Origin: Acidobacteriota bacterium
Lineage (GTDB): Bacteria > Acidobacteriota > Polarisedimenticolia > J045
Reading direction: 5' to 3'
NCBI GenBank assembly: GCA_030949985.1
Contig: JAUZRX010000049.1
Span: 1 to 64,000 of the forward strand
Length of the DNA: 64,000 nucleotides
Shown here: piece by piece, positions 1-64,000 of the stretch
Numbering within the stretch: the stretch's first letter is position 1
How the letters are laid out: each line of letters begins with the position of its first letter
The notes under the pieces: generated by a model
Database searches by the model: none
Told to the model about the DNA's origin: nothing
Seen by the model: only the letters and a program-made list of their open reading frames with translations
Translations under genes and position numbers: made by a program

Positions 1-55
1 GCCCTTCCCGTCCCACCTGGAAGTCAAGCCCCACGACCTGAAGAACGCTTTCTGA
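1..55 (+). CDS. C-terminal end of an unidentified protein (5' part outside window)
   Basis: The frame beginning at base 2 is open to a TGA at 53-55 and gives a short tail (PFPSHLEVKPHDLKNAF). Only 17 residues are visible, so no family can be named. It could be a chance frame, but it is the only frame that ends just before the GC-rich non-coding stretch at 56-274, and its codons mostly end in G or C as in the real genes here. Confidence 0.45.
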   Translation, partial: PFPSHLEVKPHDLKNAF

Positions 56-274
56 GCGCGCCCGGCCGGCCCGGCCGATGGATCCCGGGGCGCTCCCGCG
101 CCCGGCGGCGCCGGGAGGGGGGGCCTGCGGGCGCCGCCGGGCCGTCACCGGCGGGCGAGAAGGGGGGCCTGAGGGGCGCGCCGGGCGCGCTCCGGGGGGC
201 CGGCGCCCGGCGGGAGGGGGCACCCCCCCGGCCGGGCGGCCAGGAACAACATTGTTCGCTCCACGGTGGGGGGG
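56..274. other. GC-rich intergenic stretch, no gene seen
   Basis: This stretch is rich in runs of G and C with several self-complementary blocks of GGCCGG and GGCGCC type. No T-run follows any of the hairpins, so I do not call a terminator. The frames that are open here (for example from 78) are low-complexity Gly/Arg/Pro and look non-coding. Confidence 0.5.
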
Positions 275-772
275 TCAGGAGAGCGCCTCGACCTCGTCGG
301 CCACCGCTTCCCAGGCCAGCGGATCGGAAGACAGCAGCGTGCGCAGGTAGAGATCCACGTCGGCCCCGGGAAACTCTTTCCTGAGCGCCGCGACGGCCTG
401 TTTGACCTTCTCTCGCGATGGAGGTTCCACCTCGTCGGCATCGCTGATCACGCCCTGGTCGTGGGCAATGCCCAGCAAATCGAGAAAGCGCCCGAGCATG
501 TCACGCCGATGGGTCAGGTGAAAGGACATCAGGATCTGCGAGGCGGTCTCCTCGGGTAATCCTCCCTCCGCCAGCAAAGCCGCCCGGCGCTGACGGGGCA
601 ACTTGGCCAGGTAGCTGGCCCGCAGCCCGCGGGCCGTCAGCCAGGGTGCCAACGCCGCGCTGCGCTCGAGGCGGTCGAGCCGCGGATCTTCCCACAGGGC
701 CAGGGCCAGTTCCTCCCGGCGCCCCCGGTCGAGGCTCTTCCAGATCTGTCGTGCCGTCACCACCGTGGTCAT
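275..772 (-). CDS. Conserved-looking hypothetical protein, about 165 aa
   Basis: I do not recognise the family. The product looks soluble and largely helical, with many Leu, Arg and Glu residues and a charged C-terminal half (REKVKQAVAALRKEFPGAD). No signal peptide or membrane segment is visible. The frame is open up to 877, but the sensible start is the ATG at 772. A GGAGG abuts that ATG directly, which is too close for a ribosome site, so the GTG three codons further in (763) is an equally good start with nine bases of spacing. It is divergent from the exported protein at 909. Confidence 0.6.
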   Translation of the reverse strand: MTTVVTARQIWKSLDRGRREELALALWEDPRLDRLERSAALAPWLTARGLRASYLAKLPRQRRAALLAEGGLPEETASQILMSFHLTHRRDMLGRFLDLLGIAHDQGVISDADEVEPPSREKVKQAVAALRKEFPGADVDLYLRTLLSSDPLAWEAVADEVEALS

Positions 773-908
773 CCTCCGCTCACAGGGAAGGTGCAGGCTA
801 GGCCCACCGGGGCCAGGGGTCAAGTCCGCAGCAACGCCCGCCGAAGGTGCTACCCTCTGTCCTGGCCGCGCCGGCACAGCGCGGAAGATTACGGAGGAGG
901 AGGAACGA

Positions 909-1577
909 ATGAGACGACGCTACGCCCGTCTGCTGACCGTGGTCCTGACCCTGACCCCCATGGTCCTGTCGCCGGCCATGGTACCGACCGTCCAGGCCGC
1001 GGAAGGGATGAGGGAATCTTCCACCGGGCTCGAATTCAGCCTCACCCGCCGCCTGCCGGGGCAGGACACGGACCTGCTCCTCACCGGCGTGGGGGTGCGC
1101 AAGAAGCTGATCTTCAAGGTCTATGGCTTCGGTTTCTACGTCGACGCTGCGGTGGCTCCCGGGCACCTCGCCGCGTTTCGCGGCCAGAGTGCCGCTCGTC
1201 TGGCCGGCAACGAGGATGTCTACGAGGCCCTGATGACCCTGCCCGGCACGCGCCTGGCCGTGATGAAGTTCGTGCGCGCGGTCAGCGGCTCCAAGATGAA
1301 GGGCGCGCTGGGCGACGCCCTGCAGGAGGTCAGTGCCTCCGACCCCGCCCGCAACGCCTTCCTTCGCCTGTGGGACGAGGAAATCGAAAACGGTGAGGAG
1401 GTCCTGATCGCCTTCTTTCCCGGCGGCAGGGTGGTCGTCTACCGCCACGGTCAAGAAAAAGGCTCGGTGACCTCGCCGGCCATCGCCCGGGGACTGCTCG
1501 AGTCGTGGCTCGGCGTATCCCCGGTCTCTTCCTCGATCAAGACGGGAGTGGTGGCCAGGCTCCCGGAGATTCTCTGA
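909..1577 (+). CDS. Exported chalcone-isomerase-like protein
   Basis: The 222-residue product starts with a clear signal peptide (positively charged MRRRYARLL, hydrophobic core, likely cleavage near residue 33 after VQA). The body carries the conserved opening of chalcone-isomerase-like proteins (TGVGVRKKLIFKVYGFGFYV, about residues 56-75). In bacteria this family is usually periplasmic, binds fatty acids or other small ligands, and is not shown to isomerise chalcones. The start at 909 follows a GGAGGAGGA ribosome site. The TGA stop is immediately followed by the GTG start of the GH57 gene, so the two are probably co-translated, although a functional link is not obvious. Confidence 0.8.
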   Translation: MRRRYARLLTVVLTLTPMVLSPAMVPTVQAAEGMRESSTGLEFSLTRRLPGQDTDLLLTGVGVRKKLIFKVYGFGFYVDAAVAPGHLAAFRGQSAARLAGNEDVYEALMTLPGTRLAVMKFVRAVSGSKMKGALGDALQEVSASDPARNAFLRLWDEEIENGEEVLIAFFPGGRVVVYRHGQEKGSVTSPAIARGLLESWLGVSPVSSSIKTGVVARLPEIL

Positions 1578-3656
1578 GTGGAGCCCGGGTTTCCATTCCA
1601 CTTCGTCCTGCACGACCACCAACCTTACGGGAACTTCCCCGAGGTCTTCGAAGCCGCGTGGGAGCGGGCCTACGGCCCTACCCTGGCCATCCTCGACCGC
1701 CATCCCGATTTCCGTTTCGGGCTGCACATCACCGGCGCGCTCTGGGAGTGGATCGAACGCCATCGTCCCCAAGCCATGGAAACCATCGCGGGCATGGTCA
1801 CACGAAACCAGGTCGAACTGATCGGTGGCCCGTTCTACGAGCCCGTGCTGGCGCTGGTCACTCCCCGGGACGCCGCGGGACAAATCGGCCTGATGCGGCG
1901 CTTTCTCGAGCGCCACTTCGGCGTGGCCAGCCGCGGAGCCTGGCTGGCGGAAAGGGTCTGGCAGCCGGATCTTCCCGAGCTCCTCGAGGACGCGGGGGTG
2001 ACGTTCACCTTCGTCGACGACACTCATCTCTTCACCGCTGGACCCGACGGGAAGCGGATCGGCAATCACGTGTTGGCCGAATCGCGGGGCAAGCGCGTCG
2101 CCCTGTTTCCCATCGATTTCAAGCTGAGATATGCCATACCGTTCCAGCCCGCCGCCCAAACGGTGCAACGCCTGCTCGAACTCCAGGCGGCCGGGTGTTC
2201 GTCGGCCACCTACGCCGACGACGGCGAGAAGCTGGGCCTGTGGCCGGGAACCCATGACTGGGTCTGGAAGGAGAAGTGGTTCGAGAACTTCGTGCGGACC
2301 GTGCTGGAGACGCCGGAGATCCACACGGCCCTACCCTCCGAGACCCTCGATCACCTGCCCGCCGAGGACCTGGTCTATCCCCCCACCACCTCCTACGACG
2401 AGTTGGGCGAGTGGGCCTTGCCCCCCGGCAGGCAGGCCCAACGCAAGGCTCTGGTCGAGTGCCTCGAACGCTCCGGCGTCCTGGAGAACTGTCGACCGTT
2501 GATCCGCGGCGGCCATTTCCCCGTCTTTCTCGCACGCTATCCCGAAGCCAACCTGATGCACAAGTGGATGCTCGAGGTCAGCCGACGGCTGGAACGAACT
2601 GAAACCGAGACCGGCCGGACTCTCGACGCCGCCCGCCGCGCCCTCTACCAGGCGCAGGTCAACTGCCCGTACTGGCACGGTCTGTTCGGCGGGCTCTACA
2701 TGCCGGTTCTGCGCCACGTCGTCTATGCCCGGCTGCTGACCGCGGAGCGTGAAATGGCGCGGGCCCAGGCCCCACCCCCCTCCGCCCTCTGCCGGGGAGA
2801 CCTGGACTGCGACGGCCGGGAGGAGATCTGGGGCGGCGGCGGCCCGGGACGTTTTCTCTTCTCGAGCCGCTGGTCCGGAGGCCTGCGCATCTGGGGCCGC
2901 TGGGACGCGGAGCAGGCCGTGACGGATGTGATGGCCCGCCGCCGGGAGGCCTACCATCTCGAAGCCCCCGAAACGCCCCAGGCCGGGGAGGGGCCCGCTG
3001 AAGACGGTTCGCCTCGGTCGATCCATGACATGCAGGCCGTGATGCCCCGGGTCTTCGCCGAACGCTGCGGCTGGGACCACGCGCCCCGGGTCTCCGGGGT
3101 CGAGGTCACCTTGCCGACCGGCTTCTCCGCCCGGCAGCTGCTGCGAGCCGGCTCCTGGCGCGACGCCCACTTCGCACCCGCTCGCGCCGTGGAAGTCGCG
3201 GACACTTCGATCACCTGGGAGATCGACAGCCCGGCCGGCTTCCGGGCCCACCGGCGGATCAGCGCCTCGGCGGACGGCTGCGAACTGCAATTCGACCATG
3301 CACTGGAAGGCGGCGGCGAAGAGGACCGCTGGGGCGTGGAGTGGAACCTGGCCCTTCCCGGCCGGGGCCTGGTCGCCGCGCCCGGCCGACCGGCGGTGAC
3401 GCTGGATGGAGCCTGGCACGAGCCCTTCGAAATCGAAGCCACCCGGCGGTTGACCGTGCGCTCCGAGGCGCCGGCGGCGGAGGTGCACTTCGCATTCGAT
3501 GTTCCCTGTCACGTGATGGCACACCTGGTCGAAACCCTGGTCCGCTCGGAAAGCGGCTTCGAGGGGGTGATCCAGGGCCTTTGCCTGGTGTTCAGCCCCC
3601 CCCGCGGTCGACGCAAGCTCAAGGTCGCCGTATCTCTCGCACCACCGCGGAGTTGA
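1578..3656 (+). CDS. Glycoside hydrolase family 57, 4-alpha-glucanotransferase/alpha-amylase type
   Basis: This 692-residue protein has the GH57 signature blocks in order: HDHQP (residues 12-16), a GGPFYEP block, WLAERVWQPD with the nucleophile Glu125, and YADDGEKLG with the acid/base Asp at 214 or 215. The length and the long beta-rich C-terminal half (about residues 370-692) match the GH57 glucanotransferases that carry DUF1925 and DUF1926 domains. It would act in the cytoplasm on alpha-1,4-glucans such as glycogen or maltodextrin; no signal peptide is present. It starts with GTG directly after the upstream TGA. Transferase versus hydrolase activity cannot be settled from sequence alone. 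Confidence 0.9.
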   Translation: MEPGFPFHFVLHDHQPYGNFPEVFEAAWERAYGPTLAILDRHPDFRFGLHITGALWEWIERHRPQAMETIAGMVTRNQVELIGGPFYEPVLALVTPRDAAGQIGLMRRFLERHFGVASRGAWLAERVWQPDLPELLEDAGVTFTFVDDTHLFTAGPDGKRIGNHVLAESRGKRVALFPIDFKLRYAIPFQPAAQTVQRLLELQAAGCSSATYADDGEKLGLWPGTHDWVWKEKWFENFVRTVLETPEIHTALPSETLDHLPAEDLVYPPTTSYDELGEWALPPGRQAQRKALVECLERSGVLENCRPLIRGGHFPVFLARYPEANLMHKWMLEVSRRLERTETETGRTLDAARRALYQAQVNCPYWHGLFGGLYMPVLRHVVYARLLTAEREMARAQAPPPSALCRGDLDCDGREEIWGGGGPGRFLFSSRWSGGLRIWGRWDAEQAVTDVMARRREAYHLEAPETPQAGEGPAEDGSPRSIHDMQAVMPRVFAERCGWDHAPRVSGVEVTLPTGFSARQLLRAGSWRDAHFAPARAVEVADTSITWEIDSPAGFRAHRRISASADGCELQFDHALEGGGEEDRWGVEWNLALPGRGLVAAPGRPAVTLDGAWHEPFEIEATRRLTVRSEAPAAEVHFAFDVPCHVMAHLVETLVRSESGFEGVIQGLCLVFSPPRGRRKLKVAVSLAPPRS

Positions 3657-3682
3657 ATCCGATTCCGTCCGGCCCCTATATT
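3653..3682 (+). promoter_or_regulatory. Candidate sigma-70 promoter upstream of the RodZ-like gene
   Basis: TTGAAT at 3653-3658 and TATATT at 3677-3682 are separated by 18 bases. The -35 box overlaps the end of the GH57 gene. The stretch 3657-3967 otherwise holds no convincing gene. A 22-codon frame at 3706-3774 and an Arg-rich upstream extension of the next gene from 3764 are open, but their codons are less GC-biased than in real genes here. Confidence 0.5.
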
Positions 3683-3967
3683 CGACGACGGCGGGATTGC
3701 GGAGGATGAAGTTGAGGGCAGAGACCACCACCCGGCGACGAAAACTCACCCGGGGACCCCACGATGGCCCGTAGGTCGCGTCGCCGCCGACAGTCGGGAA
3801 AAGACCGCCATGCCCAAGGTGCAGGGGCGCAGGCGGGCACCACGGCGGTCGCCGCCCGCCCCGGGACCGCCGATGACGAAAATCGTTCCCCCGACGGTTT
3901 GACACCCGCCACCGCTGCCGCCTATGATCCGCCCGCCGTCTCGCAACCCACCGGAGACGAACCCACG

Positions 3968-4438
3968 ATGCCTTCATTCGGGGAGACGCTGCGGCGGCAA
4001 CGGGAGTTGCGACAGATCTCGCTCCGGGAAGTCTCCGAAGCGACCAAGATCAACATTCGCTATCTCGAGGCCCTCGAGCGTAACGACTTTACCCACCTCC
4101 CGGGTGGGGCTTTCACCCGTGGATACATCCGTTCCTTCGCCCGCGTGATCGGCGTCGACGAAAGCGAGATGGTCGACGCCTATCTCTACGAACTCTCCCA
4201 GCAAAACCATAGCGAGGGCCCCACCGGCGAAAGAGGGGTCCAGGCCGAGACCCTGGCCCAACATTTTTCCCTGCCCCGCGGCAACGAGGAAGAGCGTCGG
4301 CGACGCGCCCGCATCCTGGCCGTGATCGCCATTGTCCTGCTGACCCTGGCCATCGTCGGTGGCGGCGGCTGGGCACTCTACACCTGGCTCGGCACATCCC
4401 CGGCGCAGACGCAGAACCAGGAAGCCCTCGCCCCGTGA
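3968..4438 (+). CDS. RodZ-like helix-turn-helix membrane protein
   Basis: Residues 1-75 form an XRE/HTH_25-type domain (SFGETLRRQRELRQISL, then YLEALERNDF and GGAFTRGYIRSFAR) typical of RodZ and its relatives. A basic stretch and a single membrane helix follow (about residues 116-137, VIAIVLLTLAIV), with only a short tail beyond it. Full RodZ has a longer periplasmic domain, so this is a short version that may anchor a cytoskeletal or regulatory partner to the inner membrane. The start at 3968 has GGAG at 3953-3956. An upstream ATG at 3764 would add 68 Arg/Pro-rich residues and is less likely. It overlaps the next gene by four bases. Confidence 0.75.
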   Translation: MPSFGETLRRQRELRQISLREVSEATKINIRYLEALERNDFTHLPGGAFTRGYIRSFARVIGVDESEMVDAYLYELSQQNHSEGPTGERGVQAETLAQHFSLPRGNEEERRRRARILAVIAIVLLTLAIVGGGGWALYTWLGTSPAQTQNQEALAP

Positions 4439-5595
4439 CGACGACCACCCCCAGCCTGGCGACCAAGCTCCTGGAAGCCATCCGTGGCGGCCAGGCTCCC
4501 GGGCGGGCACGACTGGCCGCCGCCCGCGGCGCGTTGCCGCTGGCTCCCGCCGAACTGGCAGTTCTCCAGGTCCTGCTTCTCTCCGATCCCGATGACGCAA
4601 TTCGCAACAGCGCCCGGCAGAGCCTCGACGAGATCGATCCCGCCGTGGTCGCCGAACTGGCCACGGAGGCCGACACCCCTCCGGCCGTCCTCGAGTGGAT
4701 TGTCGGCCAGTTGCCGCGCTGGCCCGAAAGCGGGGCGCTGCTGGCCCGTCGCGCCGACCTGTCGAGTGATCTCGGGCGCACGCTCGCCGCCTGCGACGAG
4801 GCGGCGACCCTCGAGGCTTTGGCAGGGAATTTCGTCGCCCTCAGCCACGATCCGGAAATCGGCCGCCTGCTGCGTAGCAACCCGAGCCTGCCCCGGGCCG
4901 CCCTGCACCGACTTCTCGACCACCTCGAAGAGATCGCCAAGGAAGAAGCCCGCCACGCCGAGCCGACAGAAGAAGACGATCCCGGTTCCGGAACCGACGC
5001 TGATCCGCCCCAGCTGCAGCCCGCCACCGACCCCTTCCTCGCCGCCCTTGGCGTCGACGCCGAGGTGGAAGCCCTGCTCCCATCACTGGGCCTCGACCTC
5101 GGCCGCCTCGCCGAGCGCAGCGAACTGCTCTGCGATACGGAGGAACTGGACGACGAAGGCCTGATCAAGCGCCTGTCCCGCATGAATGTCGGACAGAAGC
5201 TGCGCCTGGCCCTCTTCGGCGGCAAGGAGGAGCGGACGATACTCGTGCGGGACAGCAACCGGATCGTCGCCGCCGCCGTGATCAAGAACCCGAAGTTCAC
5301 CGAGCAAGAGGCCGACGCGGTGGCCAAATCACGCAACGTGAGCGACGAGGTGCTCCGACTGATCGGCCGCAACAAGGAGTTCGCGCGCAACCCGAAGATC
5401 CAGCTCAGTTTGATCCACAATCCCCGGACCCCGGTGGAGTTGGCCATGCACTTCCTCCCGCAACGCAACGACCGGGAGTTGAAGATGCTGTTCAAGAACA
5501 GGAACGTTGCCGACGTCGTCCGTCGCCAGGCGAAGAAGATTTTCGATGCGCGCGAGGCACGGCGACGCGTACGGTTGCGCCCCAAGACGCACTGA
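4435..5595 (+). CDS. Helical repeat protein of unknown function
   Basis: The 386-residue product has no signal peptide or membrane helix. It is built of short paired helices with recurring patterns such as NPKFTEQEADAVAKSRNVS and NPKIQLSLIHNPRTPVELA, reminiscent of HEAT or leucine-rich-variant solenoids. An acidic, low-complexity linker (about residues 175-200) separates two halves. Such folds usually serve as protein-binding scaffolds. The GTG start overlaps the TGA of the RodZ-like gene (GTGA), so the two are translationally coupled. With the TPR and PP2C genes that follow it looks like part of an uncharacterised signalling or cell-shape module. Confidence 0.7.
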   Translation: MTTTTPSLATKLLEAIRGGQAPGRARLAAARGALPLAPAELAVLQVLLLSDPDDAIRNSARQSLDEIDPAVVAELATEADTPPAVLEWIVGQLPRWPESGALLARRADLSSDLGRTLAACDEAATLEALAGNFVALSHDPEIGRLLRSNPSLPRAALHRLLDHLEEIAKEEARHAEPTEEDDPGSGTDADPPQLQPATDPFLAALGVDAEVEALLPSLGLDLGRLAERSELLCDTEELDDEGLIKRLSRMNVGQKLRLALFGGKEERTILVRDSNRIVAAAVIKNPKFTEQEADAVAKSRNVSDEVLRLIGRNKEFARNPKIQLSLIHNPRTPVELAMHFLPQRNDRELKMLFKNRNVADVVRRQAKKIFDAREARRRVRLRPKTH

Positions 5596-5623
5596 AACCA
5601 GGAGGCGGCGGAGCCAGTGACCC

Positions 5624-5653
5624 GTGACAGGAAGAAGTGCGATGGTGTAGATT
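5624..5653 (+). promoter_or_regulatory. Candidate sigma-70 promoter for the TPR-PP2C pair
   Basis: GTGACA at 5624-5629 and TAGATT at 5648-5653 lie 18 bases apart, upstream of the TPR gene start at 5701. The match is moderate, and read-through from the preceding gene is also possible. Confidence 0.35.
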
Positions 5654-5700
5654 CCCGGGGCAGATCCGCGTCTCTCTTCGACAGCTCTCCGAGAATAGCC

Positions 5701-6684
5701 ATGCGAGCCCTGAAGGCGGTTCGACAGCACCTGAAAAGCTACCACCTCAAATCCGGGGTGTTCCACTTCTATCGTGGCGAGCACGGCCCCGCAGCGGATT
5801 TCCTGACCCGCGCCCTGAACGAAGACGGCGATCGGCTCAGCGCCGCCGACCGTCGCGCGGCGCTGTACTACCTGGTGCAGACGCGTATCGGTGCCGCGTT
5901 CCACCACGAAACCCGGGGCGATATGGATCGCGCGATCGCCGAGTACCGCAGCGCCCTCGAGGTGATGCCCAGGTACCCGGACGTCCACCTGCGGCTGGGA
6001 GACGCCCTGGCCCGTACCGGTCGCCACGACGAGGCCATCGAACACTACGAGCAGGCCATCGAGGTCAATCCTCTCTACGTGCATGCCAGAGTGCGCCTAG
6101 GTTTCGCCCACCTCGAAAAAGGTGATTTCGAAGCGGCGCGGCAAGCCTTTCGGGAGGCCGACCAGGCCCGTCGAGCGCGGGCCGAGCAGAGCCTCAAAAG
6201 CGCCGAAGAGGCCCTGGGTCGAGGCCAGCCCGAGGAGGCGGCCGCGATCTACAACGATGTCTTTCAAGAGAATCTGGCGCGCTTCAAGCAGGAACTGGAG
6301 GAGGGCCTGAACCATCTGCGGATGGAGCGATGGGAAGACGCCGTCACGCATCTCGAGACCGCCGCCGAGCTCTGCCCGCGATATGCCGATGTCCACAATT
6401 ACCTCGGTGTCGCCCTGGCCGAACAGGGACGGCACAAGCCGGCGGTCCAGGCTTTCCTGGCCTCGGTGAAGATCAATCCCGAATACCTGGTGGCCTGGCT
6501 CAACCTGGCTTTCGTGGCCTTCGAACTGGGCGACGAAAAGCTCGCCAGACAAGCGCTGGGGGAGGTCCTCGATCGTGAGGCGGACAACGCCCCCGCCCAG
6601 TACCTGCTGGCCCAACTCGGCGGCACCGAGGGCCAGTCGGCGGCGTTGCGGCCATCGAAGCCAGCCGCGCAGGGTCGGTCATGA
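5701..6684 (+). CDS. Tetratricopeptide repeat protein
   Basis: The product carries at least five TPR units, for example GDMDRAIAEYRSALEVMPRY, TGRHDEAIEHYEQAIEVNPL, EKGDFEAARQAFREADQA and a later EQGRHKPAVQAF block. No signal peptide is visible, so it is probably a cytoplasmic scaffold. The open frame extends to 5617, but the ATG at 5701 begins the structured part (MRALKAVRQHL) and is the likelier start, giving 327 residues. Its stop overlaps the PP2C start (ATGA), implying co-translation with the phosphatase. The partners it binds cannot be told from sequence. Confidence 0.8.
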   Translation: MRALKAVRQHLKSYHLKSGVFHFYRGEHGPAADFLTRALNEDGDRLSAADRRAALYYLVQTRIGAAFHHETRGDMDRAIAEYRSALEVMPRYPDVHLRLGDALARTGRHDEAIEHYEQAIEVNPLYVHARVRLGFAHLEKGDFEAARQAFREADQARRARAEQSLKSAEEALGRGQPEEAAAIYNDVFQENLARFKQELEEGLNHLRMERWEDAVTHLETAAELCPRYADVHNYLGVALAEQGRHKPAVQAFLASVKINPEYLVAWLNLAFVAFELGDEKLARQALGEVLDREADNAPAQYLLAQLGGTEGQSAALRPSKPAAQGRS

Positions 6685-7481
6685 CCATCAGCGCCTGCGG
6701 CCAGACCGACCGGGGCCTGCTGCGGCCTCACAACGAAGATGCCCTGCTGATCTCGCTCGACCATGGAGTCTTCGCCGTCGCGGACGGGATGGGAGGCCAC
6801 GCGGCCGGCGAAGTCGCTTCGGGGATCGCCATCGAAGCGGTGCGCGAGGTGCTCGATCGTCCGAGAGCGGCCGACGACGACATGCCGGGATTGATCCGGC
6901 GTGCCATCGACGAGGCCAATCGTCGCATCGCAGACAGGATCCAGCTCAAGCCGGAATACCGCGGCATGGGTACGACCCTGGTGCTGGCGGTGGTGGAAGG
7001 CGACCGCTACTGGATCGCCCACGTGGGGGATTCCCGGGCCTACCGCATCCGCGGCTCGGAGATCCGCCAGCTGACATCCGACCACTCCTTCGTCAACGAA
7101 CTGGTGCGACTGGGCATGCTTTCCCGGGAGCAGGCCGCCCGGGACCCGCGCCGCAACGTGGTGACCCGGGCCCTGGGCAGCGGGCCCTCCGTGGTCGCTG
7201 ACGTGGTGGAGGAGGTCGCCCAACCGGGTGACCTGCTCCTGCTCTGTTCCGATGGCCTCAACAGCATGCTCGATGACGAGACGATTCTCGCCACGGCCAT
7301 GGCGGCACGGCAGGACCTGGATGATGGCTGCCGCCGGCTCGTGGCGGCCGCCAACGCCGCCGGAGGCGAAGACAACATCACGGTGATCCTCGTCCAACCC
7401 GTCGGCTCTCCGGTCGACTCGGTGACGCCGACCCAGCCGGTGGCGGCTCCGCCCTCGGACTCCGGCGAACAGCAGGACTGA
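6681..7481 (+). CDS. PP2C-family serine/threonine protein phosphatase
   Basis: The 266-residue protein contains the metal-binding PP2C motifs in order: an early GLLRPHNEDA block, VFAVADGMGGHAAGE, WIAHVGDSRAYRI, LLLLCSDGL and the C-terminal GGEDNITVILV. These are the aspartates and glycine turns that hold two Mn/Mg ions in bacterial PrpC/Stp1-type phosphatases, which reverse Hanks-type kinase phosphorylation. No kinase gene lies in the window. It is cytoplasmic, starts with an ATG overlapping the TPR stop by four bases, and ends in a short Pro/Thr-rich tail. Confidence 0.92.
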   Translation: MTISACGQTDRGLLRPHNEDALLISLDHGVFAVADGMGGHAAGEVASGIAIEAVREVLDRPRAADDDMPGLIRRAIDEANRRIADRIQLKPEYRGMGTTLVLAVVEGDRYWIAHVGDSRAYRIRGSEIRQLTSDHSFVNELVRLGMLSREQAARDPRRNVVTRALGSGPSVVADVVEEVAQPGDLLLLCSDGLNSMLDDETILATAMAARQDLDDGCRRLVAAANAAGGEDNITVILVQPVGSPVDSVTPTQPVAAPPSDSGEQQD

Positions 7482-7524
7482 CGGCCGGCCCCTCTCGAGC
7501 GGGAAACCGCTTTCGAAGCCTTTC

Positions 7525-7553
7525 TTGACCCGGCTTGCACCGCCTTTTATATT
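7525..7553 (+). promoter_or_regulatory. Strong sigma-70 promoter for the exported protein gene
   Basis: TTGACC at 7525-7530 and TATATT at 7548-7553 are separated by 17 bases, one of the best promoter matches in the window. The implied start of transcription near 7560 leaves a very short leader before AGAGG (7564-7568) and the TTG start at 7574. This spacing also supports choosing that TTG over the earlier in-frame TTG at 7535, which lies inside the promoter. Confidence 0.7.
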
Positions 7554-7573
7554 CGTCGCATCAAGAGGTTATC

Positions 7574-9196
7574 TTGCCGTTGTCGTTCGATCGCCTGCGT
7601 TCCCTGCCCACCCGGCTTTGGCTGGTGGCAGCAGCCGCCGCCCTGGCGGTTCCCGCGGTATCGGCGATCGACCCGGCCTACCTGGCGGCTCTCGAATCCC
7701 TGGCCGGGTCCAGCGGCTTGATTGGAGACGACCTTTCCCCGGCCCTGACCCTGGACGCCACGAGCCCCGCGGCGCGGCTGCTGCGTTCACGTCCCCGCAT
7801 CGAACATGCCATAGAGCTCACCGTGGCCGCCCCGCCCCTGCGTGTTCACCTCCCACCCGAACTGGCCGCCCGGCTGCCCGACGTGGATCGCGACGGCAGG
7901 GCCGACCGTGCGGCTCTGGCGGCCCGCATCGCCCAGCGCACGCTGGCCATCTGTCGTCGCTCGGGACTTGGCGCCCCCCTCGATGACGGCGACGGAGAAA
8001 TCGACATCTACCTGCTCGATCTGGGCCGCCAGGCGCGGGGATTCGCCGCCCTCGAACAGGCAGTCGGTCCGGGCCCCGGCGCCTTCGGCTTTGCCGTGGT
8101 CAATGCTTCCGCCAGGGAAACCGACCAGGACTTCGCCGCCATGGTCGCCAGGCTGGTCGCCAGGCTGGCCTTCGCCGCCGTCGATGCACAAGCTCCTTCC
8201 TGGTGGATCGAACCCAGCGCCCTGTGGATCCAAACCCGGGTCAGCGGACCATCCCTCGAAAGTGAGCGGGCCCTCACGGCCCGCTGGAATCACCCGGAAG
8301 TCGGACTCACCACATCCGACCCTCTTCTCGCCCGGGGCAATATCGGCCTGCTCTGGTCGACGGACTCGACATCCTCGGCTTCACGGGCCCTGGGTGCCGG
8401 TTGGAAAGCTCTTGCGCAACGGGTGGCCGATACCAGCGCCTTCGAGGCCATCGATCAGGCTCTTGTCGATGCCCTGGGCCTCGGCCTGCTCGACCTCCAG
8501 GAGCGGGCGGCCGCCATGCAACTGGCCACCGGCTTCGTTCCCGCGCGCATGGCCGGCAGCGTGGCCACCCTGCCGGTCATGGGAGAGTCCAGTTCGCTGC
8601 CTCTGGGCCCCGGTTCTCTGGGGATCTTCCGCATCGCTCCCGATCCGCACCAGGAAGGCGGAACCCTGTTGTGGGTCTACCCCGGAGAGGGCGACTGGCG
8701 CGCCACGCTGCTCTGCAAGCGCCGGATCGAGGGCTGGGAACTCGCTCCGGTGGAAGCCGGCGGGGACGGAAACTTCCAGGTGTCGATCCCCTGGCAGGAC
8801 TACCAGCGGGCCTTTCTCCTGCTCACCCGCCTCGATCGCTCCTCTCCCCCCGTGCGCCCCGCCATCGCCGCCCGGGCGGCGAGTTCCGAAGGTCCCTATG
8901 CCCTGTCGTCCCTGGCCGCCACCCGTCGATGGGAACGAACCGTCGAGATCCGCTGGAGCAGCGCCTGGGAGGACGGTCTTTTCGGCTGGATCGTCGAGCG
9001 CGCCCCGGCACCGGAAGGCCCCTGGTCGGTGGTCGGCTCGGTTCCCCTTCCGGCCCTGGGCGCCCGCGGCGAGGGCGGTGCCTACTCGTTGATCGATCGC
9101 TCCCCGGGGGCCGGCTCCTACTACAGGGTCGTCGGTCTGACCACCCTCGGACTCCGCGTGACAGGGCCGTCCATCGCCGTCGCCGGCGGTGAGTAG
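7574..9196 (+). CDS. Exported protein of unknown function, about 540 aa
   Basis: A signal peptide covers roughly the first 31 residues (basic start, then WLVAAAAALAVPAVSA). The mature part begins with a helical region and a DVDRDGRADRAALA block that resembles a short calcium-binding loop. A domain with several Trp residues follows (SWWIEPSALWIQ), and the C-terminal third looks like a fibronectin-III-type beta sandwich (WSSAWEDGLFGWIVERAP ... YYRVVGLTT). I cannot assign an enzyme class, and no HExxH or Ser-His-Asp arrangement is evident. It is probably periplasmic or secreted. It starts with TTG behind AGAGG. Confidence 0.7.
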   Translation: MPLSFDRLRSLPTRLWLVAAAAALAVPAVSAIDPAYLAALESLAGSSGLIGDDLSPALTLDATSPAARLLRSRPRIEHAIELTVAAPPLRVHLPPELAARLPDVDRDGRADRAALAARIAQRTLAICRRSGLGAPLDDGDGEIDIYLLDLGRQARGFAALEQAVGPGPGAFGFAVVNASARETDQDFAAMVARLVARLAFAAVDAQAPSWWIEPSALWIQTRVSGPSLESERALTARWNHPEVGLTTSDPLLARGNIGLLWSTDSTSSASRALGAGWKALAQRVADTSAFEAIDQALVDALGLGLLDLQERAAAMQLATGFVPARMAGSVATLPVMGESSSLPLGPGSLGIFRIAPDPHQEGGTLLWVYPGEGDWRATLLCKRRIEGWELAPVEAGGDGNFQVSIPWQDYQRAFLLLTRLDRSSPPVRPAIAARAASSEGPYALSSLAATRRWERTVEIRWSSAWEDGLFGWIVERAPAPEGPWSVVGSVPLPALGARGEGGAYSLIDRSPGAGSYYRVVGLTTLGLRVTGPSIAVAGGE

Positions 9197-9232
9197 TCGC
9201 GCGGTGCGTGACGGCGCGAGGGGAACCGTCCC

Positions 9233-10144
9233 GTGAAGATCGTGGCCCTGGATCCGCCGGCCGGTCGCCTCGACGAGGTCTTCCATGTTCTTCGACAGCG
9301 CGGCCACGAAGCCGAGGCCCATCCCGCGTCCATTCTTCCATCGATGGCCGACCTGGCCTCCCGGTGTGACGTGCTGATCCTCTTCGAACGGGAGCGAGTG
9401 GCGGACCTGCTCGCCCAGCTCCGGGACGACCCCCAGGCCGGCTCGCTGCCGGTCGCGTTCGTGGGCGACGAGAAGGCTGGACTGCAGGCCCTGGAGGCGG
9501 GGGCCGACATCTGGATCTCCGCCAACGAGGCCCCCGGCGTGATGGCGCTCCGCCTCGACGCGCTGGCCCGCCGCTCCCGCCTGGGGGGCGCACCCCGCCT
9601 CGATTCCCTGACGGGACTGATCGGTCGCCGCCGGCTGCTCGAGCGGCTCAGGCACGAATTCGACCGCTGCGCCCGCTACCGTCGAAGCCTGGGCCTGCTG
9701 GTGGTGGAGCCCGATCCCATCGAGGCGATCAACCGTGACTTCGGCATGGAGGTCGGCGACCAGGCGCTGCGGGGGCTGGCGGATCTCCTGCGCGGCCTGG
9801 TGCGCGACGTGGACATCCTGGGCCGACTGTCCGGCAAGCGCTTTGCGATGATCCTTCCCGAAACCGATGCCGGTGGAGCCCTGACGGCCGCCTCGCGACT
9901 GCGGGACGCGGCGGAGGGCTATCTCTTCCCGGCTCTGCGCGGAGGCACGCCGCTGCGCCTGCCGGTCTGCGTGGGTGTCGCGGCCTTTCCCTCGCGCAGC
10001 GTGGACACCGCCGACGATCTCCTGGGCCGAGCCCTCGAAGCGCTGGGCCAGGCCCGTCGCCGGGGAGGCAACACCGTGGTGGCCTTCGGTGCCGGCGATG
10101 TGATCTGGTCCCGACGAGCCCCGAGTCCCGCCGAGTTCGAGTAA
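9233..10144 (+). CDS. Receiver-like plus degenerate GGDEF-domain protein
   Basis: The first ~115 residues have a response-regulator-like alternating pattern, but where the phosphorylated Asp should sit the sequence reads CDVLILFERE without the usual acidic pocket. The second half (about residues 120-295) is a GGDEF fold (LDSLTGLIGRRRLLERL, DFGMEVGDQALRGLADLLR). The catalytic loop, however, is S200-G-K-R-F204 instead of GG(D/E)EF. It is therefore unlikely to make cyclic-di-GMP and may bind a nucleotide or a partner instead. It starts with GTG at 9233. A cyclic-di-GMP inhibitory-site RxxD was not obvious. Confidence 0.8.
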   Translation: MKIVALDPPAGRLDEVFHVLRQRGHEAEAHPASILPSMADLASRCDVLILFERERVADLLAQLRDDPQAGSLPVAFVGDEKAGLQALEAGADIWISANEAPGVMALRLDALARRSRLGGAPRLDSLTGLIGRRRLLERLRHEFDRCARYRRSLGLLVVEPDPIEAINRDFGMEVGDQALRGLADLLRGLVRDVDILGRLSGKRFAMILPETDAGGALTAASRLRDAAEGYLFPALRGGTPLRLPVCVGVAAFPSRSVDTADDLLGRALEALGQARRRGGNTVVAFGAGDVIWSRRAPSPAEFE

Positions 10145-10207
10145 CGCGTGGGCCTGGTTGGTAGCCCTCCAGCAGGCGCGGTAGACTCCATGGTGGGAGA
10201 GTCCGGC

Positions 10208-10987
10208 ATGTCCGCTTTCTGCAAACTGTTGATCGTGATCCTCATGGCCCCCCTGGCCGCCACCGCCTGGGGGCAAGGCACCCCTGTGGCGCCGAGCACC
10301 ATCGACGAGGAAATCAGCCTGGAACTCGAGGATGGACTGATCACCCACGGTCTGCTCGTCCTCCCCGAGCATGCCTCCCGGCCCCTTCCCCTGGTACTCC
10401 TGCTTCACGCTTTCGGCAAGGACCGCGACGGCATGCTGGACCTGGCCGACGCTCTCGCGAGCAGGGGCATGGCGGCCCTGGCCATCGACATTCGTGGGCA
10501 CGGGGCGTCGAGCGGCACGACGGGCCGCGAACTCTTTTCCTACGCCGTGATCCCCCAGAAGAAGCTCCGGCAGGCGGTGGACGATCAACGGCAGGTGATC
10601 AACCACCTTCGCGGGCACCCGCGCCTGGATCTTCAGCGGCTTGGCGTGGTCGGTATCGCGGAAGGCGGGCAGATCGCCGCCGCGCTGGGAGGGAGACTGC
10701 CCGAAGTCCGCGGCCTGGTCATCGTCGACGCGGTGGCCCCGGCTCCCGGCTTCCACCCTGACACGGACCTGGGATACTACGGCGAGCGGCCGGCCCTCTT
10801 CATCTGCTCCGCGGTGCCTCGCTCGAAGATTCAGGCCGAGGTTCTCGCGAACTATGGAACGGGCGAGCGCAAGATTTTCTGCACCGATACCTACGAGAGC
10901 GGAGATGACCTGGTGATGCCGCCCTCTCCAGCCGTCGAGGAGGTCGTCCATTGGCTCGAGGACAAGCTGGCCGCCGTGCACCCCTGA
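10208..10987 (+). CDS. Exported alpha/beta-hydrolase-fold protein lacking the nucleophile serine
   Basis: A signal peptide spans about residues 1-22 (LLIVILMAPLAATAWGQ). The rest follows the alpha/beta-hydrolase plan: LPLVLLLHAFGKDRDGM (oxyanion loop) and a nucleophile elbow that reads G-I-A151-E-G-G, so alanine replaces the expected Ser or Cys of the dienelactone-hydrolase type. The codon is GCG, one base from TCG. Later Asp and His candidates (TDTYESGDD) are present or ambiguous. The ATG at 10208 with GGGAGA six to seven bases upstream is preferred over earlier GTG and ATG codons. The gene's 3' end contains the start of the next gene. Confidence 0.75.
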   Translation: MSAFCKLLIVILMAPLAATAWGQGTPVAPSTIDEEISLELEDGLITHGLLVLPEHASRPLPLVLLLHAFGKDRDGMLDLADALASRGMAALAIDIRGHGASSGTTGRELFSYAVIPQKKLRQAVDDQRQVINHLRGHPRLDLQRLGVVGIAEGGQIAAALGGRLPEVRGLVIVDAVAPAPGFHPDTDLGYYGERPALFICSAVPRSKIQAEVLANYGTGERKIFCTDTYESGDDLVMPPSPAVEEVVHWLEDKLAAVHP

Positions 10988-12552
10988 TCGCGCTCGCGTC
11001 GTGCTGCCTGCTGATGCTGGCCCTCGCCGGCTGCCGGGCGGCACAGCCTTCGACCGGGGTGCGGGACGGCGTCGTCCGTCTCCCCATACCGGCCGATCCC
11101 GCCACACTCTCCTTTTCCCGTGCCCACGACAAGTGGTCGCTGGTCTTGACGGAACTGATCGGCGATTCGCTGATCGGTCTCGACGCGTCCCTCCGGCCCG
11201 TGCCGCGCATCGCCCGGAAGTGGCAGTGGAGCGACGATCATCGACGGCTGACCTTCGAACTGAGAAAGGATGTACTCTGGCACGACGGTCGCCGGGTCAC
11301 CTCCGCCGACGTGGTGCATACATGGAAGCTCCTCTCCGGCCCCGAGAGCAGCAGCTCGGCCTGGACCCCCGGCATGGCGGCGGCTTCCCGGGTCGACGCT
11401 CCGGATCCATGGACCGTCACCGTGGACTACGACGAACCCTATGCCCCGGCCCTCGGATCCTGGGGGGTCCCCCTGATCCCCGCCCATCGGCCCCAGGACG
11501 ACCCCCAACTGGTGGGCTGCGGCCCCTGGCGTTTCGTGAGTTGGGACCGGGGAGCGCGCATCGTGCTCGAAGCCAACCCCGGGCACTATGCGGCGCCACG
11601 GCTCCGTCGCCTGGTCTTCGAAATCATCCCGGATCGAACCACCCAGTTCCAGGCACTGAAAACCGGAGAGCTGGACATGGCGGGCCTGACGCCATCCCAG
11701 GTCCGTGCCTTCCGCCAGGACGCGGGCCTGAACGAGCGCCTGGCGATGATCGAATACAGGATCCTCTACTACTTCTTCATCGCCTGGCGGGACGACGGCG
11801 AAGGCGGACTCTTCCATGACCCGCGCACGCGGCAGGCCATGACGATGGCGATCGACCGGGACGGGCTGACGGCCATCTTCGACGAACTCTGCCAGACCGG
11901 CGCCACGGCCTTTCATCCCGACAGTTGGGCTTTCGATCCCGCCGTCGAGCCCTGGCCTTTCGACCCCCAGGCCGCCGGGAGCCTGCTGGCGGAGATGGGC
12001 TGGAAGGATATCGACGGAGACGGCATCCTCGAACGCGACGGCAAGGACTTCCGCTTCAAGCTGGCCTATTCCCTGGGCTCTGCGGAGATCGAGCGCATCG
12101 CCACCTACGTCCAGCAACAACTGGAGGCCATCGGCGTGCAGGCGGTTCTCGACCCCTCCGAATGGGCGCTGTTTCTCGAGCGCGCCCGCAAGACGCGGGA
12201 CTACGACGCGTTGATGATGGGCTGGAGCCTGGACGTGGATCCGGACGCCTACGACCTGTTCCACTCGTCCCAGCGAGCGGTCGGAGGCGCCAACTACACC
12301 CAACTCGCCGACCCCCTCGTCGACTCGCTGATCGAAGAGGGACGCCGCAGCCTCGACAGGCAGGCCCGGCGCGAGATCTACTCCCGCCTGCAGCGGCGCC
12401 TGCACCAGCTCGAACCCCAGACCGTGCTCTTCTACCCCATGTCCCCCCTGGCCTACGACCGGCGACTCGAAAACCTGGAGACCAGCCCGCTGGGTCCCCT
12501 GCGCTTCATCCCCGGAGCCTCGAACTGGCGCTGGAGCGCCGCGGGAGAGTGA
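10951..12552 (+). CDS. Peptide ABC transporter substrate-binding lipoprotein (DppA/OppA family)
   Basis: The 533-residue protein begins with a lipoprotein signal (LALAGC, lipidated Cys28) and continues as a family-5 solute-binding protein: LSFSRAHDKWSLVLTELIGD, the WHDGRRVTSADVVHTWKLL block, RQAMTMAIDRDGL and a C-terminal YDALMMGWSLDVDPDAY. It would capture oligopeptides or nickel/sugar-like ligands in the periplasm; specificity is not readable. The start is a TTG at 10951, with GAGGAGG seven bases upstream, inside the end of the preceding gene. It overlaps the first permease gene by four bases. Confidence 0.92.
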   Translation: MARGQAGRRAPLIALASCCLLMLALAGCRAAQPSTGVRDGVVRLPIPADPATLSFSRAHDKWSLVLTELIGDSLIGLDASLRPVPRIARKWQWSDDHRRLTFELRKDVLWHDGRRVTSADVVHTWKLLSGPESSSSAWTPGMAAASRVDAPDPWTVTVDYDEPYAPALGSWGVPLIPAHRPQDDPQLVGCGPWRFVSWDRGARIVLEANPGHYAAPRLRRLVFEIIPDRTTQFQALKTGELDMAGLTPSQVRAFRQDAGLNERLAMIEYRILYYFFIAWRDDGEGGLFHDPRTRQAMTMAIDRDGLTAIFDELCQTGATAFHPDSWAFDPAVEPWPFDPQAAGSLLAEMGWKDIDGDGILERDGKDFRFKLAYSLGSAEIERIATYVQQQLEAIGVQAVLDPSEWALFLERARKTRDYDALMMGWSLDVDPDAYDLFHSSQRAVGGANYTQLADPLVDSLIEEGRRSLDRQARREIYSRLQRRLHQLEPQTVLFYPMSPLAYDRRLENLETSPLGPLRFIPGASNWRWSAAGE

Positions 12553-13556
12553 CCCTGAACACGCTTCCCCACTCGCCCGGACTGCTGGCCTACGCCTTCG
12601 GGCGCTGCCTGGGAGCGGTGCTGACGGTGGTGGCCCTCTCGTTCGTCACTTTCGCGGTGATGACCTGGCTTCCCGGGGACCCCCTGGCGGTCTTCGAGAG
12701 CCAGGAGCGGGGCCGGGCCCTGAACGAGGCCCGACGGGCCGCCCTCGCCTCGGAATGGAACCTCGCCGCGCCGCTCCATGTTCGCTACGGCCACTGGCTG
12801 ACCGGGGCTCTGCGCGGCGACCTCGGCCGATCGCTGAGGACACGACGCCCCGTCATCGACGAACTGACCCATCGCCTCGGTCCGACCCTCGAGCTTTCCC
12901 TGGGCGCCACGCTGCTGGCCCTGGTCACGTCCCTTCCGCTCGGTTGGTGGCTGGCCCGACGCCGCCGCAGCCTGGTGGACCGCTCGGCCCTGGTGGGACT
13001 CGTCGCTCTTTACGCCTTGCCCGTCTTTTGGCTCGCCATGCTCCTGCAAGCCCTGCTGGCCGTGCGCTGGGGCCTGGTTCCTCTCTACGGCCGCCTTCCC
13101 GCGGGTGGCGCCGCCGACCTGGGCACACGACTGCACCACCTGGCCCTGCCGGCCACCTGCCTGGCCCTGCATCAGCTCGCCTTCTACGCCCGATTTGCAC
13201 GGAACACCGCCGCGGAGGGCCTCGACTCGATCCAGACGCTCTTCGCCCGCGCCTGTGGACTGGGCGAAACCCGCATCGTCTGGCGGCATGGCATCCTGCC
13301 CTCGCTGGTCGCCCTGGTCACCCTCGCCGGCCTGGTCCTCCCGTCCCTGGTCACCGGCGCGGTGCTGATCGAAACGCTCTTCGCCTGGCCCGGCATGGGA
13401 CGCCTCTTCGTCGTCGCGATCCAGGCCCGGGATTTTCCCGTCGTACTGGCCATGACGGTGATGATCGGCAGTCTGACCGTCGCCGGGAGCCTGCTCGCCG
13501 ACCTGGGGGGACGGCTGGCCGACCCGCGCCTGCGAGTGGGAGGATCCCAACCGTGA
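12549..13556 (+). CDS. Peptide ABC transporter permease, DppB type
   Basis: The 335-residue integral membrane protein has the N-terminal LTVVALSFVTFAVMTWLPGDP helix and periplasmic loop of DppB/OppB, several further membrane helices, and the EAA-type loop near ARACGLGETRIVWRHGILPS that contacts the ATPase. The GTG start at 12549 forms a GTGA overlap with the binding-protein stop. The frame stays open upstream to 11925, but that part is a shadow of the binding protein. It pairs with the next gene to form the transporter channel. Confidence 0.93.
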   Translation: MTLNTLPHSPGLLAYAFGRCLGAVLTVVALSFVTFAVMTWLPGDPLAVFESQERGRALNEARRAALASEWNLAAPLHVRYGHWLTGALRGDLGRSLRTRRPVIDELTHRLGPTLELSLGATLLALVTSLPLGWWLARRRRSLVDRSALVGLVALYALPVFWLAMLLQALLAVRWGLVPLYGRLPAGGAADLGTRLHHLALPATCLALHQLAFYARFARNTAAEGLDSIQTLFARACGLGETRIVWRHGILPSLVALVTLAGLVLPSLVTGAVLIETLFAWPGMGRLFVVAIQARDFPVVLAMTVMIGSLTVAGSLLADLGGRLADPRLRVGGSQP

Positions 13557-14389
13557 GCGCCGAACGTCGCCGCGGAGCCGCGCTGGCGCTCGGCCTGTCG
13601 CTGCTGGCTCTGCTCGGCACCGTCAGCCTGGGGTCGGTGCTGCTTTCCATCGACCCCCTGACAATCCGCACAGACCGGATTCTTTCCCCGCCTTCCCTCG
13701 ATCACCCCCTGGGTACCGACCAACTGGGGCGGGATCTTCTGTCCCGGTTGCTGGCCGGCGGACGACCGAGTTTCCTCGCCGGCCTGGTCGCCACCGCCAT
13801 GGCCCTGACCCTGGGGGTGGGGCTGGGCACCCTGGCCTCGCGCGCCCCGATCTGGCTCGACACTCTGCTGAGCCGGGGAACCGATCTGGTCTACGCCTTC
13901 CCCGCCCTGATCGGAGCCATGGTGCTCATCGGCCTGCCGGAAAGTCACCCCTTCATGGCGTTGCCCCAGGGCATGCGGGTCGGTCTGGTGGTCGGCCTCT
14001 TCTCGTGGCCCATGATCTACCGTTTCGTGCGCCTGGAAGTACGGCGGCAACTGGGCTCGGACCGGCACGTGGCCGCCCTGGCCGCGGGGGCAGGCCCCCT
14101 GCGGGCTCTCGGACTTCACCTGCTGCCCCAGGCCCTGGCCCCGGCCCTGGTCCCCGCGAGTTTCATCGCAGGGAGCACGATTCTCGTCGAGGCCGCCCTG
14201 GGCTTCCTCGGCCTGGGCGTCCGCCCTCCCGAACCTTCCTGGGGCAATCTCTTGCGGGACGGCATGGCCCATGTGGACAGCGCCTGGTGGATGGTCCTCT
14301 TCCCCGGCCTGGCCGTCTTCCTGGCCGTCCTCGCCTTCCAGTTGATCGGCGAAGGACTCGCTCGCCCCCGGGCGGAGGGGATCCGCTGA
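13553..14389 (+). CDS. Peptide ABC transporter permease, DppC type
   Basis: The 278-residue product shows the DppC pattern: a first membrane helix, then SLDHPLGTDQLGRDLLSRLL, further helices, the cytoplasmic coupling loop (HVAALAAGAGPLRALGLHLL) and the C-terminal GFLGLGVRPPEPSWGNLL signature. It starts with GTG in a GTGA overlap with the DppB stop. No DppD or DppF ATPase gene follows; instead an S26 peptidase gene overlaps its stop by one base. The energising ATPases must be encoded elsewhere or shared. Confidence 0.93.
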   Translation: MSAERRRGAALALGLSLLALLGTVSLGSVLLSIDPLTIRTDRILSPPSLDHPLGTDQLGRDLLSRLLAGGRPSFLAGLVATAMALTLGVGLGTLASRAPIWLDTLLSRGTDLVYAFPALIGAMVLIGLPESHPFMALPQGMRVGLVVGLFSWPMIYRFVRLEVRRQLGSDRHVAALAAGAGPLRALGLHLLPQALAPALVPASFIAGSTILVEAALGFLGLGVRPPEPSWGNLLRDGMAHVDSAWWMVLFPGLAVFLAVLAFQLIGEGLARPRAEGIR

Positions 14390-14844
14390 TGGCGGCCGTC
14401 CCGGACCCCGCGAAAGTCGCCCGCCAAGTGATCCTGGCCCTGGCGCTGGCCGCCGCCGGAGCGGGCGGGCTGAGCGCCGCTTTCGCCCCCCGGATGGTCA
14501 CGATCCAGGGGCGCAGCATGCTGCCCACCCTCCACCCCGGGGACCGGGCGCTGGCCCTGGGGCCCCCGGGCATCACACGGTTCATCTCGGCGGGCGACCT
14601 GGTGCTGGCGGAGGTGCCCGGGCGACGGCCGGGCCATCGCGACCTAGTCATCAAGCGGGTGGAGCGGGTCCTGTCCACGCCTCAAGGCCGCTTCTTCCGC
14701 CTGGCCGGCGACAATCGCGCCCGGAGCCGGGATTCGCGGCGCTTCGGAGCGCTGCCGGCAGCAGCCCTGCGGGGCCTGGTGATCTGGCGTTGGGCTCACT
14801 CCCCGAGGGCGGGCAGTCGCCCGGCGGAACCGGCGGGGCGGTAG
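14389..14844 (+). CDS. S26-family signal-peptidase-like protease, small
   Basis: The 151-residue protein has one N-terminal membrane helix (about residues 14-32) followed by the S26 catalytic boxes: GRSMLPTLHPGD with nucleophile Ser43, DLVIKRVERV with general-base Lys89, and GDNRARSRDSRRFG (box E). It is shorter than housekeeping LepB and resembles the compact S26 peptidases found beside exported or metallated proteins (SodX-like). The ATG overlaps the DppC stop (TGATG), so it belongs to the transporter operon; whether it processes the binding protein is unknown. Its last 49 bases overlap the 3' end of larE on the other strand. Confidence 0.85.
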   Translation: MAAVPDPAKVARQVILALALAAAGAGGLSAAFAPRMVTIQGRSMLPTLHPGDRALALGPPGITRFISAGDLVLAEVPGRRPGHRDLVIKRVERVLSTPQGRFFRLAGDNRARSRDSRRFGALPAAALRGLVIWRWAHSPRAGSRPAEPAGR

Positions 14845-15635
14845 CCTTCCAGGTCCACGGCCACCTTCTCGAAGCCGGCCTGGCGCACCAGGGCCGCCAC
14901 CCGCTGACGTGTCTCGGGGGCGAGCAGTCGTTCGAGTTCGTCCCGCCCCACCTCGATACGGGCCAGGGTGCCGTGATCCCGCACGCGCACCTGCCGGAAC
15001 CCCATGGCCAGCAACCCGTCCTCGGCCGCCTCGATGCGGGCCAGACGACCGGGAGTGACCCGCTCACCCACCTCGACCCGGGACGAAAGGCAGGCGGAGG
15101 CGGGCTTGTCCCAGACCTCCAACTGGTAGCGCCGCGCCAGCTCTCTCACCTCTTTTTTGGTCAGGCCGACCTCGATCAGCGGGGCGCTCACCCCTCCCTC
15201 CTCCGCCGCCCGCATGCCCGGGCGGTCGTCCCCCAGGTCCTCGGGCACGGCACCGTAGGCCAGATGCGCGCCCCGCCGGCTGGCGTAGGGCCGCAAGGCC
15301 TCGACCAGGGCGCTGCGACACCAGTAACAGCGATCACCGGCATTCGAAAGATAACGTTCATCTTCGAACTCCCGGGTCTCGAGGATCTCCAGGCGTACGC
15401 CCATCGCCCGAGCCATCCGTTCGGCGATGACCCGCTCCCGCCGCGGGAGAGAAGGCCCGACGGCCAGGGCTGCCACCACGTCGTCACCCACCTCGTCCAC
15501 GGCGACACGGGTCAAAAGGGCGCTGTCCACCCCCCCCGAGTAGGCCACCACGAGGGGACGGTGATCTCGGATCCAGGCCCGCAGCAACTCCAGTTTCGCG
15601 TCGATTCCCCGCCGATCCGGCTCGGGCTTGTTCAT
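14796..15635 (-). CDS. larE: ATP-dependent sulfur transferase LarE
   Basis: The 279-residue enzyme has a PP-loop ATP site (SGGVDS, residues 33-38) and the LarE DKPASACLSSR motif. Family members insert sulfur into the nickel-pincer cofactor precursor used by lactate racemase and relatives. Here three cysteines are present, C103 and C106 (RCYWC) and C182. This pattern is known from the [4Fe-4S]-dependent LarE branch rather than the sacrificial single-cysteine type. The ATG at 15635 has GAGAGGA six bases upstream; the frame stays open to 15866, but that part is not coding-like. No larB or larC is in the window. It is convergent with, and overlaps, the S26 gene. Confidence 0.9.
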   Translation of the reverse strand: MNKPEPDRRGIDAKLELLRAWIRDHRPLVVAYSGGVDSALLTRVAVDEVGDDVVAALAVGPSLPRRERVIAERMARAMGVRLEILETREFEDERYLSNAGDRCYWCRSALVEALRPYASRRGAHLAYGAVPEDLGDDRPGMRAAEEGGVSAPLIEVGLTKKEVRELARRYQLEVWDKPASACLSSRVEVGERVTPGRLARIEAAEDGLLAMGFRQVRVRDHGTLARIEVGRDELERLLAPETRQRVAALVRQAGFEKVAVDLEGYRPAGSAGRLPALGE

Positions 15636-16146
15636 TTCAGTCCTCTCTCGTGCGCCATCGCCCTCTTCGGGCTTCCCGGGGCCCCGCAGGCGGAACCGAT
15701 GACGCTCCGGCGCAGACGCCGGAGCCGCCGCAGGTACCATAACCCGCTCCCTCGCCACGGGCAGCCCGCACGCCCGGCGCGGGCCTTGCCGGGACGGCCC
15801 CTGCGGTACCCCCGTCACGGCCCTTTGCGGGGCCGGATCCGCAAGAACGGCTAAAGTGGCGCCCATCCAACAGTTCGCTCCCCGCCCCCCCGAAAATCGC
15901 CTGAAACCAAAGGGTTTTCAACCTCGACAACGCCGTCAATCTCCCTTGACGCGGACTGGCCATCATCGTAGCTTCTCGGCGCCTTGACGTCTGTCCGGGC
16001 GCGAGCGCCACGGGTCCCGCGTGGCCGCCGCTCCCAAGACAGGTGGTCCGTGTCCCACCGGGCTCCTACCGGGTCCGGTGCCGTTGTTGCCCGCCCCGGA
16101 GGGGGGTGGGAGTTCACAATCCGCTGTTCTCCTGGAGGAGGAGGTC
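15636..16146. other. Intergenic region between divergent larE and the giant protease gene
   Basis: No gene is seen in these 511 bases. They contain two clean inverted repeats. One has 9-base arms GCTCCGGCG/CGCCGGAGC at 15704-15712 and 15717-15725 with a 4-base loop. The other has arms CGGCCC/GGGCCG at 15818-15823 and 15830-15835. Neither is followed by a T-run. The former would lie in the larE leader. A promoter-like pair for the protease is listed separately. Confidence 0.6.
15946..15974 (+). promoter_or_regulatory. Candidate promoter of the giant protease gene
   Basis: TTGACG at 15946-15951 is a near-perfect -35 box; 17 bases further lies TAGCTT (15969-15974), a poor -10. Transcription from here would give a leader of about 165 bases before the strong ribosome site GGAGGAGGAGG and the ATG at 16147. 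Confidence 0.4.
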
Positions 16147-19100
16147 ATGCACGAACGGTCGGCAGCCCTGAAATGGATGATGATCATCCTGTGTATCGGG
16201 GCGCTGTCTCTGTCCAGCGTGGTGGCGACATCCACCACCCCCAGTCCTTCGCCGAAGCAGGTGACGGCTCGCGAAGAGGGTCCGAATCAGCCGACCCTTT
16301 TCCCGCGCACCGTCGCCTGGTGGCCCTATACCAGCGGCCCCCACTACGGCGACCTGCCCCTGGCTTCGATGCGCGACAACAATGTCCTGCGCACCGCGGT
16401 GGGCAGCTTCCGCATCGGCGAGGACCTTGCGCTTCCCGCTGATCTCACCGGTAACCTCAGTGGCCTGGCGACTGGCGCCAAGCAGTACTTCCTGGCCCAA
16501 CTCCGGCCCTCGGCCCTGGCTCAACCTTTCGCCGAGACCCTGGCATCCCAGGGAGCGGAAATCGTTGGACAGGTTCCGGTCAACGGTCTGATCCTGCGTA
16601 TGGACCAGGCGGCCTACGGCCTGGTTTCCTCGTCACCGCTGCTGCAGTTCCTCGAGCCCTACCACCCGGCCTACCGCATCGCTCCGACCGTGGGCACGGC
16701 CTGGGCAACGACGCCGGAGAAGGCGGCTTCGCCGATCTTCGACCTGCAGATCAACCTCTTCCCCGGCGAGGCCCTGCAGCCCGTCGTCCAGCGCCTGACC
16801 CAGTTGGGCGCCACCGTCACCAGTGCGACGATGGGCTCCCGCGGCGTCGTCAAGGTGCAGGCCAACGCCTCCCTGATTCCGCAGATCGCGCGGATCGAGG
16901 CCATCAGCTCCATCGCCGACGACGCGCCGGTGTTCCTGCACTCCGACAGCGCTCTCAACCATCAGAGCCGCACCGCCGATCTGGGTGACTTCACCTACTG
17001 GATCGTCGGTCTCGATGGTGACGGCCAGCGCATTCACGTCACCGACTCCGGCCTCTCCGTCGATGCCGCCGATTTCGCCGACACGAGCGCGGATTCCGGC
17101 TGGACCGGCGGCACCGGTTGCCACGTGCTTGCCGATCACCGCAAGGTGATCTGCTACCGCACGGCCGCCGACTTCGGTGGCGGCGGCGACCTCTCGTCCT
17201 GCGACACCTCGGCCGACAACGGCGGACAGGGTACCCACGGGCAGGTTTCCAGCGGCGTCGCCACTGGTAACGCCACCCGCGGCGCCGTCCCCACCTCCGC
17301 GGCCCCGAGCCCGACGGACGACCCGAACGATCCCAACAAGACCTGGGTTCGTGATTTCGGCGCGGGCTTCTATACCGACGCCGACAACAATGGCCAGTTC
17401 TCCGAGTTGCGGGACACGGCCTTCGACGGCGTGGCCAAGGGTGCCCGGGTGGTTTTCTACGACGCCACCAGCGGCTGCCCCGAGTCGGGCGGTATTTCCG
17501 CCGGTAACGCGTTCCAGAACGTGGTGACCCCCTGGAACGACTACGATGCCAACATCCACAACTTCTCGTTCGGGTCGACTCCGGCGCCCAACACCGATCC
17601 GCTCTACACCACCGGCGCCTCCGACTACGACGACGCGATCTTCCAGAATCCGATCAATTTCGTCACCGTCAGCGCCGGTAACGAGGGCGCCAAGGAAACT
17701 TCAGGCACTTCCGCCAGCCCGGGTAACATCAGCAACGAAGCCTCGTGCAAGAACTGCGTGCCCGTCGGCGCCTCAGCGGGTCCGGCCTCCTTCGTCTGGA
17801 GCTTCAGCTCGGAAGGTCCCTCTGCCGGCTCCCGTCTGCGCGTCGCTCCCCTGCTGATGGCCGAAGGCTCCGATTACGCCTGCTTCGGTCCTGAAGAGGG
17901 CCCCGGAGTGCCCGAGAACCAGACCGGCGCCGCCGGCTGCACCCAGCAGTCCAGCTCCGGTACGTCGTTCTCCGCCCCCTCCCTGGCAGGAACCGCCGCC
18001 ATCGTCGGCGAGTACCTGGCCGAGGGCTTCTACCCTGATGGTACCGACCAGAACGCCAGCAACTCGGCCGACAAGGTCGCCGCTGTCAGCTCCGCCCTGA
18101 CCAAGGCCATCCTCATCGCCGGCGCCCAGCCTCTGCCTGCGGGCTCCCGCGGTATCGCCGATGGCCGTTTCAACAACGTCTGGGGCTACGGCATGGTGCA
18201 GCTGCAAAACTCCCTGCCCCTGGCCGACGACCCCGACACCCCGGCCGGCATGATCCTCCACGACCTGCCGGGCGACATCGACAAGAACCCCGGTGACGAC
18301 GGCGTGAGCCACCTGTCGCTGCCCGCCACCATCGGTACCACCCCCGGCGGCACCGGCGCGGCCGAGTTCGAGGTCCTGGCGACCGACGAAGACCTGGCCG
18401 TCGTTCTCGTCTGGCACGATCCGCCCACGGCGGACGGCACCGTCGACAACAACCTCGACCTCGAAGTTCGCTACTGCGGCGCCGACGGCACCTGCGGCAA
18501 CGCCGACGACACGGTCTACACGGGCAACGCCTTCTCGGAGTTCCCGGACCGCGATCCCTCGACTTTCAACGACCTCGACAGTGACGGCAGCGCGGATGGC
18601 TACAACTACTCCATCCCCGAGCACATGGTCACTGATGCCGGCTTCTCCTACGCCGACTGGAAGGATCCCGAGAACAACACCGAGGCGGTTTATGTGCCCG
18701 GTGAGTTCAGCGATTACCCGAAGACCCCCGGCGGCAATCCTTACCTGCCCCTGCTGCAGGCCGGGACCTGGTCCGTCGAGGTCATCCGCGTCGACGGCAC
18801 CACCAACAACCTGCCCTTCAGCATCGCCATCGTCGGCCCCGTGGCCGCCGGCTCCTCGGTGCGCTTCGACACCAACCCGGTGTCCTGCAACGCCGACGAG
18901 AACGTGATCGTCACGGAAGTCGACGACGCCGCCGATCCGTCCTGCCCCGACAGCGCCACCTGTACTCCGAGCGTCGTCAGCAGCCGGACCACGGTTCGCG
19001 TCTACGACGAGACCGACACCCTGGTGGATACCGAGACCAACCTCACCTTCGAGCAGCCCGACGCCAACGTCTTCAAGTACCAGACGGCGAGCCCGCTGCC

Positions 19101-22100
19101 CCTGTCGATCCACGGCACGGCCACGGACAACGACGGCATTCTCACCGTCAATCACGACTACCGTCTCGAAGTCACCTACAACGACGATTCCGGCGGCCTG
19201 ACCGAGCGCGTCTCCAATGCCCGGGTCGACTGCCAGCCGGACATGGACGTCAGCCTCGTCCGCCAGATTGGACCGGACTATCCGTTCCTGCTCATCGGCG
19301 GTTGCGACGACGACAACTACCTCGACCAGAACGAGTCCTTCTCGCTCTCGGTCAGCTTCTTCAACCTGGATCTGGTCGACCTGATCGACGCCACCGTCAG
19401 CCTGGACGTCTGTCAGCACCGGGCCAACCCGACTCCTGACAACTGCGTGCCGGTGACCTACGTCACGGTTTACGACACCCAGCAGAAGCTCGGCCTGCTG
19501 CCGGCTCAAACCCAGCAGCTCTCGCGTTTCAACTTCGCGGTGACCGGAACGCCTCCCGGGCGTGACATGGTCGACCTCGATGTCTGCCTGGCAGGCGAAA
19601 AGACCGGCCAGCAGGTCGCGGACTGCACCACCTTCACCGTCCTGGCCCAGGCCGACGACGATGAGCACTTCTACATCACCGACTGTCCGACGGGCTGCGC
19701 CAACGTCCGTTACGACCTCAACAACGACGAGAAGTGGGAATCTTCGATCGCCCGCAACCCCTTCGACCCCCTCGACTTCATTCGCCGGGGCCGGAGCGAG
19801 ATCGTCGACTTCGAGAACATGGTTGCCGCCGGCGACGAAGACAACAACGGAACGCCGGACTGCGAGGAGAACGGTAACTCCTACACTTGCGGCAACCCCG
19901 GCTTCTCGGGCCCCTGGACCTTCGACGTGGACGACGAAGGTTTCCGTACCGGCGTCAACTCCCAGTCCAAGGCGACCGGCGGCCTGCTGATCTCCAACTG
20001 GGGTGAGGACGAGAACTTCGACGGTGTCTTCGACGCTGCCGAGGACAAGAACGGCAACTTCGTTCTCGACCAGAACTGGAGCACCACCGGCGGTTGCGGC
20101 TGGATGGCCAACGACGACGGCGGCAGCGGCCCCGGTGGCATCTGGCATACCGGTCACATCGGAAGCTGGAATTCTTCCCACGACACCGGAACCGCCTGCC
20201 GCGGCCAGACCGAGGAAAACGCTACCAACTGCGAAGAGTACGACGCCCAAGCGGGCACCGAGGGGAACGAACTCTGGTTCGAACTCCTTCGGACGCCCGA
20301 AATCCACCCTGTGCATTTCGGCTCCCACCCCGATGGCTTCGACTGGCGCACCCAGATCACGGACTGGTCCTGGGTCGCTCAGTGGGACCAGGCGGACGAC
20401 ACGCTCTGGACCTGGGAGTTCGATCTCGACGTCGCCGGTAACGAAGTCCTCCTCGGTGACACCCAGATCCACGGAGGCATCTTCGGCAACGCCACCGGCG
20501 CCATCAACGGCGGCCAGCTCAACATCTTCGATGGAGCCCACCTCTTCGGTCCCACCGACGACGATCCGGCCTCCAGCAACTACGGTAACCAGGCCTTCAC
20601 CTCCAAGGGTGGAAACCGCGACGGTCGCCGTGGCTGCTACTTCAACGACCTCGACACGATCATCGTCGACGACAACGGCACGGCCGATCCCGCCGACGAC
20701 TTCACCGCGGCGGAATACGACGAGGCCCTGCCCCGTCCCACCGACGACGACTGCGACAACGACTTCGACCTCGGCCCGGACGGCTGTCCCGGCGAGTGCG
20801 GTGTCGACGACGACGGCAACGGCCTGATCGACGATCTGGGCGACAGCTGTCCCTGCACCACCTGTGACGGAGGCCCGCGTGCCGGCGCTTCCTGCTTCTC
20901 CCACTCCGCCTGCAACCCCTCCGGCGGACTGGTCTACCGCTGCACCCCCCACACCGACGCCAACGGCGTCCCGCTCAAGCCGATCAACGCCGGCGCGGGA
21001 TGGGACGACACCTGCGGTGACGGCCAGACGGACGAGGGCGTGTTTGCAGCCTTCTCCACCGACGCCGCCAGCGACGGCACCTTCAAGTACCACAGTGAAC
21101 GCCCGATGGGACCCGAACTGGTCAACGGCATCGCCCGCGGTGGACGCGGCGCCGGCAAGTTCGAGTTCAACACCCTCGAGGACTTCTACTTCCCTGTCGG
21201 CGACACCTGGCAGGCCGAAGTCGGTTTCGCAGTCTTCGAGGCCAGCGGTGATCCGGCCGTCGCCTCTTACGGACTGGGCATCGACAACATGGTCGTCGAG
21301 TGGAAGGAAGTCCACCCCATCGACCAGGCCCAGGACAACTGCTCCACCGCTTCTCCGTACAACTTCGAAGGCCGCTGCGCTGTCGTCGCCCTGGGCGAGA
21401 CGGCCAACACCTTCGACGGTGACGGCGAAGTCTCTGTCAGCGTCACCGATCCGGTGCCGGACGGCAACCTGATCGATTGTGACGGCGACGGCGAGCTCGA
21501 GGTCGAGATCAACGTCTTCTCCGAGGCCGAGCGCACCGGAGAGACCCTCTGTCTCGATCGTCTCGAGCCGGGTGCGGACCACTTCGTCGGTACCATCAAG
21601 ACCACCACGGCCACCGCCAACGCCGGTGATGGCCTGCTCTATCTCGCCTTCAACGGCCTCGACACCCCGTCGATCACCGCTCGTTACGTCGATCAGAACG
21701 ACGGCGTCCACGACGCCAACGGCGCCAACCGCTACGGCCCTGACGGCCAGCCCGGAATCGCCGGTTTCGACGACGACGGCGACGGCATCGTCGACAACGC
21801 CTCGGAGCACTGTCCGACCACTTCGTCCCTCGCTCCGGGCCGTACTCCCCACGAGTCGGGCCAGCCGCCTCGCTTCTCCGATGACGACTGCGGTTGCCTC
21901 GACAATCCGATCACCGACAGCACCTTCGCCAGCTTCGATATCGCCGACGTGATCATCGGCCAGATCGAAGTGACCGACGATGGTGACGGTGACGGCTTCG
22001 CCGATCCCGGCGAGATCGTCACGATCAACGTCCAGGTTCGTAACCTCGCCGACTTCGCGCTCGAGGACGTCAAGCTGCGCCTCGGTACGGAGAGCGACAA

Positions 22101-24318
22101 GGTCGAGTGCCTGACCGACGACCTGATCGAAATCGATCGCCTCGAAGCCCGCGGCACCACCGGTTCCGACGTCTTCAGCGGGGATATCGGCGACGCCTTC
22201 ACCTTCAAGGCTGCCGCCGTCACCCGGCCTGCGGGCGACACCGGCACCGATTTCGCCTCTACCTTCACCGTCACGCTGCAGGCCCTCGGACGGGCCACCC
22301 CCGGTTCCAACGGTTCCGGCAGCCGCCGCTTCCCCGGAGATACCGACAAGTTCGACATTCCGGTCTTCGGTACCGCGGTGGTGCAGCAGTTCAAGGTCGT
22401 CCACAACCTCGACGTCACCGAGGGTGGCGCCCCCAGCACTTTCACGGACGACTTCGAAAGCTACGCCAACGACACGGCGCTGTTCGCCAACTGGACGACT
22501 CACAACACCGGTGACGATCCCGCCGAACTCGACGGTACCCGCTGCCAGTACAACGATCCGGCCAATCCGTTCGGTAACAACACCGACCCGGCCGACTTCT
22601 GCGAACTGGGTGAGGGTTACTCCAACTCGGCCAACGAATGGCACCTGGAGTCCATCACCGGCTGCACCAGCCAGGGTGTCGCCGGTTGCCCCGCCACCGA
22701 CGACGTCTTCCTCGGCGGCGCCAAGTCGATCAACCCCGGTGCACCCAGCAACGGCACCAACTCCCTGGCTCTGTCGTTCGTGAACTACTCGCCGGAGCCT
22801 TTCGACGATAACCACTCGACTTACATGAACCGCATGCGGTGGATCGAGACCGCCAACAGCATCCAGCTCGGACTCGGCAACCCCGAACTCTCCTACTGGA
22901 CGCAGATGTCGATTCTCGACGGCCGCCTCTTCGTCGGCCTCGATCACCCCGACGCCTTCGACGCAGGTCTGACCTACATCTGCGTCGACGACAACGGGAA
23001 CAACGAGTGCGACACGCTCGAAACCGGCGATCTCAGCGGTTCCGAGCGCTGGGAGCCCCTGCGCGCTTACCTCAACACCGAGCAGAGCTGGCGCTTCCCC
23101 AACTTCATCAACTGCATGTATGAGCCTTCCGATGACGGCAGCAACGAGGACGACTTCTTCAACAACTCGGTCGACCTCGGCCCGTCGAGCACCTGCTTCC
23201 CGAACCTCAGCGACACCTGCGTGGGCCGTACCCGCAAGGATAGCGACTTCTCCGCCATCCTCGGATCGACCCTCGTCTTCCTTTCGGACAACTGCTTCCC
23301 GGAGACCGGTGAAATCGACTCCGAAGTTGCCGGAATCTACGAGGTCGGTGCAGGACCCGGTATCTGGGCTCACAAGAAGTACGACCTCACTCCGTGGCAG
23401 GGACGCCAGGTGCTGATTCGTTTCCACGCCTCTCCGGGTGGACTGCCTGGCTTCGACTTCTGTGCTGACACCTTTGTTTGTGGAAACCGCGACGATGGCT
23501 GGTACATCGACATGTTCGAGATCACCGGCACCCGTAGCGCTCCTTCCACGGTGTCCGTCGACAACGCCACCCACGGGACCGGTGCGACCTGCCCGACCAA
23601 CAACTGCACCACCGCAACGGCTCGCGCCGCCGTCCTGCCCTACCCCCGGAACGACAAGAACAGCCAGCCCAAGCCGGCTCTGGCCTGTACCGATACCGCC
23701 GCCCAGTACTGTGACTTCGATCGCGACGGCGTGTCGGATGCATCCAGCAGCACGGCCCTCTCGGGTGCCGGTGGCCACGCGGTCTTCCTCGACGCCAGCA
23801 AGTCCGCCACCGACACCTGCTTCGGGGGTGCCATCGAGTACCGCTTCGAGACCGGCGGCACGGTCGTTCGCGACTGGCTGACCGATCCCACGGTCCTCGT
23901 CAACCCGGTCTACACCACGACCTATGACGTCCTCGTCCGCTGCAGTTCGACCCCGAGCTGTCAGGACAGCGTCCAGGTCACGGTGGACACCGGAAACACG
24001 CAGGTCACCGACTGCTACGCTACGGGCCTGGTCTTCAGCGCCAACAAGACCGACTTCAGCTGGACGGCCGACGCCAACGCAGGCTGTGACGGCACGGGCT
24101 ACGACACCTCGAAGGGTGACGTCGCCTCCCTGCCCGGCAGCTTCAGCGGTAGCTGCTTCCACGGCAACCTCGCCACCACCAGCGATTCCGACCCGGCCAA
24201 TCCGGCCGCGGGTTCGGCTACCTGGTATCTCGCCAGGCACGATCAATACTCCTGGAACAACCAGGCTGATCCCTCTCAGCAGGGCGATCGTGACCCGAGC
24301 ATCGGCGACTGCCAGTAG
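16147..24318 (+). CDS. Giant secreted S8 (subtilisin-like) serine protease, 2723 aa
   Basis: A signal peptide (about residues 1-30) is followed by a propeptide-like region and a subtilase domain with Asp300 (IHVTDSGLS), His364 (GTHGQVSSG), oxyanion Asn512 (SAGNEG) and Ser607 (SGTSFSAPSLAG). The remaining two thousand residues are acidic, beta-rich and Cys-containing. They carry many Asp-rich calcium-loop blocks (DDDGDGIVDN, DRDGVSDAS, DDNGNNECD) and immune-inhibitor-A-like segments (DDFESYANDTALFANWTTH). No sortase, PEP-CTERM or autotransporter ending is visible, so the secretion route is unclear. It may degrade extracellular protein. It stands alone with its own promoter and terminator. Confidence 0.93.
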   Translation: MHERSAALKWMMIILCIGALSLSSVVATSTTPSPSPKQVTAREEGPNQPTLFPRTVAWWPYTSGPHYGDLPLASMRDNNVLRTAVGSFRIGEDLALPADLTGNLSGLATGAKQYFLAQLRPSALAQPFAETLASQGAEIVGQVPVNGLILRMDQAAYGLVSSSPLLQFLEPYHPAYRIAPTVGTAWATTPEKAASPIFDLQINLFPGEALQPVVQRLTQLGATVTSATMGSRGVVKVQANASLIPQIARIEAISSIADDAPVFLHSDSALNHQSRTADLGDFTYWIVGLDGDGQRIHVTDSGLSVDAADFADTSADSGWTGGTGCHVLADHRKVICYRTAADFGGGGDLSSCDTSADNGGQGTHGQVSSGVATGNATRGAVPTSAAPSPTDDPNDPNKTWVRDFGAGFYTDADNNGQFSELRDTAFDGVAKGARVVFYDATSGCPESGGISAGNAFQNVVTPWNDYDANIHNFSFGSTPAPNTDPLYTTGASDYDDAIFQNPINFVTVSAGNEGAKETSGTSASPGNISNEASCKNCVPVGASAGPASFVWSFSSEGPSAGSRLRVAPLLMAEGSDYACFGPEEGPGVPENQTGAAGCTQQSSSGTSFSAPSLAGTAAIVGEYLAEGFYPDGTDQNASNSADKVAAVSSALTKAILIAGAQPLPAGSRGIADGRFNNVWGYGMVQLQNSLPLADDPDTPAGMILHDLPGDIDKNPGDDGVSHLSLPATIGTTPGGTGAAEFEVLATDEDLAVVLVWHDPPTADGTVDNNLDLEVRYCGADGTCGNADDTVYTGNAFSEFPDRDPSTFNDLDSDGSADGYNYSIPEHMVTDAGFSYADWKDPENNTEAVYVPGEFSDYPKTPGGNPYLPLLQAGTWSVEVIRVDGTTNNLPFSIAIVGPVAAGSSVRFDTNPVSCNADENVIVTEVDDAADPSCPDSATCTPSVVSSRTTVRVYDETDTLVDTETNLTFEQPDANVFKYQTASPLPLSIHGTATDNDGILTVNHDYRLEVTYNDDSGGLTERVSNARVDCQPDMDVSLVRQIGPDYPFLLIGGCDDDNYLDQNESFSLSVSFFNLDLVDLIDATVSLDVCQHRANPTPDNCVPVTYVTVYDTQQKLGLLPAQTQQLSRFNFAVTGTPPGRDMVDLDVCLAGEKTGQQVADCTTFTVLAQADDDEHFYITDCPTGCANVRYDLNNDEKWESSIARNPFDPLDFIRRGRSEIVDFENMVAAGDEDNNGTPDCEENGNSYTCGNPGFSGPWTFDVDDEGFRTGVNSQSKATGGLLISNWGEDENFDGVFDAAEDKNGNFVLDQNWSTTGGCGWMANDDGGSGPGGIWHTGHIGSWNSSHDTGTACRGQTEENATNCEEYDAQAGTEGNELWFELLRTPEIHPVHFGSHPDGFDWRTQITDWSWVAQWDQADDTLWTWEFDLDVAGNEVLLGDTQIHGGIFGNATGAINGGQLNIFDGAHLFGPTDDDPASSNYGNQAFTSKGGNRDGRRGCYFNDLDTIIVDDNGTADPADDFTAAEYDEALPRPTDDDCDNDFDLGPDGCPGECGVDDDGNGLIDDLGDSCPCTTCDGGPRAGASCFSHSACNPSGGLVYRCTPHTDANGVPLKPINAGAGWDDTCGDGQTDEGVFAAFSTDAASDGTFKYHSERPMGPELVNGIARGGRGAGKFEFNTLEDFYFPVGDTWQAEVGFAVFEASGDPAVASYGLGIDNMVVEWKEVHPIDQAQDNCSTASPYNFEGRCAVVALGETANTFDGDGEVSVSVTDPVPDGNLIDCDGDGELEVEINVFSEAERTGETLCLDRLEPGADHFVGTIKTTTATANAGDGLLYLAFNGLDTPSITARYVDQNDGVHDANGANRYGPDGQPGIAGFDDDGDGIVDNASEHCPTTSSLAPGRTPHESGQPPRFSDDDCGCLDNPITDSTFASFDIADVIIGQIEVTDDGDGDGFADPGEIVTINVQVRNLADFALEDVKLRLGTESDKVECLTDDLIEIDRLEARGTTGSDVFSGDIGDAFTFKAAAVTRPAGDTGTDFASTFTVTLQALGRATPGSNGSGSRRFPGDTDKFDIPVFGTAVVQQFKVVHNLDVTEGGAPSTFTDDFESYANDTALFANWTTHNTGDDPAELDGTRCQYNDPANPFGNNTDPADFCELGEGYSNSANEWHLESITGCTSQGVAGCPATDDVFLGGAKSINPGAPSNGTNSLALSFVNYSPEPFDDNHSTYMNRMRWIETANSIQLGLGNPELSYWTQMSILDGRLFVGLDHPDAFDAGLTYICVDDNGNNECDTLETGDLSGSERWEPLRAYLNTEQSWRFPNFINCMYEPSDDGSNEDDFFNNSVDLGPSSTCFPNLSDTCVGRTRKDSDFSAILGSTLVFLSDNCFPETGEIDSEVAGIYEVGAGPGIWAHKKYDLTPWQGRQVLIRFHASPGGLPGFDFCADTFVCGNRDDGWYIDMFEITGTRSAPSTVSVDNATHGTGATCPTNNCTTATARAAVLPYPRNDKNSQPKPALACTDTAAQYCDFDRDGVSDASSSTALSGAGGHAVFLDASKSATDTCFGGAIEYRFETGGTVVRDWLTDPTVLVNPVYTTTYDVLVRCSSTPSCQDSVQVTVDTGNTQVTDCYATGLVFSANKTDFSWTADANAGCDGTGYDTSKGDVASLPGSFSGSCFHGNLATTSDSDPANPAAGSATWYLARHDQYSWNNQADPSQQGDRDPSIGDCQ

Positions 24319-24326
24319 GCGGGTAC

Positions 24327-24342
24327 AGCTAGTTCGCTAGCT
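24327..24342 (+). other. Small palindrome after the giant gene
   Basis: AGCTAG and CTAGCT flank a TTCG tetraloop immediately before the intrinsic terminator. It could add a second hairpin to the 3' end of the protease mRNA and slow its decay. Confidence 0.5.
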
Positions 24343-24343
24343 C

Positions 24344-24376
24344 GCGGGGCCGGCTTCACGCCGGCCCCGCTTTTTT
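24344..24376 (+). terminator. Strong intrinsic terminator of the giant protease gene
   Basis: A perfect 11-base stem (GCGGGGCCGGC at 24344-24354, GCCGGCCCCGC at 24360-24370) with a 5-base loop is followed by six T residues at 24371-24376. It lies 26 bases after the TAG stop and is the clearest rho-independent terminator in the window. Confidence 0.95.
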
Positions 24377-24914
24377 CGTCCCCCCGCACCGCTCTCGCCC
24401 GACCGCCCCGGTCGCGTGCCAAGGGCCCGCGGGTCCCGGGAGCGCCTGTTTGCCGGTCCGGGCGAGGCCGCCGGCAGCGGTTCGCGCCCACGGGGCGAAC
24501 GTCGCGGGACACGCCGGAGCGGCCGGCCTGTCGAATGCCTGTTTCGGGACCGACGTGATCGATGGGAGAAGGACGATCGGGCGGCAGGGGTACGGATGAA
24601 GGTCTGCGGCCACTGCGTTGCTGGATCCTCATCGGCCCCAACGGAGACAGGGCGCGGGTCGAAGGCCTGACGAGGCTCTCCCCGAAGCCCCCTCCCGCGT
24701 CACCCCGGCCCCGGATCCGGGAAAGGATCGGCGCAAGCGGCACGCCGGGAAACGCCTCAAAAAGGGCCCGAGCGCGACGAACCCCGCCCGGCCCACACGG
24801 CAATCGACAACAGACCCACCGGAACGCAGGAAAGGCGGTGCACCCCGAGTTCCTTCCAAAATGGCCTGGCCTCCGCCAGGCATAGGCGGGCCGCAGGTGG
24901 GTGGGATCGAGACG

Positions 24915-25025
24915 AGCCAAATCCTGGAGTGCAGGCCGTTGTACGCCGAAGGCGTATCGAAGCGGGAGATTTCCCGGCGGTTCGGGCTCTCTCGAAGCAC
25001 CCCGCGCCGGCATCCAAGAGATTCT
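24915..25025 (+). pseudogene. istA transposase N-terminal fragment
   Basis: The frame gives LYAEGVSKREISRRFGLSRS, the helix-turn-helix found at the start of IS21-family IstA transposases. The integrase-type catalytic domain that should follow is missing: within about 200 bases the sequence is already istB-like. There is no plausible start codon close by. Confidence 0.65.
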
Positions 25026-25249
25026 GTTCCAGGGGCTTGCGACCTGGCGCAACCCCGGCCGGCGAGAAGAGCAGCGGAAGAAGCCGGTGGCCGAGATCGC
25101 CTGGCCGGGCCCGGAGGGCCCTTAAGGTCCTGCGAGTGCCTCTATGGCAGTGCGCCAGGGCTGGACGGTGCGCTGGAAGCGCGTGTCGAGCGGCAACCCG
25201 GGGTGTTGCGTTTGCCCTCGAGGCCACGCTGTTACCAGAAAACCAGCCC

Positions 25250-25430
25250 GCCAAGTTATCGAAACCGGAGGCACCCACCTGACCTCCCTGCAGGTGCTGC
25301 TCGACGAAGAGGTCCGCGAAAGGCGCAACCGCCGGGCGCAACGGCGTTGGAAGGAGGCCGGCCTCCCGGAGATCCAACGGGTTCCCGGCCTGGACGGCAA
25401 GGTCATCCCGCAAGGAGTCGCCTGGTCCCG
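25250..25430 (+). pseudogene. istB N-terminal fragment
   Basis: The frame reads LTSLQVLLDEEVRERRNRRA followed by QRRWKEAGLPEIQ, which matches the helical start of IstB helper ATPases (the usual pattern is a LELLLEDE..RR..RR..RR...A..P block). The Walker A and B region that should come next is deleted. Confidence 0.6.
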
Positions 25431-25459
25431 GATTCGGAAGCCGGCGCTGGAAGCGCGAA

Positions 25460-25579
25460 CGGCTCGCCGCCGCCATGCTCGATCGCCTGACCCACCACGC
25501 TCACATCCTGGAAATGAACGGCGAGAGTGACCGGCTGAAAGACGCCCGCCAAAGCAGGAAGCCCGCCGAGCAGCGCTGA
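25460..25579 (+). pseudogene. istB C-terminal fragment
   Basis: LAAAMLDRLTHHAHILEMNG continuing with ESDRLKDARQ is the conserved end of IS21 IstB proteins and terminates at TGA 25577-25579. It is in a different frame from the istB N-terminal piece, showing both an internal deletion and a frameshift. Confidence 0.75.
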
Positions 25580-25856
25580 CCATGCTTGCGGTCCCCGCCG
25601 CTCCCTTCCCCGGTCGGCCGAGACCCTGGCCCAAAGGCGGGCCGACCTCACTCCGGGCGAAGCCACTGCCGTCCCGGTGGATCCGTTTTCGATTGCCGGG
25701 TGGCTCAGATCCCGTTTGCCGTACTCAAGACCGGCGAGAAAAGAGCGGATGCCGGGTGACACCGCCGGTCGGCCGCACTCGAACGGCGAGCGCGCCCTCC
25801 CCGCGAAGGGCCCGCGCATCCATCACTTGGCAGCATCCGCCCCCGGTCGGGACGCT

Positions 25857-26195
25857 TCAGGCCTCGCCGGCTTCCTCTCCCAGGTGACGGATGGACTCGG
25901 CTCCACCACGCCGATCCGCCAGGCGGGAGGTCTTGCTCTTGCGCAGCTGCCGCGCGAGCACATCGACCGCCTCGTTGATGGCGGCGAACAGGTCGTCGTC
26001 CGTCACCTCGCCCGTATAGGTGCCGCCTCGCCCGCGAGCCACGATCGTACAGCTCTGCCGGTGATTGACCACGTCCAGCGTGACCTGCAGGTCCAGGTCC
26101 TCCACGAGCCGCCCCAGCTTGGCGATCTTCTTTTCGGCATGGTTGCGGATAGCGGGGGTCAAATCCAGGTGACGACCGGTGATGTTGATGGTCAT
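25857..26195 (-). CDS. hpf: Short ribosome hibernation promoting factor (HPF/YfiA)
   Basis: The product (112 residues) matches the single-domain HPF/YfiA fold: INITGRHLDLTPAIRNHAEK, then LGRLVEDLDLQVTLDVVNHR and an ETTDDDLFAAIN-like segment (here VTDDDLFAAINEAVDVLARQ). It binds the 30S decoding centre in stationary phase and helps form inactive ribosomes. It lacks the extra C-terminal dimerisation domain of long HPF. Two ATGs are in frame (26201 and 26195). GAGGAGG abuts the first and sits six bases from the second, so I choose 26195. It lies downstream of rpoN, a common arrangement. Confidence 0.92.
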   Translation of the reverse strand: MTINITGRHLDLTPAIRNHAEKKIAKLGRLVEDLDLQVTLDVVNHRQSCTIVARGRGGTYTGEVTDDDLFAAINEAVDVLARQLRKSKTSRLADRRGGAESIRHLGEEAGEA

Positions 26196-26265
26196 CCTCA
26201 TCCTCCTCGGGACAGTTGAGTCAGGCGATGGCCGAGACGGTCACAGCTGCCGATAGCGCGATCGG

Positions 26266-27738
26266 TCATCGGCCGCTGCGTCTCTGGGTGGAAGATGGAA
26301 TCCTCAGTTCTTCGCGATACTTGGCAACGGTACGACGCGCAATTTTCAGCCCCTCGGTCCGGAGGGCCTCGGCGATCGCCTGATCGCTGAGCGGGCGCTT
26401 GGGATCTTCACCGGCGACCAGGCGCTTGATCTTCTCCTTGACGGTCAGTGAAGAGATCGCGTCACCGCCATGGGAAGCCAGCCCGCTGTGGAAGAAAAAG
26501 CGCATCTCGAACAACCCGCGCGGGGTGTGCATGTATTTGTGGTTCACCACCCGGCTGACGGTGGATTCGTGCATGCCGATATCCTCGGCCACATCCCTGA
26601 GCACCAGTGGCCGAATATGATCGAGCCCCTTGTCGAGGAATCCTCGCTGGAACTTGACGATGCTCTCCGCCACCTTGTAGATCGTACGCTGACGTTCCTC
26701 GAGAGAGCGGATCAGGCGAAACGCCGCCTTGACCTTTTCCCGCACGAAGGAGTTGGTCGTGGCGTCCGAGGTTTCGCTCTTGGCCTGGCTGAGCAGCTTG
26801 CGATAGGCGGGAGAAATGCGCAGGCGCGGCAGGCCGTCTTCGTTGAGCAGCACGCGATAGTCGTCGCCATCCTTGATCACGTACACATCGGGCGTGATAT
26901 AGGTCGTGGCCTGGGGGTTGTACTTCTCACCGGGCCGGGGATCCAACTGCCGGATCACCTCGACGATGGCGTCGAGTTCTTCAGGATCGACCTCGAGTAC
27001 CTTCTCGAGCTCGCTCAGCCGCTTGCGCTCGAGCAGGTCCATGTGGTCCCGCACGATCCGCGCCGCCAGGGTGTCGGCGAGCCCGGTCACCTCGAGCTGC
27101 ACCATCAGGCACTCTCGCAGGTCGTAGCTGGCCACACCGACGGGGTCGAAAGCCTGGACCCGCCGGCGCACTTCCTCGACGACCTCCGGCTCCCAGGTCT
27201 GCCCTTCCGGGGCCATGCCGGCGAGTTCCTCGATGCTCGCTTCGAGATAGCCCTTCTCGTCCAGGTTGCCGATGATCGCTTCGCCGATCATCCGTTCGCG
27301 ACGGCCGCTGAAGTTCATCTCCAACTGCCACAGGAGATGGTCCGAGAGCTGGCCCTGGCTGGAGAGCACCTTCTCCATGGTGGGCAATTCGTCGGCGCTG
27401 CGGTGTTCCCAGGTGCCACTCGTCGGCCGGTAGCTGTCTTCCAGGTCGCGGAAGTAGGAGGCGTAGTCGAAGTCGTCGTCCTTGCGGTCACCCTCGGTCC
27501 CCGTGGTCACCTCGCGGGTGTCGGAGGACTCCTGCGCCGGCGCCTCGCTGGGAGTTCCAGGCATCTCGGTGGTCGTGCCGGCCTCTTCGAGAGCCGGGTT
27601 CTCGACCAGTTCCTGGCTGATTTCCTCCTGGAGGTCGAGCTTGGAAAGCTGCAGCAGACGGATCGCCTGCTGCAATTGGGGAGTGATGATGAGTTTTTGT
27701 ACCAGCCTGGCTTGGAGTTTTTGCTCGAGTTGAGGCAT
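26266..27738 (-). CDS. rpoN: RNA polymerase sigma-54 factor RpoN
   Basis: The 490-residue protein starts with the Gln/Leu-rich region I (KLIITPQLQQAIRLLQLSK) that contacts enhancer-binding activators. An acidic region II (about residues 50-110) follows, then the core-binding domain, the DNA-binding helix-turn-helix (EDIGMHESTVSRVVNHKYM) and the RpoN box ARRTVAKYRE near the C-terminus that reads the -24 element. It would direct transcription of nitrogen, motility or envelope genes. The neighbourhood lptC/A-lptB-rpoN-hpf is widely conserved in Gram-negatives. Confidence 0.97.
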   Translation of the reverse strand: MPQLEQKLQARLVQKLIITPQLQQAIRLLQLSKLDLQEEISQELVENPALEEAGTTTEMPGTPSEAPAQESSDTREVTTGTEGDRKDDDFDYASYFRDLEDSYRPTSGTWEHRSADELPTMEKVLSSQGQLSDHLLWQLEMNFSGRRERMIGEAIIGNLDEKGYLEASIEELAGMAPEGQTWEPEVVEEVRRRVQAFDPVGVASYDLRECLMVQLEVTGLADTLAARIVRDHMDLLERKRLSELEKVLEVDPEELDAIVEVIRQLDPRPGEKYNPQATTYITPDVYVIKDGDDYRVLLNEDGLPRLRISPAYRKLLSQAKSETSDATTNSFVREKVKAAFRLIRSLEERQRTIYKVAESIVKFQRGFLDKGLDHIRPLVLRDVAEDIGMHESTVSRVVNHKYMHTPRGLFEMRFFFHSGLASHGGDAISSLTVKEKIKRLVAGEDPKRPLSDQAIAEALRTEGLKIARRTVAKYREELRIPSSTQRRSGR

Positions 27739-27862
27739 GGCGCTCCAGTCGGTCCGAACGGTTCGCTTTCAGCCCGCCTCGTCCGGCTGTGTGGATTCGG
27801 CCGAGGAGTCGGCCCGGAAGCCGGCAGCCTCCCCGACAACAGATCCCAGGATGCCCGGAAAC

Positions 27863-28648
27863 CTACTCCAGCCGAAAGTCCTGGCCGAGGTAGACCGCCC
27901 GGACTTCAGGGTCTTCGGCCAGTTCCGCCGGCGACCCACTCCTGAAGATCTTCCCGCGGTTGATGATATAGGCGCGGTCCGTAATTTGCAATGTCTCCCG
28001 GACGTTGTGGTCCGTGATCAGGACACCGATCCCCTCCCCCGCCAGACGCCGGACGATGCGCTGGATTTCCGCTACCGCGATGGGGTCGATACCCGCAAAG
28101 GGTTCGTCCAGCAACAGGTGGCGCGGACGGAGGGCCATCGCCCGGGCAATTTCGCAACGGCGCCGCTCTCCTCCCGAGAGCAGGTAGCCCGGTCGATCCG
28201 CCACGTTCTCGAGGCCGAAGGCCTCGAGCAGGCGGCGGGTCTCGTCCTGGATCTGATCTTCGTCACAGGCCAGCGCTTCGAGAACGAGCTGGAGATTCCC
28301 GCTGACGGTGAGCCGTCGAAAGATACTGGCTTCCTGGGGCAGATAGGCGATCCCCTCCAGAGCCCGACGGTGGAGCGGCAGCCCGATCAGCGACTTCTCG
28401 CCCAGGCGAATATCCCCGTGGTCCGGATCCGTCAGACCCACGATCATGGAAAAGGTCGTGGTCTTCCCCGCCCCGTTGGGCCCGAGGAGTCCAACGATGC
28501 TTCCCGGCTCCACCTCGAGGCTGACGCCCTCGACGATGCGATGTTTGCGAATCACCCGGAGCAGATCTTCGGCGACCAGGCTGACCGGCGGCGCCTGTCC
28601 ATCCCGCGACCCCAGGCAATCCGCCCGGCCTTCGGCCGAGGCCCTCAT
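27863..28648 (-). CDS. lptB: LPS export ABC transporter ATP-binding protein LptB
   Basis: The 261-residue ATPase has Walker A GPNGAGKTTT, the Q-loop (AYLPQEASIFRRL), the signature LSGGERRR, Walker B LLLDEPFAGIDP and the switch His in ITDHNVRETL. The spacing and the NVRETL motif are typical of LptB, which drives extraction of LPS from the inner membrane with LptF/G. The first ~22 residues are an extra polar extension. The ATG at 28648 overlaps the upstream gene's stop by four bases. LptF/G are not in the window. Confidence 0.95.
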   Translation of the reverse strand: MRASAEGRADCLGSRDGQAPPVSLVAEDLLRVIRKHRIVEGVSLEVEPGSIVGLLGPNGAGKTTTFSMIVGLTDPDHGDIRLGEKSLIGLPLHRRALEGIAYLPQEASIFRRLTVSGNLQLVLEALACDEDQIQDETRRLLEAFGLENVADRPGYLLSGGERRRCEIARAMALRPRHLLLDEPFAGIDPIAVAEIQRIVRRLAGEGIGVLITDHNVRETLQITDRAYIINRGKIFRSGSPAELAEDPEVRAVYLGQDFRLE

Positions 28649-30624
28649 GGCTCGTCCCCTTTCTTCTCGTTCCCCTCGGCGCCCTGGAAAACAGCCCGTC
28701 CCGCAGTGGACACCTCCCCGGTGCCCAGATCGTAGCGTATCTCCTCGGCCTCGATCATCTTTCCCGGCGGGAGGGCCAGGCGGGCGAGGGCCTCGATGCC
28801 CCGGAGGATCACCACACCCTGCGCTCCACCTTCCCACAGCAGCAGGTCCCCGCCACCGTGAGCCTTGGGAGCCACCAGGCGCACCCGCCCTCGCGCTTCC
28901 ATGCGCTCGACCCCACCCGGCCGGCCGCGCAAAATCGTGATGCGCTCGGCCCGCACGATCTGGCCGCCCGGCTCCTCGTAGCTCGCGTGACCTTCGATGA
29001 CCGCCTCGCGGGAACCGGCGGCGTAGCTCAGGGCATCGCCCTGGACGCGAATAGTCTTGGTCTCCTCGCCGCCTCCCGGACTCTTCCGCCGGCTCTCCAG
29101 GCGCAGGTGCGTGCCACCGGTGGCGCGAAGCTTGCGGCCCGGCTGGTCGATCACCAGGCGCCGGGCACGCAGTGAGGCAGCCGCCTGCCAGGCCTGTACG
29201 GAACCCTCGAAGACGATCAGTCCCGCCTCTTTTCGGGGCATCTCCACCCGGTTGCACCGCACGCGAACCGGCTCGTCACCCTCGAAGAGCGAACCGTCAT
29301 CCTCGTGCATCGAGGCGATCTCGGTCAACGCACCGCCTTCGCCGATCAGCACCTCCCGTTGTCTTTCGAACACCAGTCGCGGCGCTTCGATCAGATTCCC
29401 CGCCCGCCAGGCCCTGGCCGGTTCGCCGTGCAGCACGACCCGCCCCGGCTGCTGCCGTTCCCAGCGCAACTCGTGGCCCTCCGCCGCCGCCCCTTCCGGT
29501 TCCTCGATGTGGATCTCCTTCCAGGCCCGGAGCGCCACGGGGGCGCCCTCCCCGTCCTCGAGAACCTCGAGCCACTGACCGGAGACCCGGTACTCGTCGA
29601 CTCCGCCCGGCCGACCTGACTCAAGATCAAACCCAGGACCCGCCCGAAGTCGGTGACGGCCCTCCGCCCGTTCTCCCGTCGGCTCCCAGAGAAGCCGCGA
29701 GGCCTGGAGGCGGCTCCGCCGGTTGCGCCCGGCGAGGGCCTGGGAGTAGACCAGCGACACGGGCCCCCGGGCGACGAACGAACGGGGTTCCGGCGGCTCA
29801 CCGGCAAAGGTCGCGTCGACTCCCGCCGCCGCGAGCTGCCAGCGCCGGCCGGGTCCGCCGCTCCATGCCAGGACGGGACCATCGCCCCGAAAGGTCGACT
29901 CCGACGTCCCCTCCCCGAACGCAAGGGTCGCGCGAGCCGCGATCAAAGTGCGCCGGCTTCCATTCAGCCGCAGGGGAGAGGTGAAGACCATCTCACCGGT
30001 CGCCAGGCGGTAGCTGGCTCGGGAGGCATCCACCACCCATCCACCACCATCGATCGGCCCGAGCCGGAAGCGCCCCCGAATCTCGAGAACCCGACCGTCG
30101 GGCCGGTAGATGAAGGAGCCCAGTTCGGCCCGGAGCTTTCCCGGCCGGGTCATGACGGCCGGCCCCGGAGAGAAGAGTTCCCGGGTCTGGGCATCGTAGA
30201 CCAGCTCGTCGGTGCGCAGGCGCGCGCCGTCGGGATCCACCACCTCCACCTGGTCGAGCAGGGAGATCCGTACGCCGGCCCCCTCGCTCAGGGCCAAGTT
30301 GAGGCGACCACGCTGGGCCGAGAGGAGAACGACCCGACCGTCGTCCAGGTAGAGGCGCAGGGCCTGCACGTCATCGAGCAGATGGACGCCCCCCTCCAAA
30401 CCCAGCAGCCGACCGGCCGCCAGGTCGAAAAGGGCGCGGCCGGCCCGGGTCGTGCTCCAGCGGAAGCCGCCTTCCAGGCGAGCGGTCTCGTTGGCATGGG
30501 ATGGCGGCGGTGAGCCCACCGGCTCCACCGGCTCGGGACGGCGGCGGGTCGTCTCGAAGACCACCGCCGCGACCGCGAGCACGATGAAAGCGACGAGAAG
30601 AAAGCGCCGCCTGGGATATGGCAT
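28645..30624 (-). CDS. LptC/LptA-type LPS transport protein, large fused form
   Basis: An N-terminal membrane anchor (FLLVAFIVLAVAAVVFETT, residues 8-26) is followed by about 630 residues of beta-jellyroll OstA/LptC-like repeats (for example LRTDELVYDAQTRELFSPGP, RRLVIDQPGRKLRATGGTHL and IEAEEIRYDLGTGEVSTAGR). LptC is normally about 190 and LptA about 180 residues. This protein is therefore long enough to hold an LptC-like anchor domain plus two or more LptA-like units, and could span the periplasm as one chain. It directly precedes lptB with a four-base overlap, supporting the assignment. No separate lptA is visible. Confidence 0.8.
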   Translation of the reverse strand: MPYPRRRFLLVAFIVLAVAAVVFETTRRRPEPVEPVGSPPPSHANETARLEGGFRWSTTRAGRALFDLAAGRLLGLEGGVHLLDDVQALRLYLDDGRVVLLSAQRGRLNLALSEGAGVRISLLDQVEVVDPDGARLRTDELVYDAQTRELFSPGPAVMTRPGKLRAELGSFIYRPDGRVLEIRGRFRLGPIDGGGWVVDASRASYRLATGEMVFTSPLRLNGSRRTLIAARATLAFGEGTSESTFRGDGPVLAWSGGPGRRWQLAAAGVDATFAGEPPEPRSFVARGPVSLVYSQALAGRNRRSRLQASRLLWEPTGERAEGRHRLRAGPGFDLESGRPGGVDEYRVSGQWLEVLEDGEGAPVALRAWKEIHIEEPEGAAAEGHELRWERQQPGRVVLHGEPARAWRAGNLIEAPRLVFERQREVLIGEGGALTEIASMHEDDGSLFEGDEPVRVRCNRVEMPRKEAGLIVFEGSVQAWQAAASLRARRLVIDQPGRKLRATGGTHLRLESRRKSPGGGEETKTIRVQGDALSYAAGSREAVIEGHASYEEPGGQIVRAERITILRGRPGGVERMEARGRVRLVAPKAHGGGDLLLWEGGAQGVVILRGIEALARLALPPGKMIEAEEIRYDLGTGEVSTAGRAVFQGAEGNEKKGDEP

Positions 30625-30645
30625 CGCCGGTCCGCCGCCCTGCTC

Positions 30646-31431
30646 TCAGCGACCCTGGAAGTTGGGCCTGCGCTTGTCGAGGAAGGCCGCCGTACCCTCT
30701 CTCATGTCCTCGGTGGCGAAGATGCCGCCGAAGAGTGCGGCCTCGTACTCGAGAGCCTGCTCGAGGGGCATCTGCAGCCCGGAGCGCACCGCCCTCAGGC
30801 ACGCCGCCAGCGCCACGGGACCCTGGCGGGCCAGACGCCGGGCCAGGGCCTCGGCGGCCTCGAGGGCGGTTCCTTCTTCCGCGACGACATTCACCAGGCC
30901 CCACCGGTGGGCGGTGGCCGCATCGATCATCTGCCCACCGAGGATCATCTCCAGTGCCCGCCCTTCGCCGACCAGGCGAGCCAGCCGCTGGGTACCGCCG
31001 AAGCCGGGGATCAGGCCGAGCCCGACCTCCGGCTGGCTGAACTTGGCCCCCGGCGCCGCCACGCGCAGGTGACACATCATGGCCAGTTCGCACCCCCCCC
31101 CCAGGGCAAAGCCCCCGACGGCCGCGATGACGGGCTTGCCGAGGCCGTCGAGGATCGCCCCGATCCGTTGGCCCTGCCTGGCGAACTCCCGGGCCTGTTC
31201 GGGCGTCATGGCAGCCATCTCGGCGATGTCGGCTCCCGCCACGAAAGCCTTGTCGCCGGCCCCGGTGAGAATGATGACCTTGACCTCTTCCTCCCGCCCC
31301 AGGGCCGAGAAGGCGTCGCCGAGTCGGCGGATCACCTCGGCGTTGAGGGCGTTGAGCTTGTCTGGACGATTGATGATCACGCGGGCCAGGGGGGCATCGG
31401 TTTCCCTGAGCACGAGGGGCTGTTCGGACAT
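30646..31431 (-). CDS. Enoyl-CoA hydratase/isomerase (crotonase family)
   Basis: The 261-residue enzyme has the crotonase core: LTGAGDKAFVAGADIAEM (CoA and oxyanion site), GGFALGGGCELAMMCHLRVA with the first catalytic Glu, and FSQPEVGLGLIPGFGGTQRL with the second Glu. Both glutamates fit enoyl-CoA hydratase of fatty-acid beta-oxidation or butyrate-type pathways. Chain-length preference cannot be read. It starts with ATG at 31431. It lies 22 bases upstream of the LptC/A gene but has no obvious functional tie to it. Confidence 0.92.
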   Translation of the reverse strand: MSEQPLVLRETDAPLARVIINRPDKLNALNAEVIRRLGDAFSALGREEEVKVIILTGAGDKAFVAGADIAEMAAMTPEQAREFARQGQRIGAILDGLGKPVIAAVGGFALGGGCELAMMCHLRVAAPGAKFSQPEVGLGLIPGFGGTQRLARLVGEGRALEMILGGQMIDAATAHRWGLVNVVAEEGTALEAAEALARRLARQGPVALAACLRAVRSGLQMPLEQALEYEAALFGGIFATEDMREGTAAFLDKRRPNFQGR

Positions 31432-31582
31432 CGGACCTTTCCTCCGGTTGACGCCGGCGAGTGGGTGCCGGCCGGCGCCAGTTTAGCCCGGAAGCGGGGG
31501 AAGAGGCCCCCCGCGGGCGCCCAACGGGCACCACGACCGGCGAAAACGGCCGGAAGGTGGGCCCCATGCCGCCAGGGGTGAC

Positions 31583-32353
31583 TCAGCGATCGCTGCGGAA
31601 GACGCGTCCAGCCCGACTGACGTGCCGCCTGTAGTCCTTGCCCTCGAGCCGCACGGTCCAGCACATCTCCGCCAGGCGCGAGGCGAGCCGTTCACCGATG
31701 CGGTCGGACAGCGACTCCTGCCCCGGGGGAGGATCCTCGTCCTGATTGGTGGTGGCCAGAATCAGCCGGCGCTGGTTGTAGCGCTCGTTGATGATCAGGG
31801 CGAGAGTATCGCGCATCCAGGGCGTCATGCGCGTCGCGCCCAGGTCGTCGAGCAGCAACACATCGGCCTCGAGCGCGGGGCGCAGGACATCCCAACTCGG
31901 GGTCTGGGAACGGCGGTCGAAAGTTTCCTGGATCCGCCGGAGCAGGTCGTTGAACTCGGCGAAGAGTCCCACCGCCCCCCGCTGCTCTACCAGTTCCCGC
32001 AGCACCGCCACCGCCAGATGGGTCTTGCCGACTCCGGAAGGCCCGATCAGCAGCAATCCGAAAGACTCGCCGGAAGGGAACTCGTCGACGATTCGCCGGC
32101 ACCAGCTCACGGCCCGCCCGAGGGAGTCGTTGAGCAGGTCGAAGTGCTCGAGGGAGCAGTGGCGATAGCGTTCGGGAATCCGCGCCGAGCGCCGCCGCAG
32201 GGCCAGGCGCTGGCGGGTCGCGCAGGCACAGGGGCGCGCGTAGCTGCCATGGTCACTGCTGTGGATCTCGAAACCGGTACCTCGACAAAGAGGGCAACTC
32301 TCCCCCCCCGGGGGAGTCGCGGAAAGCTCCTTGCCATGCCGGCCCGGCTCCAT
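31583..32353 (-). CDS. DnaC/IstB-like AAA+ ATPase with N-terminal zinc-binding motif
   Basis: An N-terminal CPLC...CAC set (about residues 21-44) probably binds zinc. The AAA+ core follows: Walker A GPSGVGKTHLA, Walker B VLLLDDLGA, sensor-1 LILATTNQ and an arginine-rich C-terminus (IGERLASRLAEMCWTVRLEG). This architecture is that of DnaC/DnaI-type helicase loaders, which load DnaB on DNA. IS21 IstB shares the core but lacks the zinc motif. The ATG overlaps the sigma-factor stop by one base (TGATG), so both come from one mRNA. Confidence 0.8.
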   Translation of the reverse strand: MEPGRHGKELSATPPGGESCPLCRGTGFEIHSSDHGSYARPCACATRQRLALRRRSARIPERYRHCSLEHFDLLNDSLGRAVSWCRRIVDEFPSGESFGLLLIGPSGVGKTHLAVAVLRELVEQRGAVGLFAEFNDLLRRIQETFDRRSQTPSWDVLRPALEADVLLLDDLGATRMTPWMRDTLALIINERYNQRRLILATTNQDEDPPPGQESLSDRIGERLASRLAEMCWTVRLEGKDYRRHVSRAGRVFRSDR

Positions 32354-33231
32354 CAGTTGAGGTAGCTCCTGAGCTGCTGGGTTCTCGAGGACTTGTTCAG
32401 CTTGCGCAGGGCCTGAGCCTCGATCTGTCGAATCCGCTCCCGGGAGAGGTTCATCATCTCGCCGATCTCCTTCAGGGTACGCGGCTCCTCACCGGTCAAG
32501 CCGAAGCGCAGCAGTATCACCTTGCGTTCTTTTTCGTCGAGTTCGTGGAGCGCCTGGCGCACCTGGGTTCGCAGGGCGCCACGCACCATGATCGCATCGG
32601 CGGAGGGAATCGTGTCCTGTTCGAGCTTGTCGGAGAGATGAAACTCGTGTTCCTCGTCGATCACCGCCGACAGGGAAATGTTTTCATCGGAAACCTGGAG
32701 CAGCGTGGTGACGTCCGCCGGATCGACCTCCATCGCCTCGGCGATCTCCTCGACCGAAGGCCGCCGTTCGAGCTGGGACATCAACGCCGCCTGGGTCTTG
32801 CCGATGCGATAGAGCAGGTTCGCCTGCTTCTGGGGCAGCCGGAAAGGTCCGCTCTGGTCGGACAGGGCATGGATGATGGACTGCCGGATCCACCACACGG
32901 CATAGGTGATGAACTTGACGTTTTTGCCCGGATCGTAGCGTTTGGCCGCCTCGATCAGGCCCACGTTGCCCTCGTTGATCAGATCGAGAAAGGACAGGCC
33001 GCAGCCGCGGTAGCGCTTGGCGAAGGAAACGACGAAGCGCAGGTTCGCCTCGACCAGTTTCTGCAGCGCCTGCTTGTCACCCTTCTGGATCCGCTTGCCC
33101 AGCGCCCGCTCCTCCTCCACGGTGATGCGGGGCAGCTTGGCGATTTCCTTGAGGTACTTCTTGAGAGACTCGGGGGAACTCTGCTCTTTCGACCGGCCCT
33201 CGAGCTTCTCGCCCTGGTAGTCCTCCGACAT
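32353..33231 (-). CDS. Sigma-70 family RNA polymerase sigma factor (group 1/2, RpoD/RpoS-like)
   Basis: The 292-residue factor contains region 1.2 (SLKKYLKEIAKLPRITVEEE), region 2 (LVEANLRFVVSFAKRYRGCG, LDLINEGNVGLIEAAKRYDP, KFITYAVWWIRQSI), region 3 (RRPSVEEIAEAMEVDPADV) and region 4 (LKEIGEMMNLSRERIRQIEA). The -10-reading and -35-reading residues look intact. The short N-terminus without region 1.1 points to an alternative RpoS/HrdB-like factor rather than the main RpoD. A TATAAT on this strand (33325-33320) lies upstream but without a good -35 box. Confidence 0.93.
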   Translation of the reverse strand: MSEDYQGEKLEGRSKEQSSPESLKKYLKEIAKLPRITVEEERALGKRIQKGDKQALQKLVEANLRFVVSFAKRYRGCGLSFLDLINEGNVGLIEAAKRYDPGKNVKFITYAVWWIRQSIIHALSDQSGPFRLPQKQANLLYRIGKTQAALMSQLERRPSVEEIAEAMEVDPADVTTLLQVSDENISLSAVIDEEHEFHLSDKLEQDTIPSADAIMVRGALRTQVRQALHELDEKERKVILLRFGLTGEEPRTLKEIGEMMNLSRERIRQIEAQALRKLNKSSRTQQLRSYLN

Positions 33232-33472
33232 TGGCCCTCCCGCCTGATCGGCTGCCTGGAGATCGTCCGGACCCGCGCCGGCTCACCTCCCGGGTCTCTT
33301 ATCGGCAGGCAACGGGCTGATTATAATAGCCGGCCGACAAAGTGCCGGACCCCAGCGGGACTTTTCGGCCCTCTCCGGAAGGGGCGGGAGCGCCGGAAAC
33401 CGTGCCGGACAACGAGTTTGGGCCGCAAGCGGAACGCCCGCCGGGCAGGGCGACGCCCCCCCGGCGCAAGGA

Positions 33473-33913
33473 TCAGTTCAGTTCGATTTCCCGCGAGCGG
33501 GCGTCCGGCCGCTTGGGCAGGGTCACCCGCAGCACCCCCTCCTCGAGAGCCGCCTGGACCTGGTCGAGATCGAGCCCCTCCGGGAGCTCGAACTTGCGCA
33601 CGAAGCGGCCGAAGGGGCGCTCGAGCTGGTGGAAAGTCCATTCGCCCTCGGCCTCCCGGCGAGGCCTTTCTCCTTCCACGATCAGCATTTGCGCCTCCAC
33701 CCGAAGCTGGATGTCGCTGCGGTCGAGGCCGGCCAGTTCGCATTCGATCTCGAGGCTGTCGGCGGTCTCGACCACCTCGGCCACGGGCCGCCAGTAACTC
33801 ACCCCCTCGCCCTCCGAGTCCAGCGGGACGGGACCGGTGAGTACCGTCTCGAAGAGCTTGTTCATCCGATCCTGAATCGTCAGCAGGTCGCGGAAAGGAT
33901 CCCAGCTTTTCAT
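33473..33913 (-). CDS. Small heat shock protein Hsp20
   Basis: The 146-residue protein carries an alpha-crystallin domain (WRPVAEVVETADSLEIECEL to the beta-9 motif GVLRVTLPK) and ends in a short tail with a REIELN motif, close to the I-x-I/V oligomerisation motif. It holds unfolding proteins for refolding by DnaK, encoded next to it. The ATG at 33913 has GGAG upstream and is preferred over the frame start at 33949. Confidence 0.93.
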   Translation of the reverse strand: MKSWDPFRDLLTIQDRMNKLFETVLTGPVPLDSEGEGVSYWRPVAEVVETADSLEIECELAGLDRSDIQLRVEAQMLIVEGERPRREAEGEWTFHQLERPFGRFVRKFELPEGLDLDQVQAALEEGVLRVTLPKRPDARSREIELN

Positions 33914-33957
33914 CGCTCCTCCGGGCGGGTCCCGCGGCGCCGGGCCCACGACGAGGC

Positions 33958-33978
33958 GGGGCGCCCGGAGGGCGCCCC
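33958..33978 (-). other. Hairpin between dnaK and hsp20
   Basis: GGGGCGCCC (33958-33966) and GGGCGCCCC (33970-33978) form a 9-base stem with a 3-base loop downstream of dnaK on its own strand. No T-run follows, so it is either a weak terminator needing other factors or a stability element. Confidence 0.45.
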
Positions 33979-34009
33979 CACCACGGAACAGATTATTGGG
34001 CCCTTCGGC

Positions 34010-35911
34010 CTACTCGTCCACGACCTCGGCGTCGACCACGGCGTCGTCTTGACCGCCTTTCGAAGCGGTCTGCCCGGTCGCGCCTCCGCCCTGCGGCTCG
34101 CCGCCCGAAGCGGCTGCCGACTGGTAGAGTTGCTCGGCCACCGCGTGGGCGGCGCGGGTGAGGCGCTCGTTGGCGGCCCGGATCGCGCCCGGATCCTCAC
34201 CTTCGAGAGCCTTCTTGGCCTCCGCAAGCGCCTCCTCGAGCTCTTTCTTCTTGTCCCCGGGGAGCTTGTCGCCCGTTTCCTTGAGCGACTTTTCCATCTG
34301 CCAGACCAGGCTATCGAGCTGGTTGCGAACCTCGATCACTTCCTTGCGTTTGCGGTCCTCTTCCTCATGGGCCTTGGCCTCGTCGACCATCTTCCGAATT
34401 TCGTCTTCGCTGAGCCCGGAAGAGGCCTGAATCGTGATCTTCTGCTCGCGACCGGTGGCCTTGTCCTTGGCGCTGACGTGGAGAATGCCGTTGGCGTCGA
34501 TATCGAAGGTCACCTCGATCTGGGGTACGCCGCGGGGCGCGGGCGGGATGCTGTCGAGAATGAAACGCCCGATGGTCTTGTTGTCCCGGGCCAGGGGCCG
34601 CTCGCCCTGCAGAACGTGGATCTCCACCTGGGTCTGGTTGTCGCTGGCCGTGGAGAAGACCTCCGACTTCCGCGCGGGAATCGTCGTATTCCTCGGAATC
34701 AGGGGGGTCATCACGTTGCCCAGGGTCTCGATGCCGAGACTCAAGGGGGTCACATCCAGCAACAGCACGTCCTTGACATCGCCCGAGAGCACGCCGGCCT
34801 GAACGGCGGCGCCAATGGCCACCACTTCATCGGGATTGACCCCCTTGTGGGGCTCCTTGCCGAAGAATTCCGCGACCAGCTTCTGCACCAGCGGGATGCG
34901 GGTGGAACCGCCCACCAGGACGACCTCGTCGATCTGGTCGCGGGACAGTCCGGCATCCTTGAGGGCCCTCTCGCAGGGTTCGAGGGTACGGCGTACCAGT
35001 GCGTCGATCAGCTGCTCGAAACGGGAGCGGGTGATCTTGCGGGTCAGATGTACCGGCCCCGACGGACCCGCGGTGATGTAGGGCAGGTTGATCTCCGTCT
35101 CCTGGGCCGTCGACAGCTCGCACTTGGCCTTTTCCGCGGCCTCCTTCAACCGCTGCATGGCCATCTTGTCCTGGCTCAGGTCGATCCCCTGGTCACGCAG
35201 GAAGTCCGCCACCAGGTCGTCGATCAGCACCTTGTCGATGTCGTCTCCACCCAGGTGCGTGTCGCCGTTGGTGGACTTGACCTCCACCACACCCTCACCC
35301 ACCTCGAGGATCGAGATGTCGAAGGTGCCGCCACCAAAATCGAAGACGGCGATCTTCTCGTCGCTCTTCTTGTCCAGGCCGTAGGCCAGGGCCGCCGCTG
35401 TCGGTTCGTTGACCAGGCGCTCGACCTTCAGACCCGCCACCTGGCCGGCGTCCTTCGTCGCCTGCCGCTGGGCGTCGTTGAAGTAGGCGGGCACGGTGAT
35501 CACCGCACGGTCGACGCTCTCGCCCAGGTAGGCCTCGGCATCCTGCTTGAGTTTCTGCAGGATCATCGCCGAGATCTCCGGCGGCGAGAGCACCTTGCCG
35601 TCGATCTTGACCCGGGCGTCGCCGTTCTCCGCGGCGACCACCTCGTAACTCACCTCGGAGCACTCGCCGGCCACCTCGCTGAATTTCCGTCCCATGAAGC
35701 GCTTGACCGAGGACACGGTCCGGGTGGGGTTGGTCACCGCCTGGCGCAGGGCCACCTGGCCGACCAGGCGCTCTCCCTTGTCGGTCATGGCCACCACCGA
35801 AGGAGTCGTCCGGCCGCCCTCGGAATTCGGAATCACGACGGGCTTGTCGCCCTCCATAACGGCGACGACGGAGTTCGTCGTCCCCAAGTCAATACCTATA
35901 ATCTTTGCCAT
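34010..35911 (-). CDS. dnaK: Molecular chaperone DnaK (Hsp70)
   Basis: The 633-residue chaperone shows all Hsp70 signatures: [17 protein letters not shown] at the N-terminus, the phosphate loops [20 protein letters not shown] and [17 protein letters not shown], and the substrate-binding domain from about residue 390. It ends in a short acidic tail (DAEVVDE). The ATG has GGAGGT six bases upstream. No CIRCE repeat (TTAGCACTC type) is visible upstream, and grpE and dnaJ are not adjacent. Confidence 0.98.
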
Positions 35912-36028
35912 CAGCTATTTACCTCCGGCGGCGCCGAGCCGCTGGCGGGTCTTTAAGACTCCCCTTCCCGGGCGTCAAGCAACAGCGCCCGAGCGAAGCG
36001 GAAAAGATGGGACGAGTGGCGCGGAGGA

Positions 36029-37342
36029 TCAGGAATCGGAGCCCGTGAAGCTGCGCTCGAGAGGCGCGAAGCGGTGCTCCCGAAGCAGCGACGCATCGCC
36101 CTCGCCGATACTCAGCCGGTAGCCCCAGCCTTCGAGCTCGTAGCGGATGGGCCGGCCCCAGGGATCGAAAAGGACCGGCTCCGAGAGCAGACCGAGGGCC
36201 TCCACGGAAGCCAGGTCCCTCGGCCAGGCCCCCTCGGCGAGGTAGTAGGCGCGTATGGCCTGCTCGATGCGGGCCAGCCGCGCCGCCGCAACGGCCCGGC
36301 GCAGGTGCTCGAGGCCGGTACTCTCGGAGAGCCATGCCGCCGAGGCCAGCGGCGCGGGGAGCCAGCGACCGACGGCTCCCGGCGCCAGGGCGCGCATCGT
36401 CTCCTGCACCGCCATCGCTCCCCCCAGCACGACCAGCAGGCTCAGCAAGCCGACCATCAGACGCGCCGGTCCCGCCGAGCGGAAGAGGCGCCCGCTGGGA
36501 GTCTTGCGCTCTTCGGTATCCTGGTCCGCAATCTCGACCAGCCGCCCTTCCACCAGCCGCGCCAGCGTCTTGAACGCCTCGAAGGTCCCCACTTCGCTGA
36601 GTTCGGCGATTTCCGTGGCGCTGCGGCGACCATCGACCCAACGCAGGATCTTCACCTCGCTGCGGGTCAGCTGCGGAGCCCCGGTGCGGGCTTCTTCCTC
36701 GAGAGGATCGGCAGGAATGAAGCCGAAGTCGATGTCATCCTCGTAGACCGAACCCCGAACCTCGGACGATTCGCTGCCCACCGTGGCCAGCACCTCCTGG
36801 GCCGCTCGGGTCGGTCGCAATACGGCCAGGCGCGAAGGGATCGTCCGCTCGATCAACGGCCATTCGTCGACCATCTGCGCTCCCTCCATCAGGAGGGTCT
36901 CGCAGGCAATCGGCGTGATGAACTCCCGGTCCCATTCCACCCGGCGGTTGGGCTGGAAGTCGTACTCGCCGTCCTGCCAGCGGAAGAGGTCGTAGATCGT
37001 CTCCGTGATTTGCAGCGAGAGCTGATGCCGCAGAGAGTCCTTGTCGACCCATCCCTGGCTGGCGAGGACATGACCGAGGCGCTGCAGGGTCTCGCGCTGA
37101 ATCGCCAAGGCCTCGTCGAGCCGGGCTTCGGTGAGTTTCCCCGTACGTACCAGGAGCTGCCCGACACGGTGCTCGAGGGGCCGCAGGCTGGAATCTGCCG
37201 CGACGACCCGACCGTTGTCGAAGGCGATGGAAATCTCGTCGCCGCCCCGCCGCAAGACCAGGACGCCGGTCTTCCGCTGCAGCCCGATGAGCTGCAGGAT
37301 GTCGGTCAGGGAGAAATCTCCCAGTGTTCCCTTCAGCGCCAT
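36029..37342 (-). CDS. DUF4388 (PATAN) protein with membrane anchor and pseudopilin-like C-terminus
   Basis: Residues 1-100 match DUF4388 (LKGTLGDFSLTDILQLIGLQ, RKTGVLVLRR), a domain found in gliding and two-component proteins. A helical middle part follows (LDEALAIQRETLQRLGHVLA, resembling the MshE N-terminal fold), and then a winged-helix-like segment. A single membrane helix (about residues 290-312) leads into a C-terminal block RIEQAIRAYYLAEGAWPRDL ... LFDPWGRPIRYEL that looks like the body of a GspG-type pseudopilin. The combination suggests a membrane protein tied to type II secretion or type IV pili, but this is inference. Confidence 0.7.
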   Translation of the reverse strand: MALKGTLGDFSLTDILQLIGLQRKTGVLVLRRGGDEISIAFDNGRVVAADSSLRPLEHRVGQLLVRTGKLTEARLDEALAIQRETLQRLGHVLASQGWVDKDSLRHQLSLQITETIYDLFRWQDGEYDFQPNRRVEWDREFITPIACETLLMEGAQMVDEWPLIERTIPSRLAVLRPTRAAQEVLATVGSESSEVRGSVYEDDIDFGFIPADPLEEEARTGAPQLTRSEVKILRWVDGRRSATEIAELSEVGTFEAFKTLARLVEGRLVEIADQDTEERKTPSGRLFRSAGPARLMVGLLSLLVVLGGAMAVQETMRALAPGAVGRWLPAPLASAAWLSESTGLEHLRRAVAAARLARIEQAIRAYYLAEGAWPRDLASVEALGLLSEPVLFDPWGRPIRYELEGWGYRLSIGEGDASLLREHRFAPLERSFTGSDS

Positions 37343-37345
37343 CGC

Positions 37346-39250
37346 CTAGCGCCCTCCCCGCCCGGCCGGTGGACGCGGCCGCGCCCCCGGCAGTTGACAG
37401 ACGATCCACAGCCCCAGCGCCGCCACCAGGTAGAGCCCTCCGGGGCGCCAGAGTACGCTTTCCGGCTGCAGGGGAAGCAACAGGCCCGGGCGAAGCCCGG
37501 CGATCAGCAGGAAACACCAGGCGCTGAACATGGCCCAGCCGATCCAGACCCGGCCTTCATGCACCAGGGCCAGGCCGGGCGCGAAAAGGTGCAGCGCATG
37601 GCGCCCACGACGCACCCGCACCAGGTAGCGGTCGATGCGCCGCGTCTGTTCTTCCCGGGCGCTGGGCGCCAGCCCTTCGCGACGGGAAAGAAGCTGGGAG
37701 CATGCCAGGCACAGGCCGTTGGCCGTCATCTCACCACTGCGCAGGGACGCCGCCTTGCCGCAGGTCTCGCAGCGCCGAATCTCCAGGCGACCACTGCGGA
37801 AACGCAGAACGAAGGCTCCCAGCAGGGCGGCCAGCGCCGCCAGGGTCATGGGACTGCCGGGCCGCATCGCCTTGCGCAATCCCGGCCGCAACTCATCGGC
37901 CAGCACCTGCCGGGCGACTTCGGTGACGGTGAAGGTGGGGTCCGCCACGTCGTCCTCCCGGGTGCGGGCCTCGAGACGAGCGACTTCTTTGCGGTCCAAG
38001 CGGTTGGCCTCGAGCAAGCACTCGTTGGCCTTGTCGAAGTCGAAAGTGGCCAGCCGGGCCTTCCACTGGTTGAACAGGGCCAGCACGCTCTCGCGATCGA
38101 TCTCCCGGGCCTGCCGGTAGTGCACCCCCGCCGCCTCGTACTTGCCGACCCGGTAGAGCACGTTTCCCAGGGCGATGCGGATCCGGGCGTCGTCGGGATC
38201 GAGTTTCGCAGCCTGGCGCAGGAGGGGTACGGCGCGGTTCGGATAGCGCGGCGCCAGCAAGCGGGCGAGCAACAGCTTCCAGGTCGCTTCCCGGGGATCT
38301 TCCTCGGCCAGCCTGGCCAGGCGAATCAGCAGGTCGGGCCGCAGGGAGCTCTCCACCGACGCCACCGCCACCTGGGCCGTCGGCGAGGCGGCCACCCCCG
38401 TCAACAGCCACAACCCACCCACCACGGGTGGTGTCAGAGCCAGCAGCAGCAGAAAGGCGTAGATCCAGCGCCGCTCGGCGGGTCGACAGGCCGGCACCAG
38501 GGCGACAGCCCAGAAGAACAGGCTCCAGATACCGATCACCAACATCGCCAGCGGCGAGAGCAGCAGGGTCCAGCCCACCGTCGACCGCCAGCGGGGATGC
38601 CAGTGGGGCGGGAGGTGAGAGTCCACCTCACGAACCAGCTCGGGCCCATGGCGCAAGAGCAGAACGATCAAGCTCAGCACTCCGGAAAGCAGCAGGGCGG
38701 CCCACAGGGCGCCGGTGAGATTGACCGCATCCCCGAAAAGCGTCCAGAACGAGTGCCAGCGTGTCGTCAGCGCCCGCCAGCCCAGGCTCAAGGCCCGGCT
38801 CCACTGCCCTTTCTCGCGGTTCGCCAGAGCCTCGGCCCACCACGCCCCGGCCTGCCGGGGATCGAGACGGCGGGCGAAGCGAAAATGCTGCACCGCCATG
38901 GCCAACTCGCCCCGCTCGAGGTGGCGGTAGCCCTCGGCGAGAACAGCCGCGGCCATCGGTTCGAGGCGCTCGACGCCCTCGTCCCGCAGAAAGCTCAGCA
39001 GTTCCTCGCCGGCCTCCGCGGCACCCTGGAGGTCGCGGGCGTCTTCCAACGCCTTCAGACGCCACCAGCGGGCCTCGATCCGGCTGAGCAGAGAGGCGGC
39101 CACTTCCACATCGCCACCGATCAGGCCGCCCTCGACGCCGTCTCCGGCGGCCCCCTCCGCCAGCGTCCGCCCCCCGGCTCCCCCCAGCAGGGCCAGGAGC
39201 GCGACCAGGAGGGAAAGCAGCCGGCGTGGAAGAAGGGGCACGGAGATCAT
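37346..39250 (-). CDS. Membrane protein with TPR region and zinc-finger motif
   Basis: The 634-residue protein has an N-terminal signal-like segment, a TPR-like stretch (RHLERGELAMAVQHFRFARR), three or more membrane helices around residues 165-290, and a second TPR block (YPNRAVPLLRQAAKLDPDDA). Then come another membrane helix, a CETCGK...CLAC pair of CxxC motifs and two C-terminal helices. No enzyme motif is seen. It overlaps the DUF1844 gene upstream by four bases and ends three bases before the DUF4388 gene, so these three probably form one operon. Confidence 0.7.
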   Translation of the reverse strand: MISVPLLPRRLLSLLVALLALLGGAGGRTLAEGAAGDGVEGGLIGGDVEVAASLLSRIEARWWRLKALEDARDLQGAAEAGEELLSFLRDEGVERLEPMAAAVLAEGYRHLERGELAMAVQHFRFARRLDPRQAGAWWAEALANREKGQWSRALSLGWRALTTRWHSFWTLFGDAVNLTGALWAALLLSGVLSLIVLLLRHGPELVREVDSHLPPHWHPRWRSTVGWTLLLSPLAMLVIGIWSLFFWAVALVPACRPAERRWIYAFLLLLALTPPVVGGLWLLTGVAASPTAQVAVASVESSLRPDLLIRLARLAEEDPREATWKLLLARLLAPRYPNRAVPLLRQAAKLDPDDARIRIALGNVLYRVGKYEAAGVHYRQAREIDRESVLALFNQWKARLATFDFDKANECLLEANRLDRKEVARLEARTREDDVADPTFTVTEVARQVLADELRPGLRKAMRPGSPMTLAALAALLGAFVLRFRSGRLEIRRCETCGKAASLRSGEMTANGLCLACSQLLSRREGLAPSAREEQTRRIDRYLVRVRRGRHALHLFAPGLALVHEGRVWIGWAMFSAWCFLLIAGLRPGLLLPLQPESVLWRPGGLYLVAALGLWIVCQLPGARPRPPAGRGGR

Positions 39251-39684
39251 TCTCCCTGCTGCTGTCGCCGTCGCACTTCGACGAACTGCATCTTCAACTC
39301 GACCAGGGCCTGCTCGAGCATCTGACTCTCGGAGGAGTCGAGCCGACCCTCCGTCTTTCGTCGCAGCAGTTCGAGGACCTCGATGGCATGGCGCGCCGCC
39401 GACACATCGACCCGCGGCTGGTTGGTGTCCGGATGAGGGATGACCCCCAGACCCGCCAGGCCCATCACCAGGAAAGGCCGCACCAGGTCGTCGAAGACGA
39501 TCTCGTAGGCCGGCGGCGCCTCGGCGGCACCCCGCTCGAGGACGCCCCCTCCCGGCAGCGGCACTTCCTCGACCTGGCGCCTCTCACCCGTCTCCGGATC
39601 GATGCGCCGCCGATCATGGACCTGCGGCTGCTGGTCGCCGGTGTCTTCGGCTGCGTTGCAGTGGTCGGAATCCTTCTCGATCAT
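39247..39684 (-). CDS. DUF1844 family protein
   Basis: The 145-residue protein starts with a polar, charged half (about residues 1-60). It then has the family's helical core (IVFDDLVRPFLVMGLAGLGV ... ARHAIEVLELLRRKTEGRLD ... EQALVELKMQFVEVRRRQQQ). DUF1844 proteins are common in Acidobacteriota and deltaproteobacteria and have no known function. It is divergent from mazG across a 147-base region without other genes. Confidence 0.8.
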   Translation of the reverse strand: MIEKDSDHCNAAEDTGDQQPQVHDRRRIDPETGERRQVEEVPLPGGGVLERGAAEAPPAYEIVFDDLVRPFLVMGLAGLGVIPHPDTNQPRVDVSAARHAIEVLELLRRKTEGRLDSSESQMLEQALVELKMQFVEVRRRQQQGE

Positions 39685-39831
39685 GACGCAGACTCTCCCC
39701 GAGGATCTCCGAATGACAATCTAGGGTCTCGGGGAGAATAGCATCCACCCGCAGCGTTTGCGGCACACAGGATCGACCCGTTTCGAAAAACGGCGGAGCC
39801 CGGCGGCGCCGCCCTCGCCGGAGAAAGCACC

Positions 39832-40641
39832 ATGAGCAAAGGAACCATCGGCACCCTGCTCGACATCATGGCGCGCCTGCGCAGCCCGGGAGGCTGCCCT
39901 TGGGATCGCGAGCAGACCCCCGCTTCACTGCGGACCTACCTGCTCGAAGAGGCGTTCGAGACGGCCGAAGCCATCGATTCCGGCGACTGGGAGCACCTGC
40001 GCGAGGAGTTGGGCGACCTGCTGCTCCAGGTGGTTTTCCTGGCCCGTATCGCCGAGGAGGAGGGACATTTCGCCTTTCCCGACGTGGTGCGGACCATCGC
40101 CGACAAGCTGCTGCGGCGCCATCCCCACGTCTTCGGTGACGAACGGGCCGCCGAAGATCCCGCCGAGGCCTGGGCGCGCTGGGAGGCCATCAAGCAGGAA
40201 GAGCGCCGCACCCAGGACGGGACACCGGCCGCGGCATCCAGGATCCCCCGCGTGCCGGCCCACCTGCCCGCCCTGGTCGCCGCCCATCGCCTGGCGGACA
40301 AGGCGGCCCGGGCCGGCTTCGCCTGGCCTTCAGCCGGGGCCGCCCTGGAGAAGGTGCGCGAAGAAGTCGAGGAAGCGGACCAGGCCCTGGCCGACGGCGA
40401 CCCCGGAAAACTCGCCGAAGAGATCGGCGACCTGCTCTTCGCCACCGCCGGTTTCGCGCGCCAGGCGGGCGTCGACCCGGAGGCCGCGCTGGCTTCCGCC
40501 AATCGCAAGTTCGTCTCCCGTTTCCAGGCGGTCGAGGCGCTGGCCGGCGCCCGGGGAGAGGAACTCGAAGAGTTGGATGCCCGGCGGCTCGACGCACTGT
40601 GGCGGCAGGCCGCCGGGAAGGACGGCCAGCCGGAGCCGTGA
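39832..40641 (+). CDS. mazG: Nucleoside triphosphate pyrophosphohydrolase MazG
   Basis: The 269-residue protein has the two tandem MazG domains of the full-length enzyme. Each has an EEx(12-28)ExxD metal site: LLEEAFETAEAIDSGDWEHL followed by LREELGDLLLQ in the first, and VREEVEEADQALADGD with AEEIGDLLFATAGF in the second. The opening LDIMARLRSPGGCPWDREQT is the standard MazG start. It hydrolyses non-canonical or excess NTPs to NMP and pyrophosphate and can lower ppGpp under stress. Confidence 0.95.
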   Translation: MSKGTIGTLLDIMARLRSPGGCPWDREQTPASLRTYLLEEAFETAEAIDSGDWEHLREELGDLLLQVVFLARIAEEEGHFAFPDVVRTIADKLLRRHPHVFGDERAAEDPAEAWARWEAIKQEERRTQDGTPAAASRIPRVPAHLPALVAAHRLADKAARAGFAWPSAGAALEKVREEVEEADQALADGDPGKLAEEIGDLLFATAGFARQAGVDPEAALASANRKFVSRFQAVEALAGARGEELEELDARRLDALWRQAAGKDGQPEP

Positions 40642-40669
40642 ACACCGAGACGTCGGGGAGTCGGACGGG

Positions 40670-41620
40670 TCAGAGCACCTCGCTGAACCTTCCCATGCGA
40701 CGGAAGCGATCGTAGCGCTGGTCTACCAGTTCATCGGGGCCCAGGGCGGCCAGGTCGGCCAACTGGCGCTCGAGGGTCTCGCCGACCCGGGCGATGGCTC
40801 CCTGAACGTCCGAATGGGCGCCGCCCGGAGGCTCCTCGATCACCTCGTCGATCACGTCGAGTTCCTTCAGATCCCGGGCCGTCAGTTTCAGCGCTCCCGC
40901 CATCTCCTCGGCCTTTCCGGCATCCCTCCAGAGGATCGATGCGCAGCCCTCGGGGCTGATCACCGAGTAGATCGCGAACTCGAGCATGTTGATGCGATTG
41001 CCCACCGCGATGGCCAGCGCCCCCCCCGATCCTCCTTCCCCGGTCACCGTCACCACCACGGGCACCCGCAACCGGGCCATCTCCCGCAGATTGGTGGCGA
41101 TGGCCTCGGCCTGGCCCCGCTCTTCGGCATCCAGACCCGGATAGGCCCCGGGGGTATCGACGAAGGCGATCACCGGACGGCCGAACTTCTCGGCCAACTG
41201 CATCACCCGCAGGGCCTTGCGGTAACCCTCCGGGCGGGGCATGCCGAAATTGCGCTCGATTTTCTGCCGGGTCTGCCGGCCTTTCTGGTGCCCCACCACG
41301 GCCACCGGGCGGCCCTTGAAGAAGGCGAACCCGGCCAGGAGCGAGCGGTCGTCGGCAAAACGGCGATCACCGTGCAGTTCCTGCCAGCCCTCCATCAGGC
41401 CCTGGATGTAGTCCAGGGTGTAGGGGCGCCGGGGATGGCGGGCCACCTGGGTGATCTGCCAGGGATCGAGCCGGGAGTAGATCTTCCGCCGCAGGTCGAG
41501 AAGTTGCTCCCGCAGGCGCGCGATCTCCTCCGCCAGGGCGGGATCGGCCAGCCCGGCCAGTTCCTCGATCTTCTGCTCGAGTTCGACGATCGGTTTTTCG
41601 AAGGGGACGGCAGCGCTCAT
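40670..41620 (-). CDS. accA: Acetyl-CoA carboxylase carboxyltransferase subunit alpha
   Basis: The 316-residue subunit matches AccA: FEKPIVELEQKIEELAGL at the N-terminus, DPWQITQVARHPRRPYTLDY, VIAFVDTPGAYPGLDAEERG, and VTVTGEGGSGGALAIAVGNR with the CoA and biotin-carboxyl site. With AccD, encoded elsewhere, it makes malonyl-CoA for fatty-acid synthesis. The ATG at 41620 with GAGGAA upstream is a better start than the ATG at 41644. Confidence 0.97.
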   Translation of the reverse strand: MSAAVPFEKPIVELEQKIEELAGLADPALAEEIARLREQLLDLRRKIYSRLDPWQITQVARHPRRPYTLDYIQGLMEGWQELHGDRRFADDRSLLAGFAFFKGRPVAVVGHQKGRQTRQKIERNFGMPRPEGYRKALRVMQLAEKFGRPVIAFVDTPGAYPGLDAEERGQAEAIATNLREMARLRVPVVVTVTGEGGSGGALAIAVGNRINMLEFAIYSVISPEGCASILWRDAGKAEEMAGALKLTARDLKELDVIDEVIEEPPGGAHSDVQGAIARVGETLERQLADLAALGPDELVDQRYDRFRRMGRFSEVL

Positions 41621-41663
41621 GGGTTCCTCGGGAAAGCCCCGCATTCTACCCTACCGGGCCCGT

Positions 41664-42563
41664 TCAGGCGCGGGGGTGATGGGCGTCGTAGAGCCGGCGC
41701 AGGCGTTCGCGGGCCACGTGGGTGTAGATCTCGGTAGTGGAGATGTCCCGGTGGCCGAGCAGGCTCTGCACCGTGCGCAAATCGGCGCCGTGCTCCACCA
41801 GGTGCGTGGCAAACGAATGCCGCACCACGTGGGGCGAGATGCGCTCCGGAGCGATGCCGACCCGGGGGGCGAGTCGCCGGAGAATCAGCCAGAAGCCCTG
41901 GCGGGTCAGGGGCCGACCGCCCCGCCCCGGGAAAAGCACGTCGGAGCCCCGTGCCAGGCGGGGATGCCCATCCGCGAGATAGGCGTCCAACGCTTCGAGA
42001 GCCGCACGGCCCAGGGGGACGATCCGCTCCCGCGATCCCTTGCCCACCACACGGGCCAGTCCGCGGCGGAGATCCAGGTCTCCCACCCTCATGGCTACCA
42101 GTTCGGAGACCCTCACCCCCGTCGCGTAGAGGACCTCGATCATCGCCCGGTCCCGCTGCCCCCGGGGCGTAGCGGTATCCGGCGCGGCGATCAGGCGTTC
42201 GACCTCCTCTCCGGTGAGTACCCGAGGCAGCGTTCGGTGCCGCCGGGGAGCTTCCAGCCGCCGGGCCGGATCGTCCTCCCGACGGCCTTCCTCTCGCAAG
42301 TGCCGGGCCAGAGCCCGGGCCGCCGAGAGCCGGCGCGCCCGGGTCGAGGGGGCGAGTCCGGCCAGGGCCGCAGCCCTCAACCAGCCCTCCAGATCCTCCT
42401 CGGTGGCCTCTTCGAGGCTTCCGCGGCCTCGAAGGTCCATCCACCGGCGCAGATCCTCGAGGTCCGAGAGATAGGCCTCCACGGTACGCGGGGACAGGCC
42501 GCGGACGGCCACGAGGTCCGCGGCCAACTCCGCGAGAACGCCCTTCGGCCTCGATCGGCTCAC
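41664..42563 (-). CDS. Tyrosine recombinase XerC/XerD
   Basis: The 299-residue recombinase has an N-terminal SAM-like core-binding domain (LSPRTVEAYLSDLEDLRRWM). The catalytic domain holds the full set: Arg in LYATGVRVSELVAMRVGDLD, Lys in VVGKGSRERIVPLG, HVVRHSFATHL, HRDISTTEIYTHV with the nucleophile Tyr. Length and motif spacing match the Xer dimer-resolution recombinases rather than phage integrases. It starts with a GTG overlapping the dtd stop (GTGA). XerC and XerD cannot be separated by eye. Confidence 0.9.
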   Translation of the reverse strand: MSRSRPKGVLAELAADLVAVRGLSPRTVEAYLSDLEDLRRWMDLRGRGSLEEATEEDLEGWLRAAALAGLAPSTRARRLSAARALARHLREEGRREDDPARRLEAPRRHRTLPRVLTGEEVERLIAAPDTATPRGQRDRAMIEVLYATGVRVSELVAMRVGDLDLRRGLARVVGKGSRERIVPLGRAALEALDAYLADGHPRLARGSDVLFPGRGGRPLTRQGFWLILRRLAPRVGIAPERISPHVVRHSFATHLVEHGADLRTVQSLLGHRDISTTEIYTHVARERLRRLYDAHHPRA

Positions 42564-43006
42564 GAGGGTCCCTCGAGCAGGAAGGTCACCGGCCCGTCGT
42601 TGACCAGCTCGACCTCCATCCTCGCGCCGAAGACGCCCGTCTCGACCGGCAACCCCTCGGCCGTCAAAGCCGCCGCGAAACACTCGTACAGCCGACGGCC
42701 TTCCTCCGGCGGCGCGGCCGGATCGAAGGAGGGGCGCCTTCCCTTGCGGGTGCGGGCCGGGAGGGTGAACTGGGAGACCAGCAGCACGGCCCCGCTCACC
42801 TCCCCCAGACTACACCGCCAGAGTTCACCTTCCGGAGAAGGGAAGAACTTCAGCGCCGCGACCCGCCGCGCATACCAGCGGGCATGCTCCTCGGTATCCG
42901 CGCGCTCGACGCCCAGCAGGACCAGCACGCCCCGCCCGATGCGGGCTTGCGTCTCTCCATCGACCCGGACCTCGGCCCGGGCGACCCGCTGCACGAGCAC
43001 CTTCAT
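42560..43006 (-). CDS. dtd: D-aminoacyl-tRNA deacylase
   Basis: The 148-residue protein is the standard length of DTD. It has MKVLVQRVARAEVRVDGE at the start, the LLVSQFTLPARTRKGRRPSF motif and the C-terminal NDGPVTFLLE motif whose cis-Gly-Pro forms the chiral filter. It removes D-amino acids (and glycine from tRNA-Ala) from mischarged tRNAs. The ATG at 43006 follows GGGAG; the frame remains open upstream to 43555 only as a shadow of ssb. Confidence 0.96.
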   Translation of the reverse strand: MKVLVQRVARAEVRVDGETQARIGRGVLVLLGVERADTEEHARWYARRVAALKFFPSPEGELWRCSLGEVSGAVLLVSQFTLPARTRKGRRPSFDPAAPPEEGRRLYECFAAALTAEGLPVETGVFGARMEVELVNDGPVTFLLEGPS

Positions 43007-43201
43007 CACGACTCCCGGCCGGAGGGTGCGCCCGGCGGCATCATCCGGCGTGAACATGGTAGCGCGTCCCGTGCGGCGGGGACCGGGTTGCGTGACCGGG
43101 AGCCCGGAAGCCCGCGGCGGCTTGACCGCCGGAGACGGCTGTGCGAGCCTGCCCGGAGCAACAACGGACGAAGTTCTGGACAGTCGAAAAGGAGCGTCGA
43201 C

Positions 43202-43612
43202 ATGGCATCGATGGCAAAGATCACCATCATCGGCAACCTCGGTCGGGACGCCGAGTTGAAGTACCTGGGCAGCGGAACTCCCGTGGCCGAGTTCTCCGTG
43301 GCGACCAACGAGCAGTGGAAGGATCGCAACGGCAACCCCCAGGAGCACACCCAGTGGTTCCGCATCAGCTTGTGGGGCAAACAGGCCGAAACCCTCAAGC
43401 CGTACCTGCTCAAGGGCAAGCAGATCTACGTCGATGGCCGTCTGCGGGTGCGGGAGTACAACGACCGGGACGGCAACAAGCGCTTCAGCTGTGACGTGCG
43501 GGCGGACACGATCCAGCTGCTCGGCGGCCGCGGCCAGGAGTCCGGAGGCGGACACTCCGGAGAACTCCAGAGCGACGACAGCAGCTACAGCGACGAAGAG
43601 ATCCCGTTCTGA
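43202..43612 (+). CDS. ssb: Single-stranded DNA-binding protein
   Basis: The 136-residue protein has an OB-fold (KITIIGNLGRDAELKYLGSG, EHTQWFRISLWGKQAETLKP, YVDGRLRVREYNDRDGNK), a short Gly/Ser-rich linker and the acidic tip DEEIPF, the docking peptide for replication and repair partners. AAGGAG lies eight bases before the ATG. It is divergent from dtd across 195 bases with no other gene. Confidence 0.96.
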   Translation: MASMAKITIIGNLGRDAELKYLGSGTPVAEFSVATNEQWKDRNGNPQEHTQWFRISLWGKQAETLKPYLLKGKQIYVDGRLRVREYNDRDGNKRFSCDVRADTIQLLGGRGQESGGGHSGELQSDDSSYSDEEIPF

Positions 43613-43624
43613 TCGGCACGCGGG

Positions 43625-44467
43625 CTAACGGCCCATCTCTTCCTGGTAGAGCCGCCGGAGGTAGGTCGGATCCGCCAACTGGTCCAGATTGGGAGGATTG
43701 AGCTGGGCGTCGAGCGAACCGATCACCGCCGGCCGCCGTCGCCCCTCTTCGTTGCCCACTCTGTCCACGGCCCGGACCCGGTAGAAGACGATGCGTCGAG
43801 TGTCTTCCCGGATGTCGGGAACCGTCAGCTCCGTGTACTCCGTCTCCCCGATCAGGTAGCGGGTCATCACCGGGTAGCGCTTGAGCTTGCGCGTGTACTG
43901 GTAGACACGGTAGCCGGCGACGTCGTCGTACCTCTCCTCCACGTCCAGGTCCACCGCATCCCATCTTAGCTCCAGCTCTCCCCTCTCGTTGATGGCGAGC
44001 ACCAGCGTATCCACCGGGGCTGGAGGCAGGGTATCGACGATGAAGTAACCGGAGCCATCGAGCGGCTCCCACGGACCCCCTCCGACAGCCTTGCTCGCCC
44101 GCCAGTAGTACTCCCCGTCGCGCAACCTCCCGCGCGAACGAAAGTGGATGCCTTCGTAATTCACGGGGGTGTATTTCTCCGGTACGTCCTCGACGCCCAT
44201 CAGATCGCCGAAGATCCAGCCGGCTTTCGACTTTCGCGAGTCGAAACTGGCGACGATCTCCTCGAAGTCGCTGTCCACCGCCACCTCGATCCGGTAGTAC
44301 TCCTCTTTCTCGGGCCCACCGTCGGCAGCGATATAGAACTCGATTTTCTGGGAGACCCGGTCGCCATCCACGGGGGAACCCACGGATTCATCGCTGTAGG
44401 CCTTCGCCGAGGCGATGGTCAGGCTCGCGGCGACGAGCACAGGCAGAATCCGCAGGATTCGAGGCAT
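43625..44467 (-). CDS. Exported protein with fibronectin-III-like region, unknown function
   Basis: The 280-residue product has a signal peptide (ILRILPVLVAASLTIASAKA). Two beta-rich segments follow (YYRIEVAVDSDFEEIVASFD; YYWRASKAVGGGPWEPLDGS) and then a fibronectin-III-like unit (LELRWDAVDLDVEERYDDVA ... VFYRVRAVDRVGNEEGRR). It has the look of a periplasmic or surface binding protein; no catalytic motif is seen. The ATG at 44467 has AAGG upstream and a strong promoter further up. Confidence 0.7.
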   Translation of the reverse strand: MPRILRILPVLVAASLTIASAKAYSDESVGSPVDGDRVSQKIEFYIAADGGPEKEEYYRIEVAVDSDFEEIVASFDSRKSKAGWIFGDLMGVEDVPEKYTPVNYEGIHFRSRGRLRDGEYYWRASKAVGGGPWEPLDGSGYFIVDTLPPAPVDTLVLAINERGELELRWDAVDLDVEERYDDVAGYRVYQYTRKLKRYPVMTRYLIGETEYTELTVPDIREDTRRIVFYRVRAVDRVGNEEGRRRPAVIGSLDAQLNPPNLDQLADPTYLRRLYQEEMGR

Positions 44468-44501
44468 GGGCGACCTTCCCAAGGGGGGTTCGATGCCTCG
44501 A

Positions 44502-44530
44502 CTTATACTGTCCTGCCGGGCGAACGGCAA
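44502..44530 (-). promoter_or_regulatory. Strong sigma-70 promoter for the exported Fn3-like protein
   Basis: On the minus strand TTGCCG (44530-44525) and TATAAG (44507-44502) are separated by exactly 17 bases. They lie 35 bases upstream of the ATG at 44467. Confidence 0.65.
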
Positions 44531-44579
44531 ATCAGCAGGCGACTAGACGCTTGCTCCGAAGTTTGCGTAGCGCGGTCGT

Positions 44580-45296
44580 TCAGAGCGTCGCGAGCCACTG
44601 CCGGGCCCGCTCGAGAACGGGTGATTCCGGATAGAGTTCACCGACCTCTTCGAGGGTCTCGCGCGCCTCGTCCGACTGCCCGGCCTTGCTCTGGCAGCGG
44701 CCAAGCGCGAAAAGAGCCAGGTCGCGGGGGTAGCCCGAGCCCTCGTCCGCCAGTTCGGCCCACGACTCGATGGCCTTTTCGTACTGTCCGGCCCGCTCGA
44801 GCGCGGCGGCCAGCAGGGCCCGAGACGCGGGGCCCAAGGTAGGGTCACCGCTGAGGGCCGAGACGGCCGCTTCGAGCTTGGCGATCGCCTCGTCGGTCCG
44901 ACCGGCCTCGAGCAGGGCCTTGCCCTGGAGGTAGAGCGCCACATGGGACCCGGCGCCCATTCCCGAGGCGGCTTCCCCGAGACGTTCGACGGCCGCCTGC
45001 AGACGCGCCTCGTCGGACTCGAAGGAAGGCTGGTAGGGATCGCCGGGACGAGCCTCACCCTCATCGGCCACGGTGGCGAAAAGGGCCGCCTCACCCCGGG
45101 ACAACCGGTCGGCCACCTTGTCCGCCTGGACCCGGCTGAAGGTCCAGAAGCCCGAGACCACGACCACCAGGCCCAGAATGGCGGCAGCGCCGTAGAGGAA
45201 GGGCCTGGGATTCTCTTCGAGCACCCGCAGGGCACGCACCGTGCCGTCGACGAATTCGTCGTGCTTGATCTCTTTTCTCGTCAGCCGATCCACCAT
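44580..45296 (-). CDS. Membrane-anchored TPR protein (YfgM-like)
   Basis: The 238-residue protein has a basic cytoplasmic start (RLTRKEIKHDEFVDG), one membrane helix (about residues 33-52, YGAAAILGLVVVVSGFWTF) and a periplasmic TPR region (ALYLQGKALLEAGRTDEAIA, AAALERAGQYEKAIESWAEL). This is the layout of YfgM/TPR_21 proteins, which help hand secreted proteins from the Sec translocon to periplasmic chaperones. No BamB gene follows; a tRNA gene lies just upstream. Confidence 0.8.
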   Translation of the reverse strand: MVDRLTRKEIKHDEFVDGTVRALRVLEENPRPFLYGAAAILGLVVVVSGFWTFSRVQADKVADRLSRGEAALFATVADEGEARPGDPYQPSFESDEARLQAAVERLGEAASGMGAGSHVALYLQGKALLEAGRTDEAIAKLEAAVSALSGDPTLGPASRALLAAALERAGQYEKAIESWAELADEGSGYPRDLALFALGRCQSKAGQSDEARETLEEVGELYPESPVLERARQWLATL

Positions 45297-45328
45297 CTGC
45301 CACCTCCGCAGGGCCCTGCCGAAACATA

Positions 45329-45404
45329 TGGTAGGCCCGGCAGGACTTGAACCTGCGACCCTCGGATTAGGAATCCGATGCTCTATCCACTGAGCTACGA
45401 GCCC
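45329..45404 (-). tRNA. tRNA-Arg (anticodon CCU)
   Basis: The minus strand folds into a complete cloverleaf: acceptor GGGCTCG with CGGGCCT, D-arm GCTC/GAGC, anticodon stem TCGGA/TCCGA with loop TTCCTAA, variable GGGTC and T-arm GCAGG/CCTGC around TTCAAGT. Anticodon CCT (45371-45369) reads the AGG codon. The 3' CCA is encoded (45331-45329). The first acceptor pair is G-U. Confidence 0.96.
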
Positions 45405-45481
45405 ACCTCAGCAGCGGCTGATACTACGGTGAGGCGTTGGACGGCACAAGCCGGAGCCCCGCCGGCGGGCGGGCCTCCGGC

Positions 45482-45997
45482 TCAGTCGTAGCGCAACAGG
45501 GCATGCACCGCCTCGCCCTCCAGGCGACGGCGCCCCTTGAGGGCCGCCAGTTCGATCACGAAGAGCAGCCCCTGGACCTGCCCCCCCACCCGGCGCACCA
45601 GCCGTGCGGTGGCCGCGGCCGTGCCTCCGGTGGCCAGCAGGTCGTCGACGATCAGCACCCGCCGGCCGGGAGCCAGGGCGTCGGCGTGGATCTCCAGGCT
45701 GTCGGTGCCGTACTCGAGCTGATAGGTTTCGCGCACCGTCTCGGCGGGCAACTTGCCGGGCTTGCGAACCGGTACGAACCCCACGCCCAGGCGCAACGCC
45801 AGGGGCACGCCGAAGATGAAACCCCGAGACTCGATGCCCACGATCACATCCGGGGCCCGGCTCCGGGCCCACTGCTCGAGCTGGTCGACAACGGCCGCCA
45901 GACCCTCGGCATCGGCGAGCAGGGGCGTAATATCACGGAAGAGAATGCCCGGCTTCGGGAAATCGGGAATATCCCGAATCAGCGCACCGATCTCCAT
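45482..45997 (-). CDS. apt: Adenine phosphoribosyltransferase
   Basis: The 171-residue enzyme has the APT start ([20 protein letters not shown]), [20 protein letters not shown] and the PRPP loop [20 protein letters not shown]. It salvages adenine to AMP with PRPP. It lies 12 bases after the acylphosphatase gene on the same strand and probably shares its transcript. Confidence 0.97.
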
Positions 45998-46009
45998 ACC
46001 CGATCTCCC

Positions 46010-46282
46010 TCAGCGCCGAATCTTGAAGTCCGGGTGATCTCCGAACTCGGCCTCTTCGCTCTCGACCCGGCTGACGCGGGCGTATCGCGCTCCCCGAGAG
46101 AGGTCGAACTCGAATTCCTTGAGCTGTTCCTCGTCGCCCTCGGCATGGACCGCCACCGTCCCGTCGGGAAGATTCTTCACCCAACCGCACACCCCCAGGG
46201 CATCCGCGCAGGTGCAAGTGAAAAAACGGTAGCCCACGCCCTGGACCGTACCGTGAACGACGTACCGGCGAGCGAGCTTCAT
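46010..46282 (-). CDS. Acylphosphatase
   Basis: The 90-residue protein is the normal size. It carries the active-site HGTVQGVGYRFF with the catalytic Arg and the GWVKNLPDGTVAVHAEGDEE block with the catalytic Asn. It hydrolyses acyl phosphates such as carbamoyl phosphate. Two neighbouring Cys residues (CTCAD) are unusual but lie outside the active site. Confidence 0.95.
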   Translation of the reverse strand: MKLARRYVVHGTVQGVGYRFFTCTCADALGVCGWVKNLPDGTVAVHAEGDEEQLKEFEFDLSRGARYARVSRVESEEAEFGDHPDFKIRR

Positions 46283-46915
46283 GGCCAGAACTCCCCTCGG
46301 GCGGCTGGTGACGCCCCCCGGAAGGCGAGAGTATACCGAAGCCCGGTCCCGCGGGGGGAGGCCGCGGCATCTTCACCGCACGAAGCGCCGCCCGGACCTA
46401 CACCGGGGGCTCCAAACGGCCCACACTCTCGTCACAAGGTTCGGATGCCACGAAACACGACCTGACGGTCACCCCGGGGAGGGCGGCCTCAAGGAGCAAC
46501 CAAGACCCCGAGGCCTTACTGCCAGCACCCGAGTCCGAACACTCCTCCCAGACGCTTCGGCTCCTGTTTCCGTCGCCCTCCCCCCCCTCCTCCCGGGGGG
46601 GCTGCTCTTTCTTTCGTTCCCCCGGTCCGGCAGGCAGGTCTGATGAAAGATCCAGTCGAAGCTCTCCTCCGCCAGCACCATGATTCGGATCCTTCACGCC
46701 GCCTCCCGACCTGGGAGCCGGAGCCGGCGGCCATGGCAAACGCGCTGGGCCCGCGCGGGAGCCGACCCTGCAGGTTTCTCGACGAACAGAGCCGGAAGAG
46801 GACGCTCCTCCTCGTCCACGTCGTCCGCGGGGATCCGCCCGATCGCAGCCTGCGCTCCGCCCTCCCGGCCCCCATCCGGCGCGGCACTCTGACGGTCGGC
46901 GCGACTGGAGATCTC
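46283..46915. other. 633-base region without a convincing gene
   Basis: Frames are open on both strands here but are Arg/Gly/Pro-rich and do not overlap known families. The best candidate is a 70-codon minus-strand frame at 46469-46681 (starting MVLAEESFDWIFHQ, with AAGGA eight bases upstream). Its first half looks protein-like but its second half does not. The region may contain a decayed gene. Confidence 0.4.
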
Positions 46916-47653
46916 CTACTCCTCCGAGCGAGGCGGCCCGGTGACGCAGAAGTGAAAGGGCGCCAGAAAGGCCTCCACCGCCGCCACATCCGCGGACGTG
47001 CCGAGCACGTTCAACGATTCCAGCGGTGCATCGGGATCGGGGTCCCTGTTCAGCCATACCGCGAAGCGCACCCGCTCATCGGCCGAACACTCGATCATCT
47101 CCAGCCCCAGCAGCCCATCGATGCTTTCGGCGCCAAAGCGGATCTTGCCCCTCTGACCGGCGTGGAAGATCTCCCCGCCCGGAATCCGGAAGTGACCGTG
47201 GCCGATCGTCTCCCTGACGCGGACCTTTATGCCGGCCTGGCGCAGCGCCCGGGGATCGTCGCTGCGCCCCTCGAAAAAATCCCTCAGTTGCCGGAGGTCT
47301 TCGTTGTCGCGCCCGGCCCGAACGAACTCGATGTAGACCAGCCCCTGGTGGTCGAATCCCTCGCACTGCCCGTCGGGCCCCGGGGCCTGGTCGCTGAGCA
47401 CGACGACTTCGAACAAGCCCAGCGGGGCGGAGAAAGCCGCCGCCGGGTTCAACCCCTCCGGCAGCGCTTCGGCACCGAGGATCTCGAGGGCCTTGGCCGC
47501 ACGCACATCGGGGTCGTTCATCTCCCGGGACATCCGGCGCACGCCGCGGTAGACCCAGACCCCTCCCGCCACCGCAACCACCACCGCGAGGACAACCAGC
47601 GCCAGGCAGCCCCCACCCAGCCACTTCCAGGCACGATTCTTCGACCGGTTCAC
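46916..47653 (-). CDS. Membrane-anchored protein of unknown function
   Basis: The 245-residue product starts at a GTG (47653) with AAGGAG six bases upstream. After a short basic start comes one membrane helix (about residues 11-34, LGGGCLALVVLAVVVAVAGG), then a periplasmic domain with mixed alpha/beta character (FEVVVLSDQAPGPDGQCEGF, MIECSADERVRFAVWLNRDP). No known domain is recognised. It is divergent from rpmB across 244 bases. Confidence 0.65.
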   Translation of the reverse strand: MNRSKNRAWKWLGGGCLALVVLAVVVAVAGGVWVYRGVRRMSREMNDPDVRAAKALEILGAEALPEGLNPAAAFSAPLGLFEVVVLSDQAPGPDGQCEGFDHQGLVYIEFVRAGRDNEDLRQLRDFFEGRSDDPRALRQAGIKVRVRETIGHGHFRIPGGEIFHAGQRGKIRFGAESIDGLLGLEMIECSADERVRFAVWLNRDPDPDAPLESLNVLGTSADVAAVEAFLAPFHFCVTGPPRSEE

Positions 47654-47897
47654 GGCGACTCCTTCCTCGGAACGCCAGTCTACGAGACAACGGGCGACCG
47701 CTTGCAGGGCCGGAGACGACCGTCCGGGCTGAAACCGGTGTCTGCCCCCCTCCCGACGAAACCGGGAAAAAGTCATGACGTCCCCGGAAAAAAGCTGTAT
47801 CATCAGCGGCTGCCAAGGACTTAACAAGAAAGTAAACGCCGATAGGCGCCACCGCGACGCGCCCGCGATCGGCTCCAGCAACTCCCCCGGAGGCACC

Positions 47898-48140
47898 ATG
47901 TCCAGACGTTGCCGCCTGACCGGCAAGGCTCCGCTGACAGGAAACAACGTTTCCCACGCTCACAACAAGACCCGTCGGCGCCAGCTCCCCAACCTGCAGA
48001 CCAAGCGGATCTACGTCCCCGAACTCGGTCGCTGGGTCAAGGTCAAGCTCTCCGCCCGCGCCCTGCGTACGGTGACCCGCAAGGGGCTGATGTCCTTTCT
48101 CGCCGACCAGGGCCTGAAACTCAAGGACGTGACCTGCTGA
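47898..48140 (+). CDS. rpmB: 50S ribosomal protein bL28
   Basis: The 80-residue protein matches bL28 (SRRCRLTGKAPLTGNNVSHA, HNKTRRRQLPNLQTKRIYVP, RWVKVKLSARALRTVTRKGL). The ATG at 47898 has GGAGG upstream. Only one Cys-rich element (RCRLTG and a final Cys) is seen, so a zinc-binding form is not clear. It is convergent with selD. Confidence 0.96.
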   Translation: MSRRCRLTGKAPLTGNNVSHAHNKTRRRQLPNLQTKRIYVPELGRWVKVKLSARALRTVTRKGLMSFLADQGLKLKDVTC

Positions 48141-48153
48141 CAGGCCTGCCGGA

Positions 48154-49440
48154 TCACAGCAGCCTGACCTCCCCCGCCTCCCCGGCGACGCAGCGGCCGA
48201 CCACCCGGGCGGGCGTCAGGGCGCTGCAAAGTCGTCGTGCCCGGTCTTCGCTGCAGGCGACCAGGAGCCCGCCGGAGGTCTGGGGATCGAGGGCCAGATC
48301 CACCCGCAGGGGGTCGGCCCCCTCGGCGATCACCAGGCTTTCGCCCAGGCTCTTCCGGTTTTTGCCGGCCCCTGCGGGCACGAAGCCCTGGGCGGCGGCT
48401 TCGAGAGCTCCATCGAGCAGGGGCAGATCCTTGAGATGCACTTCGATGGCCAGCGACGAGGCCAGGGCCAATTCGGCCCCATGGCCGGCCAGGCCGAATC
48501 CGGTGACATCGGTGACGGCAGTGGGCTCGGCCTGCCGGGCGGCCTCGGCGGCCCGCCGGTTGAGCGTGGCCATCGAGCGCACGGCCCGGGAGAGGTGACC
48601 CGGTTCCACCACCCCGCCCTTGGCGGCGGTGGTGATCACTCCCGTTCCCAAAGCCTTGGTCAGCACCAGCCAGTCGCCGGGCCGGGCCCCGCCATTGCGC
48701 CAGATCCGCCGTGGATCCACCTTGCCGGTCACCGCCAGGCCATAGAGCAGCTCGGCCCCCTCGACCGTATGGCCGCCGGCGAGCACCGCCCCCGCCTCGG
48801 CGAGAGCGTCGAGTCCTCCCCGGAGGATCTCCTTGAGCACCTGTCGCCCGGTGGTGGCCAGGGGAAAGGAAACCAGGTTCATCCCCGCCAGGGGTGTGCC
48901 CCCCATGGCGTAGACGTCCGACAGGGCATTGGCCGCGGCGATACGTCCGAAGGTGAAGGGGTCGTCCACCATCGGCGGAAAGAAATCCACCGTGTGGATC
49001 AGACCGAGATCGTCATCGATCCGTACCACTCCCGCATCGTCGGCGGTTTCGATGCCCACCAGCAGGTCTTCCGACTGCACCCTCGGCAGTCCGCAGAGAA
49101 TGGTGTCGAGCACTCCCTTGGCCAGTTTCGCGCCACAGCCCCCGTAGGCGCTGGCCCGGGTCAGACCGGCCTCGACCGGCGGCTCCGCGGCGGCGAGGCG
49201 GGTCGGCAGCCAGGCGCCGGCGGCGGCCCTGAACACCGCCTCGGGAGCCAGCCCCTCCTCGGCGAGCAGGGATTCGAGACGCAGAGCGTCACGGCGACCG
49301 ATCTCCAGCACCACGCCGCACTCGGAGCTGACGGCCCGGGGTGCGGGCAGCACATCCACGTCGAGCCCGGCCTGCCGGGCCAGGCGCTCGGCCTGCAGAA
49401 CCTTCTGAACCGTGCCGAAGACCACCAGGAGTTCCCTCAT
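48154..49440 (-). CDS. selD: Selenide, water dikinase SelD with N-terminal DUF3343 domain
   Basis: Residues 1-75 are a DUF3343 domain (LVVFGTVQKVLQAERLARQA and the conserved Cys41 in SSECG), a small putative selenium or sulfur carrier. Residues ~93-428 are SelD: GGCGAKL with catalytic Cys102 and Lys105, metal-binding ADDAGVVRIDDD, ANALSDVYAMGGTPLAGMNL, VTDVTGFGLAGHG and DPQTSGGLLVAC. SelD makes selenophosphate from selenide and ATP, the selenium donor for selenocysteine and 2-selenouridine. The active-site residue is Cys, not Sec. It overlaps the desulfurase-like gene by four bases and is the last gene of the selenium operon. Confidence 0.96.
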   Translation of the reverse strand: MRELLVVFGTVQKVLQAERLARQAGLDVDVLPAPRAVSSECGVVLEIGRRDALRLESLLAEEGLAPEAVFRAAAGAWLPTRLAAAEPPVEAGLTRASAYGGCGAKLAKGVLDTILCGLPRVQSEDLLVGIETADDAGVVRIDDDLGLIHTVDFFPPMVDDPFTFGRIAAANALSDVYAMGGTPLAGMNLVSFPLATTGRQVLKEILRGGLDALAEAGAVLAGGHTVEGAELLYGLAVTGKVDPRRIWRNGGARPGDWLVLTKALGTGVITTAAKGGVVEPGHLSRAVRSMATLNRRAAEAARQAEPTAVTDVTGFGLAGHGAELALASSLAIEVHLKDLPLLDGALEAAAQGFVPAGAGKNRKSLGESLVIAEGADPLRVDLALDPQTSGGLLVACSEDRARRLCSALTPARVVGRCVAGEAGEVRLL

Positions 49441-50591
49441 CGACCCTTCTCCCGCGTCCGGATCTCGAGAGCCTCGACCAGGCGCTCACAGTCGGCGGAG
49501 GTCGCCAGCGGACCCGGGGAGGCCCGCAGGGTGCCGGCCGGGAAGGTGCCCAGGCACCGATGAGCGGCCGGAGCGCAATGCAATCCCGCCCGCAACGCCA
49601 GCCCCTGTTCCCGATCGAGCCAGGCCGCCAACTCGCCGTTGTCCTCGCCATCGACGGTGAACGAGACGATTGCCACCGCGTCGTCTCCGGGCCGAAGACC
49701 GTGGAGCCGCACACCTGGAATCCGGGCCAGCCGGGTTCGCATGTCAGCGGCCAACTCGCGGGTGCGCCGACCGGGCTCGTCGCCCCCCTGCTCTTCGAAC
49801 CAGTCCAGGGCGGCCCCCAGCCCCGCAATGCCTGCCGTGTTGGGAGTTCCCGGCTCGAGGGCGTCGGGCCACAGATCAGGCATGTCTTCACTCTCCGAAC
49901 GGGAACCCGTCCCGCCACGCAGGAAGGGGCCGAGGGCGCGATCTTCGCCGAGCAGAAGCAGCCCCAGCCCCGGGGGACCGAGCAGCCCCTTGTGGGCCGA
50001 GGCCACGAACGCCGCGACCCCCGAGTCATCGAAGGTGAAAGGTCGGCTGCCGGCGGTCTGGGCCCCGTCCACCACCAGTGGCACGGGGGCGATGCGTCGC
50101 GCGATCTCCTCGACCGGCTGCACCAGGCCCGAAACGTTGGAGGCGTGGGCGATGACCACCAGGTCGGTGGGTCGGGCCCGGCAACCCTGCTGCACCGTCT
50201 CCGGGTCCAGGGCGCCGCCCTCTCCACCGGCCAGAACCTCGACATCGAGCGCCCGCCGACGTTCCAGGTGGCGCAGAGGACGCATGACCGCGTTGTGTTC
50301 CAGGGCGGAGACCAGCACGCGGCCGCCCCGGGGAAGCCAGGCGGTCAGCAACGCGTTGAGCCAGTAGGTCGCGCCCGGACCGAAGAAGAGTCGTTCGGTG
50401 GCGCAGCCGAAGAATCGGGCAGCGGCCGCGCGCACGGATTCGATCCGGCGCGCCGCGGCCAGGCTCAACCGGTGACCACCCCGCCCAGGGTTTCCCGCTT
50501 CCTGCTCGAGGAAACGGGCCATGGCCGCAGCGACCCCCGGGGCCTTGGGGAAAGCCGTGGCGGCGTGATCGAGGTAGGTCGGCCCGCTCAT
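49437..50591 (-). CDS. Class V aminotransferase: cysteine desulfurase/selenocysteine-lyase-like
   Basis: The 384-residue PLP enzyme begins with YLDHAATAFPKAPGV, has VSALEHNAVMRPLR (PLP-stacking His), VVDGAQTAGSRPF, the PLP lysine K201 in SAHKGLLGPPG, and a catalytic Cys339 in RAGLHCAPAAHR. It would take sulfur or selenium from cysteine or selenocysteine as a persulfide/perselenide. Its position between yedF and selD, with four-base overlaps on both sides, suggests its job is delivering selenium to SelD. Sequence alone does not prove selenium preference. Confidence 0.9.
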   Translation of the reverse strand: MSGPTYLDHAATAFPKAPGVAAAMARFLEQEAGNPGRGGHRLSLAAARRIESVRAAAARFFGCATERLFFGPGATYWLNALLTAWLPRGGRVLVSALEHNAVMRPLRHLERRRALDVEVLAGGEGGALDPETVQQGCRARPTDLVVIAHASNVSGLVQPVEEIARRIAPVPLVVDGAQTAGSRPFTFDDSGVAAFVASAHKGLLGPPGLGLLLLGEDRALGPFLRGGTGSRSESEDMPDLWPDALEPGTPNTAGIAGLGAALDWFEEQGGDEPGRRTRELAADMRTRLARIPGVRLHGLRPGDDAVAIVSFTVDGEDNGELAAWLDREQGLALRAGLHCAPAAHRCLGTFPAGTLRASPGPLATSADCERLVEALEIRTREKGR

Positions 50592-51187
50592 GGGCGCACC
50601 GTGGCTCCTGCTCCGGCCAGCACGGTGGCGATTTCCAGCATGTCGGTGACACGTCCCACCCGCAGTTTCTCGGCCAGGGAGTAAAAGTTGAGGCAGGTGC
50701 CGCAGGCGATCACCTCGGTTCCCGCGCGCTCGAGAGCGAGGATGTCCTCGAGCAGGGGTGAGCCCTCGCAGCAGAGCTTGACCCCCGCGTTGTAGAAGAG
50801 CGCGGTTTCGGGAGGCCGTTCGAGCTGAAGCTGGGTCTTGATCAACGACCGCAAGAGCAACGCCCCCAGCTCGGGATCGCCCTGACCCATGCGATCGGAA
50901 CCCACCTGCAGCACCAGGGGGCCGCCGGGGACGCAGGAAATCTCGGCCTCGGGCTCCGGTTCGGGCCGGGCGTCGTCGGCGACGCGGATCTCGAGCAGGA
51001 AGCCCCCTTCTTCCAGCGGCCGTTCCTCCACCTCGGCACCCCGGGAGGCGGCAAAGCGGGTGATGTTGGAGCGGGCCAGCTCGTCGGCGACTTTCAGCCG
51101 CAGCCGGCGCTCACCTTCATCGAGCCAGCGCCGGAGTTCCAACACGGGCCCCGGGCAGGCCAGTCCCCTCAGGTCCAGGTCCTTCAT
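50588..51187 (-). CDS. yedF: Selenium-metabolism sulfurtransferase-like protein YedF
   Basis: The 199-residue protein has a TusA/SirA-like N-terminal domain (DLDLRGLACPGPVLELRR, with the CPxP motif) and a DsrE-like C-terminal domain (TALFYNAGVKLCCEGSPLLE, VIACGTCLNFYSL). This two-domain form is the YedF family that co-occurs with selD. It probably relays selenium or sulfur on its cysteines. The ATG at 51187 has GGAG six bases upstream; an upstream in-frame GTG at 51199 would place that GGAG inside the gene. It overlaps the desulfurase-like gene by four bases. Confidence 0.93.
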   Translation of the reverse strand: MKDLDLRGLACPGPVLELRRWLDEGERRLRLKVADELARSNITRFAASRGAEVEERPLEEGGFLLEIRVADDARPEPEPEAEISCVPGGPLVLQVGSDRMGQGDPELGALLLRSLIKTQLQLERPPETALFYNAGVKLCCEGSPLLEDILALERAGTEVIACGTCLNFYSLAEKLRVGRVTDMLEIATVLAGAGATVRP

Positions 51188-51247
51188 GATTGGCTCCACT
51201 TCGTGGAAAGAGGCACACCGGGCGGTGCCGCTGGAGCGCGCCGGGGC

Positions 51248-51481
51248 TCAGCGCCGCCGGGCGGCCCGGGCGACGAGGTGCGGCAGAACCGGGGTCCAGG
51301 GCCAGCGCAGCGGCCCCCGACGCGCCACGAGGCGTGTTCCCAGCCAGACGCTGAATTCACCGGGCGCACCTTGAACCACCTCCACCTCGACACCGAGCTT
51401 TTCGCGCAGCAGTGCCGCCACACGGGCGGCGCGGGGCCGAAAGCCTCACTGCTCGCAGTAGCGAATCGTCACCGGTTGCAT
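51248..51481 (-). CDS. SelW-like (Rdx family) selenoprotein with in-frame UGA/selenocysteine
   Basis: Reading the TGA at 51448-51446 as selenocysteine (U) gives 77 residues starting MQPVTIRYCEQ-U-GFRPRA, then RVAALLREKLGVEVEVVQGA, PGEFSVWLGTRLVARRG and a basic tail. This is the thioredoxin-like SelW/SelT/SelH plan: a beta strand, the redox CxxU motif (C9, U12), a helix, and a Gly-Phe-x-V strand followed by a second strand with GTRLV. The first TGA would leave only 11 residues, whereas the frame after it is open for 65 codons. A hairpin just behind the UGA fits the bacterial SECIS model. The gene opens the selenium operon, 60 bases before yedF. SelW-type proteins are thought to act in redox defence. 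Confidence 0.88.
51414..51448 (-). promoter_or_regulatory. Bacterial SECIS element (selenocysteine insertion hairpin) with its UGA
   Basis: On the minus strand, after the UGA (51448-51446), a perfect 6-base stem GCCGCC (51430-51425)/GGCGGC (51419-51414) closes the loop CGTGT (51424-51420). The loop begins 22 bases after the UGA and has G as its second base. Published bacterial SECIS rules ask for a loop 16-37 bases downstream with G in one of its first two positions, so the fit is good. SelB would bind here. Confidence 0.75.
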
Positions 51482-51544
51482 CGCTTCACGCTTTCTCGCT
51501 CACCCAGGGGGGAGACGCCCCCCGAGGACATTCAGCCGCCCCCG

Positions 51545-51603
51545 ATTATGCCCCAGCCCCGGGCACCAGGCTCCTGGGAACCGCAAGCGGCCTCGGGCAT
51601 AAT
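51545..51603. promoter_or_regulatory. Mirror-image GGGCATAAT elements between the selenium operon and the DUF368 gene
   Basis: GGGCATAAT occurs on the plus strand at 51595-51603 and identically on the minus strand at 51553-51545, facing outward with 41 bases between. CATAAT could be the -10 box of each divergent promoter, but the -35 regions are poor. It may instead be a shared operator. Confidence 0.4.
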
Positions 51604-51691
51604 GCGCCCGGCCCAGGCGGCGACCGTACGCCCCCCGGAGAACCGGGACGACCGCCGCCCACGAAGGGCCGGCCAAGGAGGCAACCGGGGC

Positions 51692-52693
51692 ATGATGACC
51701 TTTGTCGACGGCGTGCTGATTGGCATCGCCAACATCATTCCCGGGGTTTCCGGCGGCACCTTCGCGCTGATTCTCGGGATTTTCGACCGCCTGGTGGGGG
51801 CGATCAACAACCTCTCGCCCCGCACGTTCCAGGTCGCCCTGGACGCGCTCAGAAGACGCTTCGACAGCGCCTCACGCCAGGCACTGGCCGCCGAGTGGCG
51901 GCGCCTCGACGCGGGTTTTCTCGTTCTGCTGGGACTGGGCGCGGTGGTGGCGATTCTTTCCTGTTCGTTCCTGATCGACTACCTGCTCAAGGTCCACTAC
52001 TCCCCTACCCTGGCCTTCTTCATCGGCCTGATTCTGCCCTCGGTGTGGATCCCCTGGTCGATGATGGAGCCGCGCGGAATGCGGCTGGGCTGGGCCCTGC
52101 CGGGGGTGGCCCTGACCCTGGGGATCTCCCTGGTTGCACCGGGAGCCGGTGGTGGCACGGACAACCTGCTCGTCGCTTTTCTCGCCGGAGCGATCGCCAT
52201 CAGCGCGATGATCCTGCCCGGTATCAGCGGCTCCTACGTGCTGCTGGTCATGGGCCAGTACCAGGTAATGCTGAACAAGCTCACCGGTTTTCAGCGAGGC
52301 CTGGCCGATGGCCGGATCGACCTGGGAGCGCTGGCCTGGCTGCTGAGCCTCGTGACCGGCCTGGCGGTGGGTATCGTGCTCTTCGCCCGTCTGCTCAACT
52401 ACCTGCTCGACCACCGCCGCAGCGCCACGATGGCCTTCCTGATCGGACTGCTGATCGGCAGCCTGTGGGTCTTGTGGCCGTTCAAGGAAATCGCGGCCGG
52501 TGCCGCGGTGACCGGCCGCGACGGGGAGGTCAAGCAGGAGATCCGCATCGCCACCGCCCCCAACCGGCTGCCCGAGACGGGAGCCGAGTTGGCCCTGGCC
52601 ACGGCCGCCCTGGCGGCGGGGCTGGTCGGCTCGGGCGGGCTGATCGCCCTGGGCCGGCGGCGCCGCGAGGGCCGCCGGGAGGAGGGGGCATGA
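51692..52693 (+). CDS. DUF368 (PopT) polyprenyl-phosphate translocase
   Basis: The 333-residue integral membrane protein opens with the family signature DGVLIGIANIIPGVSGGTFA and has a second SAMILPGISGSYVLLVMGQY block, the inverted-repeat pattern of DUF368. Members of this family recycle undecaprenyl phosphate across the inner membrane for cell-wall and polysaccharide synthesis. At least eight membrane helices are visible. AAGGAGG lies ten bases before the ATG at 51692. It overlaps lspA by four bases. Confidence 0.9.
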   Translation: MMTFVDGVLIGIANIIPGVSGGTFALILGIFDRLVGAINNLSPRTFQVALDALRRRFDSASRQALAAEWRRLDAGFLVLLGLGAVVAILSCSFLIDYLLKVHYSPTLAFFIGLILPSVWIPWSMMEPRGMRLGWALPGVALTLGISLVAPGAGGGTDNLLVAFLAGAIAISAMILPGISGSYVLLVMGQYQVMLNKLTGFQRGLADGRIDLGALAWLLSLVTGLAVGIVLFARLLNYLLDHRRSATMAFLIGLLIGSLWVLWPFKEIAAGAAVTGRDGEVKQEIRIATAPNRLPETGAELALATAALAAGLVGSGGLIALGRRRREGRREEGA

Positions 52694-53196
52694 CCGGCGC
52701 CCGGCGCATCACCTTCGTGCTTTCCGTGATCGTCGCCTGTGTGACGATCGACCAGTTGACCAAGGTCGCGGCCAAGGCGGGCCTGGCGGGCCGCGCGCCG
52801 ATCACTTTTCTCGGTGACTTCTTCCGACTGCACTACGCCGAGAACCCCGGAGCGATCCTCAGCCTGGGAGCTTTTCTCCCCCAGCAGGCCCGGTTCTGGG
52901 TCTTCGTGGTCTTCGTCGGGGCCGTGCTGGCGGTGATGCTGGTGCTCTGCCTGGGCCGCTGGCCCCTGTCGACCCAGGAAGTGCTGGGTTTCTCGCTGAT
53001 CATTGGCGGCGGCTCGAGCAATCTCGCCGACCGCATCCGTCATGACGGCCTGGTGACCGATTTCATGAACATCGGTGTCGGCGGCCTGCGGACGGGGATC
53101 TTCAACGTGGCCGACGTGGCCATCCTCGCCGGGGCCGGCCTGCTGATCTGGTGGGAGTTCGTGGTCAAGCCCCGCCGGAAGCGGGCGGAAAAGTAG
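52690..53196 (+). CDS. lspA: Lipoprotein signal peptidase (signal peptidase II)
   Basis: The 168-residue enzyme has four membrane helices and the LspA motifs VTIDQLTKV, the AENPGAILSL loop, SSNLADRIRHDGLVTDFMN with one catalytic Asp, and FNVADVAILAG with the other. It removes signal peptides from prolipoproteins such as the binding protein at 10951. The ATG overlaps the DUF368 stop (ATGA). The usual GN in the third motif is SN here. Confidence 0.95.
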   Translation: MTGARRITFVLSVIVACVTIDQLTKVAAKAGLAGRAPITFLGDFFRLHYAENPGAILSLGAFLPQQARFWVFVVFVGAVLAVMLVLCLGRWPLSTQEVLGFSLIIGGGSSNLADRIRHDGLVTDFMNIGVGGLRTGIFNVADVAILAGAGLLIWWEFVVKPRRKRAEK

Positions 53197-53205
53197 GTGG
53201 GGCTG

Positions 53206-57530
<4,325 letters not shown>

Positions 57531-57541
57531 GTTCGTGAAAC

Positions 57542-58729
57542 ATGCGCGATGAAATCGAGTTCCTGCCCTACGGCCGGCAGAGTCTGGGCGAGGAGGAAAT
57601 CCGGGCGGTCACACGGGTCCTGCGGAGCGACTGGCTGACCCAGGGACCCGAGATCGAGGCCTTCGAAAAGGCCCTTTGCGACCTGACCGGTGCCCGCCAC
57701 GCCGTGGCCGTCTCCAGCGGCACCGCCGCCCTGCACCTGGCCTGCCTGGCCCTGGGTCTCGGCGAGGGCGACGCCGCGATCACCACTCCGCTGACCTTCG
57801 CCGCCACCTCCAACGCCGTACTCTACTGCCGCGCACGACCCCTTTTCGCCGACATCCGGGACGACACCTGGACCCTCGATCCCGAGGCGGTCACCACCGT
57901 TGCCGAGGCCGCGGGCGAGAAGGTGCGGGGCCTGCTGCCGGTACACTTCGCGGGCCTGCCGGCAGACGCCGAACGCCTGGTCGACCTGGCCCACCAGCGG
58001 GGCTGGTGGGTGATCGAGGACGCCTGCCACGCCCTCGGCGCCCGCTGGCGCGACGGCCGGGGACGCTGGCGGGAGGTGGGTGACTCTCCGGCCGACGCCA
58101 CGGTGCTCTCCTTCCACCCGGTCAAGCCCATCACCACCGGTGAGGGTGGCGCGGTGCTCACCGGCCGCGAGGACGTGGCGCGCCGGGTACGCGAGCTGCG
58201 CCACCACGGCATCGTCCGCGATCCCGCCCACCTCGAGCGCCGCGGACCCGGCTGGTACCACGAGATGCAGCACCTGGGCTTCAACTACCGCGTCACGGAC
58301 ATCCAGTGCGCCCTGGGCCGGGTGCAACTCTCCCGCCTGCCGGGCTTCGTCGAGCGCCGTCGCCGCCTCGCCGCCCTCTACCGGGAGCGCCTCGAAGGCG
58401 ACCGGCGCATCCGCCTCCAGGCCGAGGTCCCCGAGGCCCGCTCGGCATGGCACCTGCTGGCCGTGCGGGTCCCCCACCGCGACAGGGTCTACGACCTCCT
58501 CCGGGCCCGGCGCATCGGCGCCCAGGTGCACTACCCACTGGTTTCCTCCCATCCCTACTATCGCCGGCTGGGGCATACCCCGGAGTCCTGCCCCGTAGCC
58601 GCGCGTCATGCGGCGGGCACCCTCTCCCTGCCCCTCTACCCGGATCTCACCGATGCCCAGGTGGGGCGGGTCTGCGACGCCCTGATCCATGCTCTCGACA
58701 CCGCCGAAACCGCCGGAGGGGGCTCTTGA
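57542..58729 (+). CDS. pseC: UDP-4-amino-4,6-dideoxy-beta-L-AltNAc aminotransferase PseC
   Basis: The 395-residue PLP enzyme (DegT/DnrJ/EryC1 family) has VAVSSGTAALHLACLALGLG, TPLTFAATSNAVLYCRARP, WVIEDACHALGA, the PLP lysine in FHPVKPITTGEGGAV and LGFNYRVTDIQCALG. The YGRQSLGEEEIRAVTRVLRS start and position right after pseB identify it as PseC, which adds the 4-amino group. The ATG at 57542 is 11 bases after the pseB stop. Confidence 0.94.
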   Translation: MRDEIEFLPYGRQSLGEEEIRAVTRVLRSDWLTQGPEIEAFEKALCDLTGARHAVAVSSGTAALHLACLALGLGEGDAAITTPLTFAATSNAVLYCRARPLFADIRDDTWTLDPEAVTTVAEAAGEKVRGLLPVHFAGLPADAERLVDLAHQRGWWVIEDACHALGARWRDGRGRWREVGDSPADATVLSFHPVKPITTGEGGAVLTGREDVARRVRELRHHGIVRDPAHLERRGPGWYHEMQHLGFNYRVTDIQCALGRVQLSRLPGFVERRRRLAALYRERLEGDRRIRLQAEVPEARSAWHLLAVRVPHRDRVYDLLRARRIGAQVHYPLVSSHPYYRRLGHTPESCPVAARHAAGTLSLPLYPDLTDAQVGRVCDALIHALDTAETAGGGS

Positions 58730-59469
58730 GCCGCACCGTCGCCATCGTCCAGGCCCGGATGGGCTCGACCCGGCTGCCGGGCAAGGCCCTCGAGCCCATC
58801 GGGGCACGGCCGATGCTCGCACGGGTGCTCGAACGCCTGGCCCGCTGCCGGCGCCTGGACGCCCTGGCCGTCGCCATCCCCGACACCCCGGACAACGAAC
58901 CGCTGGCCGCCGTCGCCCGGCGGGCCGGCGTCGAGGTCTGCCGCGGCAGCGAAGACGACGTCCTCGGCCGCTACCTGCTGGCCGCCGCCGCCACGGACGC
59001 CGACCCCATCGTGCGCGTCACCAGCGACTGCCCCCTGATCGACCCGGAGCTGGTGGACCGCACCGTCGCGCTTTTTTTCCGCCGGCCCGGCCGTGCCGAC
59101 CTGGCCTGCAACACCCGGCCGCGCCGCTGGCCGCGGGGCCTGGACACGGAGGTGATCGCCCGCGCCGCCCTCGAAAGGGCCGCCTCGGCGTGCACCGATC
59201 CCACCCTGCGCGAGCACGTCACCGCCCCGATCTACGCCCGCCCCGAGGGCTACGTCATCCGCGGCCTGGAGAGCGCGGAGGATCATTCCCGCCTGCGCTG
59301 GACGGTCGACACCCCCGAAGACCTGGCTTTCGTCAGGGAGGTCTACCAGGCCCTGGACCGGCCTTCGGGCAAGCCCTTCGGCTGGCGCCGCATCCTCGAA
59401 CTCCTCGAGCGCCGACCGGAACTGCTCCGCATCAACGCCCACGTGCGCCAGAAGGGAGCCGCCCCATGA
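58726..59469 (+). CDS. pseF: SpsF/PseF-type cytidylyltransferase
   Basis: The 247-residue protein has the nucleotidyltransferase start VAIVQARMGSTRLPGKALEP, EDDVLGRYLLAAAATDADPI and VRVTSDCPLIDPELVD. In flagellin-sugar loci this SpsF-like form activates the nonulosonic acid as a CMP-sugar (the PseF step). The TTG start at 58726 forms a TTGA overlap with pseC and follows GGAGGGGG. The symbol is by context. Confidence 0.8.
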   Translation: MSRTVAIVQARMGSTRLPGKALEPIGARPMLARVLERLARCRRLDALAVAIPDTPDNEPLAAVARRAGVEVCRGSEDDVLGRYLLAAAATDADPIVRVTSDCPLIDPELVDRTVALFFRRPGRADLACNTRPRRWPRGLDTEVIARAALERAASACTDPTLREHVTAPIYARPEGYVIRGLESAEDHSRLRWTVDTPEDLAFVREVYQALDRPSGKPFGWRRILELLERRPELLRINAHVRQKGAAP

Positions 59470-60494
59470 CCGCCCCGGTGGTGCTGCGCTGCGATGCCGG
59501 AGAGCATATCGGCGCGGGGCATCTGGTCCGCAGTCTGGCCCTGGGTGAAGGGCTGGTGGGCTGCGGCGCCCGGGCCCTGCTGCTCACCCCTCCGCTGCCG
59601 GATGCCTGGCGGCGCATGATCGCCGATCGCGACGTGGAACTGCTGGAAGTCCCGGGCCTGGCCCCCGGCCGGGTCAGCACCCAACTCCTCGTCGAAGCCG
59701 TCGGCACGGTGCCCCGGGCGGTGGTGCTCGACGGTTACGCCTTCGGCGCCGAGGCGATCGAACCGTTGGCCGCCAGGGGGACGCTGGTGACGATGATCTG
59801 CGACCACGGTGAGAACCTGGGCGCCGACGTGGTCATCGATCCCAACCTCTCGGCCGACCCCGGCCGCTATGATGCGACTCCCCTGCGCCTGATCGGCCCG
59901 CGCTATGCCCTGTTGCGGAAAGAATTCCGCCGGCCCGGGCCCCGAGGCCCGGCGGGCGGCCGGCCGCGGGTGCTGGTTTGCCTGGGCGGTTCGGCCACCG
60001 CCGCCCTCGTCCCCCGCCTGACCCGCGCGCTGGCCGCCAGCGGGTCGGCGATCGAGGTGCGGGTGATCGGCAACCCCCATGACCGTGTCAGCCCCCAGGC
60101 CCCGCCTCCCACCTCCGGGATGGAAATTCACTGGCTCGAGCCCCGCCCCAGCCTGGTGGACGAACTGCTCACCGCCGACCTGGCCCTGTTGGCCGCCGGA
60201 GGGGTGCGCTTCGAGGCGGCCCGCTGCGGTTGCCCGATGGTGCTGGGCATCCTGGCCGACAACCAGGTGGCCGACGCCCAGGCCTTCGCCACGGCCGGCG
60301 CCGCCGTGCTCGCCGGCTGGTGGAAACAGGCCGATCCCCCGGCCCTGGGCCGGACGATCCGTTCCCTGATCGACCACCCGGCGAAAAGAGAAGCGCTGGC
60401 CGCTCGCGCCGCGGAAATCGTCGACGGCCGCGGCGCCGAGCGGGCGGCCCGCAAGCTGCTCGCAGCCACCCGGCAGCAGGAGACCCGCCCATGA
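59466..60494 (+). CDS. pseG: UDP-2,4-diacetamido-2,4,6-trideoxy-beta-L-altropyranose hydrolase PseG
   Basis: The 342-residue GT-B-like enzyme has VVLRCDAGEHIGAGHLVRSL with the catalytic GxGHxxR His, VLVCLGGSATAALVPRLTRA and HWLEPRPSLVDELLTADLAL. PseG removes UDP from the 2,4-diamino sugar. The ATG overlaps the previous stop by four bases and the next gene starts in the same way. Confidence 0.92.
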   Translation: MTAPVVLRCDAGEHIGAGHLVRSLALGEGLVGCGARALLLTPPLPDAWRRMIADRDVELLEVPGLAPGRVSTQLLVEAVGTVPRAVVLDGYAFGAEAIEPLAARGTLVTMICDHGENLGADVVIDPNLSADPGRYDATPLRLIGPRYALLRKEFRRPGPRGPAGGRPRVLVCLGGSATAALVPRLTRALAASGSAIEVRVIGNPHDRVSPQAPPPTSGMEIHWLEPRPSLVDELLTADLALLAAGGVRFEAARCGCPMVLGILADNQVADAQAFATAGAAVLAGWWKQADPPALGRTIRSLIDHPAKREALAARAAEIVDGRGAERAARKLLAATRQQETRP

Positions 60495-61537
60495 AGATCC
60501 TCGACGTGGCCGGCCGGAAGATCGGTCCCGGCCACCCCTGCTTCATCGTCGCCGAGGCCGGCTCGAATCACAACGGCAACCTGGCCCAGGCCCATGCCCT
60601 GATCGATGCCGCCGCCGAAGCCCGGGCCGACGCGGTGAAGTTCCAGCTCTTCACCGCAGCGCGACTCTATCCCCGCAGCGCGGGACGCAGCGAATACCTC
60701 GGCCTGCCCCGTTCGATCTACGAGATCATCGAAGAAATGGAATTACCTCCCGAGTGGCTCGGTGAACTGTCGGCCCACGCCCGGGACAAGGGGCTGGTCT
60801 TCTTCGGAGCGGTCTTCGACGAGGGCGCGGCGGACCTGCTGGACCCGTACGTGGAATTGTTCAAGATCGCCTCCTACGAGATGACCCACCTGCCCCTGCT
60901 GCGCCACGTGGCCGCCAAGGGCAAACCGGTGATCCTCTCCACGGGCACCGCCCGCCTCGACGAGGTGCGCCGCTCGGTGCAGGCCTTTCTGGCCACCGGC
61001 AACACCGAGCTGGCCCTGCTCCAGTGCACGGCGCGTTACCCCACTCCCATCGAGGCTCTCAACGTCCGTGCCCTGGTCACTCTGCGCGAGACATTCGCTC
61101 AACCCACGGGCCTGTCCGACCACAGCCGCGACCCGGTGTTGGGCCCGATGACAGCCGTGGCCCTCGGCGCCTCGATCATCGAAAAGCACTTCACGCTTTC
61201 AAACCGCCTGCCCGGACCCGACCACGCCTTCGCCGTCGAGCCCGACGAGTTGGCCCTGCTGGTCCGCCGGGTACGCGAAGTGGAAGCCGCGCTGGGCGAC
61301 GGCCGTAAGGAGGTGCTGGAAGTCGAGCACGAACTGCGCTCGTTCAGCCGGCGCTGCCTGTTCACCACCCGGCCGGTGCGCGCCGGCGAGTCCTTCACCC
61401 CGGACAACGTGGCCGCGCTGCGGCGCGGTGTGCTCGACCCGGGCCTCGAGCCGGAGCATCTCGAACGCGTGCTGACCGCCCGCGCCGCCCGGGACCTGCC
61501 CGCCGAGTCCCCCATCACGGAGGAAGACCTGGCGTGA
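60491..61537 (+). CDS. pseI: Pseudaminic acid synthase PseI
   Basis: The 348-residue enzyme belongs to the NeuB/PseI family: CFIVAEAGSNHNGNLAQAHA, AVKFQLFTAARLYPRS, SYEMTHLPLLRHVAAKGKPV, LLQCTARYPTPIEALNVRAL, GLSDHSRDPVLGPMTAVALG and FTLSNRLPGPDHAFAVEP. A C-terminal SAF (antifreeze-like) domain starts near residue 290. It condenses the 2,4-diamino hexose with phosphoenolpyruvate. Context favours pseudaminic over neuraminic or legionaminic acid. Confidence 0.93.
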   Translation: MKILDVAGRKIGPGHPCFIVAEAGSNHNGNLAQAHALIDAAAEARADAVKFQLFTAARLYPRSAGRSEYLGLPRSIYEIIEEMELPPEWLGELSAHARDKGLVFFGAVFDEGAADLLDPYVELFKIASYEMTHLPLLRHVAAKGKPVILSTGTARLDEVRRSVQAFLATGNTELALLQCTARYPTPIEALNVRALVTLRETFAQPTGLSDHSRDPVLGPMTAVALGASIIEKHFTLSNRLPGPDHAFAVEPDELALLVRRVREVEAALGDGRKEVLEVEHELRSFSRRCLFTTRPVRAGESFTPDNVAALRRGVLDPGLEPEHLERVLTARAARDLPAESPITEEDLA

Positions 61538-63198
61538 ACCAGCCGGCCGCTCAGCCGCCCTGGCGCTGCCTGTTCCTCGGCTACCTCTGGAGGGTGGCCG
61601 AGGTGCTCGCCCGCAACCCGCGCACGGAGCTGCTGGCCGCCGGCATCGAGCCCCAGCGGTCGCGCACGGCGGCCATGAAGCAAGCCTGCGAGCGCCTGGG
61701 GCTGGCGACCTGGGATGCCCGCGGCATCAGGACTTCGAAAAAGCTGCGGGCGTGGCTGGACGCCGGAGTGGACCTGGTGGTGGTGGGCGCCTTCGGCCAG
61801 ATCCTCCCGCGCTGGATCCTCGACGCACCCCGGCTCGGCGTGCTCAACGTCCACGGCTCGTGGCTTCCCGAGTACCGTGGCGGTTGCCCCCTCGAGGAGC
61901 AGATTCTCGACGGCCGCCGCCAGGCCGGCGCCAGCCTGCACTGGATGAGCGAGGGGGTGGACACCGGCCCCATCGTCGCCCGTCGGCGCTTTGCCATCGG
62001 CGAGCACGACACCTACGAACAGGTCTACGAGCGCTTCCACCGCACCGCGGCCGACCTGCTCGAACAGCAGCTCGCCGAACCCTACGAGAACTGGCCCCGC
62101 ATTGAGCAGGCCGCCGCCGCACCGGCTCGTCCGCCGCTGAAGCCGGCCGCGGGGAAGATCGACTGGGACCACCACGCTGAAAGCATCGAGCGCCGGGTGC
62201 GCGCCCTGGGCTGGCGCGGGTGGGTGCGCGCACCGATCGCCCCCGGGAACGATGTGGTCATCCACGAAGCCCACGCCGAACCGCTGGACGAGCCGGCTAC
62301 ACCGGGGATGGTGCTCGAAGCCGGTGAGCATCCCCTGGTGAGCGCCGGGAGCCGCAGCGCCCTGCGGCTGATCCGCTGGGGAGGCGCCCGGCTGCCCCTG
62401 GGAACCTGCCTGGCCCCGCCCCTGGCCACCGCGCCCCGCCCCCGGGTGGCGATGATGCAGCCCACCTTCCTCCCCTGGCAGGGCTACTTCGCCCTGATGG
62501 CCCAGGCCGATCTCTTCGTCTTCCTCGACGACTTCCAGTTCTCCCGTCGCTCCTATCACCAGCGCAACCGCCTGCTCAAGGGCGGTGGGCGCTGGGGCTG
62601 GCTCACCCTCCCGGTGGAGCACACAGGCGCCGGCCGCCCCGCCCTCGACCAGGTGCGGGCCACTCCCGACGCCGCCACCCGACGCAAGATGCTCGAGTCG
62701 ATCCGGCACGCCTACGCCACGGCTCCTTTCTTCGATTCCCTTTTCCGCTGGATCGAGACATGGATCGAAGAACCCTGGCCCCACCTGGCGGCGATGAACG
62801 AGGCGCTGATCGTCCACTGCGCCCGCCTGTTGGGCATCGACACCCCCGTCGCGCGCTCCTCGGAACTGGGAGGCGGCGGCCGGCGTTCGGCCCGCATCGC
62901 CTCCCTGCTCGAAGCGACCGGTGCCCGCACCTACCTCGCCGCCCGCGGTTCGGCCGGCTACATGCTCGAGGACGGCGTCTTTCCCCTCGCGGGGGTGACG
63001 ACCCTCTTCCAGGATTTCCAGCCGCGACCCTACCCCCAACGCGGGGTGACGGGCTTCGTGCCCTATCTCTCGTTACTCGACGCTCTCTTCCAGCTCGGCC
63101 CCGACGCCACGCGGCGGCTGATCGTGCGCGGGCAGGGAGCGATGGTGGAGTGGAGCACCCTCGCCGCCGAGGCCGGGCGGGAGGACGGGGCGAGATGA
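61534..63198 (+). CDS. Fusion of formyltransferase and WbqC-like protein
   Basis: Residues 1-300 are a methionyl-tRNA-formyltransferase-like domain with the catalytic Asn-His in LNVHGSWLPEYRGGCPL and Asp in MSEGVDTGPIVAR, plus the FMT-type C-terminal part. Residues ~303-554 are a WbqC-like domain (VAMMQPTFLPWQGYFALMAQ, FVFLDDFQFSRRSYHQRNRL), a family found in O-antigen and flagellin sugar loci. It probably N-formylates the amino sugar using 10-formyl-tetrahydrofolate. It starts with GTG overlapping pseI by four bases. No acetyltransferase PseH is encoded nearby. Confidence 0.85.
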   Translation: MNQPAAQPPWRCLFLGYLWRVAEVLARNPRTELLAAGIEPQRSRTAAMKQACERLGLATWDARGIRTSKKLRAWLDAGVDLVVVGAFGQILPRWILDAPRLGVLNVHGSWLPEYRGGCPLEEQILDGRRQAGASLHWMSEGVDTGPIVARRRFAIGEHDTYEQVYERFHRTAADLLEQQLAEPYENWPRIEQAAAAPARPPLKPAAGKIDWDHHAESIERRVRALGWRGWVRAPIAPGNDVVIHEAHAEPLDEPATPGMVLEAGEHPLVSAGSRSALRLIRWGGARLPLGTCLAPPLATAPRPRVAMMQPTFLPWQGYFALMAQADLFVFLDDFQFSRRSYHQRNRLLKGGGRWGWLTLPVEHTGAGRPALDQVRATPDAATRRKMLESIRHAYATAPFFDSLFRWIETWIEEPWPHLAAMNEALIVHCARLLGIDTPVARSSELGGGGRRSARIASLLEATGARTYLAARGSAGYMLEDGVFPLAGVTTLFQDFQPRPYPQRGVTGFVPYLSLLDALFQLGPDATRRLIVRGQGAMVEWSTLAAEAGREDGAR

Positions 63199-64000
63199 GC
63201 CGCCTGCTGCTGCCCCGCCGCTCGGGAGGCACCCTGGTCCGCCGGGCCCGCCCGGGAGACCTGCTGCTGGCCCCGGGCCGCGCCGCGCCGGATGCCCCCC
63301 CGGGGGTCCGGGTGATCCACCGGGAGGAAGTGGCCGACCCGGCGGCCCTCGACGCCCTCTCCCGGGCCGCGGTGGCGGGATTGCGCGCGTGGATCGGCGC
63401 CTGCGGCGAGGACCGCGAGGCGGTGGAGGCCCTGGTCGGTGCCGAGTTGGTGCGGCTGCTGGGCAGCCTCAAGACCCTGCTGTTGTTCGAGCGGGTCGTG
63501 GCGATCACCGGCTTTCGGGGCCGGATCCTCGCCGCCCGCAGTTGGCCGGGCCTGGACGTGGCCGTGGAACTGGTCCGGCAGCAGACGGAGGGCCTTTTCG
63601 AGCTGTCGCTGGGTGACGACCGGCCGCCTGTTTCCCGGCGTCTCGTCGCCGCTCTGCGGCAGGGGCGCGGCCGCTCGGCGCCCGGGCCCCAGCCGGCCGG
63701 GGCGGCCCCTTCCGCTGAGGGAGGCGTCTGGGCCATGGTCACCACCCGCGGCCAGGCTCTATGCCAAGAGCTGGAAGCGGGAGGGCTGGCTCTTCACCGC
63801 TGGTTTCCCGGCGAGGAGAACCGCTACCTGCCCGGCATCGACGCTCCCGATCCGGCCACCCTCGCCGATCTTGCGGCGGCGTGGGAGCGCGGCCTCCAGC
63901 GCCTGGCGACCCATCCCTTCGCGATGCCATCTCCCTGGCCCCGAACCCTGCCGGCGGGCCGCTGCCTCGAGGCCTGGCTGCGACGGACCCCGCCGGACCT
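63195..64000 (+). CDS. Unidentified protein of the pse operon, 3' end outside window
   Basis: The ATG at 63195 overlaps the previous stop (ATGA). The frame is open to the end of the window with more than 265 codons, all with strong GC bias at third positions. It begins MSRLLLPRRSGGTLVRRARP and contains LLGSLKTLLLFERVVAITGF. I see no GNAT, glycosyltransferase or other motif. By position it should act in sugar modification or transfer, but this is inference. Confidence 0.75.
   Translation, partial: MSRLLLPRRSGGTLVRRARPGDLLLAPGRAAPDAPPGVRVIHREEVADPAALDALSRAAVAGLRAWIGACGEDREAVEALVGAELVRLLGSLKTLLLFERVVAITGFRGRILAARSWPGLDVAVELVRQQTEGLFELSLGDDRPPVSRRLVAALRQGRGRSAPGPQPAGAAPSAEGGVWAMVTTRGQALCQELEAGGLALHRWFPGEENRYLPGIDAPDPATLADLAAAWERGLQRLATHPFAMPSPWPRTLPAGRCLEAWLRRTPPD

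Follow-up and report, generated by a model that had tools for sequence, protein, structure and literature searches.

Does a UGA codon close to the start of a short reading frame in an Acidobacteriota contig terminate translation, or does it encode selenocysteine (Sec)? The frame lies on the minus strand of the window (the whole 64,000-nucleotide stretch of DNA that was analysed) and consists of an ATG start, a TGA at codon 12, 65 sense codons after it, and a terminal TGA at codon 78 (Table 1). Translated with UGA as U, it begins MQPVTIRYCEQUGFRPRAARVAALLREKLGVEVEVVQGAPGEFSVWLGTRLV. The initial annotation had described this TGA within a C9-E-Q-U12 motif followed by 65 further sense codons, and we found its frame, coordinates, and residues to be exact. 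It had also suggested a profile search against the Rdx family, for which we entered the UGA codon as Cys, standing for Sec. The protein matched Pfam Rdx (PF10262) with 40.8 bits against a cut-off of 22.6 (E = 2.7e-10), and the match (residues 4–52) spans the UGA. The NCBIfam model TIGR02174 (CXXU_selWTH) gave 27.7 bits against a cut-off of 34.2, a match below threshold. Among the 43 aligned relatives, all match the Rdx profile and 41 match TIGR02174 at E ≤ 0.01. By these profile scores, the window protein is a divergent Rdx member that lies outside the narrower TIGR02174 model. Together with the evidence below, we conclude that the frame is very probably a real gene for a selenoprotein belonging to the Rdx (SelW/SelT/SelH) family.

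Table 1. Features of the SelW-like locus, in window coordinates
Feature	Position	Strand	Details
SelW/Rdx-like gene, very probably encoding a selenoprotein	51248..51481	-	77 codons + stop; CxxU motif C9-E-Q-U12
In-frame UGA, codon 12, presumed Sec codon	51446..51448	-	TGA in 57/57 loci; Cys in PDB relatives
Putative bSECIS hairpin GCCGCC-CGUGU-GGCGGC	51414..51430	-	6 bp, 5-nt apical loop, G at loop position 2
yedF (TusA-like + DsrE-like)	50588..51199	-	CPGP and CGTC motifs; TIGR03527 160.1 bits (cut-off 110)
Class V aminotransferase, cysteine desulfurase/selenocysteine-lyase-like	49437..50591	-	PF00266 E = 2.4e-66
DUF3343 (Se_S_carrier)::SelD fusion	48154..49440	-	PF11823 at residues 4–71; TIGR00476 366.1 bits (cut-off 125)

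The UGA is retained among relatives. In a sister genome of the same genus (G008; GenBank JALTMS010000606), the protein is 87% identical and keeps the UGA. Between the two genes, the 22 codons past the UGA carry six synonymous and no nonsynonymous changes, and the whole part downstream of the UGA carries 17 synonymous versus 9 nonsynonymous changed codons, which is a purifying pattern. Matches were present in 26 of 41 genomes in the class and in 86 of 396 genomes in a phylum sample, so that UGA-encoded SelW-like proteins are widespread in the phylum. Nearly every matched stretch in both sets contains one TGA; the two matched stretches without a TGA start downstream of the motif site. At each of the 57 loci inspected, which apparently belong to Acidobacteriota except for one from Desulfocapsa, the motif codon is TGA, and none encodes a Cys form. 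The residues upstream of the UGA and the CxxU motif are conserved across the phylum, and no homologue was found that begins only downstream of the UGA, all of them including CxxU. A scan of genome contigs for relatives matched the sister species (JALTMS01), one metagenome-assembled genome of Desulfocapsa, and nothing else, and searches of viral contigs and of plasmids for relatives of the gene found none.

The predicted structure places the motif where a redox site of this family would be expected to lie. An AlphaFold model built with an alignment of 43 window and locus proteins (mean pLDDT 90.9, with a less confident C-terminus at about 85) comprises strands at residues 4–8, 33–37, 43–47, and 50–54, helices at 15–29 and 63–75, and the motif at 9–12. 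The CxxU thus sits between strand 1 and helix 1 of a predicted thioredoxin-like fold. The best solved matches of the model are the Rdx proteins 3dex, 2ojl, 2obk, and 2fa8 (TM about 0.8–0.87), followed by mouse SelW and then thioredoxins. The expectation that CxxC homologues would carry Cys at the UGA position was borne out by 3dex, 2fa8, and 2oka.

Decoding of UGA as Sec would call for a hairpin in the message, and a putative one begins 15 nt past the UGA, with its loop 21 nt past it. The published bSECIS model specifies a loop of 3–9 nt, a stem of 4–16 bp, a G within the first two loop positions, a spacing of 16–37 nt, and an energy of at most -7.5 kcal/mol (PMC13188914). The window hairpin fits in loop size, G position, and spacing, and its core energy is -12.7 kcal/mol. 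Taken alone, the window copy shows no excess stability over random versions matched for codons (z -0.06), since four of its six pairs are dictated by the peptide AAxxAA. The support for the putative hairpin is comparative. Across 51 distinct relatives, pair 24–30, in which both members are third codon positions, is C-G in 37 and G-C in 14 and is always complementary. Pair 21–33, likewise formed by two third codon positions, is Watson–Crick in 45 of the 51, versus 34 expected by shuffling. A further count, restricted to 28 of the sequences, gave 98.2% paired cells and 17 double changes, versus 4.4 in shuffles, a statistic that leaves shared ancestry in; the changes at pairs 21–33 and 24–30 are synonymous for the most part and are seen within several subgroups. 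Sliding the pairing partner abolishes the covariation signal. An Rfam gathering scan of the window returned a tRNA-Arg as its only match.

The initial annotation had named absence of selA, selB, and tRNA-Sec from the complete genome as evidence that would count against its reading. The window itself carries selD, and the genome has selB (328 bits with both pieces) and a tRNA-Sec gene (selC) with anticodon UCA. We did not find selA in the draft assembly with TIGR00474 or Pfam SelA. We consider the missing selA more likely a gap than a loss for the following reasons. It is present in 10 of 12 genomes of the family, the same genus included. The sister-genome contig that carries selA also has genes for tRNA-His, tRNA-Pro, two tRNA-Arg, and a GTPase. 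The GTPase protein adjoining selA there was not found in the window assembly, and a search by DNA similarity to the sister tRNA-His gene (rather than a tRNA scan of every contig) found no tRNA-His, its best match being a tRNA-Thr. No cell can do without tRNA-His, and the block containing selA, tRNA-His, and the GTPase gene is therefore most likely missing through an assembly gap. Although scored 100% complete, the assembly is without selA, the GTPase gene, and a findable tRNA-His, so that failure to find a gene in this draft is no evidence that the organism has lost it.

The SelW-like gene heads a co-directional set in the order Rdx(Sec)–YedF–desulfurase/Sec-lyase-like–[DUF3343::SelD]. The initial annotation had placed it at the start of an operon with selD as its last gene. 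The gene order and the 4-nt overlaps joining yedF, the aminotransferase gene, and selD support that description, and these genes may be co-transcribed, although a gap of 48–60 nt (the likelier yedF start is an ATG at 51187) separates the leading gene from yedF. The sister genome has the identical gene order with a wider Rdx–yedF gap of about 220 nt. A promoter and terminator scan of the gene set found nothing. The best NCBIfam model for the aminotransferase, TIGR01977, scored 324.1 bits against a cut-off of 377, and the SclA model was also below its cut-off. The selD of the set is not the plain gene first described but a DUF3343–SelD fusion, with Cys at the catalytic position (YGGCGAK). Ten genomes of the family have a clear SelD. 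In five of them (the window genome and four others) it is a Cys-SelD that carries DUF3343 at its N-terminus; in the remaining five, SelD is unfused and its catalytic position is an in-frame TGA. SelD fusions named in PMC4561486 include NADH dehydrogenase-like–SelD and NifS–SelD; we found no description of a DUF3343–SelD fusion in the literature. Outside the genus, Rdx genes of the phylum mostly lie away from sel genes. In one distant phylum genome (G252, L112 7606-13090), a SelW-like UGA gene is close to selD-selB-selA.

We weighed these data against other readings of the UGA. Were it a true stop, the frame would be a decaying pseudogene or a short ORF starting only downstream, as the missing selA and the tendency of GC-rich DNA to yield long open frames by chance might suggest. 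That reading is extremely improbable given the conservation of the upstream residues and CxxU across the phylum, the synonymous-biased change past the UGA, the paired third-position covariation in the hairpin, and the UGA kept at every locus inspected. Alternatively, selA may truly be lost, leaving no working Sec pathway, and the UGA would be decoded by a different tRNA or passed through leaky read-through; two models failed to find selA in an assembly scored complete. We set true loss aside: tRNA-His and the GTPase gene, which lie on the selA contig of the sister genome, are equally unfound. The retention of selB, tRNA-Sec, and two UGA-containing SelW genes, and the presence of selA in most of the family and in the same genus, also make this reading highly improbable.

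A third possibility accepts Sec insertion and concerns function: the protein might chiefly carry selenium or act as a translational sensor of it, with decoding of the codon-12 UGA coupled to yedF expression. The position of the gene at the head of a selenium gene set and the very early UGA would suit such a device. We think it quite unlikely, as most Rdx genes elsewhere in the phylum are not neighbours of sel genes, the long Rdx–yedF gap in the sister genome argues against tight coupling, and the protein sequence itself is conserved. On a bolder reading, which we regard as unlikely, the whole set would be one selenium-delivery line in which the CxxU protein takes a direct part in passing selenium to the fused SelD, or the operon reports its own selenium supply through the early UGA; the fused Cys-SelD system would then replace the free-standing Sec-containing SelD of related genomes.

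We therefore favor a SelW-like redox selenoprotein, on the following model. SelB-GTP and Sec-tRNA(UCA) would bind the hairpin just past the UGA, and the ribosome would insert Sec at codon 12. The product would be a thioredoxin-like protein of 77 residues in which C9-x-x-U12 follows strand 1 and precedes helix 1, and the Sec/Cys pair would most likely form a selenenylsulfide/thiol redox centre, presumably acting with a redox partner. From its place heading a selenium-mobilisation gene set, the protein probably serves in redox or selenium housekeeping linked with the supply of selenophosphate, although for this specific cellular role we put the chances at about even. The association of SelW with selenium-mobilisation genes is a testable link. 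A standard gene caller would lose or shorten this UGA gene; in epsilonproteobacteria, SelW genes were wholly missed by annotation (PMC4607533). The locus adds a divergent SelW subfamily and a clean set of synonymous-site SECIS covariation. Less ordinary are the DUF3343–SelD fusion alternating with Sec-containing SelD in one bacterial family and the SelW-first gene set.

A tree of these proteins assigns the window copy to a GEF-type group of 12 rows (support 99/92), separate from a GGVF-type group; many of its forks are poorly determined by the short alignment, and a long branch leads to the window pair. The window genome has a second SelW-like UGA gene, with a CGVU motif (G000:C10:195262-195477; L043 7257-7478), in the GGVF-type group, about 16 kb from tRNA-Sec. 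Its SECIS core GGCCGCGAGTCTCGCGGCC is near-invariant across the bacterial family. In several family genomes (L019, L020, L022, L023, L028, and L029), a frame reading (V/T)ELHQH(V/L)DGSIP, which resembles adenosine deaminase, follows within about 300 nt of the CGVU gene; a short conserved frame that contains Cys may lie between the two.

By 2006 at the latest, SelW-like CxxU proteins were known as bacterial selenoproteins that have hardly any Cys counterparts, if any, in bacteria that use Sec (PMC1794560), and they are a listed bacterial selenoprotein family (PMC1794560, PMC13188914). The window gene is a new, divergent member of this established family. Its product shares the domain, size, predicted fold, CxxU site, and UGA with a bSECIS-type hairpin. 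Unlike the usual GGVFDV-type proteins, it belongs to a separate GEF(S/T)VW-type branch, on a long branch, and it differs from known bacterial SelW-like proteins in its CEQU motif, its basic Trp-containing C-terminus, and its position heading a selD gene set. The solved Cys relatives (3dex SAV_2001, 2fa8 Atu0228, 2oka, 2obk, and 2ojl) share the modelled fold at 20–30% identity, and their Cys aligns with the window UGA codon, so that CxxC stands there where the window protein has CxxU. YedF, Sec lyase, DUF3343, and SelD have been linked by genomic context (Lin et al. 2015, PMC5322559), and the same four functions cluster in the window; compared with those neighbourhoods, the window set has DUF3343 joined to the SelD N-terminus and a SelW-like gene ahead of yedF.
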